64,000 nucleotides of DNA from Streptomyces misionensis (GTDB taxonomy: Bacteria; Actinomycetota; Actinomycetes; Streptomycetales; Streptomycetaceae), in NCBI RefSeq assembly GCF_900104815.1, contig NZ_FNTD01000004.1, positions 496,001 to 560,000 on the forward strand, read 5' to 3'. The notes below the pieces were generated by a model. The model was not told the DNA's origin. It did not search any database and worked only from the letters and a program-made list of their open reading frames with translations. The position numbers and the translations under genes are program-made. Position 1 is the stretch's first letter; each line of letters begins with the position of its first letter. This document shows, in pieces, positions 1 to 64,000 of the stretch.

Positions 1-410
1 GCGGCCGGGTACGGCACCCGGGCCCCGGCGGGCAGCCGGATCTCGGCGACCTCGGCGGGAAAGTCCGGGCCGGTGATCTGGCGGCGCCGGTAGCCGGTGG
101 CGGGGTCCTGCCACTCGGCCGTGCCGGTACGGCGGGACGCGCCCGCTCCGCCGTCCGGCTCCTGTCCCGCCGCCCCGTCCCCGTCCTCCGCGAGGGCGAG
201 CAGGGAGGCGATGCTCAGCTGGAAGGCGGCGGACAGCTTGCCGAGCACCACGGCGGTGGGGCTGCTCTCGCCGCGTTCGATCCGGTTGATCATCGCGCGG
301 GAGACCCCGGACGCCTCGGCCAGCTGGGCCAGGCTCCAGCCGCGCCGCTCCCGCTCGGTGTGGATGCGGCTCGCGATCCGCCCCACCAGGGGATCTACTA
401 TGTTGGACAT
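1..410 (-). CDS. XRE-family regulator with C-terminal cupin region (partial)
   Basis: Reading leftwards from an ATG at 410, about 136 codons are visible before the window edge. Residues about 8-65 form a helix-turn-helix of the XRE class (SLAQLAEASGVSRAMINRIE), with the usual tail IERGESSPTAVVLGKLS. A polar linker of about 30 residues follows, then the start of what looks like a sensory cupin domain (GPDFPAEVAEIRLPAGARV). Proteins of this shape are small-molecule-responsive repressors or activators. It starts divergently from the acetyltransferase gene at 439, with about 28 bp between the two starts, so it very probably controls that gene and itself. The C-terminus is missing only because the window ends. 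The family call is firm; the ligand is unknown. Confidence 0.85.
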   Translation of the reverse strand, partial: MSNIVDPLVGRIASRIHTERERRGWSLAQLAEASGVSRAMINRIERGESSPTAVVLGKLSAAFQLSIASLLALAEDGDGAAGQEPDGGAGASRRTGTAEWQDPATGYRRRQITGPDFPAEVAEIRLPAGARVPYPA

Positions 411-438
411 GCTTCCAATATATGAGAGGGCCGGTGCC

Positions 439-927
439 GTGACCGTGCGCCGGGCGCACGCCGGTGATGCGGAGGCGGTGCGCGCGATCCGCAACCATGC
501 GATCGAGCACTCGACGGCCCTGTGGACCGAGATCCCGCAGTCGGCCGCCGAGGGCGCGGCCTGGCTGGCCGCCCACCTGGAGCGCGGCTCGGCGTTCGTG
601 GCCGAGACCGACGGCGAGGTGGCGGGGTTCGCCGTCTTCGCGCCGTGGCGGGCCCTGGACGGCTACCGGCACACGGTGGAGGACTCGGTCTACGTCCGCG
701 AGGGCCGGCACGGTCTCGGCATCGGCTCCGCGCTGCTGGCGGCGCTGATATCGGCGGCGCGCGAGGCGGGCCACCACCTCGTGATCGCCGGTATCGAGGC
801 GGGCAACGGTGCGTCGATCCGGCTCCATGAACGCTTCGGCTTCGAACACGCGGGGACCGTGCGGGAGGCCGGGATCAAGTTCGGCCGCCGGCTCGACCTG
901 ACGCTCATGCGGCTGTCGCTGGACTGA
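439..927 (+). CDS. GNAT N-acetyltransferase, phosphinothricin/methionine-sulfoximine type
   Basis: A 162-residue GCN5-type acetyltransferase. The N-terminus (AIRNHAIEHSTALWTEIPQS) matches the PAT/Bar/MnaT clade, which acetylates phosphinothricin, methionine sulfoximine or related amino acids using acetyl-CoA. Motif A, the pyrophosphate-binding loop, is REGRHGLGIGSALL near residues 87-100. The C-terminal GFEHAGTVREAGIKFGRRLD is also typical of the clade. I chose the GTG at 439 because GAGAGG lies 9 nt upstream; in-frame ATGs at 400 and 409 would overlap the divergent regulator's start. It probably forms a regulated pair with the XRE-cupin gene. The natural substrate cannot be told from sequence, and resistance is only one possibility. 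Confidence 0.85.
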   Translation: MTVRRAHAGDAEAVRAIRNHAIEHSTALWTEIPQSAAEGAAWLAAHLERGSAFVAETDGEVAGFAVFAPWRALDGYRHTVEDSVYVREGRHGLGIGSALLAALISAAREAGHHLVIAGIEAGNGASIRLHERFGFEHAGTVREAGIKFGRRLDLTLMRLSLD

Positions 928-1081
928 GTCCGGGCGCCCCTCGTCCGGGCGCCCGCCGGGATGCGGGGCGGGGTGGGCGGTCGTTTACTGAAGCCGTTCG
1001 GTGGAGCCGTCGACCGTGGCCCGCCGGCGGCGTCGCCGGACACCGCCGAAGGCGCCGTCGGGTGGTGGAGGTGGAGCGGGC

Positions 1082-2422
1082 GTGAGCGGCACGGTCGGGC
1101 AGTCCTCCGCGTCCGCGGCGGCCGACGACCCCCAACGGACCATGCTGACCCGCGGTTACCTCCGGCTGCTGGTGCTGTCCCTGGGCCTCGGGGTGCCCAT
1201 CGCGTTCGCCAGTTTCTTCTTCGTCGGTCTCCAGCACTGGCTCCAGCACCTGGTGTGGCAGGAGCTGCCGCACACGCTGGGACTCGGACGGCCCCCGTGG
1301 TGGTGGCCGCTGCCCGCGCTGACGCTGGCCGGGCTGATCCTCGCCCCGATCGTCACCCGGCTGCCCGGGGCCGGGGGCCATGTCCCGGTGCACGGTCTCG
1401 GCGGCGATCCCGTCGGCCCGCGTGCCCTGCCGGGGGTGGTGCTGGCCGCGGTGCTGACCCTTCCGCTGGGTGTGACCCTCGGCCCGGAGGCACCGCTGAT
1501 GGCGGTCGGGTCCGCGCTCGCCCTGCTGGGGCTGCGCACCCTGGGCCGGCACCCGGCGGGCGCCCCTTCGGCGGCGGTCGTGGCCACCGCCGGGTCCACG
1601 GCCGCGATCTCCACCATCCTGGGCGGCCCGGTGGTGGCGGCCATCATGGTGGTGGAGGCCGCCGGGCTGGCCGGGCCCCGGCTCACCGTGCTGTTGCTGC
1701 CCTGTCTGACCGCCAGCGGGGCCGGCGCGCTGGTGTTCACCGGGTTCGGCCGCTGGACCGGGCTGTCGACCGGCGCCCTCGCCCTGCCGAAGCTGCCGCC
1801 GGACACCGCACCGGACGCGGGCGACTTCCTCTGGGGGCTGCCGGCGGCCGCGCTGATCGCCGTGGTCGTCTCGGTGGCGCACCGCCTCGGCGAGCGGACC
1901 CACCGGTGGACCTCCGCGCGTGCCACCGGGGTGCGCACCCTGGCGTGCGCCATGGCCGCCGGGACCTGTCTGGCGGCGTACGCGCTGCTGACCGGCCGTT
2001 CGCCCGAGGAGGCGGCGCTGTCCGGGCAGGCGATGCTCGCCCGGTTGGCCGAGGACCCGCACGGCCTGCCGGTGCTCGCGCTGGTCGCGCTGGTCGTCTG
2101 CAAGGCGCTCGCCTGGGGCATCAGCCTGGGCAGCCTGCGCGGTGGCCCGATCTTCCCGGCCGTGCTGACCGGGGTGGCGGTCGGGGTGGCCTGCTCGGGG
2201 CTGCCGGGGTTCGGGGCCGCCCCGGGGATCGCGCTGGGCATCGCGGCGGCGGCCACGGTCGTCACCGGCCTGCCGCTGACCGGCTCGGTCCTGGCGGTGC
2301 TGCTGCTCGGCCGCGACGCCTACAACCAGATGCCGCTCATCGTCCTCGCGGCCGTCACCGCTCTGCTCGTCAGCCGTCTGCCGCTTCGGCGCCGGCCGCG
2401 GCCCGCCCCGGACGGCGCATAG
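1082..2422 (+). CDS. ClC-type chloride channel/antiporter-like membrane protein
   Basis: A 446-residue polytopic membrane protein of the voltage-gated ClC superfamily, with about ten or more hydrophobic helices between residues 25 and 440. The GREGP selectivity motif appears as GPEAP near residues 134-138, keeping the gating-type glutamate. The late GxFxP motif appears as GGPIFP. The first motif (usually GSGIP) is degenerate (GAGGHVPV), which places the protein in a divergent clade. The expected role is anion transport across the plasma membrane. The GTG at 1082 has GGAGGTGGAG just upstream; an in-frame GTG at 1001 would add 27 mostly Arg/Gly residues and looks less likely. Monocistronic. Confidence 0.8.
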   Translation: MSGTVGQSSASAAADDPQRTMLTRGYLRLLVLSLGLGVPIAFASFFFVGLQHWLQHLVWQELPHTLGLGRPPWWWPLPALTLAGLILAPIVTRLPGAGGHVPVHGLGGDPVGPRALPGVVLAAVLTLPLGVTLGPEAPLMAVGSALALLGLRTLGRHPAGAPSAAVVATAGSTAAISTILGGPVVAAIMVVEAAGLAGPRLTVLLLPCLTASGAGALVFTGFGRWTGLSTGALALPKLPPDTAPDAGDFLWGLPAAALIAVVVSVAHRLGERTHRWTSARATGVRTLACAMAAGTCLAAYALLTGRSPEEAALSGQAMLARLAEDPHGLPVLALVALVVCKALAWGISLGSLRGGPIFPAVLTGVAVGVACSGLPGFGAAPGIALGIAAAATVVTGLPLTGSVLAVLLLGRDAYNQMPLIVLAAVTALLVSRLPLRRRPRPAPDGA

Positions 2423-2426
2423 GGAC

Positions 2427-2454
2427 GCCCCGGCGCGGGGAGGCGGGCCGGGGC
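2427..2454 (+). terminator. Probable terminator hairpin after the ClC gene
   Basis: GCCCCGGC (2427-2434) and GCCGGGGC (2447-2454) form a perfect 8-bp stem with a 12-nt loop, 5 nt after the stop codon. No U-tract follows, which is usual in Streptomyces. Confidence 0.45.
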
Positions 2455-2567
2455 TCGCCGACGACGCTATGCGCCGGGCCGTACCCCGAGGGAGTCCCCT
2501 GACGCGGCGCTGACGGGCGGGGGCCGCATTTTGACGGGCTGTTGAGGTCCGCCGGGCGGCACGGGGG

Positions 2568-3122
2568 TCAGGACGGCCGGCCGCCCGGCCGCCAGGCGTG
2601 CACCTCGATAGCGGCGTAACGGTCCTCGGTCAGCAGGGCGCGGGCGGCGGCCGGGTCCGGGGCACGCAGCAGTGCCGCCGTGCCCAGCCATGCGGTGGCG
2701 TCGTCGGAGAGGAGGGGGCCGTAGGCGATCAGGTCCGCACCGCGCTCGGCCGGTACCGTGAGGTCGGCGGCCTCGCCCTCGCCGAGGCCGAGCACCAGGT
2801 AGCGGTCGCCTCCGGCGCGGCCGCCGGGGAACTCCCACATGGTGCGCCCGAGCAGATTGCGCCAGCGGCGCAGCAGTACGTCCCGGTAGGCGCCCGCCTG
2901 GTAGCCGGGCTCGTCGAAGGCGAACGCGCGTGCCGCGGCCGGGTCCGGCAGGTCCAGGACGTGCACGCTGCCGGTGGGCGTCTCGCCGTCGGCCGCGAGG
3001 GTCGGGCCGCGGGCGATCATCTCCTTCTGGAACAGGTCCATGTACGACCAGTGCTCTTCCAGCAGCTGTTTGCGCAGCGGGAAGGAGCCGGGCCGGTCGC
3101 GGTGGTGGCAGAAGAACTCCAT
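2568..3122 (-). CDS. Tandem YCII-related (EthD-like) domain protein
   Basis: A 184-residue soluble protein made of two YCII-like units. The first, residues about 1-95 (EFFCHHRDRPGS ... RKQLLEEHWSYMDLF), has the typical N-terminal strand and helix and the later VHVLDLPDPAAARAFAFDEP segment. The second, about 103-180, repeats the pattern (DLIAYGPLLSDDATAWLG, LRAPDPAAARALLTEDRY). YCII domains are ferredoxin-like folds found in dehalogenation or peroxide-related enzymes and in sigma-factor-linked proteins; a precise role is not assignable. The ATG at 3122 follows GAGAGGGTGG and is preferred over longer frames reaching 3329. It is divergent from the esterase at 3311, with a 188-bp shared upstream region. 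Confidence 0.75.
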   Translation of the reverse strand: MEFFCHHRDRPGSFPLRKQLLEEHWSYMDLFQKEMIARGPTLAADGETPTGSVHVLDLPDPAAARAFAFDEPGYQAGAYRDVLLRRWRNLLGRTMWEFPGGRAGGDRYLVLGLGEGEAADLTVPAERGADLIAYGPLLSDDATAWLGTAALLRAPDPAAARALLTEDRYAAIEVHAWRPGGRPS

Positions 3123-3310
3123 GGGCCCACCCTCTCGCGCCGACTGCCGCCACAGCACTCCCTTTTCCGGGGCTCCGGGTGTTCCGCTCGCCCGGGTGGG
3201 GCAGGACACCCCGCGGGCGTTCCACGTGCGGCACCGGGAGAGACCCCGCACGGTGGGACGGTCGGCCGTCCGCCCGCGCGTCCGACGGCCGAACGACACG
3301 AGGAGAGCCG

Positions 3311-4282
3311 ATGTCCGATGCCGTAGCACCGGCGCAGCCGGTACTGGAGCCCGCCGCCGCCGAGTTCGCGGCGGCCACCGACAAGCCGCCGTTCCCGTTC
3401 GACCTGCCGCCGGCCGAGGGCCGCAAGGCGGTCGACGAGGTGCAGTCCGGCGACATCGAGAAACCGGCGGTCGACGAGGAGTGGATCACCGTCTCGGGCG
3501 GCCCGACGGGCAGTGTGCGGGCGCGGATCGTCAGGCCCGCCGGGGCCTGCGGGACGCTCCCGGTCGTCCTGTACCTGCACGGCGCCGGCTGGGTCTTCGG
3601 CAACGCCCACACCCATGACCGGCTGGTGCGGGAACTCGCGGTCGGTGCCCGGGCCGCGGTGGTCTTCCCCGAGTACGACCTCTCCCCCGAGGCGCGCTAC
3701 CCGGTCGCCATCGAGCAGAACCACACCGTCGCCCGCTGGGTGGTGGAGCAGGGCGCGACCAAGGACCTGGACGGCTCGCGGCTGGCGGTCGCCGGGGACT
3801 CCGTGGGCGGCAACATGGCGGCGGCGCTCACCCTGATGGCCAAGGAGCGCGGCGGCCCGGCGCTGGCGCAGCAGGTGCTGTTCTACCCGGTCACCGACGC
3901 GAGCTTCGACACGCCGTCGTACCACCAGTTCGCCACCGGCTACTACCTGCGCCGGGACGGCATGCAGTGGTTCTGGGACCAGTACACGACCGACGCGGCC
4001 GACCGCGCCCGGATCACCGCCTCGCCGCTGCGCGCCACCACCGAGCAGCTCGGCGGGCTGCCGCCGGCGCTGGTGATCACCGGCGAGGCGGATGTGCTGC
4101 GCGACGAGGGCGAGGCCTACGCGGCCAAGCTGCGCGCGGCGGGCGTCCCCGTCACCGCCGTCCGCTTCCAGGGCATCATCCACGACTTCGTGATGCTCAA
4201 CGCCCTGCGCGGGACGCACGCCGCGCGGACCGCCATCGGCCTGGCCTGCCGCACCCTGCACGAGGCGCTGCACACCGGCTGA
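3311..4282 (+). CDS. Alpha/beta hydrolase of the HSL (acetyl-esterase) family
   Basis: A 323-residue cytosolic esterase of the hormone-sensitive-lipase type. The oxyanion-hole motif HGGG reads HGAG (residues 90-93). The nucleophile elbow is GDSVG (162-166, Ser164), the acid is probably Asp261 (GEADVLRDEGE) and the base His291 (IIHDFVMLNAL). It should hydrolyse short-chain esters or lactones; the substrate is unknown. The ATG is preceded by AGGAG. It is divergent from the YCII gene. The Gly-to-Ala change in HGGG is a tolerated variation, so activity is expected. Confidence 0.85.
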   Translation: MSDAVAPAQPVLEPAAAEFAAATDKPPFPFDLPPAEGRKAVDEVQSGDIEKPAVDEEWITVSGGPTGSVRARIVRPAGACGTLPVVLYLHGAGWVFGNAHTHDRLVRELAVGARAAVVFPEYDLSPEARYPVAIEQNHTVARWVVEQGATKDLDGSRLAVAGDSVGGNMAAALTLMAKERGGPALAQQVLFYPVTDASFDTPSYHQFATGYYLRRDGMQWFWDQYTTDAADRARITASPLRATTEQLGGLPPALVITGEADVLRDEGEAYAAKLRAAGVPVTAVRFQGIIHDFVMLNALRGTHAARTAIGLACRTLHEALHTG

Positions 4283-4366
4283 GGCCGGGCGGCGCCGCCC
4301 GCCCGGGCAACCCGGACCGATCCCGTGCCGCCGGGACGGTTGCCCGGGGCGGGCGGCCCGGATTTC

Positions 4367-4975
4367 ATGGGGCCCATGTCCCACGGCTCATCACCCACGA
4401 ACGATCCGGTGCTCTTCTTCGCCACGCGGCAGGCGTGGGAGGAGTGGCTGGAGGAGAACCACGCGGACGCCAGGGGCGTGTGGCTGAAGATCGCCCGGAA
4501 GGGCTCCGCGCCGCCCGTCCCCGACGCGGTCGACTATCCGGGCGCGTTGGAGTCCGCGCTCTGCTTCGGCTGGATCGACGGGCAGAAGAAGAAGCTGGAC
4601 GAACGGCACTGGCTCCAGCGGTTCACCCCGCGGCGGCCCGCCGGCCGGTGGTCGCGGCTGAACCGGGAGAAGGCCACGCGGCTCATCGAGGAGGGCCGGA
4701 TGCGTCCCGCCGGCCTGCGGGAGGTGGAGCGGGCCCGGGCCGACGGCCGCTGGGAGGCGGCCTACGCCGGTCCGCGCACGGCCACGGTGCCCGACGACCT
4801 GCGCGCCGCACTGGACGCCGTTCCCCGCGCGGCCGCCTTCTTCGCGACCCTGGACAGCCGCAACCGCTACGCCGTCCTCCACCGCGTCGAGGAGGCGAAG
4901 CGGGCCGAGACGCGGGCGGCCCGGATCGCCAGGTTCGTCGCCATGCTCGCCGAGGAACGCAAGCTCCATCCCTGA
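4367..4975 (+). CDS. YdeI/OmpD-associated family protein (COG4430-like)
   Basis: A soluble protein of about 202 residues with the hallmarks of the YdeI/BOF family: WLEENHADARGVWLKIARK, the central ALESALCFGWIDGQKKKLDE and the basic FTPRRPAGRWSRLNREK segment, followed by a helical C-terminus. The family is often annotated as bacteriocin-protection or OmpD-associated but has no established biochemical activity. Start choice is between ATG 4367 and ATG 4376; neither has a strong ribosome binding site. It stands alone after the esterase (84-bp gap) and converges on the hydrolase that ends at 5085. Confidence 0.75.
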   Translation: MGPMSHGSSPTNDPVLFFATRQAWEEWLEENHADARGVWLKIARKGSAPPVPDAVDYPGALESALCFGWIDGQKKKLDERHWLQRFTPRRPAGRWSRLNREKATRLIEEGRMRPAGLREVERARADGRWEAAYAGPRTATVPDDLRAALDAVPRAAAFFATLDSRNRYAVLHRVEEAKRAETRAARIARFVAMLAEERKLHP

Positions 4976-5043
4976 GCACCCTTACGGGCCCTGCGCGGCG
5001 GATCGGCGCCGCCGCCCGGTGCGTTCGTGCTCGCGTCCGGCCG

Positions 5044-5077
5044 CGGCGGCGCCCGACGGGTGCGCCGGGCGCCGCCG
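5044..5077. terminator. Bidirectional terminator hairpin
   Basis: CGGCGGCGCCCG (5044-5055) pairs perfectly with CGGGCGCCGCCG (5066-5077) around a 10-nt loop, between two convergent genes. It probably serves both. Confidence 0.65.
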
Positions 5078-5084
5078 TTCACCG

Positions 5085-5849
5085 TCAGGGCGCTGAGGTG
5101 ACCGTCCGGCCGAGGTGCCGGGCGAGGAACCGGACCGCGCTGTCGGCCTCGAACCTGGGCATGTCGAAGTGCTTGCCCGCGTTGGCGTGCAACGTCTTCT
5201 CCTTCGAGGCGAAGGCGTCGAACAGCGCGAGGCTCGCCTCGCGCGGGATGCGCTCGTCGTCCCATTGCATGGCGAACTCGATCGGAACGGTGATCTGCTG
5301 CGCCGTCTCGAACAGGGCGTCGGGCCAGTTCATCCCGAAGGCCGCGGACACGATCCGGGGCTCGGCCGCCACCAGCGGCACCCCGATCGCGGTGCCCAGG
5401 CCGATGCCGAAGTAGCCCACCGGCCCGTCGGGGCCGATCTCCGGAAGTTCCTGAAGGGCGTCCAGGACCGCCTGCCACTCGGGCACGGCCAGTTCGGCCA
5501 GGCGGGCGTTGTAGGGAACGACGATCGGGCCTTCCGGGGCGCCCGCCGCCTGCGCCTTGCGCAGCTCGGCGATGTCCTGCTCGTCCCGCGCGGAGCGCGG
5601 CCGGTCGCCGTGGCCGGGCGCGTCGACGACGGCGACATGGAGACCGCAGCCGGTGACGAGTCGCTGGGCCCGGCCCGTCATCGCCGGGTGCTTCTTGTGC
5701 TGTCCGCCGCCGTGGCCCATCAGGACCAGGGGGGCGCGCTCGGTGCCGGAGGCCGGCGACCAGAGGACTCCGGGGACGTCGCCCAGGGTGAAGTCGCGTT
5801 CGACCATGCCGTTCGAGGACGACTCGGCGGTGAATCGCAGAGAATGCAT
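5085..5849 (-). CDS. Alpha/beta hydrolase-like protein with Gly at the nucleophile position
   Basis: A 254-residue protein with the alpha/beta-hydrolase fold: oxyanion region GHGGG (46-50), VVDAPGHGDR loop, and a C-terminal acid/base region (WDDERIPREA and GKHFDMP). The nucleophile elbow, normally GxSxG, reads GIGLG at 148-152, so residue 150 is Gly. The codon is unambiguous in the DNA (ggc atc ggc ctg ggc). Either it is a non-hydrolytic member or another residue serves as nucleophile. The ATG at 5849 follows AAAGG at 9 nt and gives the expected family N-terminus. Upstream on the same strand sits a 17-codon reading frame with a near-perfect Shine-Dalgarno, a possible leader. Confidence 0.8.
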   Translation of the reverse strand: MHSLRFTAESSSNGMVERDFTLGDVPGVLWSPASGTERAPLVLMGHGGGQHKKHPAMTGRAQRLVTGCGLHVAVVDAPGHGDRPRSARDEQDIAELRKAQAAGAPEGPIVVPYNARLAELAVPEWQAVLDALQELPEIGPDGPVGYFGIGLGTAIGVPLVAAEPRIVSAAFGMNWPDALFETAQQITVPIEFAMQWDDERIPREASLALFDAFASKEKTLHANAGKHFDMPRFEADSAVRFLARHLGRTVTSAP

Positions 5850-5905
5850 GAGGTGTTGCCTTTCGGGAGGGCCTTGGTGTCGAGGCGCTCCCGGCGACAC
5901 CTACG

Positions 5906-5959
5906 TCAGTCGCCGGCCGTGACGCGAAGGGAGAGCACCCACGTCGATACAGCGTTCAT
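5906..5959 (-). CDS. Candidate 17-residue leader peptide upstream of the hydrolase
   Basis: ATG at 5959 opens a short frame encoding MNAVSTWVLSLRVTAGD and a stop. It is preceded at ideal distance by AGGAGGTG, one of the strongest ribosome binding sites in the window, and lies 56 nt upstream of the hydrolase start on the same strand. No longer coding sequence fits this 393-bp gap. I read it as a translated leader (attenuator or coupling peptide) for the hydrolase gene. The function is inferred only from position and the Shine-Dalgarno. Confidence 0.45.
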   Translation of the reverse strand: MNAVSTWVLSLRVTAGD

Positions 5960-6242
5960 GGGTCTCACCTCCTCGGGCGGTGTCACGGTCGATCGCACGT
6001 TAGCGGTCCGATCATCACACCGTCCAATCCTTTTCGCGCGGGAGGCTTGGTCGCACGAACCGAATGCCGGCCGCTGGGGGCCGGAACCGTGCGGCCGCCG
6101 GGAAGCGGTCCGCGCCCCGGGCGCGCCATCGCCGCATGTCCGGATGATCCGTCTCCGCACCGCTTACGATGCGGAAGCGAAGCCTCATCAAATCCCATCG
6201 ATCCGCATCGATCTCTTTCGAGCCTTGTCGACTGGAGCAGGT

Positions 6243-6713
6243 ATGACCGGTGATCCCGAGCCGATCAGCGCCGAGGCGCGGCGCGCGCTGGAGCAGGAGT
6301 TGGCCGATCTGCTGGACGAGCGCCGGATGGTCGCCGGAACGCTGAAGGACAATCCGGACGTCGGCGACCAGGCCGATCAGGCGGACGAGTTGCAGCGGGT
6401 GAACCAACTGGACCGTCTCGACCGCCGGATCGCGGACATCACCGAGCGGCTGCGCCAGGCGGAACTGGCCGGGCCCGCGCGGACCGATGCGGTCGGGGTC
6501 GGCAGCACGGTCACCGTGCGCTTCGCGGACGGCTCGGTGGAGACCCTGCAGATCGGCGAGGGCGCCGAGGCGCTCGACCAGAACCTGGTCACCGCGGACA
6601 GCCCGCTCGGCCGTGCCCTGCTCGGCCGCCGCGCGGGGGACAGCGTCCGGTACGACACCCCGGACGGCCCCGCGAGCGCGGCCGTGGAGTCGATCGGGGA
6701 GCCGCCCGCGTAG
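6243..6713 (+). CDS. GreA/GreB-family transcription elongation factor-like protein
   Basis: A 156-residue protein with the GreA layout: N-terminal antiparallel coiled coil (EARRALEQELADLLDERRMV ... LDRLDRRIADITERLRQAEL, residues about 10-78) and a C-terminal FKBP-like domain (VGSTVTVRFADGSVETLQIG ... SPLGRALLGRRAGDSVRYDT, 85-150). GreA factors enter the RNA polymerase secondary channel and stimulate transcript cleavage. The tip here (KDNPDVGDQADQADELQRV) keeps acidic residues, so cleavage activity is possible. It is shorter and more divergent than the housekeeping GreA and is likely a paralogue. GGAG precedes the ATG. It converges on the Clp gene with a 12-bp gap. Confidence 0.8.
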   Translation: MTGDPEPISAEARRALEQELADLLDERRMVAGTLKDNPDVGDQADQADELQRVNQLDRLDRRIADITERLRQAELAGPARTDAVGVGSTVTVRFADGSVETLQIGEGAEALDQNLVTADSPLGRALLGRRAGDSVRYDTPDGPASAAVESIGEPPA

Positions 6714-6725
6714 GACGACGCGCCG

Positions 6726-9209
<2,484 letters not shown>

Positions 9210-9232
9210 GAGAACTCCTGGAGCGCAAGGGG

Positions 9233-10201
9233 TCAGTATTCACTGAAACCCGGCGTTGGGTGGCCCGCAAGCGGAGGCCGCTCGGGGGGATCGTCGAGGA
9301 AGGCGATGGTCGGCACGTGGAAGAGACAGCCCGTGACCGGGACGGAGAAGTCGAGGATGCGGTCGTGCCGCGCCGCCTCGCGGCCGAGGAACATGTTCCG
9401 CAGCATCGACTCCGTGACCTCGGGCGTACGGGCGTACCCGATGAAGTAGGTGCCGAACTCGCCCTGCGCGATGGAGCCGAAGGGCATGTTCTCGCGTACG
9501 ATCCTGCGTTCGTTCCCGTGCTCGTCGGTGATGGTGTTGAGCGCCACGTGGGAGTCGGCGGGTTTCACCTCGTCGGGCAGTTCGACGTTGGCGAGTTTGG
9601 TGCGCCCGATGACCTTTTCCTGGTCCTCCGCGGGCAGGGCGTCCCACGCCTTCATGTTGTGCAGGTACTTCTGCACGATCACATAGCTGCCGCCCCGGAA
9701 TTCCGCGTCCTCGTCGCCGATGAACACCGCGTCGTCGGCGATCTCGCCCTCGGGGTTCTCGCTGCCGTCCACGAAGCCGAGCAGATCGCGTTCGTCGAAG
9801 AACTTGAAGCCGTGCACCTCGTCCACCACGGTGGCCGCGCCGTCGAGCCGCCGCGCGAACAGCCGGGCCAGTTCGAAGCAGAGGTCCATGCGCCGGGCGC
9901 GGACGTGGAAGAGCAGGTCGCCGGGGGTGCCCGGGGCGTGGTGGCGCGGACCCCTCAGCTCCCGGAAGGGGTGCAGGTCCCGGGGGCGCGGCCCGCTGAA
10001 CAGCCGGTCCCAGGCGGTGGACCCGATACCGACGACGCAGCTCAGCTCCTCGGGCGGGGCGCGGAAGGCGACCGAACGGCGCAGGGCGGACACGTCCTGC
10101 AACAGGTCCCGGACCGTGTCCTCGCCGCCCGGGTCGATGGTGACGACGAGGAACAGGGCGGCTCTGGCCGGCGGGACGACGACGGTCTGCGATTCGGGCA
10201 C
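9233..10201 (-). CDS. DyP-type haem peroxidase (cytosolic, B-like)
   Basis: A 322-residue dye-decolorizing peroxidase without a Tat signal. The GXXDG signature is GFVDG (142-146, catalytic Asp145) in the context LGFVDGSENPEGE. The proximal haem ligand is His218 (DSHVALNT), and the distal Arg lies in RRIVRENMPFG. It uses haem and H2O2 to oxidise dyes, phenols or, for some members, porphyrins. I favour the GTG at 10201 because GAGGAGG lies just upstream; a longer start at 10246 has no ribosome binding site. The C-terminus (PTPGFSEY) lacks the familiar encapsulin-targeting peptide. The Clp unfoldase follows after 23 bp, suggesting an oxidative protein-quality-control operon. Confidence 0.88.
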   Translation of the reverse strand: MPESQTVVVPPARAALFLVVTIDPGGEDTVRDLLQDVSALRRSVAFRAPPEELSCVVGIGSTAWDRLFSGPRPRDLHPFRELRGPRHHAPGTPGDLLFHVRARRMDLCFELARLFARRLDGAATVVDEVHGFKFFDERDLLGFVDGSENPEGEIADDAVFIGDEDAEFRGGSYVIVQKYLHNMKAWDALPAEDQEKVIGRTKLANVELPDEVKPADSHVALNTITDEHGNERRIVRENMPFGSIAQGEFGTYFIGYARTPEVTESMLRNMFLGREAARHDRILDFSVPVTGCLFHVPTIAFLDDPPERPPLAGHPTPGFSEY

Positions 10202-10304
10202 GGTGCCTGCCTCCTCGTGCGGGGCGGGGCCGGACCGTTCCAGCATGCCGTCATGCCGCGGACTCGGCAGGTCGGACGGCCGGTCGCGGCACTAGCGTGG
10301 AGGG

Positions 10305-10658
10305 ATGCACCACCGGGTGACCGAGGCCGACACCGCGCAGGCGCTGGGCAGCGGTGAGGTGCCCGTGCTCGCCACGCCCCGGCTGATCGCCTGGCTGGAG
10401 GCGGCGACCGTGCGGGCCGCCGCGCCGTACACCGGACCGGGCGAGACCACCGTGGGGACCGCCGTCCGGGTGCGGCATCTGCGCGCGACCGGCGTGGGCG
10501 GCCGGGTCGAGGTGACCGCGCGGCCGCCGGCCGACGGGTCCGGGCGGCGGCTCACCTTCGCCGTGCGGGCCGTCGACGCGGCGGGCCGGCTGGTCGCGGA
10601 GGGCGAGATCGAGCGGGCGGTCGTGGACCGGCGGCGGTTCCTCGAAGGGGACCTCTGA
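10305..10658 (+). CDS. FlK-like hotdog-fold acyl-CoA thioesterase
   Basis: A 117-residue single hotdog domain resembling fluoroacetyl-CoA thioesterase FlK. The FlK catalytic trio appears conserved: Thr24 in VLATP, Glu32 in AWLEAAT and His58 in VRVRHLRAT. The C-terminal strand GEIERAVVDRRRF also fits. Such proteins hydrolyse small acyl-CoAs; FlK itself protects against fluoroacetate, but many actinobacterial homologues are general thioesterases. No fluorometabolite genes are near, so resistance is not implied. It is divergent from the DyP gene (103 bp between starts) and converges on the Nudix-like gene. Confidence 0.8.
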   Translation: MHHRVTEADTAQALGSGEVPVLATPRLIAWLEAATVRAAAPYTGPGETTVGTAVRVRHLRATGVGGRVEVTARPPADGSGRRLTFAVRAVDAAGRLVAEGEIERAVVDRRRFLEGDL

Positions 10659-10664
10659 CCGGCA

Positions 10665-11003
10665 TCACACGGGGGTGTGGCCCTCGATGTAGGTGCGGAC
10701 GGCCGGGGGGAGCGCGGCGCGGGCGGTCTCCCCGATCGGCGTCCAGTGGATCTGCTCGGACGCGAGCCGGGCGCCCTCCGACGGTTCCTCGCTGAGGAGT
10801 TGGCAGACCACGGCCCCGGTGCCGTCCAGCGGCGCGGAGCCGTCAACGAGGTAGCCGGTGAGTTCGTAGACGACGCGTGCGGCGGTGGCCTCCGCGGTCT
10901 CGGCCGGCTGCCCGGTGCCCGACGGCAGTTCCCCGCCGTCCGCCTGCCCCACCAGCAGCAGCCGCCCGTCGTAGACGACGACGGCCTGTACGACGTTCCC
11001 CAT
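10665..11003 (-). CDS. Nudix-like protein with degenerate Nudix box
   Basis: A 112-residue protein with the start of a Nudix fold (VVQAVVVYDGRLLLVGQADGGELPSG). Its Nudix box, canonically GX5EX7REUXEEXGU, reads from GTGQPAE to RVVYELTGY: the first Glu, the Arg, one of the EE pair and the Gly remain, but two metal-binding glutamates are replaced by Val and Leu. Hydrolysis of a nucleoside diphosphate derivative is therefore doubtful. The ATG follows AGGGGGG. It lies downstream of the DAG-kinase-like gene on the same strand, 84 bp after that gene's stop. Confidence 0.6.
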   Translation of the reverse strand: MGNVVQAVVVYDGRLLLVGQADGGELPSGTGQPAETAEATAARVVYELTGYLVDGSAPLDGTGAVVCQLLSEEPSEGARLASEQIHWTPIGETARAALPPAVRTYIEGHTPV

Positions 11004-11087
11004 GCGTTCCCCCCTGTTCTCCCGCCCGTCCGCGGTGCCCCGCCCGGTCGTTGCTCGCCTACCCGCGCCGCGGGGGCGGCACACGGG

Positions 11088-11987
11088 TCAGGCCGGATCG
11101 GCCGGCCGGTACAGCACGGGCAGGTCCCCGGGCCGCACCCGCACCGTCACGGGCAGGGTGGCCTCCACCTCGCCGTCGGCGCCGTAGGGGACGGGACGGG
11201 TGGCCTCGATGCGCAGTTCCCTGGCGCGCAGGACGCGCACTTCGGGGCGGCGTATGTGGGCGCCGGTGCGCAGCTCGTTCATCAGGGTGAAGAACAGTCG
11301 GCGGGGCGCCTCTCGGATCATCACGACGTGCAGCAGGCCGTCGTCCACCCGGGCACCGGGGGCGATCTGCCGGCCGGAGCCGTAGTAGGGGGAGTTGGCG
11401 GCGACGACCGTGTAGCCGCGGTGGCGGTGTTCCGCGCCGTCGACGGTGACGCGGTAGTCGGCCGGCCGCCAGGTGGTGACGGCGCGCAGTCCGCCCGCGT
11501 AGTAGGAGGCGGAGCCGCGCAGCAGCCGGGCGTGGTTGGCGTGCCGGTTGGCCAGCGCGTCGACCCCGGCGTAGACGCTGCCGAGGACCACGGTGCGCCG
11601 GTGGACGGCGGACTCCACCTCGATGGTGTCCACCGGGCGCGGCTCCGCGTGCAGCAGGATGTCGGCGAGCGCGGCGGGCTCGGACGGCAGGCCGAGGGCG
11701 CGGGCGAAGTCGTTGCCGCGCCCGGCCGGGACGATCCCGAAGACGGTTCCGGTGCCGCTCAGCGCGCCGCCGATGCCGCCGGTGATGCCGTCGCCGCCGA
11801 CGGCGAGCACGATCCGGCCCCGCTCGCCGGCCCGGCGGGCGATGTCCTGGGCGTGGGCCAGGCTGTTGCTGTACTCGGTGTCGAGACCCGCCCCGGCCTC
11901 GCGCAGCAGGCGGGCCACCTGGAGCAGCGTGGCCGCCGCGGTGGAACCGCCCGCGGTCGGGTTGACGACGGCGGTGAACTGGCGCAT
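11088..11987 (-). CDS. Diacylglycerol/lipid kinase family protein (YegS/DgkB-like)
   Basis: A 299-residue lipid kinase. The N-terminal DAGK catalytic domain carries VNPTAGG (8-14), the nucleotide-binding VGGDGITGGIGG (63-74) and PAGRGNDFAR near 88-97. The C-terminal beta-sandwich includes GSVYAGVDALAN, NSPYYGSGRQIAPGARVDDG and the final GEVEATLP. Such enzymes phosphorylate diacylglycerol or related lipids to phosphatidate-type products at the membrane. It starts 33 bp after the alkyl-DHAP-synthase-like gene on the same strand and probably shares its transcript, which ties the block to glycerolipid chemistry. Confidence 0.87.
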   Translation of the reverse strand: MRQFTAVVNPTAGGSTAAATLLQVARLLREAGAGLDTEYSNSLAHAQDIARRAGERGRIVLAVGGDGITGGIGGALSGTGTVFGIVPAGRGNDFARALGLPSEPAALADILLHAEPRPVDTIEVESAVHRRTVVLGSVYAGVDALANRHANHARLLRGSASYYAGGLRAVTTWRPADYRVTVDGAEHRHRGYTVVAANSPYYGSGRQIAPGARVDDGLLHVVMIREAPRRLFFTLMNELRTGAHIRRPEVRVLRARELRIEATRPVPYGADGEVEATLPVTVRVRPGDLPVLYRPADPA

Positions 11988-12020
11988 CGATGTGCCTCCG
12001 GGGCAGGCGGTCGGGTCGGG

Positions 12021-13613
12021 TCAGTCGGTGGGCAGCAGGACGCCGGGGTTGAGCAGGCCGTCGGGGTCCAGGCGGCGCTTGACGGCGCGCAGTGCCTCGA
12101 CGGCCAGCTCTCCGGCCTCCCTGACATACCAGTCGCGGTGGTCGGTGCCCACCCCGTGGTGGTGGGAGATGGTGCCGCCGGCGGCGAGCACGGCCTCGTT
12201 CGCCGCGTGCTTGGCGGGCGTCCAGTGGGCCACCGGGTCCTCGCCCTGGGCGCTGACGACGGTGAAGTAGAGGGAGGCGCCGTTCTCGTAGACGTGGGAG
12301 ATGTGGCACATCACGAGCGGCGGGGTGCCGGCCCGGGTGAGGGTGTCGGTGAGCGCGCCGCGCACGGCGCCGTACAGCTCCGGGATGCGGGACCAGAAGG
12401 CCGCGGTCTCCAGGGTCTCGGCGAAGGCACCGACGTCGAGGAGGGCGTCGCGCAGGTACGGCGCGGAGAAGCGGCCGTGGGCCCAGCGTTCGCCGGGCTC
12501 CGTGCCGAGCGGGGTGCCGCCCGCGGCCGTCAGGACGGCCGCCGCGCGCTCGCGGCGGTGCGCGGTCTCCTCGGGGGTGCCCTCGTAACCGGTGATGGCG
12601 AGGCAGCCGGCGTCGCTCTGGCCGAGGGAGGTGCCGATCTTGTCGGGCGAGGCGAGGCCGATCAGGGTCTCGGTCTCGTCGGACAGGCGCAGCACGGTCG
12701 GCCGTGGTCCGTCCTGGGCGAGCCTGCGCAGCGCGGCGGCGCCCTCCTCGAAGGAGGCGAACCGCCAGCCCTCGTAGATCTTCGTCTCGGGCAGGGGGCG
12801 GACGCGCACGGTGACGGAGGTGATGATGCCGAAGGCGCCCTCGGAGCCGAGGACCAGCTGGCGCAGGTCGGGGCCGGCGGCCGAGCGCGGGGCGCGGCCG
12901 GTCTCCACCGTGCCCTCGGGGGTGGCGAGGGTGAGGCCGAGGACCATCTCGTCGAAGCGGCCGTAGCCGGCGGAGGCCTGGCCGCTGGAGCGGGCCGCGG
13001 CGAAGCCGCCGATGCTCGCCCACTCGAAGGACTGCGGGAAGTGGCCGAGGGTGAAGCCCTGTGCGGCGAGCAGGGCCTCGGCCTCGGGGGCGCGCAGACC
13101 CGGCTGGAGGACGGCGGTGCGCGAGACGGTGTCCAGGTCGAGCAGGCGGTTCATGCGGCGCAGATCGAGGGCGACGAACGCGCCGTGCTCGGGGGCGAGG
13201 CCGCCGACCACGGAGGTGCCGCCGCCGAAGGGGACGGCGGCCAGGCCGTGCGCGGCGCAGGCGCGCAGCACGGCGAGGACCTCGTCGTGGGTGGCGGGCA
13301 GGACCACGGCCTGCGGGACGTCGCGGGTGTCGCCGGTGCGGATGCGCAGCAGGTCGGGGGTGGACTTGCCGCGGGTGTGCCGGATGCGGCTCTCGGGGTC
13401 GGTGCGGACGTGGGCGGCGTCGCCCACGGCCTCGGCGAGCGCCGCGAGGGCGGCCGGGCCGGCCGTGGGGGCGGGCGGCTCGATGTCCTCCAGGGCGAGC
13501 GCGGGGGTGCTGCGCGGCTTGACGCCGAGCAGGTCGCGCAGCAGCCCGGTCACCGAGTCGGGCAGCGGTGCCGCCTTGGCCGGGTCGCCCCAGCCGTTCC
13601 ACAGCATGTCCAT
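12021..13613 (-). CDS. FAD-linked oxidase resembling alkyldihydroxyacetonephosphate synthase
   Basis: A 530-residue vanillyl-alcohol-oxidase/PCMH-type flavoprotein. The FAD-binding segment VPFGGGTSVVGGL lies near residue 130, with VLQPGLRAPEAEALL, SIGGFAAARSSGQASAGYGR and LGSEGAFGIITSVTV following. The C-terminal GGTISHHHGVGTDHRDWY (around 470) is the histidine-rich motif of alkyl-DHAP synthases, which exchange the acyl group of acyl-DHAP for a fatty alcohol to start ether lipids; D-lactate-dehydrogenase-like members are less His-rich. Neighbours are a DAG-kinase-like gene (33 bp downstream) and, divergently, TetR plus GlpD. This fits glycerophospholipid metabolism, but activity as an ether-lipid synthase is inference. 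Confidence 0.8.
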   Translation of the reverse strand: MDMLWNGWGDPAKAAPLPDSVTGLLRDLLGVKPRSTPALALEDIEPPAPTAGPAALAALAEAVGDAAHVRTDPESRIRHTRGKSTPDLLRIRTGDTRDVPQAVVLPATHDEVLAVLRACAAHGLAAVPFGGGTSVVGGLAPEHGAFVALDLRRMNRLLDLDTVSRTAVLQPGLRAPEAEALLAAQGFTLGHFPQSFEWASIGGFAAARSSGQASAGYGRFDEMVLGLTLATPEGTVETGRAPRSAAGPDLRQLVLGSEGAFGIITSVTVRVRPLPETKIYEGWRFASFEEGAAALRRLAQDGPRPTVLRLSDETETLIGLASPDKIGTSLGQSDAGCLAITGYEGTPEETAHRRERAAAVLTAAGGTPLGTEPGERWAHGRFSAPYLRDALLDVGAFAETLETAAFWSRIPELYGAVRGALTDTLTRAGTPPLVMCHISHVYENGASLYFTVVSAQGEDPVAHWTPAKHAANEAVLAAGGTISHHHGVGTDHRDWYVREAGELAVEALRAVKRRLDPDGLLNPGVLLPTD

Positions 13614-13717
13614 TGAACGGTCGTCCTCACAAGGTCGGTGTGCTCGGTCCGGGCGGCGGCCGACGGGCCGTGCGCCGGGCGGCCGTCGCGGTCCACCGGT
13701 TCCGCCCGGCCCGGGGC

Positions 13718-13732
13718 GTTACACTGTTACAC
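13718..13732. promoter_or_regulatory. GTTACAC direct repeat overlapping the tetR start and -10
   Basis: Two copies of GTTACAC (13718-13724 and 13726-13732) abut the ATG at 13733. TACACT at 13720-13725 is a plausible -10, placing transcription initiation at or next to the start codon. There is no Shine-Dalgarno, so the mRNA may be leaderless and the repeat could be the operator for the TetR protein itself. Confidence 0.4.
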
Positions 13733-14347
13733 ATGACGCCTATTCGTCACAACGGTGCCGACGGTTCCGGCACGGACAGCGACCCGGTGCTCGACGCGGT
13801 CCGCGACTGCGTGCTGGCCGTCGGGGTCCGCCGCACCACGCTCGCCGACGTCGCCCGCCGCGCCGGAGTCTCCCGGATGACCCTGTACCGGCGCTGGCCC
13901 GACCTGCGCACACTGGTGGGCGATCTGATGACCCGTGAGTGGATCGCGGTGGCCACCCGGGCGATCCCCGAGGCCGCGCCCGGTGTCGACACGCGCACCC
14001 GGCTGGTGCGGGGGCTGGTGGCCGGCGTCGAGGCGTTCCGGGCGCACCCCCTCTTCCACAAGATCGTCGACGTCGATCCGGAGCTGCTGCTCCCCTATGT
14101 GCTCGACCGGCGCGGGGCGAGCCAGGAGGCGCTGCTCGCGCTGCTGGCCGAGGGCCTGCGCGAGGGCCACGCGGACGGTTCCGTGCGCCCCGGACACATC
14201 GAACGGCAGGCGCGCGCCCTGCTGTTGACCGTGCAGTCCTTCACCCTGTCCCTGCGCACGATGACCGACGAGGACGACCCGGAGCTGGACTCCGCCGCCT
14301 TCCTCGGCGAGCTGCGCACCCTCCTGGAGAGGATCCTGACGCCATGA
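13733..14347 (+). CDS. TetR/AcrR-family transcriptional regulator
   Basis: A 204-residue regulator. Residues about 18-65 form the TetR DNA-binding domain (VLAVGVRRTTLADVARRAGVSRMTLYRRWPDLRTLVGDLMTREW), followed by an all-helical ligand-binding domain. The ATG has no ribosome binding site but lies just downstream of a -10-like TACACT, so a leaderless message is likely. Its stop overlaps the start of glpD (ATGA), so the two are translationally coupled. It faces the ADPS-like/DAG-kinase pair across a 119-bp intergenic region and is the natural candidate to control both arms. Confidence 0.88.
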   Translation: MTPIRHNGADGSGTDSDPVLDAVRDCVLAVGVRRTTLADVARRAGVSRMTLYRRWPDLRTLVGDLMTREWIAVATRAIPEAAPGVDTRTRLVRGLVAGVEAFRAHPLFHKIVDVDPELLLPYVLDRRGASQEALLALLAEGLREGHADGSVRPGHIERQARALLLTVQSFTLSLRTMTDEDDPELDSAAFLGELRTLLERILTP

Positions 14348-15936
14348 GCCAGACCGAGGCGATACCCGGCTCGTCCCTCAACGCGGCCCGGCGCACCCGG
14401 GAGCTGGCCGAGGCCGCGGACGGCCGGACGGTGGACGTCCTGGTCGTCGGGCTCGGCGCCACCGGTGCGGGCGCCGCCCTGGACGCGGCGGCGCGCGGAC
14501 TGGACGTGGTCGCGGTGGACGCCCACGACCTGGCCTTCGGCACCTCGCGCTGGAGCTCCAAGCTCATCCACGGCGGGCTGCGGTACCTGGCGTCCGCGCA
14601 GTTCGACGTGGCGCACGAGAGCGCGGTGGAGCGGGGGGTGCTGATGACCCGCACCGCCCCGCATCTGGTGGCGGCGCAGCCGTTCGTGCTGCCGCTGACG
14701 CCGATGGTGTCGACGGCTCAGGCGTCCATCGCCTGGGCCGGGTTGCGGGCCGGGGACATGCTGCGGCTGGCCGCGCGGACCCCGCGCCAGGTGCTGCCCG
14801 CGCCGCGCCGGCTGTCGGCGACGGAGGCGCGGCACCTCGCGCCCTCGGTGCGGGCGTCCGGGCTGCGCGGCGGGCTGCTGTCCTGGGACGGACGGGTCAC
14901 CGACGACGCCCGGCTGGTGACCGCGCTGGCCCGCACGGCCGCCGCGCACGGCGCGCGGGTGCTGACCCGGGTCCGGATGCTGGAGCTGACCGGCACGGGC
15001 GCCCGGGTCCGGGACGAACTCACCGGCGAGGAGAGCGAGATCAGGGCCCGCGCCGTGATCAACGCGGCCGGGGTGTGGGCGGGCGGACTGGTCGAGGGCA
15101 TCCGGATCCGGCCCTCGCGCGGCACCCATCTGGTGCTGCGCTCGCAGCGGCTCGGCGACCTGCCCGCCGGGCTGCACATCCCGATCCCCGGCGAGACCAA
15201 CCGGTTCGTCCTGGTGCTGCCCCAGGGGGACGGCCGGGTCTACGTCGGCCTCACCGACGAACCCGTCGAGGGCGGCATCCCCGATGTGCCCGAGGTGCCG
15301 GAGACGGACATCGGCTTCCTGCTGGACGTGCTCGGCTCGGCCCTGGACACGCCGGTCGCCCGGGACGAGGTCGTCGGCGCCTTCGCCGGGCTGCGGCCCC
15401 TGCTGGACACCTCGACCGGCGGCACACCGGCCCGCACCTCCGACGTCTCGCGCCGGCACGCCGTGCTGACCTCGCCGGACGGGGTGACCACGGTGGTCGG
15501 CGGCAAGCTCACCACCTACCGCCGGATGGCGCAGGACGCCGTGGACGCCGCGGCCGCGGCCCGGGGGCTTGCCGCGCCCCCGTCCCGGACCGCCGCGCTG
15601 CCCCTGGTCGGGGCCGCCGCACCCGAACGGCTGCGCGCCCTCCCGGTGCCGCGCCGGCTGGTCCGCCGCCACGGCACCGAGGCCGCCGCCGTCCACGCCC
15701 TCATCGCCGAGGACCCCGCACTGGCCGGCCCGGTGCTGCCCGGCCACCCGGTCACCCGCGCCGAACTCCTGTGGGCGGTCCGCCACGAGGGCGCGCTGGA
15801 CGAGTCCGACCTCCTGGACCGGCGCACCCGCATCGGCCTGGTGGACGAGGACCGCGAGGCGGCTGTGGAGGTCGCGCGGGAGGTGCTGGCCCGGGAGGCT
15901 CACAGCAGCCGCCGGATGTCCCCCCGCACCCGGTAG
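14344..15936 (+). CDS. glpD: Glycerol-3-phosphate dehydrogenase, FAD-dependent (GlpD/GlpA type)
   Basis: A 530-residue flavoprotein converting sn-glycerol 3-phosphate to dihydroxyacetone phosphate and passing electrons to the membrane quinone pool. The dinucleotide-binding motif is VVGLGATGAGAALDAAARG (residues about 32-50), followed by GTSRWSSKLIHGGLRYLAS, a GlpD signature. The ATP-grasp-free C-terminal region (VVGGKLTTYRRMAQDAVD and the DAO_C helix bundle) completes the family. It overlaps the tetR stop by 4 nt; GGAGAGGA precedes it. Its 3' end overlaps the convergent WGR gene by 37 nt. Streptomyces usually has a second glpD elsewhere; this copy belongs to the lipid-type cluster. Confidence 0.9.
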   Translation: MSQTEAIPGSSLNAARRTRELAEAADGRTVDVLVVGLGATGAGAALDAAARGLDVVAVDAHDLAFGTSRWSSKLIHGGLRYLASAQFDVAHESAVERGVLMTRTAPHLVAAQPFVLPLTPMVSTAQASIAWAGLRAGDMLRLAARTPRQVLPAPRRLSATEARHLAPSVRASGLRGGLLSWDGRVTDDARLVTALARTAAAHGARVLTRVRMLELTGTGARVRDELTGEESEIRARAVINAAGVWAGGLVEGIRIRPSRGTHLVLRSQRLGDLPAGLHIPIPGETNRFVLVLPQGDGRVYVGLTDEPVEGGIPDVPEVPETDIGFLLDVLGSALDTPVARDEVVGAFAGLRPLLDTSTGGTPARTSDVSRRHAVLTSPDGVTTVVGGKLTTYRRMAQDAVDAAAAARGLAAPPSRTAALPLVGAAAPERLRALPVPRRLVRRHGTEAAAVHALIAEDPALAGPVLPGHPVTRAELLWAVRHEGALDESDLLDRRTRIGLVDEDREAAVEVAREVLAREAHSSRRMSPRTR

Positions 15937-17351
15937 AACCCGCCCGCCGCCGGGTGCAGGGCGTCCACCACGTACCGGGCGCCCGCCTGGCGTATCGCGC
16001 GGGGGAACTGGACGTTCCAGGAGGAGTCGTAGCCGTCGGAGACCACGTGCACCCGCAGCCGGCCGGCGTCCTGGACGCACTCCACGACGACCGAGCCGGT
16101 GGGTGCCTGGGTCACGGTGGCGACGGCCTGCACGGCCGTCGCCGGGGCGTAGGTCGGCAGGGCGGCGGCGAGCTTGACGTCCCGCACCACCGGCACGCTG
16201 CCCTGCTGGGCGGCGCCGATGGCGGTCTCGCTCGCGTCCACGCAGACCAGGGAGCCGTCCGTGGTCACCAGGTACAGCCGCCCGTCGTGGTACTGCATCG
16301 ACAGGGCGGAGCCGCTGCCGGTGCCCAGCTTCCACAGCCGGGTGCCGTCCCGGTCGAAGCAGTAGACGGACGAGGCGGAGTCCCCGGCGAACACGAACCT
16401 GCCGCCCGGCGAGGTGGCGCAGGAGTACACCGCGCTGTCGCAGGCGTACGTCGCCTCGATCGCGCCGGTCGCCTTGGAGAGCCGCTGGACCACCCGGTGC
16501 CCGGTGCCCGCGTACACCGCGTCGTCCTCCTGCCAGCCGAACAGCACCCCGCCGCGGGTGCGGGTGTGCCACAACTCGCCGCCGCCGTCCGGGCGGTAGG
16601 CGGTGACGCCCTGCTGGTGGCCGTGGTAGACGGCACGGTCGTCGGCGCGCACCATCCAGGCGTGCTCGCCCTGGCTGCGACGGGCCCACTGGTGTTCGTC
16701 CTCGTGGTCGATGACGGTGAGCCGGCCGGCGCGGTCCGAGACGTTCAGCACGCCCTCGTGGATGTCCAGCCAGAAGATGTCGACGTCGGCGGTGATGTCG
16801 TAGGCGGCGAAGGGCAGTTTGGAGGACAGGTCGTAGACCTTGCCGTCGTCGCAGCCCGCGTAGATCCAGAAGTCGTCGGCGACCAGGCACTTCACGCCGT
16901 CCGGCAACCCGAAGCGGGCCAGCACGGCGCCCTCGTGGTCCAGGGTGTAGACGTCGCCCGCCTGGTTGCCCACCCAGCAGTGCTCGTCGTCCACATGGAT
17001 GCCGAAGGCGGCCGAGCCGGTCCGGAAACGCCACAGCACCGGTGCCACGGCCCGTGCGGTGGAGGGCGCCGAGGTGACCTGGCGCCGGGTCACCGCGCGC
17101 GGGGCCCGGCCGCCCGGGACCGCCGGGGCGTACCCCTTGCGGACCTTCTCCCCCACCTTCCTCGCGGCGGCGGCCCGTGCCTTCTCCGCGGTCGGGAACG
17201 AGCTGGTCTGGGTCTGCCCGGCGGCGCCGATCCGGCCGTACCGCACCGTCACCACCAGGCCGTCGACGGTCACCTCGTAGAACTTGTGGGCGCCCCCGCC
17301 CTCCTGGGACAGCTCCAGATACGTCGTCTCCCCGGTGGACACCGCGGACAT
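15900..17351 (-). CDS. WGR domain plus beta-propeller (WD40/PQQ-like) protein
   Basis: A 483-residue protein without signal peptide. Residues about 5-80 form a WGR-like domain (FYEVTVDGLVVTVRYGRIGAAGQTQ, TAEKARAAAARKVGEKVRKGY), a module known from PARPs and MolR-type proteins where it contacts nucleic acid. From about 105 to the end, repeated strands with WVGNQAGDVYTLD, IYAGCDDGKVYDL and VFAGDSASSVYCFD signatures build a beta-propeller. The combination suggests a nucleic-acid or stress sensor with a scaffold, but no function is established. Its stop lies inside the 3' end of glpD on the other strand. Confidence 0.75.
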   Translation of the reverse strand: MSAVSTGETTYLELSQEGGGAHKFYEVTVDGLVVTVRYGRIGAAGQTQTSSFPTAEKARAAAARKVGEKVRKGYAPAVPGGRAPRAVTRRQVTSAPSTARAVAPVLWRFRTGSAAFGIHVDDEHCWVGNQAGDVYTLDHEGAVLARFGLPDGVKCLVADDFWIYAGCDDGKVYDLSSKLPFAAYDITADVDIFWLDIHEGVLNVSDRAGRLTVIDHEDEHQWARRSQGEHAWMVRADDRAVYHGHQQGVTAYRPDGGGELWHTRTRGGVLFGWQEDDAVYAGTGHRVVQRLSKATGAIEATYACDSAVYSCATSPGGRFVFAGDSASSVYCFDRDGTRLWKLGTGSGSALSMQYHDGRLYLVTTDGSLVCVDASETAIGAAQQGSVPVVRDVKLAAALPTYAPATAVQAVATVTQAPTGSVVVECVQDAGRLRVHVVSDGYDSSWNVQFPRAIRQAGARYVVDALHPAAGGFYRVRGDIRRLL

Positions 17352-17460
17352 GGCACACCCCTCCCCGCAACGGGCCCGCGGCCGTCCCGGCGGGCCCTCT
17401 CACTGATCACACCGTAGGCGGGGGCACTGACAATCGACCGGACGGCAGGACGCCCGGCGG

Positions 17461-18432
17461 TCAGCCGGCCATCAGCTCCGTGAAGCGGCGGGTGTCGATG
17501 TTGCCGCCCGAGGCGATGACGCCGACGCGGGGCGGGAGGTCCTCGACACGGCCGGACAGCAGGGCGGCCAGGGGGGTGGCGCCGCTGGGCTCCAGCACGA
17601 TCTTCAGCCGTTCGAAGGCGAAGCGCATGGCGTCGATGATCTCCGCGTCACCGACCAGGGCGATGGCGTCGACCAGGCGCCGGTTGACGGTGAACGTCAG
17701 CTCCCCGGGGACGGCCACGGCCTGGCCGTCGGCGACGGTGCGGGGCACGGGGACGGCCACGCGGGTGCCGCTCTCCAGCGACCGCTTGGTGTCGTCGCTG
17801 CCCTCCGGCTCCACCCCGATCACCCGGATGTCCCGGTGCAGCGCCTTGGCGGTGACGGCGCTGCCGGCGATCAGTCCGCCGCCGCCGACGGGCACCAGCA
17901 GGGCGTCCAACGGTCCGGTCTCCTCCAGGAGTTCGAGGGCGGCGGTGCCCTGGCCGGCGATGACGGCCGGGTGGTCGTAGGGCGGGATCAGGGTCAGCCC
18001 CCGGTCCTCGGCGAGCGCCTGGCCGAGCGCGACGCGGTCCTGGGTGTAGCGGTCGTAGGTGACGATCTCCGCGCCGTACCCGGCCGTGGCCTCCATCTTG
18101 GAGCGGGGGGCGTCCTCGGGCATCAGGATGACGGCGGTGGTGCCCAGTTCGCGGGCTGCGAGGGCGGTGGCCTGGGCGTGGTTCCCGGAGGAGTACGCGG
18201 CGACGCCCTTGGCCAGTTCCCCGGGCGTGAGCGAGGCGATGGCGTTGTAGGCGCCGCGGATCTTGAAGGCTCCGATGCGCTGGAGGTTCTCGCACTTGAC
18301 GAACACCTCGGCGCCCACCCGCTCGTTGAGGGTGCGCGAGGTGAGGACGGGGGTGCGGTGGGCGAAGCCCTCGAGGCGTGCGGCGGCCTCGCGGACGTCG
18401 GCGAGGGTGACGGGCAGGTCGGCGGCGGGCAT
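17461..18432 (-). CDS. PLP-dependent threonine/serine dehydratase-like enzyme
   Basis: A 323-residue fold-type II PLP enzyme of the threonine ammonia-lyase group without an ACT regulatory domain. The Schiff-base lysine is Lys57 (IGAFKIRGAYNA), the substrate loop is SSGNHAQ (81-87), the phosphate-binding loop is GGGGLIAGS near 178 and the cofactor-capping SGGNID lies near the end. It should deaminate threonine/serine, or as in related enzymes 3-hydroxyaspartate or a similar beta-hydroxy amino acid. It lies 70 bp downstream of a DauR/YheO-like regulator on the same strand, which suggests an inducible amino-acid catabolic unit rather than isoleucine biosynthesis. Confidence 0.85.
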   Translation of the reverse strand: MPAADLPVTLADVREAAARLEGFAHRTPVLTSRTLNERVGAEVFVKCENLQRIGAFKIRGAYNAIASLTPGELAKGVAAYSSGNHAQATALAARELGTTAVILMPEDAPRSKMEATAGYGAEIVTYDRYTQDRVALGQALAEDRGLTLIPPYDHPAVIAGQGTAALELLEETGPLDALLVPVGGGGLIAGSAVTAKALHRDIRVIGVEPEGSDDTKRSLESGTRVAVPVPRTVADGQAVAVPGELTFTVNRRLVDAIALVGDAEIIDAMRFAFERLKIVLEPSGATPLAALLSGRVEDLPPRVGVIASGGNIDTRRFTELMAG

Positions 18433-18502
18433 GGTGAAGTCCTCTTTCTCTACCGGGCGTTCGTCGGTGTCTGTCGCGGCGTGCGGGTTCCGTTGCCTGG
18501 CC

Positions 18503-19153
18503 TCAGGCGGAATCCGCCGCCGTTTTCGCGTAGTTGTAGACGGTCGCCCGGGACACGCCGAGGAGGTCGGCGATGGTCCGGGCGGCGTCCCGGGACTCGA
18601 AGCAGCCGTCCCGGTACAGCTGCCGGACGAGCGCCTTCTTGTCCGCGCGGCTCAGCGAGCGGGGCGGGCATCCCCGCTCGGCGGCCAACTCCTCGACCAC
18701 ACGGCGCAGTTCGCGGGAGCGGCGGTCGCGCAGCGTCTCCGGGGGCTGATCGCCGTGCCCGGTGTCGGTGGCGACGAGGTTGGCCAGGGTGAGCGCCACG
18801 GGCGAGAGGACGGAGACGTCGAGGTTCAGGCAGAGCGCCGCGACGTACCGGCCCTCGGCGTTCTTGATGCCGATGGACGTGCTCTTCGCGGGGCGGCCGT
18901 CGGGGAACCGGTTGGGGTAGTTCTGGACGACGCCGGGGTAGGCGGGGTCGGCGATCCGGGCCAGGCCCAGTTCCGTGGCCGGGTCGCCGACCCGGCGGCC
19001 GGACAGGTTGTTCTCGATGGCCCGGATCGAGTGGTCGGGATCCCTCAGGTCGTGCAGGACCACCTCGCACAGGCCCGGGAACATCCGGCCCAGGGCGACG
19101 GCGATCTTCTCGGCCTCCCGGACGAGGTGCTCGTCCGCCGCCCCACCGTCCAC
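18503..19153 (-). CDS. YheO/DauR-like PAS-HTH transcriptional regulator
   Basis: A 216-residue regulator. The N-terminal YheO-like PAS domain (residues about 10-120) includes LGRMFPGLCEVVLHDLRDPDHSI and STSIGIKNAEGRYVAALCLNLDVS. The C-terminal helix-turn-helix (about 165-212) has CFESRDAARTIADLLGVSRATVYNYAK. DauR, the characterised member, represses D-arginine catabolism. I use the GTG at 19153, preceded by AGAGGTG; a longer start at 19204 would take in promoter-like sequence. The dehydratase follows in the same direction, so the regulator probably senses that enzyme's amino-acid substrate. Confidence 0.8.
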   Translation of the reverse strand: MDGGAADEHLVREAEKIAVALGRMFPGLCEVVLHDLRDPDHSIRAIENNLSGRRVGDPATELGLARIADPAYPGVVQNYPNRFPDGRPAKSTSIGIKNAEGRYVAALCLNLDVSVLSPVALTLANLVATDTGHGDQPPETLRDRRSRELRRVVEELAAERGCPPRSLSRADKKALVRQLYRDGCFESRDAARTIADLLGVSRATVYNYAKTAADSA

Positions 19154-19222
19154 CGACCCACCTCTTGGCCTGAAAATCCATTTCTGGACAAGGAGGCTAA
19201 GCACTGGAGCGTCCGCTGTCCA

Positions 19223-19238
19223 GGGCCGTCTTCGGCCC
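19223..19238 (-). terminator. Hairpin after the ABC exporter gene
   Basis: GGGCCG and CGGCCC (19223-19228 / 19233-19238) form a perfect 6-bp stem with a 4-nt loop, 5 nt past the exporter stop and before the DauR-like gene. Probably a weak terminator separating the two. Confidence 0.4.
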
Positions 19239-19243
19239 GGGCC

Positions 19244-21133
19244 TCAGCGGTCCTTGGCGAGGGCCACCAGTTCGGCGAACAGGCCGCCGGCGTGCACGAG
19301 TTCGTCGTAGTGCCCCTCCTCGACGATGCGCCCGTGCCGCAACACGACGATCCGGTCGGCGAGACGGGTGTTCTCCAGTTGATGGGTGACCACGATGGTC
19401 ATGCGCCGCGCGGCGATGCGTTTGATCTCCAGGAAGATGCGGTGCTCGCCGCGCGGGTCCATCTGCGAGGTGGGTTCGTCCAGGATGAGCAGGGGTGTAC
19501 GGCGGTACAGGGCGCGGGCGCAGGCGAGGCGCTGCCACTGGCCGCCGGACAGTTCGACGCCACCGTAGACCTCCCGGGCGAGCAGGGTGTCGAGCCCCTG
19601 CGGCAGCCCCTCGACCGCCTCGCGCATGCCGACGGCGTCCAACGCCTCCCACACCAGGGCGTCGTCGTGGCCGCGCGGCTGGCCGAGGGTGATGTTCTCC
19701 CGGGCGCGCAGCGGCCAGCAGGCGAAGTCCTGCGGCACGAGGGCGGTGCGCGACCAGACGGAGTCGGGCCGGGCCCCGGCGAGGTCCGTGCCGTCCCACA
19801 GCACGCGGCCCTTGTCCGGCAGCAGGATGCCGGTGACGAGCCGGGTCAGGGTGGACTTGCCGGAGCCGTTCTCGCCGACGATCGCGATGATCTCACCGCG
19901 GCGCAGGGTGAGCGAGACACCGTCCACGGCGGGTTCCTCCTGGCCGGGGTAGCGGTACACGGCCTCGTCGAGGCGGATCTCCTCCACCTGCTCCGGGATC
20001 GTGGACTCGCCGCGTTTCGGGGCGCGTTCGGCCGCCATGTCGAGGAAGGAGCGCATGTCGGCGAGGTAGAGGGAGGTGTGGAACATCGCGGCCCCGTTCT
20101 GCACGAACTGGGTCAGCGCGCCGAGCGTGGCCTGGACGGCGACGACGGCGGTGGCGGCGACCGGCAGGGCCACCCGCCCGGTCATCGCGAGCCAGGCGAG
20201 GGCGGCCCAGGTGAGCAGCAGGAACGCGCCGCCGAGCGCGGAGGTCGCGAGGACGATGCGGAGCATCCGGGGCGCAGCGCGCAGGATGCGCTGGTCGATC
20301 CGCTCGGACAGCGCGCGGTACCAGTAGACGAGGTAGCCGGTCATGCCGTTGGCGCGGACCTCGTCGCCGTGCCGGGAGTAGGCGGCCCACCAGCGCATCA
20401 TGCCGCGCACGTTGCGGTCGGCCAGGTTGAGGTAGTGCGTCTCGTAGTCGACGCGGGCCGAGAGCACGGCGCCGAGCCCGGCGGGCAGCACCGCGAGCAG
20501 CAACAGCGGGAGCATCAGCCAGTGCAGTGCGGTGACGACGCCGCCGGCGGCGATCATCCGGACGAGGGCGGCCATGAACCGCTGGGCGTCCTTGACCATC
20601 GTCGTGGTGCGGGTGACGCCGACCTCCGCGGCCTCCTGCCGGTCGGCGAACCCGTCCTCGCCGTGCGCGGAGGCCTCCACCCGGCAGACGGCGGAGACGA
20701 GCGCCACGTCGGCCTCGGTGACCAGCCGGGGGGTGATCCGGCCGTCGGCGTAGGAGGCCACGGCGGAGCTGATCCGGCCGGTGGCCGCCGCCGCGGCGAC
20801 CACGACGAGGGCGGGCAGCGCCCCGTGCAGGCGTTCGGACACCGTGCCGGTGCCGAGGATGTGGGTCATGGCCCGCGAGGTGGCGGTCAGCACGACGGCG
20901 GCGGCGACGCCGGTGACCACCTGGCACAGGAGCAGCAGCACGACGCCGGTCCGGTCCACCGCCCAGGCCATGCGCTCGGTCCGGCCGAGCACCGAGGGCA
21001 GCCGACCGCACATGGCCCAAAAACCGGCCTCTTCCAGCGGGTTCTTGCCGAAGACCCCCTCGTAGCCGATGGTGGCCGGCGGTGGTGGGGGCGGGGTCGG
21101 GGAGCTGTCTGTCGAAGCGTCGGTCACGGTCAC
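19244..21133 (-). CDS. ABC exporter, fused permease-ATPase
   Basis: A 629-residue half-transporter. A proline-rich cytoplasmic tail leads into about six transmembrane helices (residues about 60-340), followed by an ATPase domain with Walker A GENGSGKST (near 425), Q-loop VPQDFACW, signature LSGGQWQRLACARAL, Walker B LLILDEPTSQMDP and switch His in VVTHQLEN. The GGQWQRLACARAL/SQMDP wording is common among actinobacterial peptide exporters of the lanthipeptide type, but no peptide gene lies next to it. GTG at 21133 has GAGGAGGAA upstream and is preferred over a start 10 codons earlier. Substrate unknown. Confidence 0.85.
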   Translation of the reverse strand: MTVTDASTDSSPTPPPPPPATIGYEGVFGKNPLEEAGFWAMCGRLPSVLGRTERMAWAVDRTGVVLLLLCQVVTGVAAAVVLTATSRAMTHILGTGTVSERLHGALPALVVVAAAAATGRISSAVASYADGRITPRLVTEADVALVSAVCRVEASAHGEDGFADRQEAAEVGVTRTTTMVKDAQRFMAALVRMIAAGGVVTALHWLMLPLLLLAVLPAGLGAVLSARVDYETHYLNLADRNVRGMMRWWAAYSRHGDEVRANGMTGYLVYWYRALSERIDQRILRAAPRMLRIVLATSALGGAFLLLTWAALAWLAMTGRVALPVAATAVVAVQATLGALTQFVQNGAAMFHTSLYLADMRSFLDMAAERAPKRGESTIPEQVEEIRLDEAVYRYPGQEEPAVDGVSLTLRRGEIIAIVGENGSGKSTLTRLVTGILLPDKGRVLWDGTDLAGARPDSVWSRTALVPQDFACWPLRARENITLGQPRGHDDALVWEALDAVGMREAVEGLPQGLDTLLAREVYGGVELSGGQWQRLACARALYRRTPLLILDEPTSQMDPRGEHRIFLEIKRIAARRMTIVVTHQLENTRLADRIVVLRHGRIVEEGHYDELVHAGGLFAELVALAKDR

Positions 21134-21357
21134 CCGCGTTCCTCCTCGGAGTCGGCACCGCACCCGGGTGGTCCGGCGGTGCCAGGCTCAACGAGGAGGT
21201 GGACGATTCGAACGCGCTCGATTCCGGACGAAGAGCCGGCCCGTGATCCCGGGGCCTCGAACGCACGGTCGCAGCGGCGCAAGGCCGCCCGCGCGGACGG
21301 GGGTGGCCGAAACGCCGGTGCTCGATGCGCGTGTGACCGATGAGGTTCGCGGCGGCG

Positions 21358-22062
21358 TCAGAGCGCCAGTTGCGGGTAGAGCGCGGCCAGATCGCCGGAG
21401 AGGCCCGCCTTGACGCCGCGGGTGAGGTCGTCCGCCAGGACCTCGTGGGCACCGGTCTCGACGCCGTCGAGGGCGAGCGCGGCGACGTCCCGGGCGTCGG
21501 ACTTCGGCGCGTCGATGCCCGAGGTCATGTCCGTGTCGATGTAGCCGACGTGCAGCCCGGTGACGCCGATGCCGCGCGGCCGCAGCTCCAGGCGCAGGGA
21601 GTTGCTCTGGGACCACAGGGCCGCCTTGGTGGCGCTGTAGGACCCGGCGACGCCGAGCCAGGAGAGCACCGAGTGGACGTTGAGGAGGTGACCGCCGCCG
21701 TTGCGCTCGATCACCGGCACCAGGGCGCGGGTGACCAGCAGCGGTCCGTAGAAGTTGGTCTCGAACTCCCGGCGCACGTCGTCCAGCGGGGCGTCGAGGA
21801 GGGAGTGCGCGCCGACCGAGATGCCGGCGTTGTTGATCAGAACGGTGACGTCCGGCGTCCGCGCGGCCACGGCCGCCACCGACGCGGGGTCGGTGACCTC
21901 CAGGGCGAGCGGAACGGCGTCGGGATGCGTCACCGCGCGGGGGTCGCGGGCCGTCGCGTACACCTTGGCGGCCCCGCGCCGGAACAGCTCCTCCACCAGC
22001 GCCCGGCCGAGGCCGCGGCTGCCGCCGGTGACGAGGACGACGGAGTCCTTGATCGCGGTCAT
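21358..22062 (-). CDS. Short-chain dehydrogenase/reductase
   Basis: A 234-residue classical SDR. NAD(P)-binding TGGSRGLG lies at residues about 11-18, NNAG near 80, the catalytic Ser in HSVLSW near 130 and YSATK near 145. It reduces a carbonyl or oxidises an alcohol; the substrate is unknown. AAGAGG precedes the ATG. Two copies of a 14-bp palindrome lie immediately upstream, a textbook TetR-type operator, so expression is tightly regulated, although no tetR gene is adjacent. Confidence 0.87.
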   Translation of the reverse strand: MTAIKDSVVLVTGGSRGLGRALVEELFRRGAAKVYATARDPRAVTHPDAVPLALEVTDPASVAAVAARTPDVTVLINNAGISVGAHSLLDAPLDDVRREFETNFYGPLLVTRALVPVIERNGGGHLLNVHSVLSWLGVAGSYSATKAALWSQSNSLRLELRPRGIGVTGLHVGYIDTDMTSGIDAPKSDARDVAALALDGVETGAHEVLADDLTRGVKAGLSGDLAALYPQLAL

Positions 22063-22079
22063 GATGCCTCTTCCCCTTC

Positions 22080-22120
22080 GGAAACCGATCGGTTTCCACC
22101 CACCGTAAACCGATCGGTTT
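22080..22120. promoter_or_regulatory. Double palindromic TetR-type operator
   Basis: GGAAACCGATCGGTTTCC (22080-22097) is an 18-bp perfect palindrome. AAACCGATCGGTTT (22107-22120) repeats its core 25 bp away, centre to centre. Both lie just upstream of the SDR start at 22062. The sequence has the form recognised by TetR-family dimers. Confidence 0.75.
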
Positions 22121-22130
22121 CCCGACCGCA

Positions 22131-22424
22131 AGGGTGTCCCGTCACCGAGTTCGGAATTCCAACCTTGCAGGTCGATGAGAGAGCGCTGCCGACGCGCATC
22201 GACCGGGATCGGGGCGGGGAACGACCCGAGCGCATGGATTCACTGTTCCCCGCCCCGGGTCGGCCCGCCGCCGACGCCGACAGGTCGGCGGCGCGGCGGG
22301 GGCCGGTCTGGGGCGCTGCGGGGCACGGGGGCGTGCCGCGGCGGGCGAAGATCTCGTTCAGACCTTCCGTCGCCGCCCGCGCGGGGGCCATCGGAGACGG
22401 ACCGACCGGGTGACGCGGGGGCCG
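22131..22424. other. Non-coding stretch between SDR operator and SDR pseudogene
   Basis: I see no convincing gene here. The only structure is a 12-bp perfect inverted repeat, GGGGCGGGGAAC (22211-22222) with GTTCCCCGCCCC (22245-22256), loop 22 nt, which may be an old terminator. The cognate tetR expected beside the operator is absent. Confidence 0.4.
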
Positions 22425-22961
22425 TCACCGCTTCGGGCCGTCCTCCTCGCCCGTTCCCGGCTCGGTCATCGAGCGGTGCACGGCGGCCTTGACGCCGTCC
22501 GGCAGGACCTTGTTCGCCAGTACCTGGGCCTTGGTCTTCAGCGAGCCGGTGACCGAGGTGGCGCGGCCGCGCACGATCGCCTCCTAGGCCTGCCGGGCCA
22601 CGTCGTCCGGGTCGTCCTTCTCCATGGTCCCGAGCTTGGTGTCGCCGAGGTCCGCCCGGCGGAAGAAGCCGGTTTCGGTCGGGCCCGGCAGGAGCGCGGT
22701 GACGGTGACGTCCGTGCCCTTCACCTCGTCGCCGAGCGCCTCGGCGAAGGACCGCACGAAGGACTTGGAGGCGTTGTACACCGGCTGGAAGGGGCCCGGT
22801 ACGGTCGCGGCGACGGAGGACGTGAAGGCGAGCCGGCCCGTGCCGCGGCGGACCATGTCGCGCAGCAGCGGCTTGGCGAGCCGCACGGTCGAGACCACGT
22901 TCCGCTCGATCACGGCGAGGTCGTCGGCGAGATCGGTGTCCGCGAAGGCTCCGCTTCCGGC
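22425..22961 (-). pseudogene. Decayed short-chain dehydrogenase
   Basis: On the minus strand, an SDR C-terminal half is readable: ADTDLADDLAVIERNVV, TSSVAATVPGP, then the catalytic VYNASKSF and LPGPTETGFF. The N-terminal Rossmann half (TGxxxGxG) is missing, with two in-frame stops just upstream of the readable part. A TAG at 22584-22586 then interrupts the frame; beyond it the same frame continues as EAIVRGRATSVTGSLKTKAQ and ends properly near 22425. Two independent lesions show that it no longer encodes a working enzyme. Confidence 0.7.
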
Positions 22962-23114
22962 CGATCATCACCGGCGGACCCGGTCCGGCGGACGCGCCCG
23001 GTTCGCCGCCGCCCCGATGCGGGCCCCGGCCCCTCCCCCATCCGCATGGTGAGGCCCCCGCGATGGTGCGACATTGGGGGGAGACTGTCCGACGAGGGTC
23101 ATCCTGGAGGGCCG

Positions 23115-24593
23115 ATGGGGCGAGACGTCCCGGCGCTCGTGTTCACCCGCGAGGACCGCCGACGGTACCGGATCAAGATGCAGGAGTGCCTGGACGCGTT
23201 CGCGAAGATGTTGCGGGAGGAACGGTTCGAGTCCGAGCGTCCGCAGGTCGGTCTGGAGATCGAACTCAACCTGGTGGACGAGGACGCCGAGCCGGCCATG
23301 CGCAACAGTGCCGTGCTGGAGGCGATCTCCGACCCCGCCTGGGCCACCGAGCTGGGCCGGTTCAACCTGGAGATCAACGTGCCGCCGCGGCGGCTGACGG
23401 CGGGCGGTCCGGACGCCTGGGAGTCGGAGATCCGGGCCGCGCTGGACCACGCCGACGAGCGGGCCCGCTCGGTCGGCGCCCGGCTGATCACGGTCGGCAT
23501 TCTGCCCACCCTGGAACAGAAGGACATCGGCGAGGAGACCCTGTCGGAGAACCCCCGCTACCGGCTGCTCAACGACCAGGTGTTCGCCGCCCGCGGCGAG
23601 GATCTGCGCATCGAGGTGGACGGCGTCGACCGGCTGCGCACCTACGCGGACAGCATCACCCCGGAGGCCGCCTGCACCAGCACCCAGTTCCACCTCCAGG
23701 TCTCCCCCGAGGAGTTCGCCGGCTACTGGAACGCGGCGCAGGCCATCGCCGGCATCCAGGTCGCGCTCGCGGCGAACGCGCCCTTCCTGTTCGGCAAGGA
23801 GCTGTGGCACGAGACCCGCATCCCGCTGTTCGAGCAGGCCACGGACACCCGCCCGCAGGAGATCAAGGTGCAGGGCGTACGGCCCCGGGTGTGGTTCGGG
23901 GAGCGGTGGATCAACAGCGTCTTCGACCTGTTCGAGGAGAACCTGCGCTACTTCCCGGCCCTGCTCCCCCTGTGTGACGAGCAGGACCCGGCGGAGACGC
24001 TGGACCGCGGCGACGTCCCCGAACTCGGCGAACTCACCCTGCACAACGGCACCATCTACCGCTGGAACCGGCCCGTGTACGCCGTCTCCCACGACCGTCC
24101 GCACATCCGCGTGGAGAACCGGGTGCTGCCCGCCGGGCCGACCGTCGCCGACACCCTCGCCAACGGCGCCTTCTACTACGGGCTCACCCGGGCGCTGGTG
24201 GAGGAGGACCGCCCGGTGTGGTCGCGGATGTCCTTCCAGGCCGCCGAGGACAATCTGCACACCGCCGCCCGGCACGGCATCGACGCGCTGCTGTACTGGC
24301 CGGGGGTGGGCGAGGTGACCGTCCCCGAACTGGTGCTGCGCCGACTGCTGCCGCTCGCCCACCGCGGCCTCGAACTCTCCGGGATGGACGAGGCGTGGCG
24401 GGAGCCGCTGCTCGGGATCATCGAGCAGCGCTGCGTGGCCGGCCGCAACGGGGCCGTGTGGCAGAAGGAGATGTTCCACCGCATCATTGACACCACGCAC
24501 GCCGGCCGGCACGAGGCGCTGCGCCGGATGACCCAGCTGTACATCGACTACATGCACCTCAACGCCCCGGTGCACACCTGGCCCGTCGACTGA
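23115..24593 (+). CDS. Carboxylate-amine ligase / glutamate-cysteine-ligase-2 family protein
   Basis: A 492-residue GCS2-type ATP-dependent ligase. Recognisable segments are the N-terminal PQVGLEIELNLVDEDAEP with the metal-binding glutamates, RFNLEINVPPRRL, ACTSTQFHLQVSPEEF and IRVENRVLPAGPTVADTLAN. The family couples a carboxylate, often glutamate, to an amine through an acyl-phosphate. Actinobacteria make mycothiol rather than glutathione, so the substrate may not be cysteine. GGAGG lies 4 nt before ATG. It stands alone and converges on the Cache gene with 19 bp between stops. Confidence 0.8.
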   Translation: MGRDVPALVFTREDRRRYRIKMQECLDAFAKMLREERFESERPQVGLEIELNLVDEDAEPAMRNSAVLEAISDPAWATELGRFNLEINVPPRRLTAGGPDAWESEIRAALDHADERARSVGARLITVGILPTLEQKDIGEETLSENPRYRLLNDQVFAARGEDLRIEVDGVDRLRTYADSITPEAACTSTQFHLQVSPEEFAGYWNAAQAIAGIQVALAANAPFLFGKELWHETRIPLFEQATDTRPQEIKVQGVRPRVWFGERWINSVFDLFEENLRYFPALLPLCDEQDPAETLDRGDVPELGELTLHNGTIYRWNRPVYAVSHDRPHIRVENRVLPAGPTVADTLANGAFYYGLTRALVEEDRPVWSRMSFQAAEDNLHTAARHGIDALLYWPGVGEVTVPELVLRRLLPLAHRGLELSGMDEAWREPLLGIIEQRCVAGRNGAVWQKEMFHRIIDTTHAGRHEALRRMTQLYIDYMHLNAPVHTWPVD

Positions 24594-24612
24594 GCACCGG
24601 CGCCCCGGGCGC

Positions 24613-25377
24613 TCAGGTCAGGACGAGTACCAGCGGAACTCCCCGGCACGGCACCAGCCGCATCTCCTGGTGCGCCCCGATCCGCGCGCCGCCGAGCAGC
24701 AGTTCCGCGAAGTCGGGTCCCCTGGTGAGGGAACCGGCCAGATGCGCGGGATCCGCGGAGGCGGCCACCCGGCCGCGGGCGTTCACCAGATGGGCGGGGC
24801 GCGCGAGGTGCCGCAGCAGCGGGAGCACGGCCGCCTCGAAGTGCCGCAGATACACGTCCGCAGCGGCCACTCCGGCGAACTCACCCTGGACGTAGACCGG
24901 TTCGGAGAGGGTGAGGCTGTACTCGGCGGAACAGAGGTAGTCCACGTACGGGCCGGCGACGGCCCGCCGCCCGGTGTCGCGGGGCAGCGCGAACCAGTCC
25001 CAGTGGGTGTAGTCGGAGTACGCCGAGCGGCCGGGGTCGAGATCGGGCAGCAGGGGCCGTATGCCGCCGTCGGCACCGCGCTGCCACCACTCCAGCCAGG
25101 CGGGCACATCGGCGAGCAGTCCGGGCGCGGCGACGAAGCCGGCGCCGGAGACCAGCTCCACCTCGGTGAGGTGGCGGTGCAGGGCGGGGCGGAGGGCCGC
25201 GAGGTCGGCACCGGCCGGCCGGCGGCCCTCCGCGATCGCCCGGGTGAGCAGGGCGGCCGTGTCGGCGCGGGTCGCGGCGACCGCCTGGAAGACGGCCTCC
25301 AGCGCGCCGCCCACCCGCGCGGCCACCCACAGCTGCGTCTCCGTGCCGGGGGCGGCGAGCCCGGGGCTGACGCCCAT
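24613..25377 (-). CDS. Soluble Cache-domain protein
   Basis: A 254-residue protein with no signal peptide or membrane helix. The C-terminal two thirds carry Cache-type features: LVSGAGFVAAPGLL, DWFALPRDTGRRAVAGPYVDYLCSAEYSLTLSEPVY, VQGEFAGVAAADVYLRHFEA and VNARGRVAASADP, as in extracytoplasmic sensors. The N-terminal part is helical. Cache domains bind amino acids, polyamines or carboxylates; a cytosolic stand-alone version is unusual. GGAGG precedes the ATG. It lies 37 bp after the GntR gene on the same strand, divergent from the polyamine-type importer, so it may sense the imported compound. Confidence 0.7.
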   Translation of the reverse strand: MGVSPGLAAPGTETQLWVAARVGGALEAVFQAVAATRADTAALLTRAIAEGRRPAGADLAALRPALHRHLTEVELVSGAGFVAAPGLLADVPAWLEWWQRGADGGIRPLLPDLDPGRSAYSDYTHWDWFALPRDTGRRAVAGPYVDYLCSAEYSLTLSEPVYVQGEFAGVAAADVYLRHFEAAVLPLLRHLARPAHLVNARGRVAASADPAHLAGSLTRGPDFAELLLGGARIGAHQEMRLVPCRGVPLVLVLT

Positions 25378-25414
25378 GGTGTCCTCCAGCGGACGGTGAC
25401 CGGACGCGGCGCGG

Positions 25415-26155
25415 TCAGAGGGCGAGGCGTACGGCGACGAGCCGCGCCGTCGACTCCCTGACGCACCGCTCGGCCAGCGGACCGGCCGTTTCGTGGGCCC
25501 CATCCTGCACGGAACGCAGCAGTGCGCGCTGCCGGTCCGCAACTTCTTCACGATATGCGGGGTCGGCCAGGACCAGGCAGAGCAGTGCGCCCACCTCCCC
25601 CTGGAGCGCGACCTGTTCACGGGTGAGGCGCGCGGACTGGGCGGCGGCGGCGAGTTCGACGTGGAAGCGGCCGTACAGCCGGCTGCGCGCTGGGGCGTCC
25701 GCTGCCTGGCCCAACGCGTCGGCGGTGCGCCTCAGTTGACGCAGGTCCTCGGGTTCGGTGCGCTGGGCGGCGAGCCGGGCGGCGGCTCCGGACAGGGCGG
25801 CCCAGTGGTCGCCGAGGTCGCGCAGTTCCTCGGTGCTCCAGCCGCGCAGCCGGGTTCGGAGCCGGTCCTCGGCGGGGGCGTCGGGCAGCGAGACGAAGCT
25901 GCCCCCGCCGCGGCCCCGGCGGGTGATGACCAGGCCCTGCTGGCGCAGCGCCATGAGCGCCTCCCGCAGGGTGACGGTGGAGACGCCGAGCCGGCCCGCG
26001 AGTTCCGTCTCGCCCGGCAGCTGTTCGCCGTCGGCGAGGAGGCCCAGTTCTATCGCGTCCCCGAGCCGGCGGACGACCGTGTCCACGCGGGCCCGGGTGT
26101 CCACCGGGCTGAAGACGGCACTGCGGGCACCGCCGTCCGCCTGGTCCTGCCTCAC
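25415..26155 (-). CDS. GntR-family regulator (FadR/FCD subfamily)
   Basis: A 246-residue regulator. The winged helix-turn-helix (residues about 25-85) reads LADGEQLPGETELAGRLGVSTVTLREALMALRQQGLV then TRRGRGGGSFV. The C-terminal FCD all-helical domain binds a small carboxylate-type effector. GTG at 26155 lies 8 nt after GAGG; the in-frame ATG at 26161 would overlap that ribosome binding site. It is divergent from the ABC importer operon and co-directional with the Cache gene, so it very likely represses both. Confidence 0.85.
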   Translation of the reverse strand: MRQDQADGGARSAVFSPVDTRARVDTVVRRLGDAIELGLLADGEQLPGETELAGRLGVSTVTLREALMALRQQGLVITRRGRGGGSFVSLPDAPAEDRLRTRLRGWSTEELRDLGDHWAALSGAAARLAAQRTEPEDLRQLRRTADALGQAADAPARSRLYGRFHVELAAAAQSARLTREQVALQGEVGALLCLVLADPAYREEVADRQRALLRSVQDGAHETAGPLAERCVRESTARLVAVRLAL

Positions 26156-26175
26156 GGTCATCACCTCGTGCGTTG

Positions 26176-26206
26176 ACTCAAGCTTTACCCCAACGGGCTC
26201 TTGAGT
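26176..26206. promoter_or_regulatory. Candidate GntR operator in the divergent promoter region
   Basis: ACTCAAG (26176-26182) and CTTGAGT (26200-26206) form a 7-bp inverted repeat between the GntR start and the potA-like start. Its position suits control of both directions. Confidence 0.4.
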
Positions 26207-26265
26207 TGAGAACTATGACTTCATATGTTTGCCGTCAACGTACAGGGCGCCAGAAAGGTTCCCCC

Positions 26266-27297
26266 ATGCAGGGAGTTGCGATCCGGCTGCAGGACCTGCG
26301 CAAGTCGTTCGGCGGGACGACCGCCGTGGCGGGGGTCGATCTGGAGATCAGGGACGGCGAGTTCTTCTCGATGCTCGGCCCGTCCGGCTCCGGGAAGACC
26401 ACGGTGCTGCGGCTGGTCGCCGGGTTCGAGACGCCCGACGGGGGCCGGATCGAGCTGGCCGGGCAGGAGGTCACCGGGCTCGCCCCGTTCGAGCGGGACG
26501 TGCACACCGTCTTCCAGGACTACGCGCTCTTCCCGCACATGACGGTCGAGCAGAACGTGGCGTACGCGCTGAAGATCCGCAAGGTGCCGAAGGCACGGCG
26601 CCTGGCCCGGGCCCGTGAGGCGCTCGCCGAGGTGCGGCTGGAGGGCTACGGCGGGCGGCGGCCCGCCCAGCTGTCCGGCGGGCAGCGGCAGCGCGTCGCC
26701 CTCGCCCGCGCCCTCGTCGGCCGTCCCCGCGTCCTGCTGCTCGACGAGCCGCTCGGCGCCCTCGACCTCAAGCTGCGCGAGCAGATGCAGGTCGAACTCA
26801 AGGCGATCCAGCGGGAGGTGGGCATCACCTTCGTCTTCGTCACCCACGACCAGGAGGAGGCGCTGACGATGAGCGACCGGATCGCCGTCTTCGAGCAGGG
26901 CCGCATCGCCCAGGTCGGCACGCCCGCGGAGATCTACGAACGCCCGGCCACCCCCTTCGTCGCCTCGTTCGTCGGCACCTCCAACCTGCTGGACGGCGAG
27001 GTGGCCCACCGGATCGCCGGCGCCCCCGGCACCTACAACATCCGCCCGGAGAAGATCCGTGTCCTGAAGGAGTCCGCGGAGGCGGACGAACCGGAGCACA
27101 CCACGGTCACCGGTACGGTCGCCGACGCCGTCTACCTCGGCGACGCCACCCGCTTCCTGGTCGACCTCGACGGCGGCGGCCGGCTCACCGCGGTGCAGCA
27201 GAACCTGGAGACCTCCGCCGAGGACGTCGCCGCCTACCGGGGCAGCCGGGTCCGCCTCCAGTGGCACCGCCGCCACGCCGTCCGCCTGCCCTCCTGA
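26266..27297 (+). CDS. ABC importer ATPase, polyamine (PotA) type
   Basis: A 343-residue ATPase. Walker A GPSGSGKTT lies near residue 40, Q-loop VFQDYALFPHMTVEQNV near 85, signature LSGGQRQRVALARAL near 138, Walker B VLLLDEPLGALD near 158, then VFVTHDQEEAL. The C-terminal TOBE domain includes NIRPEKIRVL and VYLGDATRFLVDLDGG. It energises uptake of a cationic or small organic substrate such as spermidine/putrescine. AAAGG precedes the ATG. It is first gene of a four-gene operon with its binding protein and two permeases, divergent from GntR. Confidence 0.88.
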   Translation: MQGVAIRLQDLRKSFGGTTAVAGVDLEIRDGEFFSMLGPSGSGKTTVLRLVAGFETPDGGRIELAGQEVTGLAPFERDVHTVFQDYALFPHMTVEQNVAYALKIRKVPKARRLARAREALAEVRLEGYGGRRPAQLSGGQRQRVALARALVGRPRVLLLDEPLGALDLKLREQMQVELKAIQREVGITFVFVTHDQEEALTMSDRIAVFEQGRIAQVGTPAEIYERPATPFVASFVGTSNLLDGEVAHRIAGAPGTYNIRPEKIRVLKESAEADEPEHTTVTGTVADAVYLGDATRFLVDLDGGGRLTAVQQNLETSAEDVAAYRGSRVRLQWHRRHAVRLPS

Positions 27298-27320
27298 CCC
27301 CCACCTCTTGGAGAAACGCC

Positions 27321-28514
27321 GTGCGTCTCACCCGAACCCTGCGCACCGCCGCCTGCGCCGGCGCCGCGCTGCTGCTCGCCGCCGCCTGCGACTCCTCCGG
27401 CTCGACCTCCTCCACCGGCCTCAACCCGCCCGACCTGAAGGCCCCCACGAAACTCGGCAAAACCGAGGGACAGGTGGATCTGATCGCCTGGGCCGGCTAT
27501 GTCGAGGACGGCTCCAACGACCCCAAGGTGAACTGGGTCGGCGACTTCGAGAAGCAGACGGGTTGCCAGGTCCACTCCAAGGTCGCCGCCAGCTCGGACG
27601 AGATGGTCAAGCTGATGAAGACCGGCGACTACGACGCCGTCTCCGCCTCCGGCGACGCCTCCCTGCGCCTGATCGCCTCCGGTGACGCGGCCCCCGTCAA
27701 CACCGATCTGGTGCCCAACTACAAGGATGTCTTCAGCGGTCTGAAGAACGGCGCCTGGAACTCCGTCGACGGAAAGATGTACGGCATCCCGCACGGCCGG
27801 GGCGCCAACCTGCTGATGTACAACACCCAGAAGGTACGGCCCGCGCCCACCTCCTGGTCGGCCGTCTTCGACCGGGCCTCGGCGTACAAGGGCCACGTCA
27901 CGGCGTACGACTCGCCGATCTACATCGCCGACGCGGCCCTGTACCTGAAGGCCACCCGGCCGGAGTTGAAGATCAAGGACCCGTACGCGCTGGACCAGAA
28001 GCAGTTCGACGCGGCCGTGGCACTGCTGAAGCGGCAGAACGCCGACATCGGCGAGTACTGGGGCGACTACCTCAAGGAGGTCTCGGCCTTCAAGAGCGGT
28101 GACTCGGTCGTCGGCACCACCTGGCAGGTGATCGCCAACCTCGCCGCCTCCGAGGGCGCCAAGGTCAAGGCGCTGGTGCCGAAGGAGGGTTCGACCGGCT
28201 GGTCGGACACCTGGATGGTCTCCAGCAAGGCCAAGCACCCCAACTGCGCCTACAAATGGCTGAACTGGATCGTCTCGCCCAAGGTCAACGCCGAGGTCGC
28301 CGAGTACTTCGGGGAGGCGCCCGCCAACTCCAAGGCGTGCGCGCAGACCAAGGACCGCCGCTTCTGCTCGGTCTACCACGCGGCCGACGAGAACTACTGG
28401 AAGCGGATCGCCTTCTGGAACACGCCCATCGAGCAGTGCCTGGACGGCCGCACCGACGTGAAGTGCGTGCCGTACGCGAAGTGGGTGCAGGCATGGACCG
28501 AGATCAAGGGCTGA
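27321..28514 (+). CDS. Extracellular solute-binding lipoprotein, polyamine (PotD) type
   Basis: A 397-residue binding protein of the spermidine/putrescine class. The lipobox LAAAC gives Cys23 as the lipidated residue. The mature domain shows VDLIAWAGYVEDGSNDPKVNWV, FEKQTGCQVHSKVAASSDEMVKLM, YGIPHGRGANLLMYN and WMVSSKAKHPNCAYKWLNWI. Several cysteines near the C-terminus (CAQTKDRRFC, CVPYAKW) may form disulfides outside the cell. GTG start with GGAG upstream. It should present its ligand to the permease pair that follows at once. Confidence 0.87.
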   Translation: MRLTRTLRTAACAGAALLLAAACDSSGSTSSTGLNPPDLKAPTKLGKTEGQVDLIAWAGYVEDGSNDPKVNWVGDFEKQTGCQVHSKVAASSDEMVKLMKTGDYDAVSASGDASLRLIASGDAAPVNTDLVPNYKDVFSGLKNGAWNSVDGKMYGIPHGRGANLLMYNTQKVRPAPTSWSAVFDRASAYKGHVTAYDSPIYIADAALYLKATRPELKIKDPYALDQKQFDAAVALLKRQNADIGEYWGDYLKEVSAFKSGDSVVGTTWQVIANLAASEGAKVKALVPKEGSTGWSDTWMVSSKAKHPNCAYKWLNWIVSPKVNAEVAEYFGEAPANSKACAQTKDRRFCSVYHAADENYWKRIAFWNTPIEQCLDGRTDVKCVPYAKWVQAWTEIKG

Positions 28515-28517
28515 GCC

Positions 28518-29411
28518 GTGGCGAGTGAAGCGACGAGCGCCGCCCGGCCGGGCACCGTCCGCCGGCTCGCCGGGGCGCTGCACCGCCGGCCCCGGCTGCG
28601 GCTGACCCTGCTGCTCACCGCGCCGCTGCTGTGGCTGGCCGTGCTCTATCTCGGCTCGCTGGCGGTGCTGTTCGCCTCCGCCTTCTGGACCACCGACTCC
28701 TTCACCTCACAGGTGGTGAAGGTCTGGTCGGCGGACAACTTCCACCAGTTGGTGACGGTGCCGGTGTTCCGCGAGGTGATCGTGCGCAGTGTGGGCGTGG
28801 CGCTCGCGGTGACCGTGCTGTGCGCGCTGATCGCCTTCCCGGTCGCCTTCTACACCGCGCGCGTGGCCCCGCCGCGCCGGCGTCCGCTGCTGGTGGTGGC
28901 CATCCTCACCCCGCTGTGGGCGAGTTACCTGGTCAAGGTGTACGCCTGGCGGCTCATACTGTCCCAGGGCGGGCTCGCCGACTGGCTGCTCGCGCCGTTC
29001 GGGCTGAGCGGCCCCGGGTTCGGGCTGCCGGCCACGGTGCTCACCCTGACGTACCTGTGGCTGCCGTACATGATCCTGCCGATCCACACCGCGCTGGAGC
29101 AGCTGCCGGCGCAGCTGCTCGACGCGTCGGCGGACCTCGGTGCCCGGGCGGGGCGCACCTTCCGCTCGGTGGTGCTGCCGATGGTCCTGCCGTCGGTCGC
29201 CGCGGGTTCGGTGTTCACCTTCTCGCTGAGCCTCGGCGACTACATCACCGTGCAGATCGTCGGCGGCAAGACGCAGCTGATCGGCAATCTCGTGTACTCC
29301 AACATCGAGTTGAACCTGCCGATGGCCGCCGCGCTCGGCACGGTCCCGGTGGTGGTGATCGTGGTCTATCTGCTGGCGATCCGCCGTACGGGCGCCCTGA
29401 ACAGTCTGTGA
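28518..29411 (+). CDS. ABC importer permease, PotB type
   Basis: A 297-residue inner permease with about six transmembrane helices. The cytoplasmic EAA-type loop that contacts the ATPase reads LDASADLGARAGRTFRSVVLPMVLP. It starts 3 nt after the binding-protein stop and so is translationally coupled. Together with the next gene it forms the heterodimeric channel of the polyamine-type importer. Confidence 0.87.
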   Translation: MASEATSAARPGTVRRLAGALHRRPRLRLTLLLTAPLLWLAVLYLGSLAVLFASAFWTTDSFTSQVVKVWSADNFHQLVTVPVFREVIVRSVGVALAVTVLCALIAFPVAFYTARVAPPRRRPLLVVAILTPLWASYLVKVYAWRLILSQGGLADWLLAPFGLSGPGFGLPATVLTLTYLWLPYMILPIHTALEQLPAQLLDASADLGARAGRTFRSVVLPMVLPSVAAGSVFTFSLSLGDYITVQIVGGKTQLIGNLVYSNIELNLPMAAALGTVPVVVIVVYLLAIRRTGALNSL

Positions 29412-29427
29412 CCGGTCCCCGGAGAGG

Positions 29428-30252
29428 ATGAGCCACGTGCATCTCAGCCGCAGTGCCCGCGTCGCCCTGCGTATCGGCGCCGGGATCGGATTCGCGGTGA
29501 TCTACGTCCCGTTGCTGCTGGTCCTCGTCAACTCCCTGAACCCGGACCGCAGCGCGAGCTGGCCGCCGCCGGGGCTGACCGGGCGCTGGTGGTCGGCGGC
29601 CGTGCACGACTCCGGTGCCCGGCACGCCCTGTGGGTGTCGGTGAAGGCGGGGCTCGGGGCCACGGCGATCGCGCTCGTCCTCGGCACGCTGATCGCGTTC
29701 GCCGTGGCCCGGCACCGCTTCTTCGGGCGCGGCACGGTGTCGTTCATAGTGGTGCTGCCGATCGCGCTGCCCGGCATCGTCACGGGCATCGCCCTCAACT
29801 CGGCCTTCGGTACGGTGCTCCGGCCGCTCGGCGTGGGGCTCGGGCTGTTCACGGTGATCGTCGGGCACGCCACGTTCTGCATCGTCGTGGTGTTCAACAA
29901 CGTGGTGGCGCGGCTGCGGCGGACGACGACGTCGTACGAGGAGGCGGCCATGGACCTCGGCGCGCACACGTTCCGCGCCTTCCTGGACGTGACCTTCCCG
30001 CTGGTGCGTTCGGCGCTGCTCGCGGGCGCGCTGCTCTCCTTCGCGCTCTCCTTCGACGAGGTCGTGGTCACCACCTTCACCGCGGGGCCCGGCGTCGAGA
30101 CGCTGCCCATCTGGATCTTCGGCAACATGACGCGGCCTCAGCAGGCGCCGGTGGTCAATGTGGTGGCCGCCGTGCTGGTACTGGTGTCGGTGGTGCCGAT
30201 CTATCTCGCCCAGCGGCTGTCCGCCGACACGGCGGCGTCCAGCCGGGTGTGA
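29428..30252 (+). CDS. ABC importer permease, PotC type
   Basis: A 274-residue permease with about six transmembrane helices and an EAA loop (YEEAAMDLGAHTFRAFLDVTFPLVR). The FALSFDEVVVTTFTAGPG segment is characteristic of PotC. It begins 16 nt after the PotB-like gene, with GGAGAGG upstream, and completes the importer operon. Confidence 0.87.
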   Translation: MSHVHLSRSARVALRIGAGIGFAVIYVPLLLVLVNSLNPDRSASWPPPGLTGRWWSAAVHDSGARHALWVSVKAGLGATAIALVLGTLIAFAVARHRFFGRGTVSFIVVLPIALPGIVTGIALNSAFGTVLRPLGVGLGLFTVIVGHATFCIVVVFNNVVARLRRTTTSYEEAAMDLGAHTFRAFLDVTFPLVRSALLAGALLSFALSFDEVVVTTFTAGPGVETLPIWIFGNMTRPQQAPVVNVVAAVLVLVSVVPIYLAQRLSADTAASSRV

Positions 30253-30323
30253 GCCGGGCCCGGACACGCGCGGGCGAGGGCCGGTCCGGGCGTGCCGGGC
30301 GGGTTGGTGGAACCCTGCGGCCC

Positions 30324-30605
30324 ATGACCAACCCTCCCAGCGTGAACAGCTATGTCGACCGGGTCACCGCGGGCCCCGGCGGGGCGATGACCGACGAGAT
30401 CGGCGTGATCACCGGTGATCTCACCGTGGCGACGATCCTGCGGTCCGACGGCCGCAGTGCGCGCGTCGCCGTCCAGCACTTCGGCGGCGACACCTGGTAC
30501 ACCCTGACCGGCAGTCCGGCCCCCGTGCCCGCGGGGCAACTGGCCGCCTATCACCGGGACCTGCTGGGCCGCATCCGCCGAGGCGGCGGCACCCGCGCGA
30601 CCTGA
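30324..30605 (+). CDS. Small hypothetical protein (93 residues)
   Basis: Begins at ATG 30324, 71 bp after the PotC-like gene, and encodes a soluble mixed alpha/beta peptide (SYVDRVTAGPGGAMTDEIG ... DTWYTLTGSPAPVPAGQLAAYH). Codon use is typical of the genome. The GDTWYTLTG stretch resembles short conserved actinobacterial proteins of unknown function. It may be the last gene of the importer transcript. I do not recognise a family with a known role. Confidence 0.6.
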   Translation: MTNPPSVNSYVDRVTAGPGGAMTDEIGVITGDLTVATILRSDGRSARVAVQHFGGDTWYTLTGSPAPVPAGQLAAYHRDLLGRIRRGGGTRAT

Positions 30606-30678
30606 TAGCACATCAAATACGGACACCGCGCTGTCGGTTGACTGATTCACGACAAGGCAAAAAGGCGACTCCCGTACC

Positions 30679-30720
30679 TTGACCGGAGTTTGGTCCAGAC
30701 CAATCATGGCCTAGACCAAT
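30679..30720 (+). promoter_or_regulatory. Chitinase promoter with two DasR-like dre boxes
   Basis: TTGGTCCAGACCAA (30690-30703) and TGGCCTAGACCAAT (30707-30720) match the DasR responsive element (consensus near ACTGGTCTAGACCAGT), also known as the chitin-induction direct repeats of Streptomyces chitinase promoters. TTGACC at 30679-30684 is a likely -35, so the boxes cover the -10 and start region and bound DasR should block transcription until GlcN-6-P-type signals release it. Confidence 0.75.
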
Positions 30721-30790
30721 AGCCCCGGCCGGGCCCTACCGTGCGACACCCCCGCTCGATCGACTGTCGTTCGCTATCCGGGAGTACCCG

Positions 30791-32545
30791 ATGACACGTC
30801 CGAGATCCGTACGCGCCCTGCTCACCGGCGTGGCCACCCTGGCCGCGTCGGCGGGGCTCGCCCTGGGGATCGGGGGCGCCGCGCAAGCGGCGACTCCGCT
30901 GCCCGCGCACGTCTTCGCGCCCTACTTCGAGGCCTACAACGGCGACAGCCCCGCCGCCCTCGCCCAGTCCTCCGGCGTCAAGTACCTGACCATGGCCTTC
31001 CTCCAGACGGAGAAGAAGGGCTCCTGCACGCCGTACTGGAACGGTGACACAAGCACCCCCGTCACCTCCTCCGTCTTCGGCTCCGACTTCACCACCATCC
31101 GCTCGCGCGGCGGCGACGTCATCCCCTCGCTCGGCGGGTACGCGGCCGACAACGGCGGCACGGAGATCGCCGACAGCTGCACCAGCGTCGACTCCATCGC
31201 CGCCGCCTACGAGAAGATCATCACCACCTACGACGTCTCCCGCCTGGACATGGACGTCGAGGACAACTCGCTGACCAACCAGGCCGGCATCGACCGCCGC
31301 AACCAGGCGATCAAGAAGGTGCAGGACTGGGCCGCCGCCAACGGGCGCTCGGTGCAGTTCTCCTACACCCTGCCGACCACGACGACCGGCCTCGCCGACA
31401 GCGGACTCGCCGTGCTGCGCAGCGCCAAGAACGCGGGCGCCAAGGTCGACGTCGTCAACCTCATGACGTTCGACTACTACGACGGTGCCACCCACCACAT
31501 GGCCACCGACACCCAGACGGCCGCGACCGGGCTGCACAACCAGCTGGCCTCGCTCTACCCGAACCTGTCGGACAGCCAGCTGTGGAACATGATCGGCGTC
31601 ACCGAGATGCCCGGCATCGACGACTACGGGCCGGCCGAGACCTTCACCACCGACGACGCCACCGCGGTGTACAACTGGGCCGTGTCCAAGGGGCTGAACA
31701 CCCTCTCCTTCTGGGCCCTCCAGCGTGACAACGGCGGCTGCCCCGGCACCGGCGGCTCCGACAGCTGCTCCGGCATCAGCCAGGACACCTGGTACTTCTC
31801 GCACACCTTCGCGCCGTTCTCGGGCGGCACGACCACCCCGCCGGCCAACGACTTCTCGGTCTCCCTCTCCCCCGCCACCGCCTCGGTCGACCCCGGCGGC
31901 TCCACGACGGCGTCCGTGAAGACCTCGGTGACCTCGGGCAGCGCCCAGTCCGTCGACCTGGCCGTCAGCGGCGCGCCGAGCGGGGTGACGGCGACCCTCA
32001 GCCCGACCTCGGTCACCGCCGGTGCCGGCTCCACGCTCACCGTGAAGACGGCCGCCTCCACCGCGCCGGGCAGCTACCAGCTGACCGTCACCGGCACCGC
32101 GGGCTCGACCAAGCACAGCTCCACCTTCAACCTGACCGTGAACGGGACCGGCGGCGGCACCCCCACGGCCCTGGCCAACGGTGACTTCGAGAGCGGTTCG
32201 CTGACGCCCTGGACCTGCGACAGCGGTGCCACGGTGGTCTCCTCCCCGGTGCACGGCGGCAGCCACGCCCTGAAGACCGACGCGACCTCCTCGTCGACCG
32301 GCCAGTGCGCCCAGACCCTCACCCTCAAGCCGAACACGTCGTACACGCTGCAGGGCTGGGTGCAGGGCTCGTACGCCTACCTCGGCGTGAGCGGCGGCGC
32401 GACGGCCAGCACCTGGACCTCGTCCTCGTCCTGGCAGAAGCTGACGGTGCCGTTCACCACCGGCTCCTCCGGCACGGTCACCGTGTACGTGCACGGCTGG
32501 TACGGCCAGGGCACCGTCTACGCCGACGACCTCGCCCTCTCCTGA
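30791..32545 (+). CDS. Secreted GH18 chitinase with C-terminal carbohydrate-binding module
   Basis: A 584-residue secreted enzyme. Signal peptide about 1-33 (ends AQA), GH18 barrel about 34-345 with catalytic DMDVE at 153-157 (Asp153, Asp155, Glu157) and substrate-site MTFDYYDG near 228. A Thr/Pro linker and an Ig-like beta-sandwich follow (about 353-455, [19 protein letters not shown]), then a CBM4/9-like module (about 460-584, [16 protein letters not shown]). It hydrolyses chitin outside the cell to feed the GlcNAc pathway. The two dre-like boxes upstream predict DasR control. A strong terminator follows the gene. Confidence 0.9.
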
Positions 32546-32555
32546 CCCGTCCCCG

Positions 32556-32599
32556 CGGCCGAGCCCACCCGGTGTGACCGAACCGGGTGGGCTCGGCCG
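32556..32599 (+). terminator. Strong terminator after the chitinase
   Basis: An 18-bp perfect stem: arm 32556-32573 (begins CGGCCGAGCC) and arm 32582-32599 (ends GGCTCGGCCG) with an 8-nt loop, 10 nt past the stop codon. Confidence 0.8.
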
Positions 32600-32689
32600 T
32601 CGCGGAGCGGCTCGTGCGGCGGCCGTCCCGTCCGCTTCCGTAGGCTGAAGGGGCCCGAGGCCCCTTCGGTGCAGGCGGGAGGCAGGGTC

Positions 32690-33574
32690 GTGATCGAACT
32701 GGCCGCGGCGTTCGCCGTGGCGGGCGCGGCGAGCAACGCCGTCGGCACCGCGTTCCAGCGCAAGGCCGCCGCCGCGAGCAGCCACGGCGGGATCCGGCTG
32801 CTCGCCGAACTGGTGCGCCGGCCCTTCTGGGTGCTGGGCATGATCGGCGTGGTCGGCGCGGCCCTGTTCCAGAGCCTGGCCCTGGTCAACGGCCCGCTGG
32901 CGCTGGTCCAGCCGCTGTTCATCCTCGAACTGCCCTTCGCGCTGCTGGTCGCCGCCCCGCTGATGCACCGGCGGCTGCCGCACTGGGGCTGGTGGGGCGT
33001 GGCGGGCTGTGTGCTGGGCCTGGCGATGCTGCTGGTCGCGGCCGCGCCGCACGGAGCGCTCGACCAGGCCCCGCTCAGCCGGTGGATCCCGGCGCTGTCC
33101 CTGTGCGTCGGCGCCATGGCGGGCTGTGTGCTGCTGGCCGCTCCCGGGCGCCCGGCGGCCCGGCGCGCCGCACTGCTGGCGGCCGCCTCCGCCACCGGCA
33201 ACGCGCTGACGGCCGCGCTGCTGAAGTCGGCCTCGGGCACGTTCGCCGACGAGGGCTTCCTGGCGTTCCTGCGTTCTTGGCAGACGTACGGTTTCGCGCT
33301 CGCCGGGGTGGCCGCGGTGCTGCTGCTGGAGAACGCGCTCCAGGCGGGCCCGCTGGTCGCGGCCCAGCCGGCGCTGACCATCGGCGACGCGATGGTGAGC
33401 CTGGTGCTGGGCATCGCCCTGCTCCAGGAGCAGGTGCGCACGGGCTGGTGGCTGGTGCCGGAGGCGTGCGGGGCGCTGCTGATCGTGGCGGGCGTGCTGG
33501 TGCTGAGCCGGGCCGTGCAGCACATCACGGTCGTCCCCGATGCCACGGCGGAGGGCGAGGAGGCCGCCGGGTGA
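32690..33574 (+). CDS. DMT/EamA-like membrane transporter
   Basis: A 294-residue protein with about nine hydrophobic helices arranged as two repeats, as in the drug/metabolite transporter superfamily. Conserved features include FQRKAAAASS near the N-terminus, NGPLALVQPLFILELPFALL and the matching second-half AGPLVAAQPALTIGDAMVSLVLG. GTG with GGGAGG upstream is preferred over a GTG seven codons earlier. It converges on the P450 gene (23-bp gap). Export of the neighbouring RiPP is conceivable but nothing in the sequence shows it. Confidence 0.8.
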   Translation: MIELAAAFAVAGAASNAVGTAFQRKAAAASSHGGIRLLAELVRRPFWVLGMIGVVGAALFQSLALVNGPLALVQPLFILELPFALLVAAPLMHRRLPHWGWWGVAGCVLGLAMLLVAAAPHGALDQAPLSRWIPALSLCVGAMAGCVLLAAPGRPAARRAALLAAASATGNALTAALLKSASGTFADEGFLAFLRSWQTYGFALAGVAAVLLLENALQAGPLVAAQPALTIGDAMVSLVLGIALLQEQVRTGWWLVPEACGALLIVAGVLVLSRAVQHITVVPDATAEGEEAAG

Positions 33575-33597
33575 CCGGGGCGGGGCCGCGCGCCGGG

Positions 33598-34650
33598 TCA
33601 GCTGGGGCGCACCAGCCGTATGTCGTCCACGCCGAGCAGTCCGAGCAGGGGCACCTTGGCGACGCGCTGTCCGGGGTCGACGACCAGCCCGGCGTCCCTG
33701 ATCAGGTCGAGGAGCAGCTCGGCGAGCGGCATGACCATGTGCCGGCCCCAGCAGCGCTCCGACGAGTGGCCGAAGGGCAGATAGCCGGGCGTGGCCTCGG
33801 GGTCCAGGTGGTCCCAGCGTTCGGGGCGGAAGGTGTCGGGGTCGTCCCACAGGGCCGGGTCGCGGTGGGAGAGGAGGGGCAGCAGCAGGACGTCGTCCCC
33901 GGTGCCGATCCGGTCGTCGATCGCCGGGTACTCGGGGGAGGCGTTGCGCAGCAGGTTCCAGGAGGGCGGCAGCAGGCGCAGCGACTCCAGGATGATGTTG
34001 CGGTTCGGGGTGCCCTCGGCGAAGGGCGAGCCCAGCCAGAGCGCGTTGGCCACCAGGGTGGAGACGGTGAAGCAGACCGGTGCGGCGGCCCTGCGGTACA
34101 TGCCCATCGCGTACCGGCGTTCCTGGTAGCCCTCGGCCCGCGCGGTGCGCTCGGCGAGCCCGGTGAGCCGGTCGCCGGGGCGGGGCCAGCCGGGCAGGGC
34201 GGCGCCGACCGCGATGACCGACCAGGTCAGCTTGGGGGTGAGTTCGAGGGTGCGGCTCATCAGCATGCGCAGCCGCCGGGGATCCCGGCCGAGGATGAGG
34301 TCGCGCAGGAAGAGGTGGCCGGTCAGCGGCCAGGAGCCGGTGAGGTCGACGTTCCCGGGCACCGGTCCGGCCAGGGCCTCGCGCACGTCGTTGCCGATGG
34401 TGCGGGTGATCTGGGAGGCCTCGGCGCGGGTGATGGACCGGCCCTGGAGCGGCTTGAAGGTGGGGCGCTCGGTCTCGGTCGCCCGGCGCGCGGCGAGGAT
34501 GCGGTCGGCGACCTCCGGTCCGGCGACGCCGATGGTGTCGGGTTCCAGCCGGAAGAGGTCCTGGCCCAGGTGGTCGCGGATGAGCGCGGCGAGCCGCGGG
34601 TGGAGCACGGTGGTGCGCGTAAGCGCTGCGGACGACGGCGACGGCGGCAT
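33598..34650 (-). CDS. Cytochrome P450 of the atropopeptide (tryptorubin-type) RiPP locus
   Basis: A 350-residue bacterial P450. The heme motif FGHSSERCWG has the thiolate Cys300, the ExxR motif is ESLR (222-225) and FRPERW lies at 274-279. The I-helix, normally AGxxT with an acid before Thr, reads AAPVCFTVST around 189-198, so the usual acid/alcohol proton-relay pair is altered. That fits a radical cross-linking enzyme better than a hydroxylase. It begins 133 bp downstream of a 26-codon precursor gene ending AWYIWY, and the pair matches the atropopeptide architecture in which one P450 forms the C-C and C-N bonds between aromatic side chains. ATG at 34650 with GGAG upstream; a GTG at 34761 lacks a ribosome binding site. 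The P450 family call is certain; the substrate follows from context. Confidence 0.85.
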   Translation of the reverse strand: MPPSPSSAALTRTTVLHPRLAALIRDHLGQDLFRLEPDTIGVAGPEVADRILAARRATETERPTFKPLQGRSITRAEASQITRTIGNDVREALAGPVPGNVDLTGSWPLTGHLFLRDLILGRDPRRLRMLMSRTLELTPKLTWSVIAVGAALPGWPRPGDRLTGLAERTARAEGYQERRYAMGMYRRAAAPVCFTVSTLVANALWLGSPFAEGTPNRNIILESLRLLPPSWNLLRNASPEYPAIDDRIGTGDDVLLLPLLSHRDPALWDDPDTFRPERWDHLDPEATPGYLPFGHSSERCWGRHMVMPLAELLLDLIRDAGLVVDPGQRVAKVPLLGLLGVDDIRLVRPS

Positions 34651-34715
34651 GGCTGGCGCTCCGATGCGACGAAACGGGGGCGAGGGGAGACCGCGCGGCG
34701 GTGGGACAGCGCTGC

Positions 34716-34744
34716 CCGGCCGGCTCGTCACCGAGCACGGCCGG
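34716..34744 (-). promoter_or_regulatory. Hairpin between precursor and P450 genes (possible attenuator)
   Basis: CCGGCCGGCTCG (34716-34727) and CGAGCACGGCCGG (34732-34744) can form a stem of about 12 bp with one bulge and a 5-nt loop. It lies in the 133-bp gap after the precursor stop and before the P450 start. Partial termination here would give more precursor than enzyme message, as in many RiPP operons. Confidence 0.5.
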
Positions 34745-34783
34745 ACAACGATGTCAAGCACGGTACGTGACTGCGAGGCGCCG

Positions 34784-34864
34784 TCAGTACCAGATGTACC
34801 AGGCGCTCGCCTTGAGGCTCTTGCCGGCCGCGACCTTGTTGCGGATGGAGAAGAGAAGCTTCAT
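34784..34864 (-). CDS. Atropopeptide (tryptorubin-type) RiPP precursor peptide
   Basis: A 26-codon gene. The peptide is a basic 20-residue leader (MKLLFSIRNKVAAGKSLKAS) followed by the core AWYIWY and a stop. The ribosome binding site AAAGGAGGTG is near perfect and 5-7 nt from ATG. AWYIWY is, to my knowledge, the residue order of tryptorubin A (Ala-Trp-Tyr-Ile-Trp-Tyr), a polycyclic hexapeptide whose Trp and Tyr side chains are cross-linked by one P450. The P450 gene follows on the same strand. The leader must be cleaved after Ser20 by a protease that is not encoded here. It is easily missed in annotation because of its length. Confidence 0.9.
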   Translation of the reverse strand: MKLLFSIRNKVAAGKSLKASAWYIWY

Positions 34865-35349
34865 CTCTGCACCTCCTTTCGGGATGGGCGGGTGACGCGC
34901 GTCCTCCCGGGGCGGGCCCATGAAGATCACGTGTCGGCGACTCCCGGAAACTTCCCTCACCCATCCACCGAATAATCCCGGCCGGACGCAACGAACGTGC
35001 CAGGTAGCCACTTTCGGTCATTCTTCTGTCAGTGGCGATCCGACTTGACTGGATATCGCAACAAGAGAGCGCCACCCCGGTCGGCAACCCTTCGGCACTG
35101 ATCGCAGGCCGTGCCGATCGTTCGAATGCCGGACGGCGTGACAGCGAGAGCGGACGTGCGACGGCATGCCGCCGCGCGGTTCACCGTCGACAGAATGGCC
35201 GGATGTGTACATGCCGAGCAGGCACGCGACTGCACCCATTCATCTTCTGACGCCCTTTTACACACCACGCCGCACCAAATACCCCGGTTCATAGGCTTAT
35301 CGTCCTTATCGTGCGAGGTGTCGTTCACGACGATCTAGGAGGCGATGGC
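34865..35349. other. Intergenic region holding the RiPP and deacetylase promoters
   Basis: This 485-bp gap is less GC-rich than its surroundings and separates the leftward precursor gene from the rightward deacetylase gene. I see no convincing coding sequence. It must contain both promoters, but no clear -35/-10 pair stands out for the precursor gene; TTGACT at 35045-35050 on the plus strand is the best -35-like hexamer. Confidence 0.5.
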
Positions 35350-36579
35350 GTGACGGCACAGGGAATCAGCCGCCGGAGCATGGCGCGCCTCGGCGTCGGC
35401 GCCGGTCTCGGCATGGCCGTCGGCGCGCTCGGCGGATGCAGCCGGGACGGCTGGTTCGGCTCGTCGGGGCCCGGCGGGCAGCGGCAGGCGCCCCGGCTGA
35501 TCGGCGACGGCTCGACGTCGTACACCGGGCGTCAGCCGAACCAGCCGGAAGCGCCCGCCCCGCTCGAACCCGGCGAGACGCCACCGCAGTTCGTGGTGTT
35601 CTCCTGGGACGGCGCGGGCGAACTCGGCACCGGGCTCTTCCCGCGCTTCCTGGAACTGGCCCGCGCCCACGACGCCCGGATGACCTTCTTCCTGTCCGGC
35701 CTGTACCTGCTGCCGGAGGACAAGAAGCGGCTGTACCGGCCGCCGAACAACCCGGTCGGCGCCTCCGACATCGGCTACCTCACCGACGAGCACGTCCGGC
35801 AGACCCTGAAGTACGTCCGCCAGGCGTGGCTCGACGGGCACGAGATCGGCACGCACTTCAACGGGCACTTCTGCGAGGGCTCCGGATCGGTGGCCGACTG
35901 GACCCCGGCCCAGTGGCGCTCGGAGATCGAGCAGGCCCGGTCGTTCGTCAAGTCCTGGCGCACGAACACCGGTTGGCGCGACGAGCCGCCACTGCCCTTC
36001 GACTACGACAAGGAACTCGTGGGCGGCCGCACCCCCTGCCTGCTCGGCCAGGAGAACCTGCTGCCCGCCGCGCGCGAACTGGGCTGGCGGTACGACGCCT
36101 CGTCGCCGGGCGGGGTGCAGCGCTGGCCGCGCAGACGGAACGGGCTGTGGGACCTGCCGCTCCAGAGCATCCCGTTCCCCGGGCGCGGCTTCGAGGTGCT
36201 GTCCATGGACTGGAACATGCTCGCCAACCAGTCGCAGAACTCGACGCGCGCGCCCTCGTACAACTACCCCTACTGGCGCGCCCAGACGTCCCAGGCGTAC
36301 ATGGCGGGCTTCGACCGGGCGTACGAGACGAACCGGGCGCCGCTGTTCATCGGCAACCACTTCGAGCAGTGGAACGGCGGCATCTACATGGACGCGGTCG
36401 AGGAGGCGCTGCGGCAGATCGCCGGCCGGCCGGAGGTCCGGCTGGTCTCCTTCCGGCAGTTCACCGACTGGCTCGACGTCCAGGACCCGGCGATCCTCGC
36501 GCTGCTGCGCACCCTGGAGGTCGGCGAGAAGCCGGCGGGCGGCTGGAGTTCGTTCCTGCGCCCGCCCAAGCGGGGCTGA
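35350..36579 (+). CDS. Tat-exported lipoprotein of the polysaccharide deacetylase family
   Basis: A 409-residue secreted protein. The N-terminus carries a twin-arginine motif (ISRRSMARLG) followed by a hydrophobic stretch and lipobox LGGC (Cys30). The mature part resembles a NodB-like (CE4) barrel: FVVFSWDGAGELGTGLFPRF with the catalytic/metal Asp, then DGHEIGTHFNGHFC carrying the zinc histidines, and a late GNHFEQWNGG. It probably deacetylates a cell-wall or extracellular glycan at the membrane face. GTG at 35350 with AGGAGG upstream. It ends 7 bp from the convergent RidA-like gene. Confidence 0.8.
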   Translation: MTAQGISRRSMARLGVGAGLGMAVGALGGCSRDGWFGSSGPGGQRQAPRLIGDGSTSYTGRQPNQPEAPAPLEPGETPPQFVVFSWDGAGELGTGLFPRFLELARAHDARMTFFLSGLYLLPEDKKRLYRPPNNPVGASDIGYLTDEHVRQTLKYVRQAWLDGHEIGTHFNGHFCEGSGSVADWTPAQWRSEIEQARSFVKSWRTNTGWRDEPPLPFDYDKELVGGRTPCLLGQENLLPAARELGWRYDASSPGGVQRWPRRRNGLWDLPLQSIPFPGRGFEVLSMDWNMLANQSQNSTRAPSYNYPYWRAQTSQAYMAGFDRAYETNRAPLFIGNHFEQWNGGIYMDAVEEALRQIAGRPEVRLVSFRQFTDWLDVQDPAILALLRTLEVGEKPAGGWSSFLRPPKRG

Positions 36580-36586
36580 GCGGGCG

Positions 36587-36976
36587 TCACTTCACCGGAC
36601 GGCGGGCGTACACCTCGATCTCGATCTTCATCCGCGGGTCGGCGAGGCCGCACTCCATCATGGTGGCGGCCGGGCGGATCTCGCCGAAGCAGGCGCGCAG
36701 CACCGGCCAGCAGGGCTCGAAGTCCGCACGGTCGGGCAGCAGATAGCGCACCCGCACCACGTCGGCGAAGCCGCACTCCGCCTCGGCCAGCGCCGCCCCG
36801 ATGTTGCGCAGGCACTGCTCGGCCTGTTCCACCACGTCGTCCGGGATCGTCATGGTGGTGTAGTCGAACCCGGTGGTCCCGGACACATGCACCCAGTCGC
36901 CGTCGACCACGGCCCGGGCGTAGCCGATCTGCTCCTCGAAGGCCGAACCACCGAGGATCGCGCGTCGCTCCGTCAT
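36587..36976 (-). CDS. RidA/YjgF-family protein lacking the conserved arginine
   Basis: A 129-residue single-domain member of the Rid family (YARAVVDGDWVHVSGTTGFDY ... QAEQCLRNIGAALAEAECGFADVVRVRYLL). Archetypal RidA hydrolyses reactive 2-aminoacrylate imines using an Arg in the PARSCVEV segment. Here the segment reads RPAATMMECGLADPRMKIEIE, so the aligned position is Ala. It probably belongs to a Rid subgroup with another role. The start at ATG 36976 lacks a good ribosome binding site. It lies directly downstream of the MmyB-like regulator gene on the same strand. Confidence 0.8.
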   Translation of the reverse strand: MTERRAILGGSAFEEQIGYARAVVDGDWVHVSGTTGFDYTTMTIPDDVVEQAEQCLRNIGAALAEAECGFADVVRVRYLLPDRADFEPCWPVLRACFGEIRPAATMMECGLADPRMKIEIEVYARRPVK

Positions 36977-37020
36977 GGGCGGAACGCTAGGCGGACGGAC
37001 ACCGCCGCGTCCAGCCGCGC

Positions 37021-37872
37021 TCAGCCGGGCGCGGTCATGCGCTGGGTGCCGACGACCGCCAGCAGCCGCAGGGCCTGCTCGGAGGACGAGCCGGGAACGG
37101 CGGTGTAGATGACGACCTGCTGGTCGCGGTCGGTCAGTTCCAGCGCGTCGCAGGCGACGGTGACCGGTCCGACCAGCGGGTGCCGGAAGGTCTTGCTCAG
37201 CGTCGGCTCGGCGTCCACCTCGTGGGAGGCCCACAGCCGGGCGAACTCCTCGCTGCCGCAGCGCAGTTCCCGGATCAGACCGGACACCTCGGGGTCGTCC
37301 GGGTAGCGGGCGGCGGCACCGCGCAGACGGCGCACCGCGTGCCGTGTGAAGGCGGCGGCGTCGGACACCCCGTACAGGCTCGGGCCCTCGTCGTGCGGTC
37401 CGAGGAAGGCCCGGCGCGCCAGATTGCGGTCGCGGCGCGACAGGGCCGAGAAGTCCTCCATGAGGGCGGCGGCCAGGTCGTTCCAGGCGAGCACCTCCAG
37501 GGTGGCCGAGGTGACGAAGGCGGCGGATCCCGGCAGCCGGTGCACCAGGTCGAGGATGCTCTGCCGCACCTCGCGCGGGGGTCCGGGCGCGGCGCTCGGC
37601 GGGGCGCCCGCCAGCTCGTGCAGATGGCCGCGTTCGGCGTCGGTCAGCCGCAGGGCCCGGGCCAGCCCGGACAGCACCTCGCGCGAGGGGCGCGGGCCGC
37701 GGGCCTGTTCGAGGCGGGTGTAGTACTCGGCCGAGATGAACGCCAGCGCCGCCACCTCCTCGCGCCGCAGCCCCGGTGTGCGGCGGCGCGGTCCGACGGG
37801 CAGACCGACGTCGGCCGGTCCGATCCGCTCGCGCCTGCTGCGCAGGAAGGCGCCCAGTTCCACTCTGTCCAC
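37021..37872 (-). CDS. MmyB-like XRE-family transcriptional regulator
   Basis: A 283-residue regulator. N-terminal helix-turn-helix (residues about 5-75): VELGAFLRSRRERIGPADVG, then RRTPGLRREEVAALAFISAEYYTRLEQARGPRPS, the standard MmyB-like wording. The C-terminal MLTR-type ligand-binding PAS-like domain (about 105-275) includes WNDLAAALMEDFSAL and FRHPLVGPVTVACDALEL. It starts 88 bp from the divergent SDR at 37960 with a long perfect palindrome between them, so it almost certainly controls that SDR and itself. GTG start. Confidence 0.88.
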   Translation of the reverse strand: MDRVELGAFLRSRRERIGPADVGLPVGPRRRTPGLRREEVAALAFISAEYYTRLEQARGPRPSREVLSGLARALRLTDAERGHLHELAGAPPSAAPGPPREVRQSILDLVHRLPGSAAFVTSATLEVLAWNDLAAALMEDFSALSRRDRNLARRAFLGPHDEGPSLYGVSDAAAFTRHAVRRLRGAAARYPDDPEVSGLIRELRCGSEEFARLWASHEVDAEPTLSKTFRHPLVGPVTVACDALELTDRDQQVVIYTAVPGSSSEQALRLLAVVGTQRMTAPG

Positions 37873-37898
37873 CCCGCCAGTGTGCCGCTGCCGCGGGC

Positions 37899-37933
37899 GG
37901 CCGATCCAGGTACACCTGGTACCTGGATCGGCC
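37899..37933. promoter_or_regulatory. 14-bp inverted repeat operator between MmyB-like gene and SDR
   Basis: GGCCGATCCAGGTA (37899-37912) and TACCTGGATCGGCC (37920-37933) are perfect reverse complements with a 7-nt spacer, sitting between the two divergent starts. This is the expected place and symmetry for the regulator's operator. Confidence 0.75.
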
Positions 37934-37959
37934 CCGCCGCCGGGCACAGGCTGTTCTCC

Positions 37960-38760
37960 ATGAACAACACACAGGAAACCGCCGCATATCGGACCGCCCC
38001 GGCCGGGCTGCTGGCCGGGAAGGTCGCCTTCGTCACCGGGGCCGGGCGGGGCATCGGAGCCGCGGCGGCGCGGCTGTTCGCCCGGGAGGGCGCCAGGGTG
38101 CTGCTCGCGGCCCGGACGGAGGACCAGCTCAAGGCGGTGAGCGAGGAGATCCGGGCGGCGGGCGGCACCGCGGACCACGTGGTGTGCGACCTGGTGGACG
38201 CGGCGAGCGTGCGTGCCGCCGTGGACCGCGTCGTGGACCGGTACGGCCGTCTCGACATCGCCTTCAACAACGGTGCGACGATCCAGCGCCCCGGCCCCAT
38301 GGACGGGATCCCGGAGGACGACTTCGACCAGGTCTACGCGGTGAACCTGAAGGGCGTCTGGCTGGCCATGGCCGCCGAGGTCGCGGCCATCCGGGCCACC
38401 GCCAAGACCGGCGCCATCGTCAACAACTCGTCGGTGGGCAGCCTGCGGGCCAACGCCGAACTGCCCGTCTACGGCGCGATGAAGCGGGCGGTCAACAGCC
38501 TGACCGCGTCGGCCGCCGCGACGTACGGCCCGGAGGGCATCCGCGTGAACGCCATCGCACCGGGCTTCACGCTGACGGAGATGACCCGGGCCTGGGAGGC
38601 GGATTCGCCGGGGATCCGGGAGCGGATCACGGCGGGGAGCCCGCTGCGCCGGGCGGCCGCCCCCGAGGAGGTGGCCGAGGCGGCGGCGTGGCTGCTGAGC
38701 GACCGGTCCTCCTTCGTGACCGGCACGGTGCTGCGGGTCGACGGCGGCGCCCTGGCCTGA
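37960..38760 (+). CDS. Short-chain dehydrogenase/reductase
   Basis: A 266-residue classical SDR. Cofactor loop TGAGRGIG near 26-33, NNGA near 101, catalytic Ser in NNSSVGSL near 149 and YGAMK near 165, then the C-terminal GRM: PGFTLTEMT and FVTGTVLRVDGG. The Arg after the glycine motif (AARTED) suggests NADPH preference. Target of the divergent MmyB-like regulator, a pairing very common in Streptomyces. Substrate unknown. Confidence 0.88.
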   Translation: MNNTQETAAYRTAPAGLLAGKVAFVTGAGRGIGAAAARLFAREGARVLLAARTEDQLKAVSEEIRAAGGTADHVVCDLVDAASVRAAVDRVVDRYGRLDIAFNNGATIQRPGPMDGIPEDDFDQVYAVNLKGVWLAMAAEVAAIRATAKTGAIVNNSSVGSLRANAELPVYGAMKRAVNSLTASAAATYGPEGIRVNAIAPGFTLTEMTRAWEADSPGIRERITAGSPLRRAAAPEEVAEAAAWLLSDRSSFVTGTVLRVDGGALA

Positions 38761-38780
38761 ACCGCGTCCGGGCCAGGGCG
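38748..38780. terminator. Terminator overlapping the SDR stop codon
   Basis: CGCCCTGGCC (38748-38757) and GGCCAGGGCG (38771-38780) form a perfect 10-bp stem with a 13-nt loop, between convergent genes. Confidence 0.55.
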
Positions 38781-38793
38781 GCCGGCTGCCGCG

Positions 38794-39666
38794 TCAGCCG
38801 AGGCCGAGGGCGCTCATGGTGCGCTCGGCCATGCGCTGCTCACCGAGCGCGTTGGGGTGGACGGGCACGATGTTCGTCCCCAACAGCAGCGGCTCGATCC
38901 ACCGGGTGCCCGCGGGCCGGCACGCGTCGTGCCCGTCGGACGCCTGGGAGAAGTCCACGAAGGTGGCCCCGGTCTCGGTGGCGGCGCGCTGGACGACGGA
39001 GTTGAGGTGGGCCTGGAGCGCGCGCAGGTACGGCACGTCCCCGGAGGCGATCGGCAGCTTGACGAAGCACGACGGGTCGGCGGTGGCCGGCACGATCCAC
39101 GGGTAACCCAGCACCGCCACCCGGGCGTCGGGCGCCTTGGCCTTGACGGCCAGCAGCGCGCTCTTCAGCGCCGGGTAGGTGTTGGCGTCGATCGCGTCGT
39201 CGAAGGAACTGCCGTACTTGTCCTTGCAGGGGCTGCCCTGTCCGGCGCTGAGCACACCCGCGGTGCCGCAGTCCACGATGGCGTTGAGGAAGGTGCTGTT
39301 GTCGTTGCCGCCGATGGTCAGGGTGACCAGGTCGGTGCTGGAGTTCACCGCGTCCACCTGCGGCGCGACACCGGGGTACTGGGACTGGGTGAAGTCCTTG
39401 GTCTGCGCGCCGCCACAGGTGACGTCCGTCAGCCGGGCGCCCGTTGCGGCGGCGATGACGTGCGGATAGTTCACGGTCGACCGCATACAGAGCAGATTGC
39501 TCGCGTCGACGGGCAGCACGCCCGAGCCGGCGCTGTAACTGTCCCCCAGAGCCGCGTAGTCGAGGGACGTCGAGGCCTGGGCGGGGGCGGCGGTGAGGCC
39601 GAGGGCCAGGGCGCCGGCGAGGGCGGACGCCGCGGCGACGACACGGCGCAGAGCAGGTCTGATCAT
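38794..39666 (-). CDS. Secreted SGNH/GDSL lipase
   Basis: A 290-residue secreted esterase/lipase. Signal peptide about 1-31 (ends APAQA). Block I is GDSYSAG with nucleophile Ser43, the oxyanion Gly lies in the CGGAQT segment, GGND (119-122) provides the oxyanion Asn, and the base His is in VPVHPNALG near the C-terminus. Six mature cysteines probably form disulfides, as in the Streptomyces rimosus and S. coelicolor extracellular GDSL lipases, which it resembles closely. GAGGGAG precedes the ATG. Acts outside the cell on acyl esters. Confidence 0.9.
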   Translation of the reverse strand: MIRPALRRVVAAASALAGALALGLTAAPAQASTSLDYAALGDSYSAGSGVLPVDASNLLCMRSTVNYPHVIAAATGARLTDVTCGGAQTKDFTQSQYPGVAPQVDAVNSSTDLVTLTIGGNDNSTFLNAIVDCGTAGVLSAGQGSPCKDKYGSSFDDAIDANTYPALKSALLAVKAKAPDARVAVLGYPWIVPATADPSCFVKLPIASGDVPYLRALQAHLNSVVQRAATETGATFVDFSQASDGHDACRPAGTRWIEPLLLGTNIVPVHPNALGEQRMAERTMSALGLG

Positions 39667-39980
39667 GGGGCGTGCTCCCTCTTCTCTGGTGCCGCCCGGG
39701 TGGGGAACCCGGCGCGGCGGACAGGGCGGAACCCGAAGCGGGCTGGTGCGCGAGGACGCGGCGGCTCGCAGCGGTGGGGGTGGGTCGGCCGTCGAAGCGT
39801 GGGCGAACGGGGGGTTACCGCTAGGTAATGTGGAGTCACCCGGACGGCGAGTCAACCTTATTGACAGAAATTCTTGAAACGCCCACACGACACGGCCGGC
39901 AACTCACCCGTTCGGCAAGGGATGTCGACACCCCCGGCTCGGTGGTGGACTGCCGTGGCGTCCGGCGGTGGAATCGGGTC

Positions 39981-40499
39981 ATGACAGACAAGACGCACAC
40001 CGCTGCTCCGGGGAGCGCCGCCGGTCCCGCCGTCTCGGTGGTCGGGCCGGGCGAGGGCGAGACGATCACGCTGGGCACCATCCGGCTGCGCATCCTGGAG
40101 GACGGCAGCACCACCGGGCATCGGCTCGGACTCGCCGAGACCACCCTCGCGCCGCACTGCGAGGGACCGCCCCAGCACCGGCACGCCCAGCACGACGAGG
40201 GTTTCTACGTCGTCTCCGGCACCGTGCGCTTCACGGTCGGCGACCGCACGCACGACGCGGGCGCGGGCACGCTCGTGATGGTCCCGCCCGGCGCCCCGCA
40301 CACCTTCGCCAACCCGACCGCCGAACCGGCCGTGATGGTCAGCACGTTCACCCCCGATCTGTACGTGCAGTACTTCCGGGACCTGCGGGACATGATCGCC
40401 GCCGGCCAGGAGCCCACCCCCGAGGCGGACGCCCGGGTGATGCGCCGTTACGGCACCGAGCCCGTCACCGGGGCCGCCCGGGAACAGGGCGACGAATAG
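39981..40499 (+). CDS. Cupin-domain protein
   Basis: A 172-residue single-cupin protein. Motif 1 is PQHRHAQHDEGFYVVSGTVRF, with the metal ligands His, His and Glu; motif 2 is GTLVMVPPGAPHTFAN, with the third His. Complete ligands suggest a bound Fe, Mn or Ni and either enzymatic (dioxygenase/isomerase) or sensing activity. The C-terminal helix (YVQYFRDLRDMIAAGQEPTP) is typical of quercetinase-like or stress-linked actinobacterial cupins. It lies downstream of and divergent from the lipase gene. Confidence 0.8.
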   Translation: MTDKTHTAAPGSAAGPAVSVVGPGEGETITLGTIRLRILEDGSTTGHRLGLAETTLAPHCEGPPQHRHAQHDEGFYVVSGTVRFTVGDRTHDAGAGTLVMVPPGAPHTFANPTAEPAVMVSTFTPDLYVQYFRDLRDMIAAGQEPTPEADARVMRRYGTEPVTGAAREQGDE

Positions 40500-40818
40500 G
40501 GCTTGTCCACGCCGCCGGGTGGTGGCAAGATCCCTTCAGCTCGAACAGCGGTACCCCACACATCACTTCTCCACGAAGGACTGAGGTCCATGGTCACGGC
40601 GTCCCGCAGCGGCCGCCGTCGGCACTGAGCCCTGCCCGCACGGCAGCGCGCTCCCGTGTCGTTCGCCTCTTCTCACGGCGGCCCGACAACGCGGTGTCCC
40701 GCACACCGCCGCCTCGCTCACCGAGGCGTTCACCCGTCTGTCCGGCCACCCGGACCCCCGCGGCCCCGATCCGCCGCCGAGGGTTCCCGGGCGCCTTCAC
40801 CGTGAGGTCCTTCCCACC
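40500..40818. other. Long 5' region before the acetyltransferase
   Basis: 319 bp without a normal gene. It contains a 12-codon frame at 40590-40628 with a GAGG ribosome binding site (listed separately) and about 190 nt of GC-rich sequence between it and the next start, enough for an attenuator. I see no clear hairpin-plus-U terminator or known riboswitch. Confidence 0.4.
40590..40628 (+). CDS. Candidate 12-residue leader peptide (Arg-rich)
   Basis: ATG at 40590 encodes MVTASRSGRRRH and a stop. GAGG lies 4 nt upstream. It stands alone in a 319-bp gap ahead of the acetyltransferase. The Arg-Arg-Arg-His end is reminiscent of translational attenuators, but that is only suggestion. Confidence 0.3.
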   Translation: MVTASRSGRRRH

Positions 40819-41616
40819 GTGCACACCGATGTCCAGAGCTTTGCCGTCGCCCATCTCCTGCGCCGTCCCGCGGCGCACCGGGTCGGCCCCTTCGTCGCCG
40901 GGTTCGACCCGGCCACGACCAGCCCGTACGTCAACTACGCCACCCCCGTCCCCGGCGCCGAGCCGACCGCCCGGGACGTGACCGAGCTGATCGCCGCGTT
41001 CCGTGCCCGCGCGCTCACGCCCCGGCTCGAATTCGCGCCCGACGCCGCCCCGGGCGTGGAGTCCGCGCTCCGCCGCGCGGGTTTCGCCACCGAGGCGGAG
41101 CACGAGTACCTGGTCTGCACCCCCGCGACGCTCGCCGTCCCGCACTCTTCGCCGGAGCCCGAGCCGAAGCCGGGCGGCGAGCCGGTGCCGTGGCCCCGGG
41201 TCCGGGTGGAGGCGCCGGTCACCGAGGCGGACTACGTCGCGCTCGACACCGCGCTGGCGGAGGCCTTCGGCGGCGCGTGGGCGCCGTCCCCGGAGGGGGC
41301 GGCGCGGCTGCGGCGCACCGCCGAGGGCGGCGGCGCCGTCCGCTTCGTCCGCGCGCCGGACGGCGGCTGCGCGGGCGGCGCCCTGTGTTCGGCGCCCGCC
41401 GAGGGCACCGCGGAACTCGCGGGCGTCGGCACCCTGCCCGCCCACCGCGGCCGGGGCATCGCGGCCGCGGTCACCGCGAGCCTCGCCGAGGCGCTGTTCG
41501 CCCGTGGCGCCCGGTCCGTGTGGCTGGAGTACTCGGGCGAGGGCTCGCGCCGGGTGTACGAACGCGTGGGCTTCCGGCCCGGCGGGAGGCGCCTGTATCT
41601 GACGCTCGAAGGGTGA
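40819..41616 (+). CDS. GNAT-family N-acetyltransferase
   Basis: A 265-residue protein with the acetyltransferase domain in its C-terminal half: VGTLPAHRGRGIAAAVTASLAEALF is motif A (near 205-225) and VYERVGFRPGGRRLYL closes the fold. The N-terminal half (RPAAHRVGPFVAGFDPATTSPYVNYATPVPG) is a conserved extension seen in actinobacterial homologues, perhaps a degenerate second GNAT unit. Substrate unknown. The GTG is preceded by GAGG at 11 nt, a weak start, so an attenuated or coupled start is possible. It converges on the hydrolase with 4 bp between stops. Confidence 0.78.
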   Translation: MHTDVQSFAVAHLLRRPAAHRVGPFVAGFDPATTSPYVNYATPVPGAEPTARDVTELIAAFRARALTPRLEFAPDAAPGVESALRRAGFATEAEHEYLVCTPATLAVPHSSPEPEPKPGGEPVPWPRVRVEAPVTEADYVALDTALAEAFGGAWAPSPEGAARLRRTAEGGGAVRFVRAPDGGCAGGALCSAPAEGTAELAGVGTLPAHRGRGIAAAVTASLAEALFARGARSVWLEYSGEGSRRVYERVGFRPGGRRLYLTLEG

Positions 41617-41620
41617 CGGG

Positions 41621-42475
41621 TCACCCGCCGTCCTCCCCCGGCAACGGGTGCTCCGCGACGAACCGGCGGATCTCGTCGGTGAGGGCGGCGGGATTGTCCA
41701 GCGGGACGAGGGTGCGGGCGTCGGCGATCTCCACGTAGCGGGAGTTCGGAAGGAGTCCGGCCAGGCGGCGGCCGGTGGCCGGCGGCATCATGCGGTCCTC
41801 GGCGCCCCAGGCGACCAGGGCCGGGCGGGTGAAGGAGGGCAGGTTGCCTGCCGCCCTCAGATAGCAGTCCTCACGGGTGGAGCGCAGGAACCTGCCGAGG
41901 TCGCGGCGGATGTGCCGGTTGGTCAGCAGCGGCCGGTACCAGCGCGCGATCAGGTCCTTCGGCAGGGGGCGCCTCGCCATGCCGCCGAGCGACGTGCGCA
42001 TGCGGGCCAGGGCCGGGAAGCGGAAGGACTGGACGAGGAGGAAGAGCCCGCCGGGGACCCTGCTCGCCCGGTGCAGCAGGCGGCCCTGGACGCCGGGCGG
42101 GTAGTTGTCCAGGGCCTCGCAGGAGGTCAGCACGAGACGGGCGAGGCGTTCGTCCCGTACGCCGACGAGGAGTTGGGCCGTACCGGCGTCGTTCTGCACG
42201 AGGGTGACGTCGCGCAGGTCGAGGCGGTCCATGAACTCGGCCAGCAGAGCGGCGACGCCGTGCGCCGAGAGGTCGGCGTCGGGGCGCACGGGCCGCCGGT
42301 GGCCGCCGATCGGGAGCACCGGGACGAGCACCCGGAAGTCGGCGCGCAGGGCCCGGGTCACCTCGGTCCAGACCGACTCGTCGAAGCACAGGCCGTGGGC
42401 CAGCACGAGGACGGGGCCGTCGCCCCCGGTGTCCACGTAGTCGATCGTCCCCGCGCTGAGCTCGATCTCCGGCAT
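41621..42475 (-). CDS. Alpha/beta hydrolase with Asp nucleophile (dehalogenase/epoxide-hydrolase-like)
   Basis: A 284-residue alpha/beta hydrolase. The oxyanion region is AHGLCFDESVW (27-37). The nucleophile elbow is QNDAGTA (94-100) with Asp96, as in haloalkane dehalogenases and epoxide hydrolases rather than serine esterases. A cap region follows, then WGAEDRMMPP. The usual catalytic His near the C-terminus is not evident: the segment reads DARTLVPLDNPAAL. ATG has GGAGG upstream. It is divergent from a TetR gene with an operator-like palindrome between and is the likely regulated target. Confidence 0.78.
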   Translation of the reverse strand: MPEIELSAGTIDYVDTGGDGPVLVLAHGLCFDESVWTEVTRALRADFRVLVPVLPIGGHRRPVRPDADLSAHGVAALLAEFMDRLDLRDVTLVQNDAGTAQLLVGVRDERLARLVLTSCEALDNYPPGVQGRLLHRASRVPGGLFLLVQSFRFPALARMRTSLGGMARRPLPKDLIARWYRPLLTNRHIRRDLGRFLRSTREDCYLRAAGNLPSFTRPALVAWGAEDRMMPPATGRRLAGLLPNSRYVEIADARTLVPLDNPAALTDEIRRFVAEHPLPGEDGG

Positions 42476-42533
42476 GTCCGCGCCTCCGCCCGGTCGGCCT
42501 CGCCGCCGACCCGTTCCGGCCGTCAGGTGACTT

Positions 42534-42549
42534 GATAGATCGTTCTACT
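42534..42549. promoter_or_regulatory. LmrA/YxaF-like TetR operator
   Basis: GATAGATCGTTCTACT lies between the divergent hydrolase and tetR genes. It is an imperfect palindrome close to the GATAGACCGGTCTATC form recognised by LmrA/YxaF-type TetR repressors, the subfamily that the adjacent regulator resembles. Confidence 0.55.
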
Positions 42550-42612
42550 TGCCCTGCTGACAGAATAGGCGCGGTACGCCCGACGGCGACAGCGGCTTTC
42601 CGGAGGTTCACC

Positions 42613-43212
42613 GTGAGCGACGGCCAGACCGGCAGCACCCATGAGACGCGGCAGCGCATCGTGCGCGCCGGGACCGAGCTGTTCCGGCGCTCCGGGTACA
42701 CCGGCACCGGGATGAAGCAGATCGCCGAGGCGGCCGGTGCGCCGTTCGGTTCGATCTACCACTTCTTCCCCGGCGGCAAGGCACAGTTGGGCGAGGAGGT
42801 GATCCGCACCTCGGGCGCCGTCTACCTGGGACTCGTCGCCACGCTGATGGCCCCCTACGAGGACCCGGTCGCGGCCACCGCCGACGCGTTCACCGCCGCC
42901 GCGGACACGCTCCTGGAACTGGACTTCGCCGACCCGTGCCCGATCGCCACGGTCGCCCTGGAGGTGGCGAGCACCAACGAGGCGCTGCGGCAGGCGACTT
43001 CGGAGGTGTTCGACAGCTGGATCGAGCGACTCGGCGCGTACTACGCGGCGGGCGGCATCCCCGGCCCCGCCGCCCGCGAGACGGCCGCCTCGGTCATCGC
43101 CCTCCTGGAGGGCGCCTTCATGCTCGCCCGCGCCGCCCGCAGCACCGCGCCGGTCCTGTCGGCGAGCGGGGCGGCCGCGGCGATCGTCCGGGCGGCGCTG
43201 CCCGAGGGCTGA
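42613..43212 (+). CDS. TetR-family regulator, LmrA/YxaF-like
   Basis: A 199-residue repressor. The helix-turn-helix (residues about 10-55) reads TRQRIVRAGTELFRRSGYTGTGMKQIAEAAGAPFGSIYHFFPGGK, the LmrA/YxaF wording. The ligand domain includes DPCPIATVALEVASTNEALRQATSEVFDSW, with the conserved CP/VA element. GTG with GGAGG at 6 nt. It faces the Asp-nucleophile hydrolase gene across an operator-like palindrome and probably represses it in the absence of a hydrophobic ligand. Confidence 0.87.
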   Translation: MSDGQTGSTHETRQRIVRAGTELFRRSGYTGTGMKQIAEAAGAPFGSIYHFFPGGKAQLGEEVIRTSGAVYLGLVATLMAPYEDPVAATADAFTAAADTLLELDFADPCPIATVALEVASTNEALRQATSEVFDSWIERLGAYYAAGGIPGPAARETAASVIALLEGAFMLARAARSTAPVLSASGAAAAIVRAALPEG

Positions 43213-43320
43213 GCGGTGGGCCGGGCGAGGTGACGCCCGCCTCCCGCGTCCGGGGCGGGACCGCCGGCCGTGCGGCAACCCGGCGGGCGCGGCGGCCCGT
43301 TGCCGGCGGCGGCAGACTTA

Positions 43321-43370
43321 TTGACGCTGCATACCGGCGATGATTCACTCCGTGGCTGAGAGCGCTCTCT
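43321..43370 (+). promoter_or_regulatory. Promoter with LacI-type (CebR-like) operator
   Basis: TTGACG (43321-43326) and TTCACT (43344-43349) make a -35/-10 pair spaced by 17 bp. TGAGAGCGCTCTCT (43357-43370) follows at the expected start site, and its inner 12 bp, GAGAGCGCTCTC, is a perfect palindrome close to the CebR box TGGGAGCGCTCCCA of Streptomyces. A LacI-family repressor responding to a glucan oligosaccharide is likely. Confidence 0.65.
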
Positions 43371-43422
43371 CGCGGTTGGGGACCAGCCGCGGTCCGTTTG
43401 CCCACCATGTTCAGGGAGAGCC

Positions 43423-45240
43423 GTGTCCGTGATTCCCTCTCGTCGTGCCGTGCTCCGCGGGGCCGCCGCGGCTGTGGCGGCGGTGCCGCTGGCCGGTGCG
43501 ACCGCAGGATCCGCCTTCGCCTCGTCCGCCGCCCCGGACGGCCCCGGCGCCGCAGGCCACGGGACGGCCGGTCTGGGTCCGAACGTCCTGGTCTTCGACC
43601 CGTCGATGGGCGACGCGGCGATCCAGGCGCAGATCGACGCCGTGTTCGCCGTCCAGCAGTCCAACCAGTTCGGCACCGAGCGGTACGCCCTGGCGTTCAA
43701 GCCGGGCACGTACCGCGTCGAGGTCAACGTCGGCTTCTACACCCATGTCCTGGGACTCGGCGACAGCCCCGAGGACGTCGTGATCAACGGTCATGTCACC
43801 GTCGACGCCCAGTGGTTCGGCGGCAACGGCACCCAGGACTTCTGGCGGGCCGCGGAGAACCTGACCATCGTGCCGCCGGACGGCCTGGACCGCTGGGCCG
43901 TCGCCCAGGCCGGGCCGATGCGCCGCGTCCACGTCAAGGGCGACATGATCCTGATGCCGAGCCCGCCCGGCAACGGGTGGTCCAGCGGCGGCTTCCTGGC
44001 CGACAGCGTGGTGGACGGCCGGATCGACTCGGGCTCGCAGCAGCAGTGGCTGTCGCGCAACGACACCATCGGCGGCTGGACCGGCGCCAACTGGAACATG
44101 GTCTTCGTCGGCGTCCAGGGCGCCCCGGCCACCTCCTTCCCGACCCCGCCCTACACGACCGTGGACCGTACCCCGGTGATCCGCGAGAAGCCGTTCCTGA
44201 CCGTGGACCGGCACGGGGCGTACCACGTCTTCGTGCCCGCGCTGCGGCGCGACAGCACCGGCACCTCCTGGGCCGGCGGGCCGGCCGCCGGACACAGCGT
44301 CCCGCTGACCGCGTTCCACGTCGCGCGGCCGGGCGACTCCGCCGCGAGCATCAACGCGGCGCTCGACCGCGGCAAGCACCTCCTGCTCACCCCGGGCGTC
44401 TACCCGCTGTCCGCGCCGCTGCGGGTCTCCCGGCCCGGCACCGTCGTCCTCGGCCTCGGTCTGGCCACCCTCCAGGCCGTCCAGGGCAACTCGCTGATCG
44501 AGGTCGCCGACGTCGGCGACGTCTCCGTGGCCGGCGTGATCCTGGAGGCCGCCTCCGCGCACTCCCCCGTGCTGCTGCGGGTCGGCGACGGCCGCTCCCG
44601 CAGGAGCCACGCGGACCGGCCCACCGCGCTCTTCGACGTCTTCCCGCGCATCGGCGGCGCCGTCCCCGGCGGCACCGACGTCAGCATCCGGATCGACAGC
44701 GACGACGTGCTCGTCGACCACGTCTGGGCCTGGCGCGCCGACCACGGCCTCGACGGCACGGTCGGCTGGTCGGTCAACCCCGCGGGCGTCGGCTTCCTGG
44801 TCAACGGCGACCGGGTCACCGCCTACGGCCTGTTCGTCGAGCACCACCAGAACTACGAGGTGCTCTGGAACGGCGACCAGGGCCGCACCTACTTCTTCCA
44901 GAACGAGCACCCGTACGACGTCCCCGCGCAGTCGGCCTGGAAGCACGGCGGCACCAACGGCTTCGCCGCCTACAAGGTCGGCGACCACGTGACCCGCCAC
45001 CACGCGTGGGGCCTGGGCAGCTACGCCTACTTCGACCTCGGCGCGGACATCTACACCGACCGCGCCTACGAGGTGCCCGACACCCCCGGGGTCGTCCTCA
45101 CCTCGCTGATGACCGTCTGCCTCAACGGCGCGGGCGGCGGCGGCATCCTGCACTGTGTCAACGACACGGGCGATCCCGTCCAGAACGGCTTCGCGACCTA
45201 CGACATGAAGTCGTACTCGAACGGCGTCGGCGTGGTCTGA
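43423..45240 (+). CDS. Tat-secreted GH55-like beta-1,3-glucanase
   Basis: A 605-residue secreted protein. The N-terminus (IPSRRAVLRGAAAAVAAVPLAG, ending AFA) is a Tat signal. The rest is a double right-handed beta-helix: GPNVLVFDPSMGDAAIQAQIDAVF, FKPGTYRVEVNVGFYTHVLGLG, VTVDAQWFGGNGTQDFWRAAENL, and in the second half FLVNGDRVTAYGLFVEHHQNYEVLWNG. This wording resembles Streptomyces GH55 exo-beta-1,3-glucanases (SacteLam55A type), often annotated only as coagulation factor 5/8 or adenylyl cyclase. It would release glucose or laminaribiose from laminarin or fungal walls. GTG with AGGGAGAG upstream; a LacI-type box lies in the promoter. Confidence 0.72.
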   Translation: MSVIPSRRAVLRGAAAAVAAVPLAGATAGSAFASSAAPDGPGAAGHGTAGLGPNVLVFDPSMGDAAIQAQIDAVFAVQQSNQFGTERYALAFKPGTYRVEVNVGFYTHVLGLGDSPEDVVINGHVTVDAQWFGGNGTQDFWRAAENLTIVPPDGLDRWAVAQAGPMRRVHVKGDMILMPSPPGNGWSSGGFLADSVVDGRIDSGSQQQWLSRNDTIGGWTGANWNMVFVGVQGAPATSFPTPPYTTVDRTPVIREKPFLTVDRHGAYHVFVPALRRDSTGTSWAGGPAAGHSVPLTAFHVARPGDSAASINAALDRGKHLLLTPGVYPLSAPLRVSRPGTVVLGLGLATLQAVQGNSLIEVADVGDVSVAGVILEAASAHSPVLLRVGDGRSRRSHADRPTALFDVFPRIGGAVPGGTDVSIRIDSDDVLVDHVWAWRADHGLDGTVGWSVNPAGVGFLVNGDRVTAYGLFVEHHQNYEVLWNGDQGRTYFFQNEHPYDVPAQSAWKHGGTNGFAAYKVGDHVTRHHAWGLGSYAYFDLGADIYTDRAYEVPDTPGVVLTSLMTVCLNGAGGGGILHCVNDTGDPVQNGFATYDMKSYSNGVGVV

Positions 45241-45251
45241 CCCGGCCCGGC

Positions 45252-45281
45252 CCGGGCGGCCTCCCCCGCGGGGCCGCCCGG
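45252..45281 (+). terminator. Terminator after the GH55-like gene
   Basis: CCGGGCGGCC (45252-45261) and GGCCGCCCGG (45272-45281) form a perfect 10-bp stem with a 10-nt loop, 11 nt after the stop. Confidence 0.65.
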
Positions 45282-45547
45282 CCGTTCACAGCTGCCGCCG
45301 CACCCCCGCCTCGCGCTCCGCCTGTTCCGGCTGGCGGCCGGGGTCGCCAAGCACCGTCAGCGTCGTACGTCCCCCGCTGCTGGTGGCGGCACCTGCAGCA
45401 CCCCAACCCTCGGGCCTCGCGCCGGGGTTCTGTCGCGGGGCCGACCCGGAATTGTCCTTGATCGGTAACAGCGGGATCCCCCGCCTCCCGCCCGCCGTCC
45501 TGCCAGATGCACAGGGAATCGAACACGGCGAGAAAGTGGGGGCGGAC
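45282..45547. other. Upstream region of the deacetylase
   Basis: No gene that I can support. The stretch must hold the promoter of the deacetylase; no -35/-10 pair or palindrome stands out. Confidence 0.3.
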
Positions 45548-46303
45548 ATGGCGCGGCACGCGGGGCGGGGATGGTACGGCCGGGTGATCGGAGCGGCGGT
45601 CGGGGTCACGGCGGTGACGGCCGCCGCCTCGGTGTGGACCGCGCAGGCGGGCCAGACCCCGAGCGCCCCGGCCCACCGCACCGCGCCGAAGACGGTGGCG
45701 GTGTCCCCCGTCATCGCCCACTCCTCCGACGCGGGCGCGCACGCCGTCAACATCACCATCGACGACGGCCCCGACCCGACCTGGACCCCGCAGGTGCTCC
45801 AGGTGCTGCGGGAGAACGGCGTGAAGGCGACGTTCTGCATGGTCGGCCCCCAGGCGCAGGCGCACCCGGACATGGTCAAGCAGGTCGTGGCGGCCGGGCA
45901 CCGGCTGTGCGACCACACGGTCTCGCACGACACCGGGATGGACCACAAGTCCGAGTCCTACCAGTCGCAGCAGATCCTGGACGCCGAGAAGCAGATCACC
46001 GAGGCGTCCGGGGGCGTGCGGCCGATGTACTACCGGGCGCCGGGCGGGGCGTTCACGCCGTACAGCCGGACGCTCGCGGCCTCGCACGGGATGCGGCCGC
46101 TGGGCTGGAACGCCGACTCCAAGGACTTCGAACGGCCGGGCACCGACGCCATCGTCAGCACCGTCAAGAGCGAGCTGGCCAACGGTCCCACCCTGCTCTT
46201 CCACGACGCGGGCGGCGACCGCTCCCAGACCGTGGCCGCGCTGCGCATCCTGCTGCCGTGGCTGAAGCAGCAGGGGTACGCCTTCGGTTTCCCGGTGCGC
46301 TGA
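45548..46303 (+). CDS. NodB-like (CE4) polysaccharide deacetylase
   Basis: A 251-residue secreted or membrane-tethered enzyme. One hydrophobic N-terminal segment (residues about 13-30) leads to the NodB domain: motif 1 ITIDDGPDP (catalytic Asp73), motif 2 HTVSH (His123 and His127, zinc ligands), motif 3 RAPGGAF, and motif 5 LFHDAGGDRSQT. All metal and catalytic residues are present. It removes acetyl groups from chitooligosaccharide or peptidoglycan GlcNAc outside the cell. Start is uncertain between ATG 45548 and a GTG four codons earlier. A perfect hairpin follows the gene. Confidence 0.87.
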   Translation: MARHAGRGWYGRVIGAAVGVTAVTAAASVWTAQAGQTPSAPAHRTAPKTVAVSPVIAHSSDAGAHAVNITIDDGPDPTWTPQVLQVLRENGVKATFCMVGPQAQAHPDMVKQVVAAGHRLCDHTVSHDTGMDHKSESYQSQQILDAEKQITEASGGVRPMYYRAPGGAFTPYSRTLAASHGMRPLGWNADSKDFERPGTDAIVSTVKSELANGPTLLFHDAGGDRSQTVAALRILLPWLKQQGYAFGFPVR

Positions 46304-46310
46304 ACGGGAC

Positions 46311-46339
46311 TTCACCGGCGCAGGCCACGGGCCGGTGAA
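46311..46339 (+). terminator. Terminator after the deacetylase
   Basis: TTCACCGGC (46311-46319) and GCCGGTGAA (46331-46339) form a perfect 9-bp stem with an 11-nt loop. Confidence 0.6.
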
Positions 46340-46474
46340 CCCAGGGAGAATTCTCGGCTACCGAACGCCCCGGACGGGTGTTCGGTTCCCTCCGGGTGTC
46401 TACGATGAGGCCGTCCCGCGGGCGAGCGAATCCGCCGCGCGGACAGCTGCGTACGTCGTCCGGAAAGGCTCAGC

Positions 46475-47671
46475 ATGCCGTTGCCCCGCCTCGGCACGCG
46501 GTCGGAACGTCTCCGGACGGCACCGGCCGTGTTCCTCGTCCTCGCCGTGCTCCTCGCCGTGGCGGCCCTCTTCCACGCGGACGCCGAGCCCGTCCGGTCC
46601 ACCGGTTCCGGGCACATCGCCGTGGAGGTCTCCGAGAGCCGCTGCGGCCGGGGCTGGACCCGCCCCGAGCCCGGCGTGCGGACCTTCGACCTGCACAACA
46701 CCTCCGACGGCGCCGCCGAGGTGTATCTGGAGGACCCGGGCACCAAGGTGGTGTACGGCGAGGTGGAGGGCATCGGCCCCGGCACCACACGGCAGTTGAC
46801 CGTCCGGGTGGGCCAGGGCGCGTACGCGTTCATGTGCGTGCCCGACGACGCCGACGCCGTCACCGGGCCCACCGTCCACGTCACCGGCGGGCGGCGCGGT
46901 CCGGGCGCCGCGCCGGTCACCGAGCACGATCTGATCCCGCCCGCGCTCGACTACCAGAAGTGGGTGGGCGGCGGGCTGTCCGAGGCGGTACGGCTGACGA
47001 CGGTGCTCAGGGACGCGATCGACCGCGGGGACCTCGGCGCCGCCCGCTCGGCCTGGCTGCCGGCCCACCTCCAGTACGAACGGCTCGGGGCGGCGTACGA
47101 CGCCTTCGGCGACGCGGACGCGGAGATCAACGGCACCGACGCCGGCCTGCCCCGGGGCGTGCGCGACCCGGGCTTCACCGGGTTCCACCGCATCGAGTAC
47201 GGGCTGTGGCACGACGAGGCGGCCGACGCTCTGCGGGCCCCGGCGGCCGCGCTGGTCAAGGCCCTCTCCGGGCTGCGGGACAACTGGGCGCAGACCCGCA
47301 TGGACCCCGCCCAGCTGGGGCTGCGCGCGCACGAGATCCTGGAGAACACCGTGCAGTTCGAGCTGACCGGCCGCACCGACTACGGCAGCGGCAGCAATCT
47401 CGCCACCGCCCGCGCCAACCTCGACGGCACCCGCGAGGTGCTGTCCCGGCTGCGCCCGCTGCTCGTCGGCCGGTACGCCGATCTGCCGGGCCTGGAGCAG
47501 GAGTTGACGCGCGCCGGGCACATCCTGGACGGGTTCCGGCAGCACGGCGAGTGGACCCCGCTAAACCGGCTGACCCGCGCCGAGCGGGAGCGGACCGACT
47601 CCGTGCTCGGCGGCCTCGTGGAGCGGCTGGCGTCGGTGGCGACCCTGTGCGACCCCCGGAGGACCGTGTGA
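46475..47671 (+). CDS. efeO: EfeO-type iron-uptake lipoprotein-like protein (cupredoxin plus M75 imelysin domain)
   Basis: A 398-residue exported protein. A hydrophobic N-terminal segment (about 15-36) acts as signal or anchor. An EfeO cupredoxin-like domain follows (about 45-140, with Cys in SESRCGRGW and AFMCVPDD), then an M75 peptidase-like domain (about 150-390) with the HXXE metal motif in [13 protein letters not shown]. In the Efe system EfeO captures iron in the periplasmic or extracellular space for EfeB and the EfeU permease. AAAGG precedes the ATG. Its stop overlaps the efeB start by 4 nt. No efeU is adjacent. Confidence 0.88.
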
Positions 47672-48891
47672 GCACCGACCGAACCCATGGCCTCGCCCGG
47701 CGCGGCTTCCTGCGCGGCGCCGCCCTCGCGGGCGCGGGCCTCGCCGGCAGTGCCGCGGCCCCCGTCGCCGCCGAGTCCGGGGCGGCGAACGCCGTCGCCC
47801 CCTTCCACGGACCGCACCAGGCCTCGGTGATCGCGGCCCCACGCCGCTCCTGCGTGTTCGCCGCGCTGGACGTGACCGCCGAGAGCCGCGCCGAACTCAC
47901 CGGTCTGCTCCGCACGTTGACCGACCGGGCCCGGCTGCTGACCACCGGCGGCACCCCGGCCCCGCAGGGCATCACCGGACCGCCCGCCGACTCGGGCATC
48001 CTGGGCGACCGGTTGCCCGGAGGGGAGCTGGCGGTGACGGTCGGCGTCGGCGCCTCGCTGTTCGACGACCGGTTCGGGCTCTCCGCGCGCAGGCCCGCCC
48101 GGCTGACCGCCATGCCCGCCTTCCCCGACGACGACCTCGACCCCGCGTGGTGCCACGGCGACCTCAGTCTCCAACTGCACGCCGACGACCCGGACACCGC
48201 ACTGCACGCGCTGCGCGACATCACCCGGCACACCCGGGGCGCCGCGCAGGTCCGCTGGCGCCTCGACGGCTTCTCCAGCCCGCCGCGGCCGGCCGGCACC
48301 CCGCGCAACCTGCTGGGGTTCAAGGACGGCACCGCCAACCCGGACCCGGGCAGCGCCCGCGAGATGGACCGGTTGATCTGGGTGGGCCGTGGCGGGGGCG
48401 AGCCGGAGTGGGCCGTCGGCGGCAGCTACCAGGTCGTCCGCCTGATCCGGATGCTCGTGGAGTTCTGGGACCGGGTGTCGCTGGCCGAGCAGGAACGGAT
48501 GATCGGCCGCTCCCGCTCCTCCGGCGCTCCGCTGGACGGCGACCGCGAACACGACGTGCCGCGGTACGCGGACGACCCCAAGGGCGACGTCATCCCCCTG
48601 GACGCGCACATCCGGCTGGCCAACCCGCGCACCCCGGCCACGGCCCGGCAGCGCCTGCTGCGCCGCGCCTACAACTACGACCGGGGCATGGACGCGGGCG
48701 GCAACCTCGACATGGGCCTGCTGTTCTGCTGCTACCAGCAGGACGTGGTCCGGCAGTTCGAGACCGTGCAGCACCGGCTGGCCGGTGAGCCGCTGACCGA
48801 CTACATCAGTCCGTTCGGCGGCGGCTACTTCTTCGCGCTGCCCGGGGTCCGCGATGCCCAGGACTGGTACGGACGCGCCCTGTTGGGATGA
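47668..48891 (+). CDS. efeB: EfeB-type Tat-exported DyP peroxidase (deferrochelatase)
   Basis: A 407-residue haem peroxidase of DyP type A. Tat signal [21 protein letters not shown] (Arg11-Arg12). The GXXDG motif is GFKDG in [13 protein letters not shown], the proximal His lies in [12 protein letters not shown], and [26 protein letters not shown] is typical of EfeB. It oxidises Fe(II) or releases iron from haem outside the cell. GGAGG precedes the GTG, which overlaps the efeO stop (GTGTGA), so the two are translationally coupled. Confidence 0.9.
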
Positions 48892-49067
48892 ACCTGTCCG
48901 GACAACTCGGCGGTCCGCTTGGTCAACACACCGTCAAGAATTGCCCCAGGTTCCCTGACTCGGTGTTCACCCGCGCGCCATCATGGCTCCGCCAAAGCGC
49001 CCCGCGGGGCGCGCACCATGCCTGCTCGTACACCGCACAAACGTTCTGTCCAAAGGGGTAGACCACC

Positions 49068-50894
49068 ATGGCCAGCAGAGGAAGACGAGCCGCGATGCGC
49101 AGCCTGGGCGCGCTCGCGGGAGTCGCGGCGCTCACCGCACTGGGCAGCACCGCGCCCGGCTGGGCCGCGACGCCCGTCCACGCGCACGGCAAGCCCTCGT
49201 CGACCGCGACGCCGATCCAGCACGTCGTCGTGCTCTTCGACGAGAACATCTCCTTCGACCACTACTTCGCCACGTACCCGAAGGCCGCCAACACGGACGG
49301 CACGAAGTTCACCGCGTCGAAGAACACCCCGAAGGACATCGACACCCTCGCGCACGCCGGGCTGCTGAAGAACAACCCGAACCAGTACGCGCCGAAGCGG
49401 CTGTCCCCGTCCCAGGCGATGACCTGCGACCAGAACCACTCCTACGGCCCGGAGCAGTACGCCTACAACGGCGGCAAGGCCGACCAGTTCGTGCAGAACA
49501 CCGAGGTCGACAAGTGCAGCGGCGGCCTGTTCGGCGAGCCGGGCCTGGCGATGGACTACTACGACGGCAACACCGTCACCGCGCTGTGGAACTACGCCCA
49601 GCAGTACACGCTGAGCGACCGCGCCTACAGCTCCAACTACGGCCCGTCCACGCCCGGTGCGCTCAACCTGGTCTCCGGCAACACGCACGGCGTGGTCTCC
49701 ATCGACCCGGCCACCGGCAAGCAGACCTCCAAGCCGGACTCGTACGCGGTCCAGTCGCCGGACAAGAACGGTGTCGGCACCGTCGTCAACGACCCGGACC
49801 CGGCCTGGGACGACTGCTCCGGCAAGGACCACACCAGCTCCAACGCGCTGGCGTCGATGCAGGGCAGGAACATCGGTGACCTGCTCAACGCCAAGAAGGT
49901 GAGCTGGGGCTGGTTCCAGGGCGGGTTCCGCCCGTCGACCGCGTGGAACGGCCAGTCCGGCTCCTACGCCAAGTGCGACACCACGCACGCCAACGTGGGC
50001 GGCGCGAACGTGGTGGACTACAGCCCGCACCACAACCCGTTCTCGTACTACAAGTCGACGGCCAACCCGCACCACCTGCCGCCGAAGTCCGTCTCCGAGA
50101 TCGGCCACGGCGGCCAGGCCAACCACAACTACGACCTGACCGACTTCTCCGCCGCGCTCAAGGCGGGCAAGCTGCCGTCCGTCAGCTTCCTGAAGGCCGG
50201 CGAGTACCAGGACGGCCACGCCGGTTACTCGGACCCGATCGACGAGCAGCACTTCCTGGTCGACGAGATCAACGCGATCCAGAGCTCGCCGCAGTGGAAG
50301 TCCACCGCGATCGTGGTCGCCTACGACGACTCCGACGGCTGGTACGACCACGCGTTCGTCGCCCCGCGCAACGGCTCGCAGGACACCTCGATCGGCTCCA
50401 ACGGCAAGGCCACCGACAGCCCCGCCTGCCAGCAGGGCCCGAAGGCGGCCGGCGGCTACGCGGACCGCTGCGGCCCCGGCACCCGTCAGCCGCTGCTGGT
50501 CATCTCGCCCTACAGCAAGGTCAACAAGGTCGACCACACGCTGACCGACCAGGCGTCCATCACCCGCTTCATCGAGGACAACTGGCGCACCGGCCGCATC
50601 GGTGACGCCTCCTTCGACGCCAAGGCGGGTTCGCTGCGCGGGATGTTCGACTTCCGGCACCCGAACAACAAGCAGGTGCTGCTGAACACCGACGGCTCGG
50701 TGAAGTCGGTCGGCCCGATCAAGCACGTCGCCCCGGTCTCCACCAGGATCACTCCCGGCCCGGCCATGCAGAACACGGCCGCCACCACGGACGCGTCCTT
50801 CCCGGCCCTGCCGGTCGGCCTGGGCGTCGGCGCCCTGCTGGCCGCCGGTGCCACGGGCACGTACTTCACGCTGCGCCGCCGTCAGCAGGCCTGA
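49068..50894 (+). CDS. Secreted phosphoesterase (phospholipase C/acid phosphatase superfamily) with C-terminal membrane anchor
   Basis: A 608-residue exported enzyme. Signal peptide about 1-33 (ends GWAA). The PF04185-type catalytic start is VVVLFDENISFDHYFATYP (about 53-71), where the Asn/Asp residues bind metal; later VAYDDSDGWYDH and PYSKVNKVDHTLTDQASITRFIEDNW complete the site. The C-terminus has a Pro/Ala linker, one hydrophobic helix (LPVGLGVGALLAAGATGTYF) and RRRQQA, which would hold it on the outer face of the membrane. It should hydrolyse phosphate mono- or diesters. GTTCACCCGCG at 48965-48975 upstream could be one half of a PhoP box. A strong terminator follows. Confidence 0.85.
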   Translation: MASRGRRAAMRSLGALAGVAALTALGSTAPGWAATPVHAHGKPSSTATPIQHVVVLFDENISFDHYFATYPKAANTDGTKFTASKNTPKDIDTLAHAGLLKNNPNQYAPKRLSPSQAMTCDQNHSYGPEQYAYNGGKADQFVQNTEVDKCSGGLFGEPGLAMDYYDGNTVTALWNYAQQYTLSDRAYSSNYGPSTPGALNLVSGNTHGVVSIDPATGKQTSKPDSYAVQSPDKNGVGTVVNDPDPAWDDCSGKDHTSSNALASMQGRNIGDLLNAKKVSWGWFQGGFRPSTAWNGQSGSYAKCDTTHANVGGANVVDYSPHHNPFSYYKSTANPHHLPPKSVSEIGHGGQANHNYDLTDFSAALKAGKLPSVSFLKAGEYQDGHAGYSDPIDEQHFLVDEINAIQSSPQWKSTAIVVAYDDSDGWYDHAFVAPRNGSQDTSIGSNGKATDSPACQQGPKAAGGYADRCGPGTRQPLLVISPYSKVNKVDHTLTDQASITRFIEDNWRTGRIGDASFDAKAGSLRGMFDFRHPNNKQVLLNTDGSVKSVGPIKHVAPVSTRITPGPAMQNTAATTDASFPALPVGLGVGALLAAGATGTYFTLRRRQQA

Positions 50895-50906
50895 CGACAA
50901 CCCCTT

Positions 50907-50939
50907 GGGGTGCCCCCGGCCGTCGGCCGGGGGCACCCC
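50907..50939 (+). terminator. Strong terminator after the phosphoesterase
   Basis: GGGGTGCCCCCGGCC (50907-50921) and GGCCGGGGGCACCCC (50925-50939) form a perfect 15-bp stem with a 3-nt loop. Confidence 0.85.
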
Positions 50940-50995
50940 CGTGTCCGGGGAAAAACCGGTGGTCGAAGCGGCGACGGTGATGCTGGGATGGCGCG

Positions 50996-51997
50996 ATGCG
51001 CGACGAGATCACCATGACCGTGGACCGGGGCCGCTTCCCGGACGCGGTGACACCGTGGGAGCGGGAGACCTGGCGGACGGCGGCCCTCGGCTGGATCCGG
51101 GAGCAGCTGGACGCCCACGGGCTGCGGGCGGGCGACGAGCTCCAGGTGCGGCTGCGGCCGTGGTCGGTGCTGGTGCGGGTGCCCGTCGAGGGGCGGGAGC
51201 CGGTCTGGTTCAAGGCGAACCCGCGCCCCAGCGCCTTCGAGGGCTCGCTGACCGCCGCGCTGGCCCGCTGGGTGCCCGAGCACGTGCTCACACCACTGGC
51301 GGTGGACGGGACGCGCGGCTGGTCGCTGCTGCCGGACGGCGGCGATCTGTTCCGGCAGGTGCTCGCGCGGGAGACGGTCGGCCCCGGCGCCTGGGAGGAC
51401 CTGCTGCGCCAGTACGCCACCCTGCAACGGACCCTGACCCCGTACGCCGGCGACCTCGAACGACTCGGGGTGCCCACGGCCCGCACCCGCGACCTGCCCG
51501 CGGTCTTCGACCGGCTGCTCGCGTCGAACACGGCCCTCGGACCGGACGCCCGCGCCCGGCTGACCGCCCTACGGCCCCGCGTGGTGGACTGGTGCGACGA
51601 GCTGGCCGCCGTCGGCGTCGCGGACAGCCTCGACCACGCCGATCTGCACGACGGGCAGCTGTTCCGCCCGGAGCCCGGCCGGTTCACGTTCTTCGACTGG
51701 GGGGACGCGGCCGTCTCCCACCCGTTCTGCAGTCTGCGGGTCACCGCCGAACGGGCCCGCGACCACTACGGGCCGGGGGTGCTGCCCCGGCTGCGCGACG
51801 CCTACCTGGAGCCCTGGAGGGGCACCGGGCCCACGCCCGCCGGACTGCGGCGGGCCGCGAGCCTCGCCTGGCGGCTCAGCTCCCTGGGCCGCGCCGCCTC
51901 CTGGGGCCGTATGTTCCCCGACCCGGACCGCCCCGCACCCGGTGCCCGAGAGAGCGCCGAGTGGCTGCTGGATCTGCTCAACGAGCCGCCCCTCTAG
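50996..51997 (+). CDS. APH-like phosphotransferase family protein
   Basis: A 333-residue kinase-like protein of the aminoglycoside phosphotransferase fold. The catalytic loop is SLDHADLHDGQLFRPEPG (Brenner-type HxDxxxxN, with Gln replacing the usual Asn) followed by the metal loop FFDWGDAAVSHPF (DWG for DxD/DFG). The N-lobe carries VRLRPWSVLVRVPVEGREPVWFKANP, where Lys may bind ATP. It probably phosphorylates a small metabolite; resistance is not implied. It begins about 57 nt after the phosphoesterase terminator and may lead a three-gene unit with the next two genes. Confidence 0.7.
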   Translation: MRDEITMTVDRGRFPDAVTPWERETWRTAALGWIREQLDAHGLRAGDELQVRLRPWSVLVRVPVEGREPVWFKANPRPSAFEGSLTAALARWVPEHVLTPLAVDGTRGWSLLPDGGDLFRQVLARETVGPGAWEDLLRQYATLQRTLTPYAGDLERLGVPTARTRDLPAVFDRLLASNTALGPDARARLTALRPRVVDWCDELAAVGVADSLDHADLHDGQLFRPEPGRFTFFDWGDAAVSHPFCSLRVTAERARDHYGPGVLPRLRDAYLEPWRGTGPTPAGLRRAASLAWRLSSLGRAASWGRMFPDPDRPAPGARESAEWLLDLLNEPPL

Positions 51998-52058
51998 ATG
52001 GGTTGGCGGCGCTCCGCCCGAAGTGGCCGGGACGGCGCGGGCGGCGGACACTGGCGGT

Positions 52059-53030
52059 ATGAGCCGTGGCCGCGCGTGCGCCGCTCCCCCGCCGGGCCGC
52101 CGTGCCGTACTGGGCGCGCTCGCCGGTGCCGCGCTCGGCGCGGCGGGCTGCTCCGCCGGTACGGCCCGCACCGCCCGCGCCACCCCCTCCCCCGCCCCTG
52201 CCCTGCCGCGCACCACGCCCTGGCGGCCGTTCCCGGGCGAGGTCGAACCGGCGGCGAAGGAGCGGGCCGTGCGACTGGTGGAGGCGATCGGGGCCTGGCC
52301 GGACGGCCACGGCGGACCGGCCGCCGCCCGGTCGCGGGTCGAGGCGCTGGGTCTGCCCGCCGCACTGGCCGGGCAGGCCGGGCCGCTGCTGCTCCCGGCC
52401 GACCGAGCGGCCCTCCAGGTCGTCTTCGCGCAGTACGGCGGCATCCTGCCCCGGTCCGCCAGCGTGCTGGTGGTGTGCCGGCAGTGGCTCCGGCGCGGCG
52501 GGGCGCTCACCCCGGGCGGTACGACCGTGGACGTACGGCTTTCCCGGGGGACGCACGGCTGGACGGTCGACGCCCTGCGTCCCGCGCACCCGGGGCCGGC
52601 CGCCCGCGCCCTGCCCGCGTCGACCCGCGCGGCACTGTCCGACGACCGGATCACGCTGCCGCCCGCCGCCGACGCCGATCTGCGCGGCGGCCGGGTGCAC
52701 ACCAGCGTGGCCAAGGCGATGCGGGACCTGGCCCGCACCTACCGGATCGACGTGAGCGTGGTGCGCTCCGGACATCCGCTGGACGTGTTCGGCACCAGCC
52801 GGCCGAGCGACCACCCGCGGGGGCGGGCCTTCGACGTGTGGCGGATCGACGGACACGCGGTCGCGGACCCGGCGACCCCGCGCGCGCTGATCGAGCGGTT
52901 CATGCGGGACGGGGCGGCCGCGGGGTCGTACAACGTCGGCGGGCCGGTGCTGCCGTCCGGTGGCGGGCCCGGCCTGTTCTTCAGCGACGCCACCCATCAC
53001 GACCACGTCCACCTGGGCTTTCGCGCCTGA
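52059..53030 (+). CDS. Lipoprotein with D-Ala-D-Ala carboxypeptidase (M15/hedgehog)-like fold
   Basis: A 323-residue lipoprotein. The N-terminus has a signal ending in lipobox GAAGC. The C-terminal third carries zinc-peptidase features: VVRSGHPLDVFGTSRPSDHPRGRAFDVWRI (HxxxxxxD) and HHDHVHLGF (HxH). This arrangement is shared by M15-type DD-peptidases and related cell-wall enzymes, so a role in peptidoglycan trimming is plausible. The middle region is Pro/Ala-rich without a recognised domain. The start has no good ribosome binding site. It is 61 bp after the APH-like gene. Confidence 0.65.
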   Translation: MSRGRACAAPPPGRRAVLGALAGAALGAAGCSAGTARTARATPSPAPALPRTTPWRPFPGEVEPAAKERAVRLVEAIGAWPDGHGGPAAARSRVEALGLPAALAGQAGPLLLPADRAALQVVFAQYGGILPRSASVLVVCRQWLRRGGALTPGGTTVDVRLSRGTHGWTVDALRPAHPGPAARALPASTRAALSDDRITLPPAADADLRGGRVHTSVAKAMRDLARTYRIDVSVVRSGHPLDVFGTSRPSDHPRGRAFDVWRIDGHAVADPATPRALIERFMRDGAAAGSYNVGGPVLPSGGGPGLFFSDATHHDHVHLGFRA

Positions 53031-53081
53031 CCCCGCCCGTCCGGGTTGCGGCCGGGCGCGGGGCGCCCCGACGCTGGAGCG

Positions 53082-54617
53082 GTGACGAGCGAGACGACGG
53101 CGCGGGACGCCGGGCTCGGCCGGCGGCGTTTCCTCGCCCTGTGCGCCGGTGCGGGCCTGGGGACGGCAGCCGCCTGCACGGCGTCGCCGTCGCGCCCGGG
53201 GCACGGCGTCCACCGGCCGGAGTCGGAGCGGGACGCGCCGGGCAGCGCCGACTGGCGGCTCGGCGCGACCGGCCCGCCGGACGCGGTGACCGGCTATCCG
53301 GACCGGGTGAGCGTGCTTCCGGGCGAGAGCTTCGGGCTGCGCGTGTCGACCACGGCGGCGTCCTTCCGGGTCTCCGCGTTCCGCATCGGCTGGTACGACG
53401 GCCGCCAGGCCCGCCGGATCTGGACCTCGCAGCGGATACCCGGCCGTGCCCGGCCGGCCCCGCGGGTGCTCGCCGCCACCCGGACCGTGCGCGCCGACTG
53501 GCCGGTCAGCCTGCCCGTGGACACGACCGGCTGGCCCGAGGGCGCGTATCTGCTGCGGCTGGAGGCGGACACCGGGCACCAGCGGTACGTCCCGTTCGTC
53601 GTCCGCTCCGCCGACGGCGCGGGCCGCACCGTCCTGCTGCACGCCCCGGCCACCTGGCAGGCGTACAACCGCTGGGGCGGCGCGAGCCTGTACGCCGGCG
53701 CGAACGGCGCGTACGCCACCCGTTCCCTCGCGGTCAGCTTCGACCGGCCCTACGAGGGCGTGGGCGCGGAGAAGTTCCTGACCTACGAGCGTGCCCTGGT
53801 GGTGCTCGCCGAGCGCCTCGGCATCCCCCTCGCCTACAGCACCGGCACCGACGTCCACCGGGACCCGGGGGTGCTGCGGGGCGCCCACGCCGTGGTCTGC
53901 CTGGGGCACGACGAGTACTGGACGCCCGAGCAGCGGGCCCATGTGACCGCCGCGCGGGACGCCGGCACGAACCTCGCCTTCCTCGGCGCGAACACCTGCT
54001 TCCGCCGGGTCCGCCTCGAGGACGGGCCGGACGCGGGGGACCGCACGGTGGTCTGCTACAAGACCTCCTACCGCGCCGACCCCTGTTACCCCTCCGCCCC
54101 GGCGCTGGTCACCACCGACTACCGGCTGCCGCCCGGCGCCGACCCCGAGTCCTCGCTGACCGGCGTGCTCTACGAGGGCTACCCGGTGGACGCGCCGTAC
54201 GTCGTGCGGGCCGCCGGCCACTGGGTGTACGAGGGCACGGGCGTGCGCGCCGGGGACGGCTTCGCGCATCTGGTGGGCGTGGAGTACGACCGGGTCACGC
54301 CCGGCGCCCCCACGCCCGGCCCGCTGGAGATCACCGCGCACTCCCCGCTGGTGCGGGAGGGCAGGCCGAGCCACAGCGACTCGGCGTACTACACCACCCC
54401 GGGCGGCGCGGGGGTGTTCGCGACCGGCACCATGCGCTGGGTGGAGGGCCTGCTGGCCGGCACCGGCGAACTCGGCCGGGACCACGGGATGGACGGCCGC
54501 ACCCGCGCGTTCGTCACCCGCACCACGGAGAACGTGCTGCGCGTGTTCGCGCGGGGGCCGGCCGGCCGGCACGCGCCGCCGCCGCGCGCCGACACCCGTG
54601 CGGTGTACGGGGGTTGA
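53082..54617 (+). CDS. Tat lipoprotein resembling the N,N-dimethylformamidase large-subunit C-terminal domain
   Basis: A 511-residue exported protein. GLGRRRFLALCAGAGLGTAAAC is a Tat signal with a lipobox. The mature part resembles the DMFase beta-subunit C-terminal family: SFRVSAFRIGWYDGRQARRIW, LLHAPATWQAYNRWGGASLYA, VVCLGHDEYWTPEQRAHVTAARDAGTNLAFLGANTCFRRVR and SDSAYYTTPGGAGVFATGTMRW. DMFase hydrolyses dimethylformamide, but the actinobacterial exported relatives have no known substrate. GTG start with GGAGC nearby. It follows the M15-like gene by 51 bp. Confidence 0.65.
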   Translation: MTSETTARDAGLGRRRFLALCAGAGLGTAAACTASPSRPGHGVHRPESERDAPGSADWRLGATGPPDAVTGYPDRVSVLPGESFGLRVSTTAASFRVSAFRIGWYDGRQARRIWTSQRIPGRARPAPRVLAATRTVRADWPVSLPVDTTGWPEGAYLLRLEADTGHQRYVPFVVRSADGAGRTVLLHAPATWQAYNRWGGASLYAGANGAYATRSLAVSFDRPYEGVGAEKFLTYERALVVLAERLGIPLAYSTGTDVHRDPGVLRGAHAVVCLGHDEYWTPEQRAHVTAARDAGTNLAFLGANTCFRRVRLEDGPDAGDRTVVCYKTSYRADPCYPSAPALVTTDYRLPPGADPESSLTGVLYEGYPVDAPYVVRAAGHWVYEGTGVRAGDGFAHLVGVEYDRVTPGAPTPGPLEITAHSPLVREGRPSHSDSAYYTTPGGAGVFATGTMRWVEGLLAGTGELGRDHGMDGRTRAFVTRTTENVLRVFARGPAGRHAPPPRADTRAVYGG

Positions 54618-54627
54618 GCGCCCGGGG

Positions 54628-54873
<246 letters not shown>

Positions 54874-54902
54874 TTACTGCCGGTAGAGGGAAATCCGGGG
54901 GT

Positions 54903-55517
54903 TCAGGACCGGCCGGACGCGCGCAACGCCCGGGCATGGTTCATGAAGGCGGTCAGGCCCACCTCGAAGGCGCGGTCGGCCCGGCGGTCGCCCACGGCGG
55001 CGAGGGCGGCGGCGAGGTGGGGCGTCGAGGTGCGGTCCGCCGGCTCCCACATGGTCTCGGGGGCGGCGAGGTCGAGGGCCGAGCCCAGCACCAGGTTCTC
55101 AAGGGCGGTGATCAGCGCCATGATGCCGTCCGGTGCGAACCCGGCCTCCAGCAGCCGGGTGACCGCCCGCTCGTACTGGTCCAGGACCCGGGGCGCGCGC
55201 ACCGGGGAGGTCATCAGCAGCGGGATCGCCCGGGGGTGCGCGGCGAAGGCGGCGCGGTAGGAGCGGGCCCATGCCTCGACGGCCGCGTCCCAGGGGGCGA
55301 GGTCCAGGGTGGCCGTCTCGATCGCGGAGGCGACGCGTTCGCGCAGCAGTTCCACGATGCCGTCGCGGCCGTCCACATGGTGATAGACGGACCCGGTCTG
55401 CACGCCCAGCCGTCTGGCTATCTGCGGGACGCTGAAGTCGCCGGTCTCGTCGATGAGTTGGAGCGCGGTGGTGGTGATGCGCTCACGGTCGAGGAGCGGA
55501 GTGCGCGGCCGTCCCAT
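54903..55517 (-). CDS. TetR-family regulator
   Basis: A 204-residue repressor. DNA-binding domain (about 8-55): LDRERITTTALQLIDETGDFSVPQIARRLGVQTGSVYHHVDGRDGIVELL. The ligand domain (about 70-200) is the TetR_C type of larger repressors (WARSYRAAFAAHPRAIPLLMTSPV). It is divergent from an APC permease with a 21-bp imperfect palindrome between the starts, so it probably senses the permease or amidohydrolase substrate. Confidence 0.88.
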   Translation of the reverse strand: MGRPRTPLLDRERITTTALQLIDETGDFSVPQIARRLGVQTGSVYHHVDGRDGIVELLRERVASAIETATLDLAPWDAAVEAWARSYRAAFAAHPRAIPLLMTSPVRAPRVLDQYERAVTRLLEAGFAPDGIMALITALENLVLGSALDLAAPETMWEPADRTSTPHLAAALAAVGDRRADRAFEVGLTAFMNHARALRASGRS

Positions 55518-55572
55518 GGTCAGTCTTCTCCCTGAGGTCTTCCCGGTTGCCCGACCGCAGGCTACATTGCGG

Positions 55573-55593
55573 AAACCGAAAGCCTTTAGGTTT
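55573..55593. promoter_or_regulatory. TetR operator before the permease
   Basis: AAACCGAAAG, one C, then CTTTAGGTTT: 9 of 10 positions are palindromic. It sits 56 bp from the tetR start and 149 bp before the permease start. Confidence 0.65.
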
Positions 55594-55741
55594 ACGGCCC
55601 CGGGCGCCCGCCATCCCTTCCGCGTGCCCGTGGAGCCGTACGCCTGGGCGCGTCCACCGGGCCCACCCCCTCGGCCCGCCCCGCGCGCCCGCACCCGTCT
55701 CCGGGACCCCCTCCCGTCCGCCGCCAGAAGGGCTCCCCCGC

Positions 55742-57229
55742 ATGTCCGCCACCACCTCCGAACCACCGAAGGAGAAGGCCCCGGCCGCCGCGTCCGGTCT
55801 TCGCACCGGCACCCTCGGCACCGCCGACATCGCCTTCTTCGTCGTCTCCGCCGCCGCGCCGCTGACCGTCATGGCGGGCGTCGCCCCGCTCGCCATCCTG
55901 CTGGGCGGCATCGGCGCCCCGGTCGGCTACCTCCTCGCCGGGCTCACCCTCGCCGTCTTCGCGGTCGGCTTCACCACCATGAGCCGCCACGTCACCCACG
56001 GCGGCGCCTTCTACGCCTTCATCACCCGGGGCCTCGGCCGCCCGGTCGGCATCGGCGCCGCGCTGCTCGCGCTGATCGGCTACAACGGCATGGAGATCGG
56101 CGTCTACGGCCTGCTGGCCTCCGCCAGCCGCGACACCCTGCACGCGCTGTTCGGCGCCGACGTCCCCTGGCTGCCCGTCTCGCTGGCCGGGCTGCTCCTC
56201 ATCGGCTACGGCGGGTTCCGCTCGATCGACTTCGGCGCCAAGCTGCTCGGCGTCCTGCTCGTCGCCGAGACCGGGATACTCGTCCTGCTGGCCGGCGGGG
56301 TGCTGCTGAAGGGCGGCGCGCACGGGCTGTCCCTGTCCTCCCTCGCCCCCGCCCATGTGTTCGTGCCCGGCACCGCCGCCGTCCTCGCCTTCGCCTTCGC
56401 CGCGTTCACCGGTTTCGAGTCGACCGTCATCTACCGCCGCGAGGCCCGCGACCCCGGCCGCACCGTGCCCCGTGCCACCTATCTGGCCGTCGGATTCCTC
56501 GGCCTGTTCTACGCGTTCGTCGTGTGGATCGCCGTCCAGGCGTTCGGCGACGACCAGGTGGTACGCGCCGCCGGAAAGGACCCGGCCGGGCTGTTCTTCA
56601 CCGCGATCACCACCTATGTGGGCGGCTGGGCCGCGGACCTGATGCACGTCTTCATCGTCACCAGCGTCATCGCCTCCCTGCTCGCCTTCCACAACGCCAT
56701 CAACCGTTACGCCCTCGCGCTGGCCGAGGAGGGCGTGCTGCCGCGCCGGCTCGGCCGGGTCCACCCGCGCCACCGCTCCCCCTACGTCGCGGGCATCGCG
56801 CAGACCGTCCTCGGCGCGGTCGTCGTGCTCGCCTTCTGGACCGCGCACGCCGACCCGTACCAGCAACTGCTGCTGTGGGTGAACACCCCCGGCATGATCG
56901 GCCTGATGCTGCTCCAGCTGCTGGCCGCGATCGCCGTGCCCTGCTACTTCCGGCGGGTGCGGCACACCGAGGGCACGCTGCGCACGGTGGTCGCGCCGGT
57001 CCTGGCCACGGTGCTGCTCGCCACCGCGATCGTCCTGGTGGTCGGCCACATCGACCTGTTCACCGGCGCCTCGCGAACGGTGAACACCCTGCTCGTCCTC
57101 GCGGCGCCGGCCGTCTTCCTCCTCGGCCTGCCGCTGGCGTGGTGGCTGCGCCGCAGGCGCCCGGAGGTCTACGCGTCCTTCGCCGCCGAGCCGCCCGAGA
57201 CCGCCGATCCCCTCCCCCGGCCCGCTTAG
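55742..57229 (+). CDS. APC-superfamily amino-acid/amine permease
   Basis: A 495-residue permease with about 12 transmembrane helices. The first-helix unwinding motif appears in FFVVSAAAPLTVMAGVAP and GGIGAPVGYLLAG; FAFAAFTGFESTVIYRREARDPGRTVPRAT is the family's conserved helix-6/loop segment. It imports an amino acid or amine. AGAAGGG precedes the ATG. The amidohydrolase follows after 47 bp, and the pair probably takes up and degrades one compound under control of the divergent TetR. Confidence 0.88.
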   Translation: MSATTSEPPKEKAPAAASGLRTGTLGTADIAFFVVSAAAPLTVMAGVAPLAILLGGIGAPVGYLLAGLTLAVFAVGFTTMSRHVTHGGAFYAFITRGLGRPVGIGAALLALIGYNGMEIGVYGLLASASRDTLHALFGADVPWLPVSLAGLLLIGYGGFRSIDFGAKLLGVLLVAETGILVLLAGGVLLKGGAHGLSLSSLAPAHVFVPGTAAVLAFAFAAFTGFESTVIYRREARDPGRTVPRATYLAVGFLGLFYAFVVWIAVQAFGDDQVVRAAGKDPAGLFFTAITTYVGGWAADLMHVFIVTSVIASLLAFHNAINRYALALAEEGVLPRRLGRVHPRHRSPYVAGIAQTVLGAVVVLAFWTAHADPYQQLLLWVNTPGMIGLMLLQLLAAIAVPCYFRRVRHTEGTLRTVVAPVLATVLLATAIVLVVGHIDLFTGASRTVNTLLVLAAPAVFLLGLPLAWWLRRRRPEVYASFAAEPPETADPLPRPA

Positions 57230-57276
57230 GCCGTCCAGTTGTCCGTTCGACCCCCGTCCGCGAAGGAGCTGCCGGC

Positions 57277-58851
57277 ATGCCCGCCGCCGATCTCGTCCTC
57301 ACCGGTGCCCAGGTCCGCACCCTCGACCCCGCCCGCCCCACCGCCACCGCGGTCGCCGTACACGACGGCGTGATCTCCGCGGTCGGGGAAGCGGCCGACA
57401 TACGCGACTGGAGCGGCCCCGGCACCGAGGTCGTCGACCTGCGCGGGGCGCATCTGGTGCCCGGTCTGGTCGACTCCCACAGCCACCCGGTGTGGGGGCT
57501 GGAGATGGCGACCGGCGCGGATCTGTCGGGCGTGCGCGACCTGGCCGGACTGCGCGCGGCCCTCGCCGGGGCCGAGCGCATCGGGGGCTGGGTGCTCGGG
57601 CACGGCCTGGACCACAACGCCTTCGAGGGCCGCCCGATCCACCACGACCTGGTGGCCGGCGTCCTCGGCGACACCCCCGCCCTGCTGCGCCTCTACGACG
57701 GCCACTCCGCCCTCGCCAACGCCGCCGCGCTGGCCGCCGCCGGGGTGTCCGGGCCCCGCTCCTTCGAGCAGCGCGCGGAGGTGGTGTGCGACGCCTCCGG
57801 GCGGCCCACCGGACACCTGGTCGAGCACGCCGCGATGGACCTGGTGACGGCCGTCGCGCCCAGCCCCTCCCACGCCGAACGCCGGGCGCGGTTGCTGGAG
57901 TTGCTGTCCGCCATGGCCGCCACCGGACTCACCGGCGCCCATGTGATGGACGGCGGGGACCTGGAACTGGTGACGGCGGTGGCGCGGGAGACGGTCCTGC
58001 CGGTGCGGCTGCGGTTCGCGCCCTGGTGCATGCCGGGCGCGGACGCCGAGGCGCTGAACGAGCTGATCGCGCTCCAGGGGCGGGGCGGGCGGCACTGGCT
58101 GGTCGGCGGGGTGAAGTTCTTCATGGACGGCACCGTGGAGGGCGGCACCGCCTGGCTGGACCGTCCCGACTGCCACGGCCGGGGCACGGACGCGTTCTGG
58201 CCGGACCCGCACGCCTACGCGAAGGCCGTGCACAGCCTGCACGCGGCCGGGGTCCGCACCGCCACCCACGCCATCGGGGACGCCGCCGTGCGGCACGCCC
58301 TGGACACCGTGGCCTCGCTCGGGCCGAGCGGCCGCGGGGCGCACCGGATCGAGCACATCGAGACGGCCCCCGACGAACTCCTGCCCCGTTTCGCCGAGTT
58401 GGGGGTGGCGGCGTCCATGCAGCCGCCGCACACCGGATACACCCGCGACGACGGCTCCGACGAGTGGTCGCGCCGGCTCGGCGGCGAACGGGCGGCCCGC
58501 GCCTGGCGCTTGCGGGACCTGCGGGAGGCGGGCGCCACGGTCGCGCTCGGCTCGGACTGGCCCATCGCGCACTACGACGTCCGCGCGGTGCTCGCGACCG
58601 CCCAGCGCCCCAAGGGCGCCGCCGCGCACCGCGCCGGCCTGACGCCGCTCCAGGCCCTGGAGGGCTGCACCACCCACGCCGCCGCCGCGGCGGGCGAGTC
58701 CGCCGTCGCCGGCCGGGTCGCCCCCGGCCACCGCGCCGACCTCACCGCGCTCGGCGTGGACCCGGTGCGCGCGAGCGCGGACGAACTCCTCGACGCGCCC
58801 GTGGTGTTGACGGTGACGGGCGGCCATGTGGTGCACCGAGGCGCCGTCTGA
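57277..58851 (+). CDS. YtcJ-like metal-dependent amidohydrolase
   Basis: A 524-residue amidohydrolase of the YtcJ/Nfd group. Metal motif HSHP lies in LVPGLVDSHSHPVWG near residue 65, the bridging-lysine region is VGGVKFFMDGTVEGGTAW, later metal ligands are HAIGDAAV and HRIEHIE, and the catalytic Asp is in VALGSDWPIAHYD. The fold would hydrolyse an amide or similar C-N bond. GAAGGAG precedes the ATG. Second gene of the TetR-regulated unit, so it is probably intracellular catabolism of what the permease imports. Confidence 0.87.
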   Translation: MPAADLVLTGAQVRTLDPARPTATAVAVHDGVISAVGEAADIRDWSGPGTEVVDLRGAHLVPGLVDSHSHPVWGLEMATGADLSGVRDLAGLRAALAGAERIGGWVLGHGLDHNAFEGRPIHHDLVAGVLGDTPALLRLYDGHSALANAAALAAAGVSGPRSFEQRAEVVCDASGRPTGHLVEHAAMDLVTAVAPSPSHAERRARLLELLSAMAATGLTGAHVMDGGDLELVTAVARETVLPVRLRFAPWCMPGADAEALNELIALQGRGGRHWLVGGVKFFMDGTVEGGTAWLDRPDCHGRGTDAFWPDPHAYAKAVHSLHAAGVRTATHAIGDAAVRHALDTVASLGPSGRGAHRIEHIETAPDELLPRFAELGVAASMQPPHTGYTRDDGSDEWSRRLGGERAARAWRLRDLREAGATVALGSDWPIAHYDVRAVLATAQRPKGAAAHRAGLTPLQALEGCTTHAAAAAGESAVAGRVAPGHRADLTALGVDPVRASADELLDAPVVLTVTGGHVVHRGAV

Positions 58852-58891
58852 CGTCAGCGCGGCGTCAGCGCCTTGGGGCACCGTTCTTCCT

Positions 58892-58922
58892 GTGACCGGC
58901 ACGGGAAACCGGAACCGGTCAC
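58892..58922 (+). terminator. Hairpin between the amidohydrolase and the tRNA-like sequence
   Basis: GTGACCGG (58892-58899) and CCGGTCAC (58915-58922) pair perfectly with a 15-nt loop, ending 2 nt before the tRNA-like acceptor stem. Confidence 0.45.
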
Positions 58923-58924
58923 GG

Positions 58925-59018
<94 letters not shown>

Positions 59019-59071
59019 CGCGACAGCCTCTTCGCGGCGGCCACTTCGCGACGGCCCTTCGGAGGGTCCCG

Positions 59072-59578
59072 TCACTCGAAGAGGGCGACGAGCCCGTTCA
59101 CCCAGACGGCCAGGAACGCGAGGGCGGCCAGCAGACAGCCGCCCCCCGCCAGGAAATCGGTGAGGGAGCGTTCGCGGCCGTCCGATTCCGCGCCGGACGG
59201 CACCGCGTCCCAGTCGACGGGGCGCCCCACTTCCCGGGAGCAGCGGACGCGGACCGCGGCCAGTCGCTCCCTCGCGAAGTCCGTCCGGGCGAGCGACTCC
59301 GGCCCCCGCCAGGCGAGCGCCCGCATCCGGTCCGGAGCCGTCCGGTACCTCGCTTCAAAGGCCGTTGTCTCCACCGCGTCCCGGTCCGGTTCGAGGTACA
59401 TCCAGCGGCCCGCCTCCGCGGGCTCGCCGTACAGGCGGTACACCTCGGCCAGGCGCCGGCGAGGCGTCGGGTCGTCCGGGTAGGACGACACCAGCCCGCG
59501 CAGACGCTGACGCGCGACGGGGATCCGGCCGGCGGCCAGATCCGCGTCGACCCGGGCGAGGGTGTCTCTCAACGGCAT
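59072..59578 (-). CDS. DUF6584-like protein with one C-terminal membrane helix
   Basis: A 168-residue protein. The N-terminal half is helical and TPR-like (RVDADLAAGRIPVARQRLRGLVSSYPDDPTPRRRLAEVYRLYGEPAEAGRWMYLE), matching a small actinobacterial family of unknown function. The last 20 residues (GGCLLAALAFLAVWVNGLVALFE) form one transmembrane helix, so the TPR-like part is probably cytoplasmic and tethered. ATG at 59578 has no clear ribosome binding site; a GTG two codons earlier is possible. Confidence 0.65.
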   Translation of the reverse strand: MPLRDTLARVDADLAAGRIPVARQRLRGLVSSYPDDPTPRRRLAEVYRLYGEPAEAGRWMYLEPDRDAVETTAFEARYRTAPDRMRALAWRGPESLARTDFARERLAAVRVRCSREVGRPVDWDAVPSGAESDGRERSLTDFLAGGGCLLAALAFLAVWVNGLVALFE

Positions 59579-59684
59579 GAACACATGATCGAACAGCGGG
59601 GTTCCCGCCGTCGAACCGGTTTCGGCGGCACGCCGGCCGCGGGCTCACCAGCGTGTGGAACGCCCGCACCAGGGGGCCATGATG

Positions 59685-60245
59685 ATGCCCATGGACCGGC
59701 CGAGTCAGATCATCGAGTGCGAGGGGTTCGTCCTGCGGCGCTGGCGGGCGCAGCGAGATTTCGACCAGGCGTTCACGCTCATCGAGGAGTCCCGGGAGCA
59801 CTTGAGCCCGTGGATGCCGTGGGTCGCGCGGCACGACGAGCAGAGCACCCGGGACTTCCTGGCGAGGGCCGAGGAGAAGTGGGCCGGCGGCGAGGTCTTC
59901 ACCTACGCCGTCGTGAAGGACGGCACGCCCGTCGGCATGTGCCAGGCGTACCGCTGGGGCGATCCTTCGGGATGGCGGCTCGGGTACTGGCTGCACCCCG
60001 CCGCCGCCGGGCAGGGCATCGCCACCCGGGCGACGGCGGCCCTGGTCGCGGAGATGTTCGCGCTGCCGCACGTGGCCTACCTGGAGATCACCCACGATCT
60101 GGCCAACACCGCCAGCGGCGCCGTACCGCGCCGGTTGGGGTTCACCGAGGTCCGGCGCGAACCGGCACCGCCGCCCGCGCCCCCGTCCGGTCGCGGCATC
60201 GACGTCGTCTGGCGCCTGGACCGCCCCGCACCGCCCGCGCCCTGA
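59685..60245 (+). CDS. GNAT acetyltransferase, RimJ/RimL type
   Basis: A 186-residue acetyltransferase of the RimJ/RimL-like group, which acetylates ribosomal-protein N-termini or small amines. N-terminal FVLRRWRAQRDFDQAFTLIEESREHLSPWMPWV is typical. Motif A reads WLHPAAAGQGIATRATAALV and motif B ITHDLANTASGAVPRRLGFTEV. Four in-frame ATGs lie between 59679 and 59691; the one at 59685 gives the best distance to AGGGGG. Substrate unknown. Confidence 0.82.
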   Translation: MPMDRPSQIIECEGFVLRRWRAQRDFDQAFTLIEESREHLSPWMPWVARHDEQSTRDFLARAEEKWAGGEVFTYAVVKDGTPVGMCQAYRWGDPSGWRLGYWLHPAAAGQGIATRATAALVAEMFALPHVAYLEITHDLANTASGAVPRRLGFTEVRREPAPPPAPPSGRGIDVVWRLDRPAPPAP

Positions 60246-60271
60246 GCCCGCGCTTCCTCCTCACTCGTGCC

Positions 60272-61153
60272 TCACTCGTGCGGTACGACCGCGACCGGGC
60301 ACTCGGCGTGCTGGACGACCGCGTGGGCGACGCGCCCGAGACGCTCCCCGAACCTGCTGCCGGTGACGCGGCGGCCCACCACGACGAGTCCGGCCTCGGA
60401 GGTGGCCCGCACGAGTTCCTCGCCGGGCCGGCCCGCGATGACGGTCGTGGCGACGGACAGGTCCGGGTACTTCTCGCGCCACGGCCTCAGCAGCGCGATG
60501 ACCGCGTGCTCGGCGGCGGCCGCTCCCCCGGCCGCGTCTTCCCCGGAGACCGGCTCGTGGACGTGGCACACGCGCAGTTCGGTGGCGCGCCGCCGGGCGG
60601 CCTCGAAGGCGAACCCGATCGGTTCGTCGCAGGGGCTGCCGGCGTCCAGGCCCAGCACGACGGCGCGGTACGGGATGGTCGGGATCTCGTCGGGCGCGAG
60701 TCCGGGGGCGGCCGGCAGATGCTCGTCGGCGGCGCTGCGGCCCGCCCGCACCAGCACCACCGGGCAGGAGGAGCGTCCCGTGACGCGCAGGGAGACCGAG
60801 CCGACGAGGACCCCGGCCGCACGGCTGAGCCCGAGCGAGCCCAGCACCAGCGTGTCCGCCTCCTCGGCCGCCGACAGCAGCGCGGGGACGGGCGAGTCGC
60901 CGATCAGCCTGCCCGTCACGGGCAGCGTGGGATGCGCCGCCCGCACGCTGTCCACCGCCTCCCGCAGCACGCGCTCCGCCCAGCCGCGCTCGGTGCTGTC
61001 CCGGCCGGCGAGCGGCGCCGGGCGCACGTTCGGCAGCCAGGCGTGGACCACGACCAGTTCCGCGCCCCGGCGCACCGCCTCCTGTGCGGCCCAGTGGGCG
61101 GCGGCGACGCTCTGCGGGGACCCGTCGACTCCCGCCGCGATGTGACCAGCCAT
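60272..61153 (-). CDS. Tandem universal stress protein (two Usp domains)
   Basis: A 293-residue protein made of two UspA-like domains (about 3-140 and 162-290). Domain 1 keeps the ATP-binding pattern GSLGLSRAAGVLVGSVS; domain 2 has GRRVTGSRFGERLGRVAHAVV, less canonical. Actinobacterial tandem Usps are induced by hypoxia and stationary phase under DevR/OsdR-type control. GGAGG lies 7 nt before ATG. It is divergent from the CBS-BON gene across a 428-bp region containing a DevR-like palindrome. Confidence 0.88.
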   Translation of the reverse strand: MAGHIAAGVDGSPQSVAAAHWAAQEAVRRGAELVVVHAWLPNVRPAPLAGRDSTERGWAERVLREAVDSVRAAHPTLPVTGRLIGDSPVPALLSAAEEADTLVLGSLGLSRAAGVLVGSVSLRVTGRSSCPVVLVRAGRSAADEHLPAAPGLAPDEIPTIPYRAVVLGLDAGSPCDEPIGFAFEAARRRATELRVCHVHEPVSGEDAAGGAAAAEHAVIALLRPWREKYPDLSVATTVIAGRPGEELVRATSEAGLVVVGRRVTGSRFGERLGRVAHAVVQHAECPVAVVPHE

Positions 61154-61581
61154 GATGCGTCCTCCGGATCCGGGCCGAGATGTGCCGCCGCCGTACGCCG
61201 GGCGTCCTTCCGTAGCTCAAGCGTGCCCCCTGGAGCGTCCTCCCGCCCGTGGGCCGCGTGGGTCTTCCGGGGGTCGCGTCGGGTCATGCCGGGGGGATCG
61301 AGGCCGTCGTACGGGCACGGCGCTCCGGCGTACCGCACGCGGTGGTGGCCACGGCTGGCGGCGGAGCTGCACGGCCGGCGGGGCCGGGACCAAAGGTCCC
61401 CTTGACGGGGGCGCCCGGCCCTCGGATCGGGGCGATGCGGGCGGCAGGCTGGGGCACCGGCTCGAACGGCGGGGACGCGCGTGGCCGGGCGGCCGAGCGG
61501 GCCGAGGACGGCGGAAGACCGCCGCTCCCCGCCGAAGGGGGCTCGCGCGCCGCAGAAGCGCACCACAGAAGGAGGACGGGC
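61154..61581. other. Divergent promoter region of Usp and CBS-BON genes
   Basis: 428 bp without a gene that I can support. Its clear feature is the GGGACC-AAA-GGTCCC palindrome listed separately. The rest is GC-rich without other repeats that I trust. Confidence 0.5.
61386..61400. promoter_or_regulatory. DevR/OsdR-like palindrome
   Basis: GGGACCAAAGGTCCC is a 15-bp perfect inverted repeat around AAA. Its GGGAC...GTCCC arms are those of the mycobacterial DosR/DevR box (GGGACTWWAGTCCC), with one extra central base pair. It lies between two genes of classes typical of that regulon. Confidence 0.55.
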
Positions 61582-62220
61582 GTGATCCACAGCACGATCG
61601 GCGAGGTGATGACCGACGATGTCGTCACCGTGTCGGAGACGACACCGTCCACGGACGTGGCCCGCCTGCTGGACCGGCACGGCATCAGCGGGCTGCCGGT
61701 GATCGACCGCGACGACAAGGTGCTCGGCGTGGTCTCGGCCTCCGACCTGGTACGCGAGCGCGCCGCCCGGTGGCCGGACGGCGCGGGCGAGGCACCGGTG
61801 CGCGAGGTGATGTCGACGCCCGCCGTCACCGTCCACCCGGAGCAGCGGGTGCCGGACGCGGCCCGGCTGATGGAGCGGCGCGGCGTGGAGCGGCGCGGCG
61901 TGGAGCGGCTGCCCGTGGTGGACGAGGAGGACCGGCTGATCGGCATCGTCACCCGCCGGGACCTGCTGCGGGTGTTCCTGCGCGGCGACGACGAGATCCG
62001 CCGTCAGGTGTCCGAGGAGATCGTGGCGGGCGAGCTGGGGCTGCCGCCCGAGGCCGTCGGCGTCTTCGTGCGCGACGGTGTGGTGACACTGGCGGGCGAC
62101 GCGGGACTGCGCGGCGCCATCGCCCGGGCCGGCTTCGCGGCCTGGCGGCTGGACGGGGTCGTCGGGGTCGTCAACCTGGTGCCGCCCGTGCCGCCGGAGG
62201 GGGTGGCGCGGCCGGGGTGA
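61582..62220 (+). CDS. CBS-pair plus BON domain protein
   Basis: A 212-residue protein. CBS 1 (about 6-60) reads VMTDDVVTVSETTPSTDVARLLDRHGISGLPVIDRDDKVLGVVSASDL, CBS 2 (about 72-130) VMSTPAVTVHPEQRVPDAARLMERRGV ... LPVVDEEDRLIGIVTRRDLL, and a C-terminal BON domain (about 140-205) VSEEIVAGELGLPPEAVGVFVRDGVVTLAGDAG. CBS pairs bind adenosyl nucleotides; BON may contact membranes. A 15-bp tandem duplication (61873-61902) repeats ERRGV within CBS 2. GTG with AAGGAGG upstream. Confidence 0.87.
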   Translation: MIHSTIGEVMTDDVVTVSETTPSTDVARLLDRHGISGLPVIDRDDKVLGVVSASDLVRERAARWPDGAGEAPVREVMSTPAVTVHPEQRVPDAARLMERRGVERRGVERLPVVDEEDRLIGIVTRRDLLRVFLRGDDEIRRQVSEEIVAGELGLPPEAVGVFVRDGVVTLAGDAGLRGAIARAGFAAWRLDGVVGVVNLVPPVPPEGVARPG

Positions 62221-62351
62221 CACCGCGTGGCGGGGCGCCGCCGACGGACCGCCGCGGCGCTCCCGGACCGGTGCCGCCGAAGGCCCGGAACGCGGCAGCC
62301 GGATCGGGGCCCGCGGACCGCCGCGGCGGCCCGGCCGGCCCCGGTGACGCC

Positions 62352-63044
62352 TCAGCCCGCTTCGATACGGCGTCCCGTGAGCGCCGTGGGCTCGATCCGC
62401 ACCCACAGATCGCGTTCCCCGCCCGCCCAGGGCTCGCTGTACGCGCGCTCGGCGAGCCGCTCCGCCTCCGCCCGGTCGGTCACCGGCTGGGCGGTGCCGC
62501 GCACCAGGACGCTCCAGCCCTGACTCAGCGCGTCGTCCACCCGGTCCACCTCGAAGGCCACCTCACGGCCGAACCCCTCGCTGAGCACGGAGCCCTCGCG
62601 GGTGCGGAACACGATCGCGCCGTCCACGACGGTGTAGTTCACGGGCAGGACGACGGGCGCGCCCTCGGTGCTGACGGAGAACCGGCCGACCCCGTGCGTG
62701 GACAGCAGTTCCCTGCACTCCCGTTCGCTCAGTTCGTCCAGGCGCGGGTTGCGGGAGGCCTGTCCGAGACCGGCGGGCAGCCCGGCGTATCCGCCGCCGA
62801 GTTCCCGGGGGGTGGTGCGCAGCGCCCCGGCCAGCCGCAGCAGGGTGCCGGAGTCGGGCGCGGCGGTGCTGTGCTGCTCCAGATGGGCGACGTAGGCCTC
62901 GGCCATGCCGGCGCGGGCGGCGACCTCTTCCCGGGTGAGCCCGAGTTCCGCGCGGCGCCGCCGCAGTCGCCGTCCGAGGTCGCTCCGCGCGGGGCCGTCC
63001 TCCGGGTCCGGCGAGCCGTGCCGCGGTGTGGGGCGTTCTGCCAT
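62352..63044 (-). CDS. XRE-HTH fused to pyridoxamine-5'-phosphate-oxidase-like flavin-binding domain
   Basis: A 230-residue fusion. Residues about 20-90 form an XRE helix-turn-helix (DLGRRLRRRRAELGLTREEVAARAGMAEAYVAHLEQ). Residues about 100-228 form a split-barrel PNPOx-like domain (LLSTHGVGRFSVSTEGAPVVLPVNYTVVDGAIVFRTREG ... VAFEVDRVDDALSQGWSVLVRGTAQPV), which binds FMN or F420. Such fusions occur in actinobacterial hypoxia/dormancy regulons and may be redox-responsive regulators. GAGGAG precedes the ATG. A second DevR-like palindrome lies about 100 bp upstream. Confidence 0.83.
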   Translation of the reverse strand: MAERPTPRHGSPDPEDGPARSDLGRRLRRRRAELGLTREEVAARAGMAEAYVAHLEQHSTAAPDSGTLLRLAGALRTTPRELGGGYAGLPAGLGQASRNPRLDELSERECRELLSTHGVGRFSVSTEGAPVVLPVNYTVVDGAIVFRTREGSVLSEGFGREVAFEVDRVDDALSQGWSVLVRGTAQPVTDRAEAERLAERAYSEPWAGGERDLWVRIEPTALTGRRIEAG

Positions 63045-63142
63045 GATCGCTCACTCCTCGCCCTCGGGCCGCCGGGGCCCTGGCTCGTACCACGTCTACC
63101 ACCGGTGCGGGGCGCCCACCACTTCGCTGCGTCGCGCGCCCT

Positions 63143-63157
63143 GGGACCGACGGCCCC
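63143..63157. promoter_or_regulatory. Second DevR/OsdR-like palindrome
   Basis: GGGACCGACGGCCCC matches GGGACCnnnGGTCCC at all arm positions but one, about 100 bp upstream of the XRE-PNPOx gene. Confidence 0.4.
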
Positions 63158-63196
63158 CGCGGCCGGGCGGTTCGGCGCCCGTGTAGCCTGCTGGGC

Positions 63197-63253
63197 ATGT
63201 CGAGTCCCGAGTCGGTTGAGGTGGGGGCTTTCGGTCACGCCGTCAGCCCCTGA
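63197..63253 (+). CDS. Leader peptide of the cml exporter gene
   Basis: ATG at 63197 encodes the 18-residue MSSPESVEVGAFGHAVSP and a stop. A -10-like TAGCCT (63184-63189) lies just upstream and there is no Shine-Dalgarno, so translation is probably leaderless. It lies ahead of a hairpin and the exporter gene, as in the translational attenuators known for the Streptomyces lividans cml gene and other chloramphenicol-inducible genes. Stalling of a ribosome on the leader would open the downstream structure. Confidence 0.55.
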   Translation: MSSPESVEVGAFGHAVSP

Positions 63254-63270
63254 ACCACCGGCTTCACCAC

Positions 63271-63304
63271 CGTCCGCCGTGCCCGCGTGGGCCACGGCCG
63301 GACG
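63271..63304 (+). promoter_or_regulatory. Attenuator hairpin in the cml 5' region
   Basis: CGTCCGCCGTG (63271-63281) and CACGGCCGGACG (63293-63304) pair over about 11 bp with one bulge. It lies between the leader stop and the exporter start at 63379. Confidence 0.5.
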
Positions 63305-63378
63305 AGTGTGCCCTCGGGTGCTGACCGCGGTGACGAGATGACCCTCTCGTGCTTCTCCTCACCCCGGAGCCTTCCTCG

Positions 63379-64000
63379 ATGCCTCTCGCGCTCTATCTGC
63401 TCGCCCTGGCCGTCTTCGCCATGGGCACCTCGGAGTTCATGCTCGCCGGTCTGGTGCCGGACATCGCCTCGGACCTCGGCGTCACCGTCGGCACGGCCGG
63501 CCTGCTCACCTCGGCGTTCGCGCTGGGCATGGCCGTCGGCGCCCCGCTGATGGCCGCGCTCGCCCGCAACCGGCCCGGACGCTCCAGCCTGCTCGGCTTC
63601 GTCCTGCTGTTCGCGGCGGCCCACGCGGTGGGCGCCACCGCCTCCGCCTTCCCGGTGCTGTGCGCGACCCGGGTGGTGGCGGCGCTCGCCAACGCCGGGT
63701 TCCTCGCCGTGGCGCTCACGACGGCCGCCACGCTGGTGCCGCCCGACCGCAAGGGCCGGGCGCTCGCCGTGCTGCTGTCGGGTACGACGGTGGCCACGGT
63801 CGCCGGTGTTCCGGCGGGGGCGCTGCTGGGCACCCTGCTCGGCTGGCGGGCCACGTTCTGGGCCGTGGCCGTGCTGTGCCTGCCCGCGGCCCTCGGCATC
63901 CTCAGGGGAATCCCGGCGCCCGCGGCGGTGGACGGCGCGACCGGTGCGCTGCGGCCGGAGCTGGCGCAGCTGCGCCGTCCGCGGCTGCTGCTGGTCATGC
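63379..64000 (+). CDS. MFS drug exporter, Streptomyces chloramphenicol-resistance (Cml/CmlR) type (partial)
   Basis: 207 codons before the window edge. The N-terminal half of a 12-helix major-facilitator transporter: MGTSEFMLAGLVPDIASDLGVTVGTAGLLTSAFALGMAVGAPL and later RVVAALANAGFLAVALTTAATLVPPDRKGRALAVLLSGTTVATVAGVPAGALLG, the DHA1-type motif C region. The wording is close to the cml/CmlR exporters of S. lividans and S. coelicolor, which pump chloramphenicol by proton antiport. GGAG lies about 11 nt upstream of ATG. Leader peptide and hairpin upstream predict antibiotic-inducible translation. The C-terminus is missing only because the window ends. Confidence 0.85.
   Translation, partial: MPLALYLLALAVFAMGTSEFMLAGLVPDIASDLGVTVGTAGLLTSAFALGMAVGAPLMAALARNRPGRSSLLGFVLLFAAAHAVGATASAFPVLCATRVVAALANAGFLAVALTTAATLVPPDRKGRALAVLLSGTTVATVAGVPAGALLGTLLGWRATFWAVAVLCLPAALGILRGIPAPAAVDGATGALRPELAQLRRPRLLLVM

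Follow-up and report, generated by a model that had tools for sequence, protein, structure and literature searches.

The locus raised two questions: whether a 26-codon reading frame and the P450 gene behind it form a biosynthetic cluster of the atropopeptide family, and what lies in the gap that separates them. The DNA analysed, called the window here, is a stretch of 64,000 nucleotides from Streptomyces misionensis (C4:496001-560000), and the short frame encodes a peptide ending in AWYIWY, which we take to be the core of tryptorubin A. Comparison with known families indicated, with a probability of about 0.93, that the window contains a two-gene atropopeptide cluster whose P450 is predicted to cross-link AWYIWY into tryptorubin A. 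The cluster adds another example to a family that is already well described, no difference in kind being found; a predicted hairpin between the two genes may be its only new part, and is a variation on a known theme.

Table 1. Features of the cluster and its upstream neighbour, in window positions.
Feature	Position	Strand	Basis
Atropopeptide precursor gene, 26 codons	34787..34864, stop 34784-34786	minus	Translation; NCBIfam NF038372
Ribosome-binding site AAGGAGGT	34871..34878	minus	6 bases ahead of precursor ATG; read from sequence
Predicted RNA hairpin, no U-tract after	34705..34755	minus	Fold; local z; compensating changes
Atropopeptide-family P450 gene, 350 aa, predicted cross-linking enzyme	33598..34650 (including stop)	minus	PF00067; homologues; tree
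422-aa protein, weakly polysaccharide-deacetylase-like	35311-36579	plus	20.4 bits, below cut-off 23.1

Precursor gene, P450 and family assignment

Translation of the minus strand from 34784 to 34864 gave MKLLFSIRNKVAAGKSLKASAWYIWY followed by a stop codon. The peptide consists of a leader, MKLLFSIRNKVAAGKSLKAS, and the predicted core AWYIWY, with KSLK at residues 15-18 and tryptophan at core position 2. It matched the NCBIfam model tryptorubin_fam (NF038372) with 58.2 bits (E 7.3e-16); the curated cut-off is 33 bits, so the frame cannot be put down to chance. The initial annotation had described a 26-residue gene ending in AWYIWY, with a strong ribosome site and a P450 following on the same strand, which translation and coordinates confirmed; its remark that standard annotation would miss the gene did not hold, because the NCBI model library includes NF038372 for the precursor and the peptide passes its cut-off. 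The 8.47-Mb genome contains a single copy of the peptide, and a search of PDB sequences with an E limit of 10 returned nothing for it. GC-rich DNA often contains short open frames, but a chance frame next to a P450 of another pathway has a negligible probability here and was rejected, given the family-model match, the constant pairing of the precursor with the family P450 across loci, and the conservation of the peptide, which is retained unaltered at locus L015, where three synonymous codon changes are the sole differences.

The P450 start lies 133 bases past the precursor stop on the same strand, and Pfam PF00067 covers residues 218-314 (50.7 bits). The protein search scored 7998 candidates, of which 418 had E up to 1e-3. 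Among the best 120 of these 418, 99 homologues have 347-354 residues, so the ATG at 34650 was favoured over an alternative longer start, a GTG at 34761. Named sources of these 120 listed matches were Streptomyces, Kitasatospora, Streptacidiphilus and one Nonomuraea, with identities of 79% for S. clavuligerus and 77% for the enzymes of both S. jumonjinensis (jum) and S. laurentii (lau), whose clusters the window resembles in this respect. A tree of 91 rows placed a 100% branch between 70 atropopeptide-type P450s and 21 others encoded in the same genome; the outgroup rows came from 21 of 30 P450 loci of the window's own genome, L104 being left out as too short. The window P450 fell on the atropopeptide side together with the jum and laurentii enzymes, as the initial annotation had required of it, and nearest to that of L076 (90% identical). 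Because the outgroup branches of this quick tree were long, the coarse split alone was relied on. A search with the ApyO family gave matches in 200 of 200 genomes, none over the cut-off, and thus no near outgroup, while a PDB sequence search returned distant P450s only (best 9ulw, E 1.4e-10, query residues 210-317).

According to the main text of PMC11450843, atropopeptides are defined by a class-defining P450, a KSLK leader motif and tryptophan at core position 2. All three were found in the window cluster, the P450 being judged by its grouping in the tree and not by the authors' classifier. The same text characterizes the bitryptide subfamily by a core xWxxWx with a KSLK leader, and AWYIWY behind KSLK conforms to this pattern. 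Two other classes were considered and rejected: the aminopyruvatides, as the P450 scored 71.2 bits against an ApyO equivalog minimum of 525 bits, and the biarylitides, whose precursor, according to PMC13417212, is five residues long and comes from an 18-bp gene, while that of the window has 26 residues. The family model, the P450 tree, the published definition and the composition discussed below uphold the initial proposal of a tryptorubin-type family with an AWYIWY core and a two-gene layout. The core AWYIWY is presumably shared with the tryptorubin A cluster, an assignment that composition supports. Further likenesses to that cluster are the 26-residue precursor, KSLK, the tryptophan at core position 2, the single family P450 and the two-gene layout (main text of PMC11450843). 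The accession of the tryptorubin P450 differs between papers, being WP_007820080.1 in PMC11450843 and WP_093582223.1 in PMC11002830.

The genome has 36 PF00067 matches; one lies within the window, and no second P450 was found in its 64,000 nt. Downstream of the P450 and convergent with it is a DMT-family transporter (NF038012, 95.8 bits), present beside the P450 in four of six near relatives versus none of six other loci compared; upstream of the precursor, the divergent gene of the 422-aa protein keeps its position in one of the six near relatives. Further tailoring genes were rejected on these grounds, one P450 in the window and inconstant flanks, in agreement with the earlier statement that no other tailoring gene is nearby. 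The cluster is two genes, and neither flanking gene reads as part of the operon. A frame of 1344 codons (30704-34738, minus strand) overlaps four genes, either on the opposite strand or in another frame, and, by its make-up, looks like a spurious frame of GC-rich DNA.

Matches to NF038372 were detected in 49 of 394 genomes sampled from the window's taxonomic family, in 43 of 392 of its genus (41 over the cut-off), in two of 396 from across the phylum, both belonging to this genus, and in none of 14 control genomes; the family, genus and phylum samples overlap and each includes the window genome, so their counts are not additive. More than 650 atropopeptide clusters have been reported, and precursors with the tryptorubin core are noted to be spread over several clusters (main text of PMC11450843). 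As a predicted tryptorubin producer, the present cluster joins the hundreds of members already reported for the family. The family P450 was present at all 73 precursor- or P450-bearing loci examined and lay just downstream of the precursor in all of the first 30. The precursor pattern was found at 68 of the 73 and missed at L078, L090, L091, L092 and L100, where the family search had detected precursors; L062 had been excluded beforehand. The core AWYIWY occurred in 20 of the 68 precursors examined, the window's included. Two other loci encode a peptide identical to the window's, L015 and the S. misionensis locus L141, whose P450 is 96% alike. The L076 precursor differs in three leader residues with zero synonymous changes, so the constraint on the leader is not strict. 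Twelve loci (L168, L169, L172, L174, L177, L181, L182, L186, L187, L188, L199 and L211) carry a PSLK leader, mostly KSEPSLKQ, unlike the window's, with cores such as AWYFWY.

Predicted product and biosynthesis

The computed composition of linear AWYIWY is C49H56N8O9. The hexapeptide ion reported for the lau cluster, C49H51N8O9+, equals AWYIWY less 6 H, and tryptorubin B was obtained with only lauA and lauB1 (main text of PMC11450843). The fit of both supports AWYIWY as the core of tryptorubin A, although these letters are not printed in the main text of that paper. The initial annotation expected 2 H to be lost per cross-link, which is contradicted by varsorubin B1, with three new bonds and four protons lost (PMC11450843, main text). 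By this bond count, tryptorubin A is expected to be AWYIWY minus 4 H (C49H52N8O9), with a computed [M+H]+ of 897.393, and 826.356 for tryptorubin B.

By analogy with the published relatives, the KSLK motif of the leader would dock on the P450, which would form a C-N bond between Trp2 and Tyr3, a C-C bond between Trp2 and Trp5, and a C-N bond from Trp5 to the backbone. A host protease encoded outside the cluster would then remove the leader to give tryptorubin A, and loss of Ala1 would lead to tryptorubin B.

The P450 might instead bridge AWYIWY otherwise, giving an isomer or a simpler relative of tryptorubin A, as happens where the varsorubins B1 and B2a derive from one cluster and where the single core of the sva cluster gives products with one or three bonds (main text of PMC11450843). 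This was considered quite improbable, given that lauA and lauB1 made tryptorubin B and that the enzyme judged to be LauB1 is the 77% identical one; we infer that the S. laurentii match (P0093) is LauB1, because LauB2 is reported to be only 28% like TryB. Moreover, the same product came from the jum and amyxirubin P450s in spite of an identity of just 59% (PMC11450843, main text for both points). Somewhat less improbable, though still doubtful, is that no peptide arises in the strain because the cluster is not expressed or the P450 is inactive. The P450's own ribosome site, GGAG by eye, looks weak, and in another cluster a ribosome site added before svaB raised the yield 100-fold (main text of PMC11450843); on the other side stand two intact and conserved frames, the full ribosome site of the precursor, and the identical peptide kept in other genomes. 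The formation of tryptorubin A is the preferred prediction.

Two characterized clusters show how close relatives vary. At the jum locus (L207), the genes follow each other as in the window and a hairpin lies in the gap (z -2.3); the core there is AWYIWW, unlike in the window, and the product amyxirubin B. The lau cluster differs by an additional P450, which introduces an ether bond (both products as given in the main text of PMC11450843).

A recurrent predicted hairpin in the precursor-P450 gap

For the 133-base gap a fold of -66.4 kcal/mol (z -2.96) was computed, mainly due to one hairpin (Table 1); the best local hairpin has z -4.6. The same scan against dinucleotide shuffles gave a best local hairpin below z -3 in 51 of 62 precursor-P450 gaps (mean z -4.18), compared with four of 62 regions just before the precursor, none of 62 lying farther upstream and 10 of 61 beyond the P450. 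The 62 gaps are those of the 68 loci minus six shorter than 60 bases (L008, L067, L074, L079, L080 and L096). The scan of named genomes found gaps below z -3 at 42 of 67 actinomycetotal and five of 10 pseudomonadotal loci, with corresponding values of 3/67 and 0/10 before the precursor and 7/65 and 1/10 after the P450. It covered 77 of 80 loci (L175, L205 and L216 were dropped) and shares loci with the 62-gap scan, so the counts are not additive; the L147 "precursor", a false pattern match, is counted in the 67 and was removed from the 111 distinct gaps used below.

The letters of the hairpin differ among relatives, and compensating base changes are present. An alignment of 11 near hairpins, whose structure was drawn from the same rows and thus favours the hairpin, showed pairing in 94.8% of cells and changes on both sides at five of 16 pairs, which none of 500 shuffles reached. 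Sliding the partners abolished the pairing signal; one outer pair was broken in five of the 11 rows. G-U pairs made up 179 of 2266 pairs over the 111 distinct gaps, and because they occur, the analysis leans towards an element acting as RNA and not as a DNA palindrome. No Rfam family matched in 33300-35300 at E up to 1.

In eleven of the 62 gaps, z stays at -3 or higher (L003, L005, L009, L012, L017, L021, L028, L064, L072, L083 and L093), which was counted as evidence against a role of the hairpin; some of them nevertheless fold a clear hairpin, and that of L083 is cut by the chosen P450 start. A convincing hairpin was absent in L003, L005, L064 and L072, in the S. rimosus-like L206 and L209, and also in L074, L079 and L080. 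In the first four and in L206 and L209, which make two groups, it appears to have been lost or replaced.

Possible role of the hairpin

Over the 111 distinct gaps, the hairpin starts at a median of 19 bases past the precursor stop and ends at a median of 29 bases ahead of the P450 start, or of the first codon matched; in 81 gaps this last distance is at most 40 bases. A U-tract, defined as five T in eight, followed the hairpin in none. Because the hairpins end near the P450 start and lack a U-tract, the P450 is likely read from the transcript of the precursor. On such a shared transcript, the hairpin likely keeps P450 output low, below that of the precursor, acting as an attenuator or as a guard of the 3' end.

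The hairpin could alternatively be merely the terminator of the precursor, with the P450 having its own promoter. Strong hairpins are indeed found in some other gaps between same-strand genes of the window and related loci (8 of 41, 60-230 bases long, below z -3), a control drawn with a simple home-made gene finder that may include homologous gaps. This explanation is unlikely, however, given the missing U-tracts and the little room for a promoter that the 81 closely placed hairpins leave; nor was a sigma-70-like site found in 33400-35400, a consensus that Streptomyces promoters often escape. A canonical intrinsic terminator at the hairpin was rejected, since 0 of 111 gaps have a U-tract and the two terminator-like sites lie upstream of the precursor, at 35070-35088. 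Slightly better than even, in our estimate, are the chances of the broader reading, in which a previously undescribed RNA hairpin of about 20 bp without U-tract is common to atropopeptide clusters over a range reaching from Streptomyces to Xanthomonas, Dyella, Collimonas and Burkholderia and would set the expression ratio on one transcript, P450 below precursor, by guarding the precursor 3' end or damping read-through.

No mention of an atropopeptide gap hairpin was found in the open main texts searched; the words hairpin, terminator, stem-loop and intergenic are absent from those of PMC11450843 and PMC12352619, and two papers contain the family name together with such a word, each a single time. 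In bottromycin and lasso peptide clusters, an inverted repeat or predicted terminator lies between precursor and modifying genes (PMC7113386, PMC5974421). Like these attenuator-like hairpins, the window structure separates a precursor from a modifying gene. Its probable function is to set how much P450 is made relative to precursor, and other RiPP clusters are known to use such a strategy. Unlike in those other RiPP classes, the atropopeptide hairpin recurs in most family members and in two phyla, and it does so without the U-tract. As a recurring element it is a simple thing to alter for higher peptide yield, and it may be related to the published yield gain from the svaB ribosome site.
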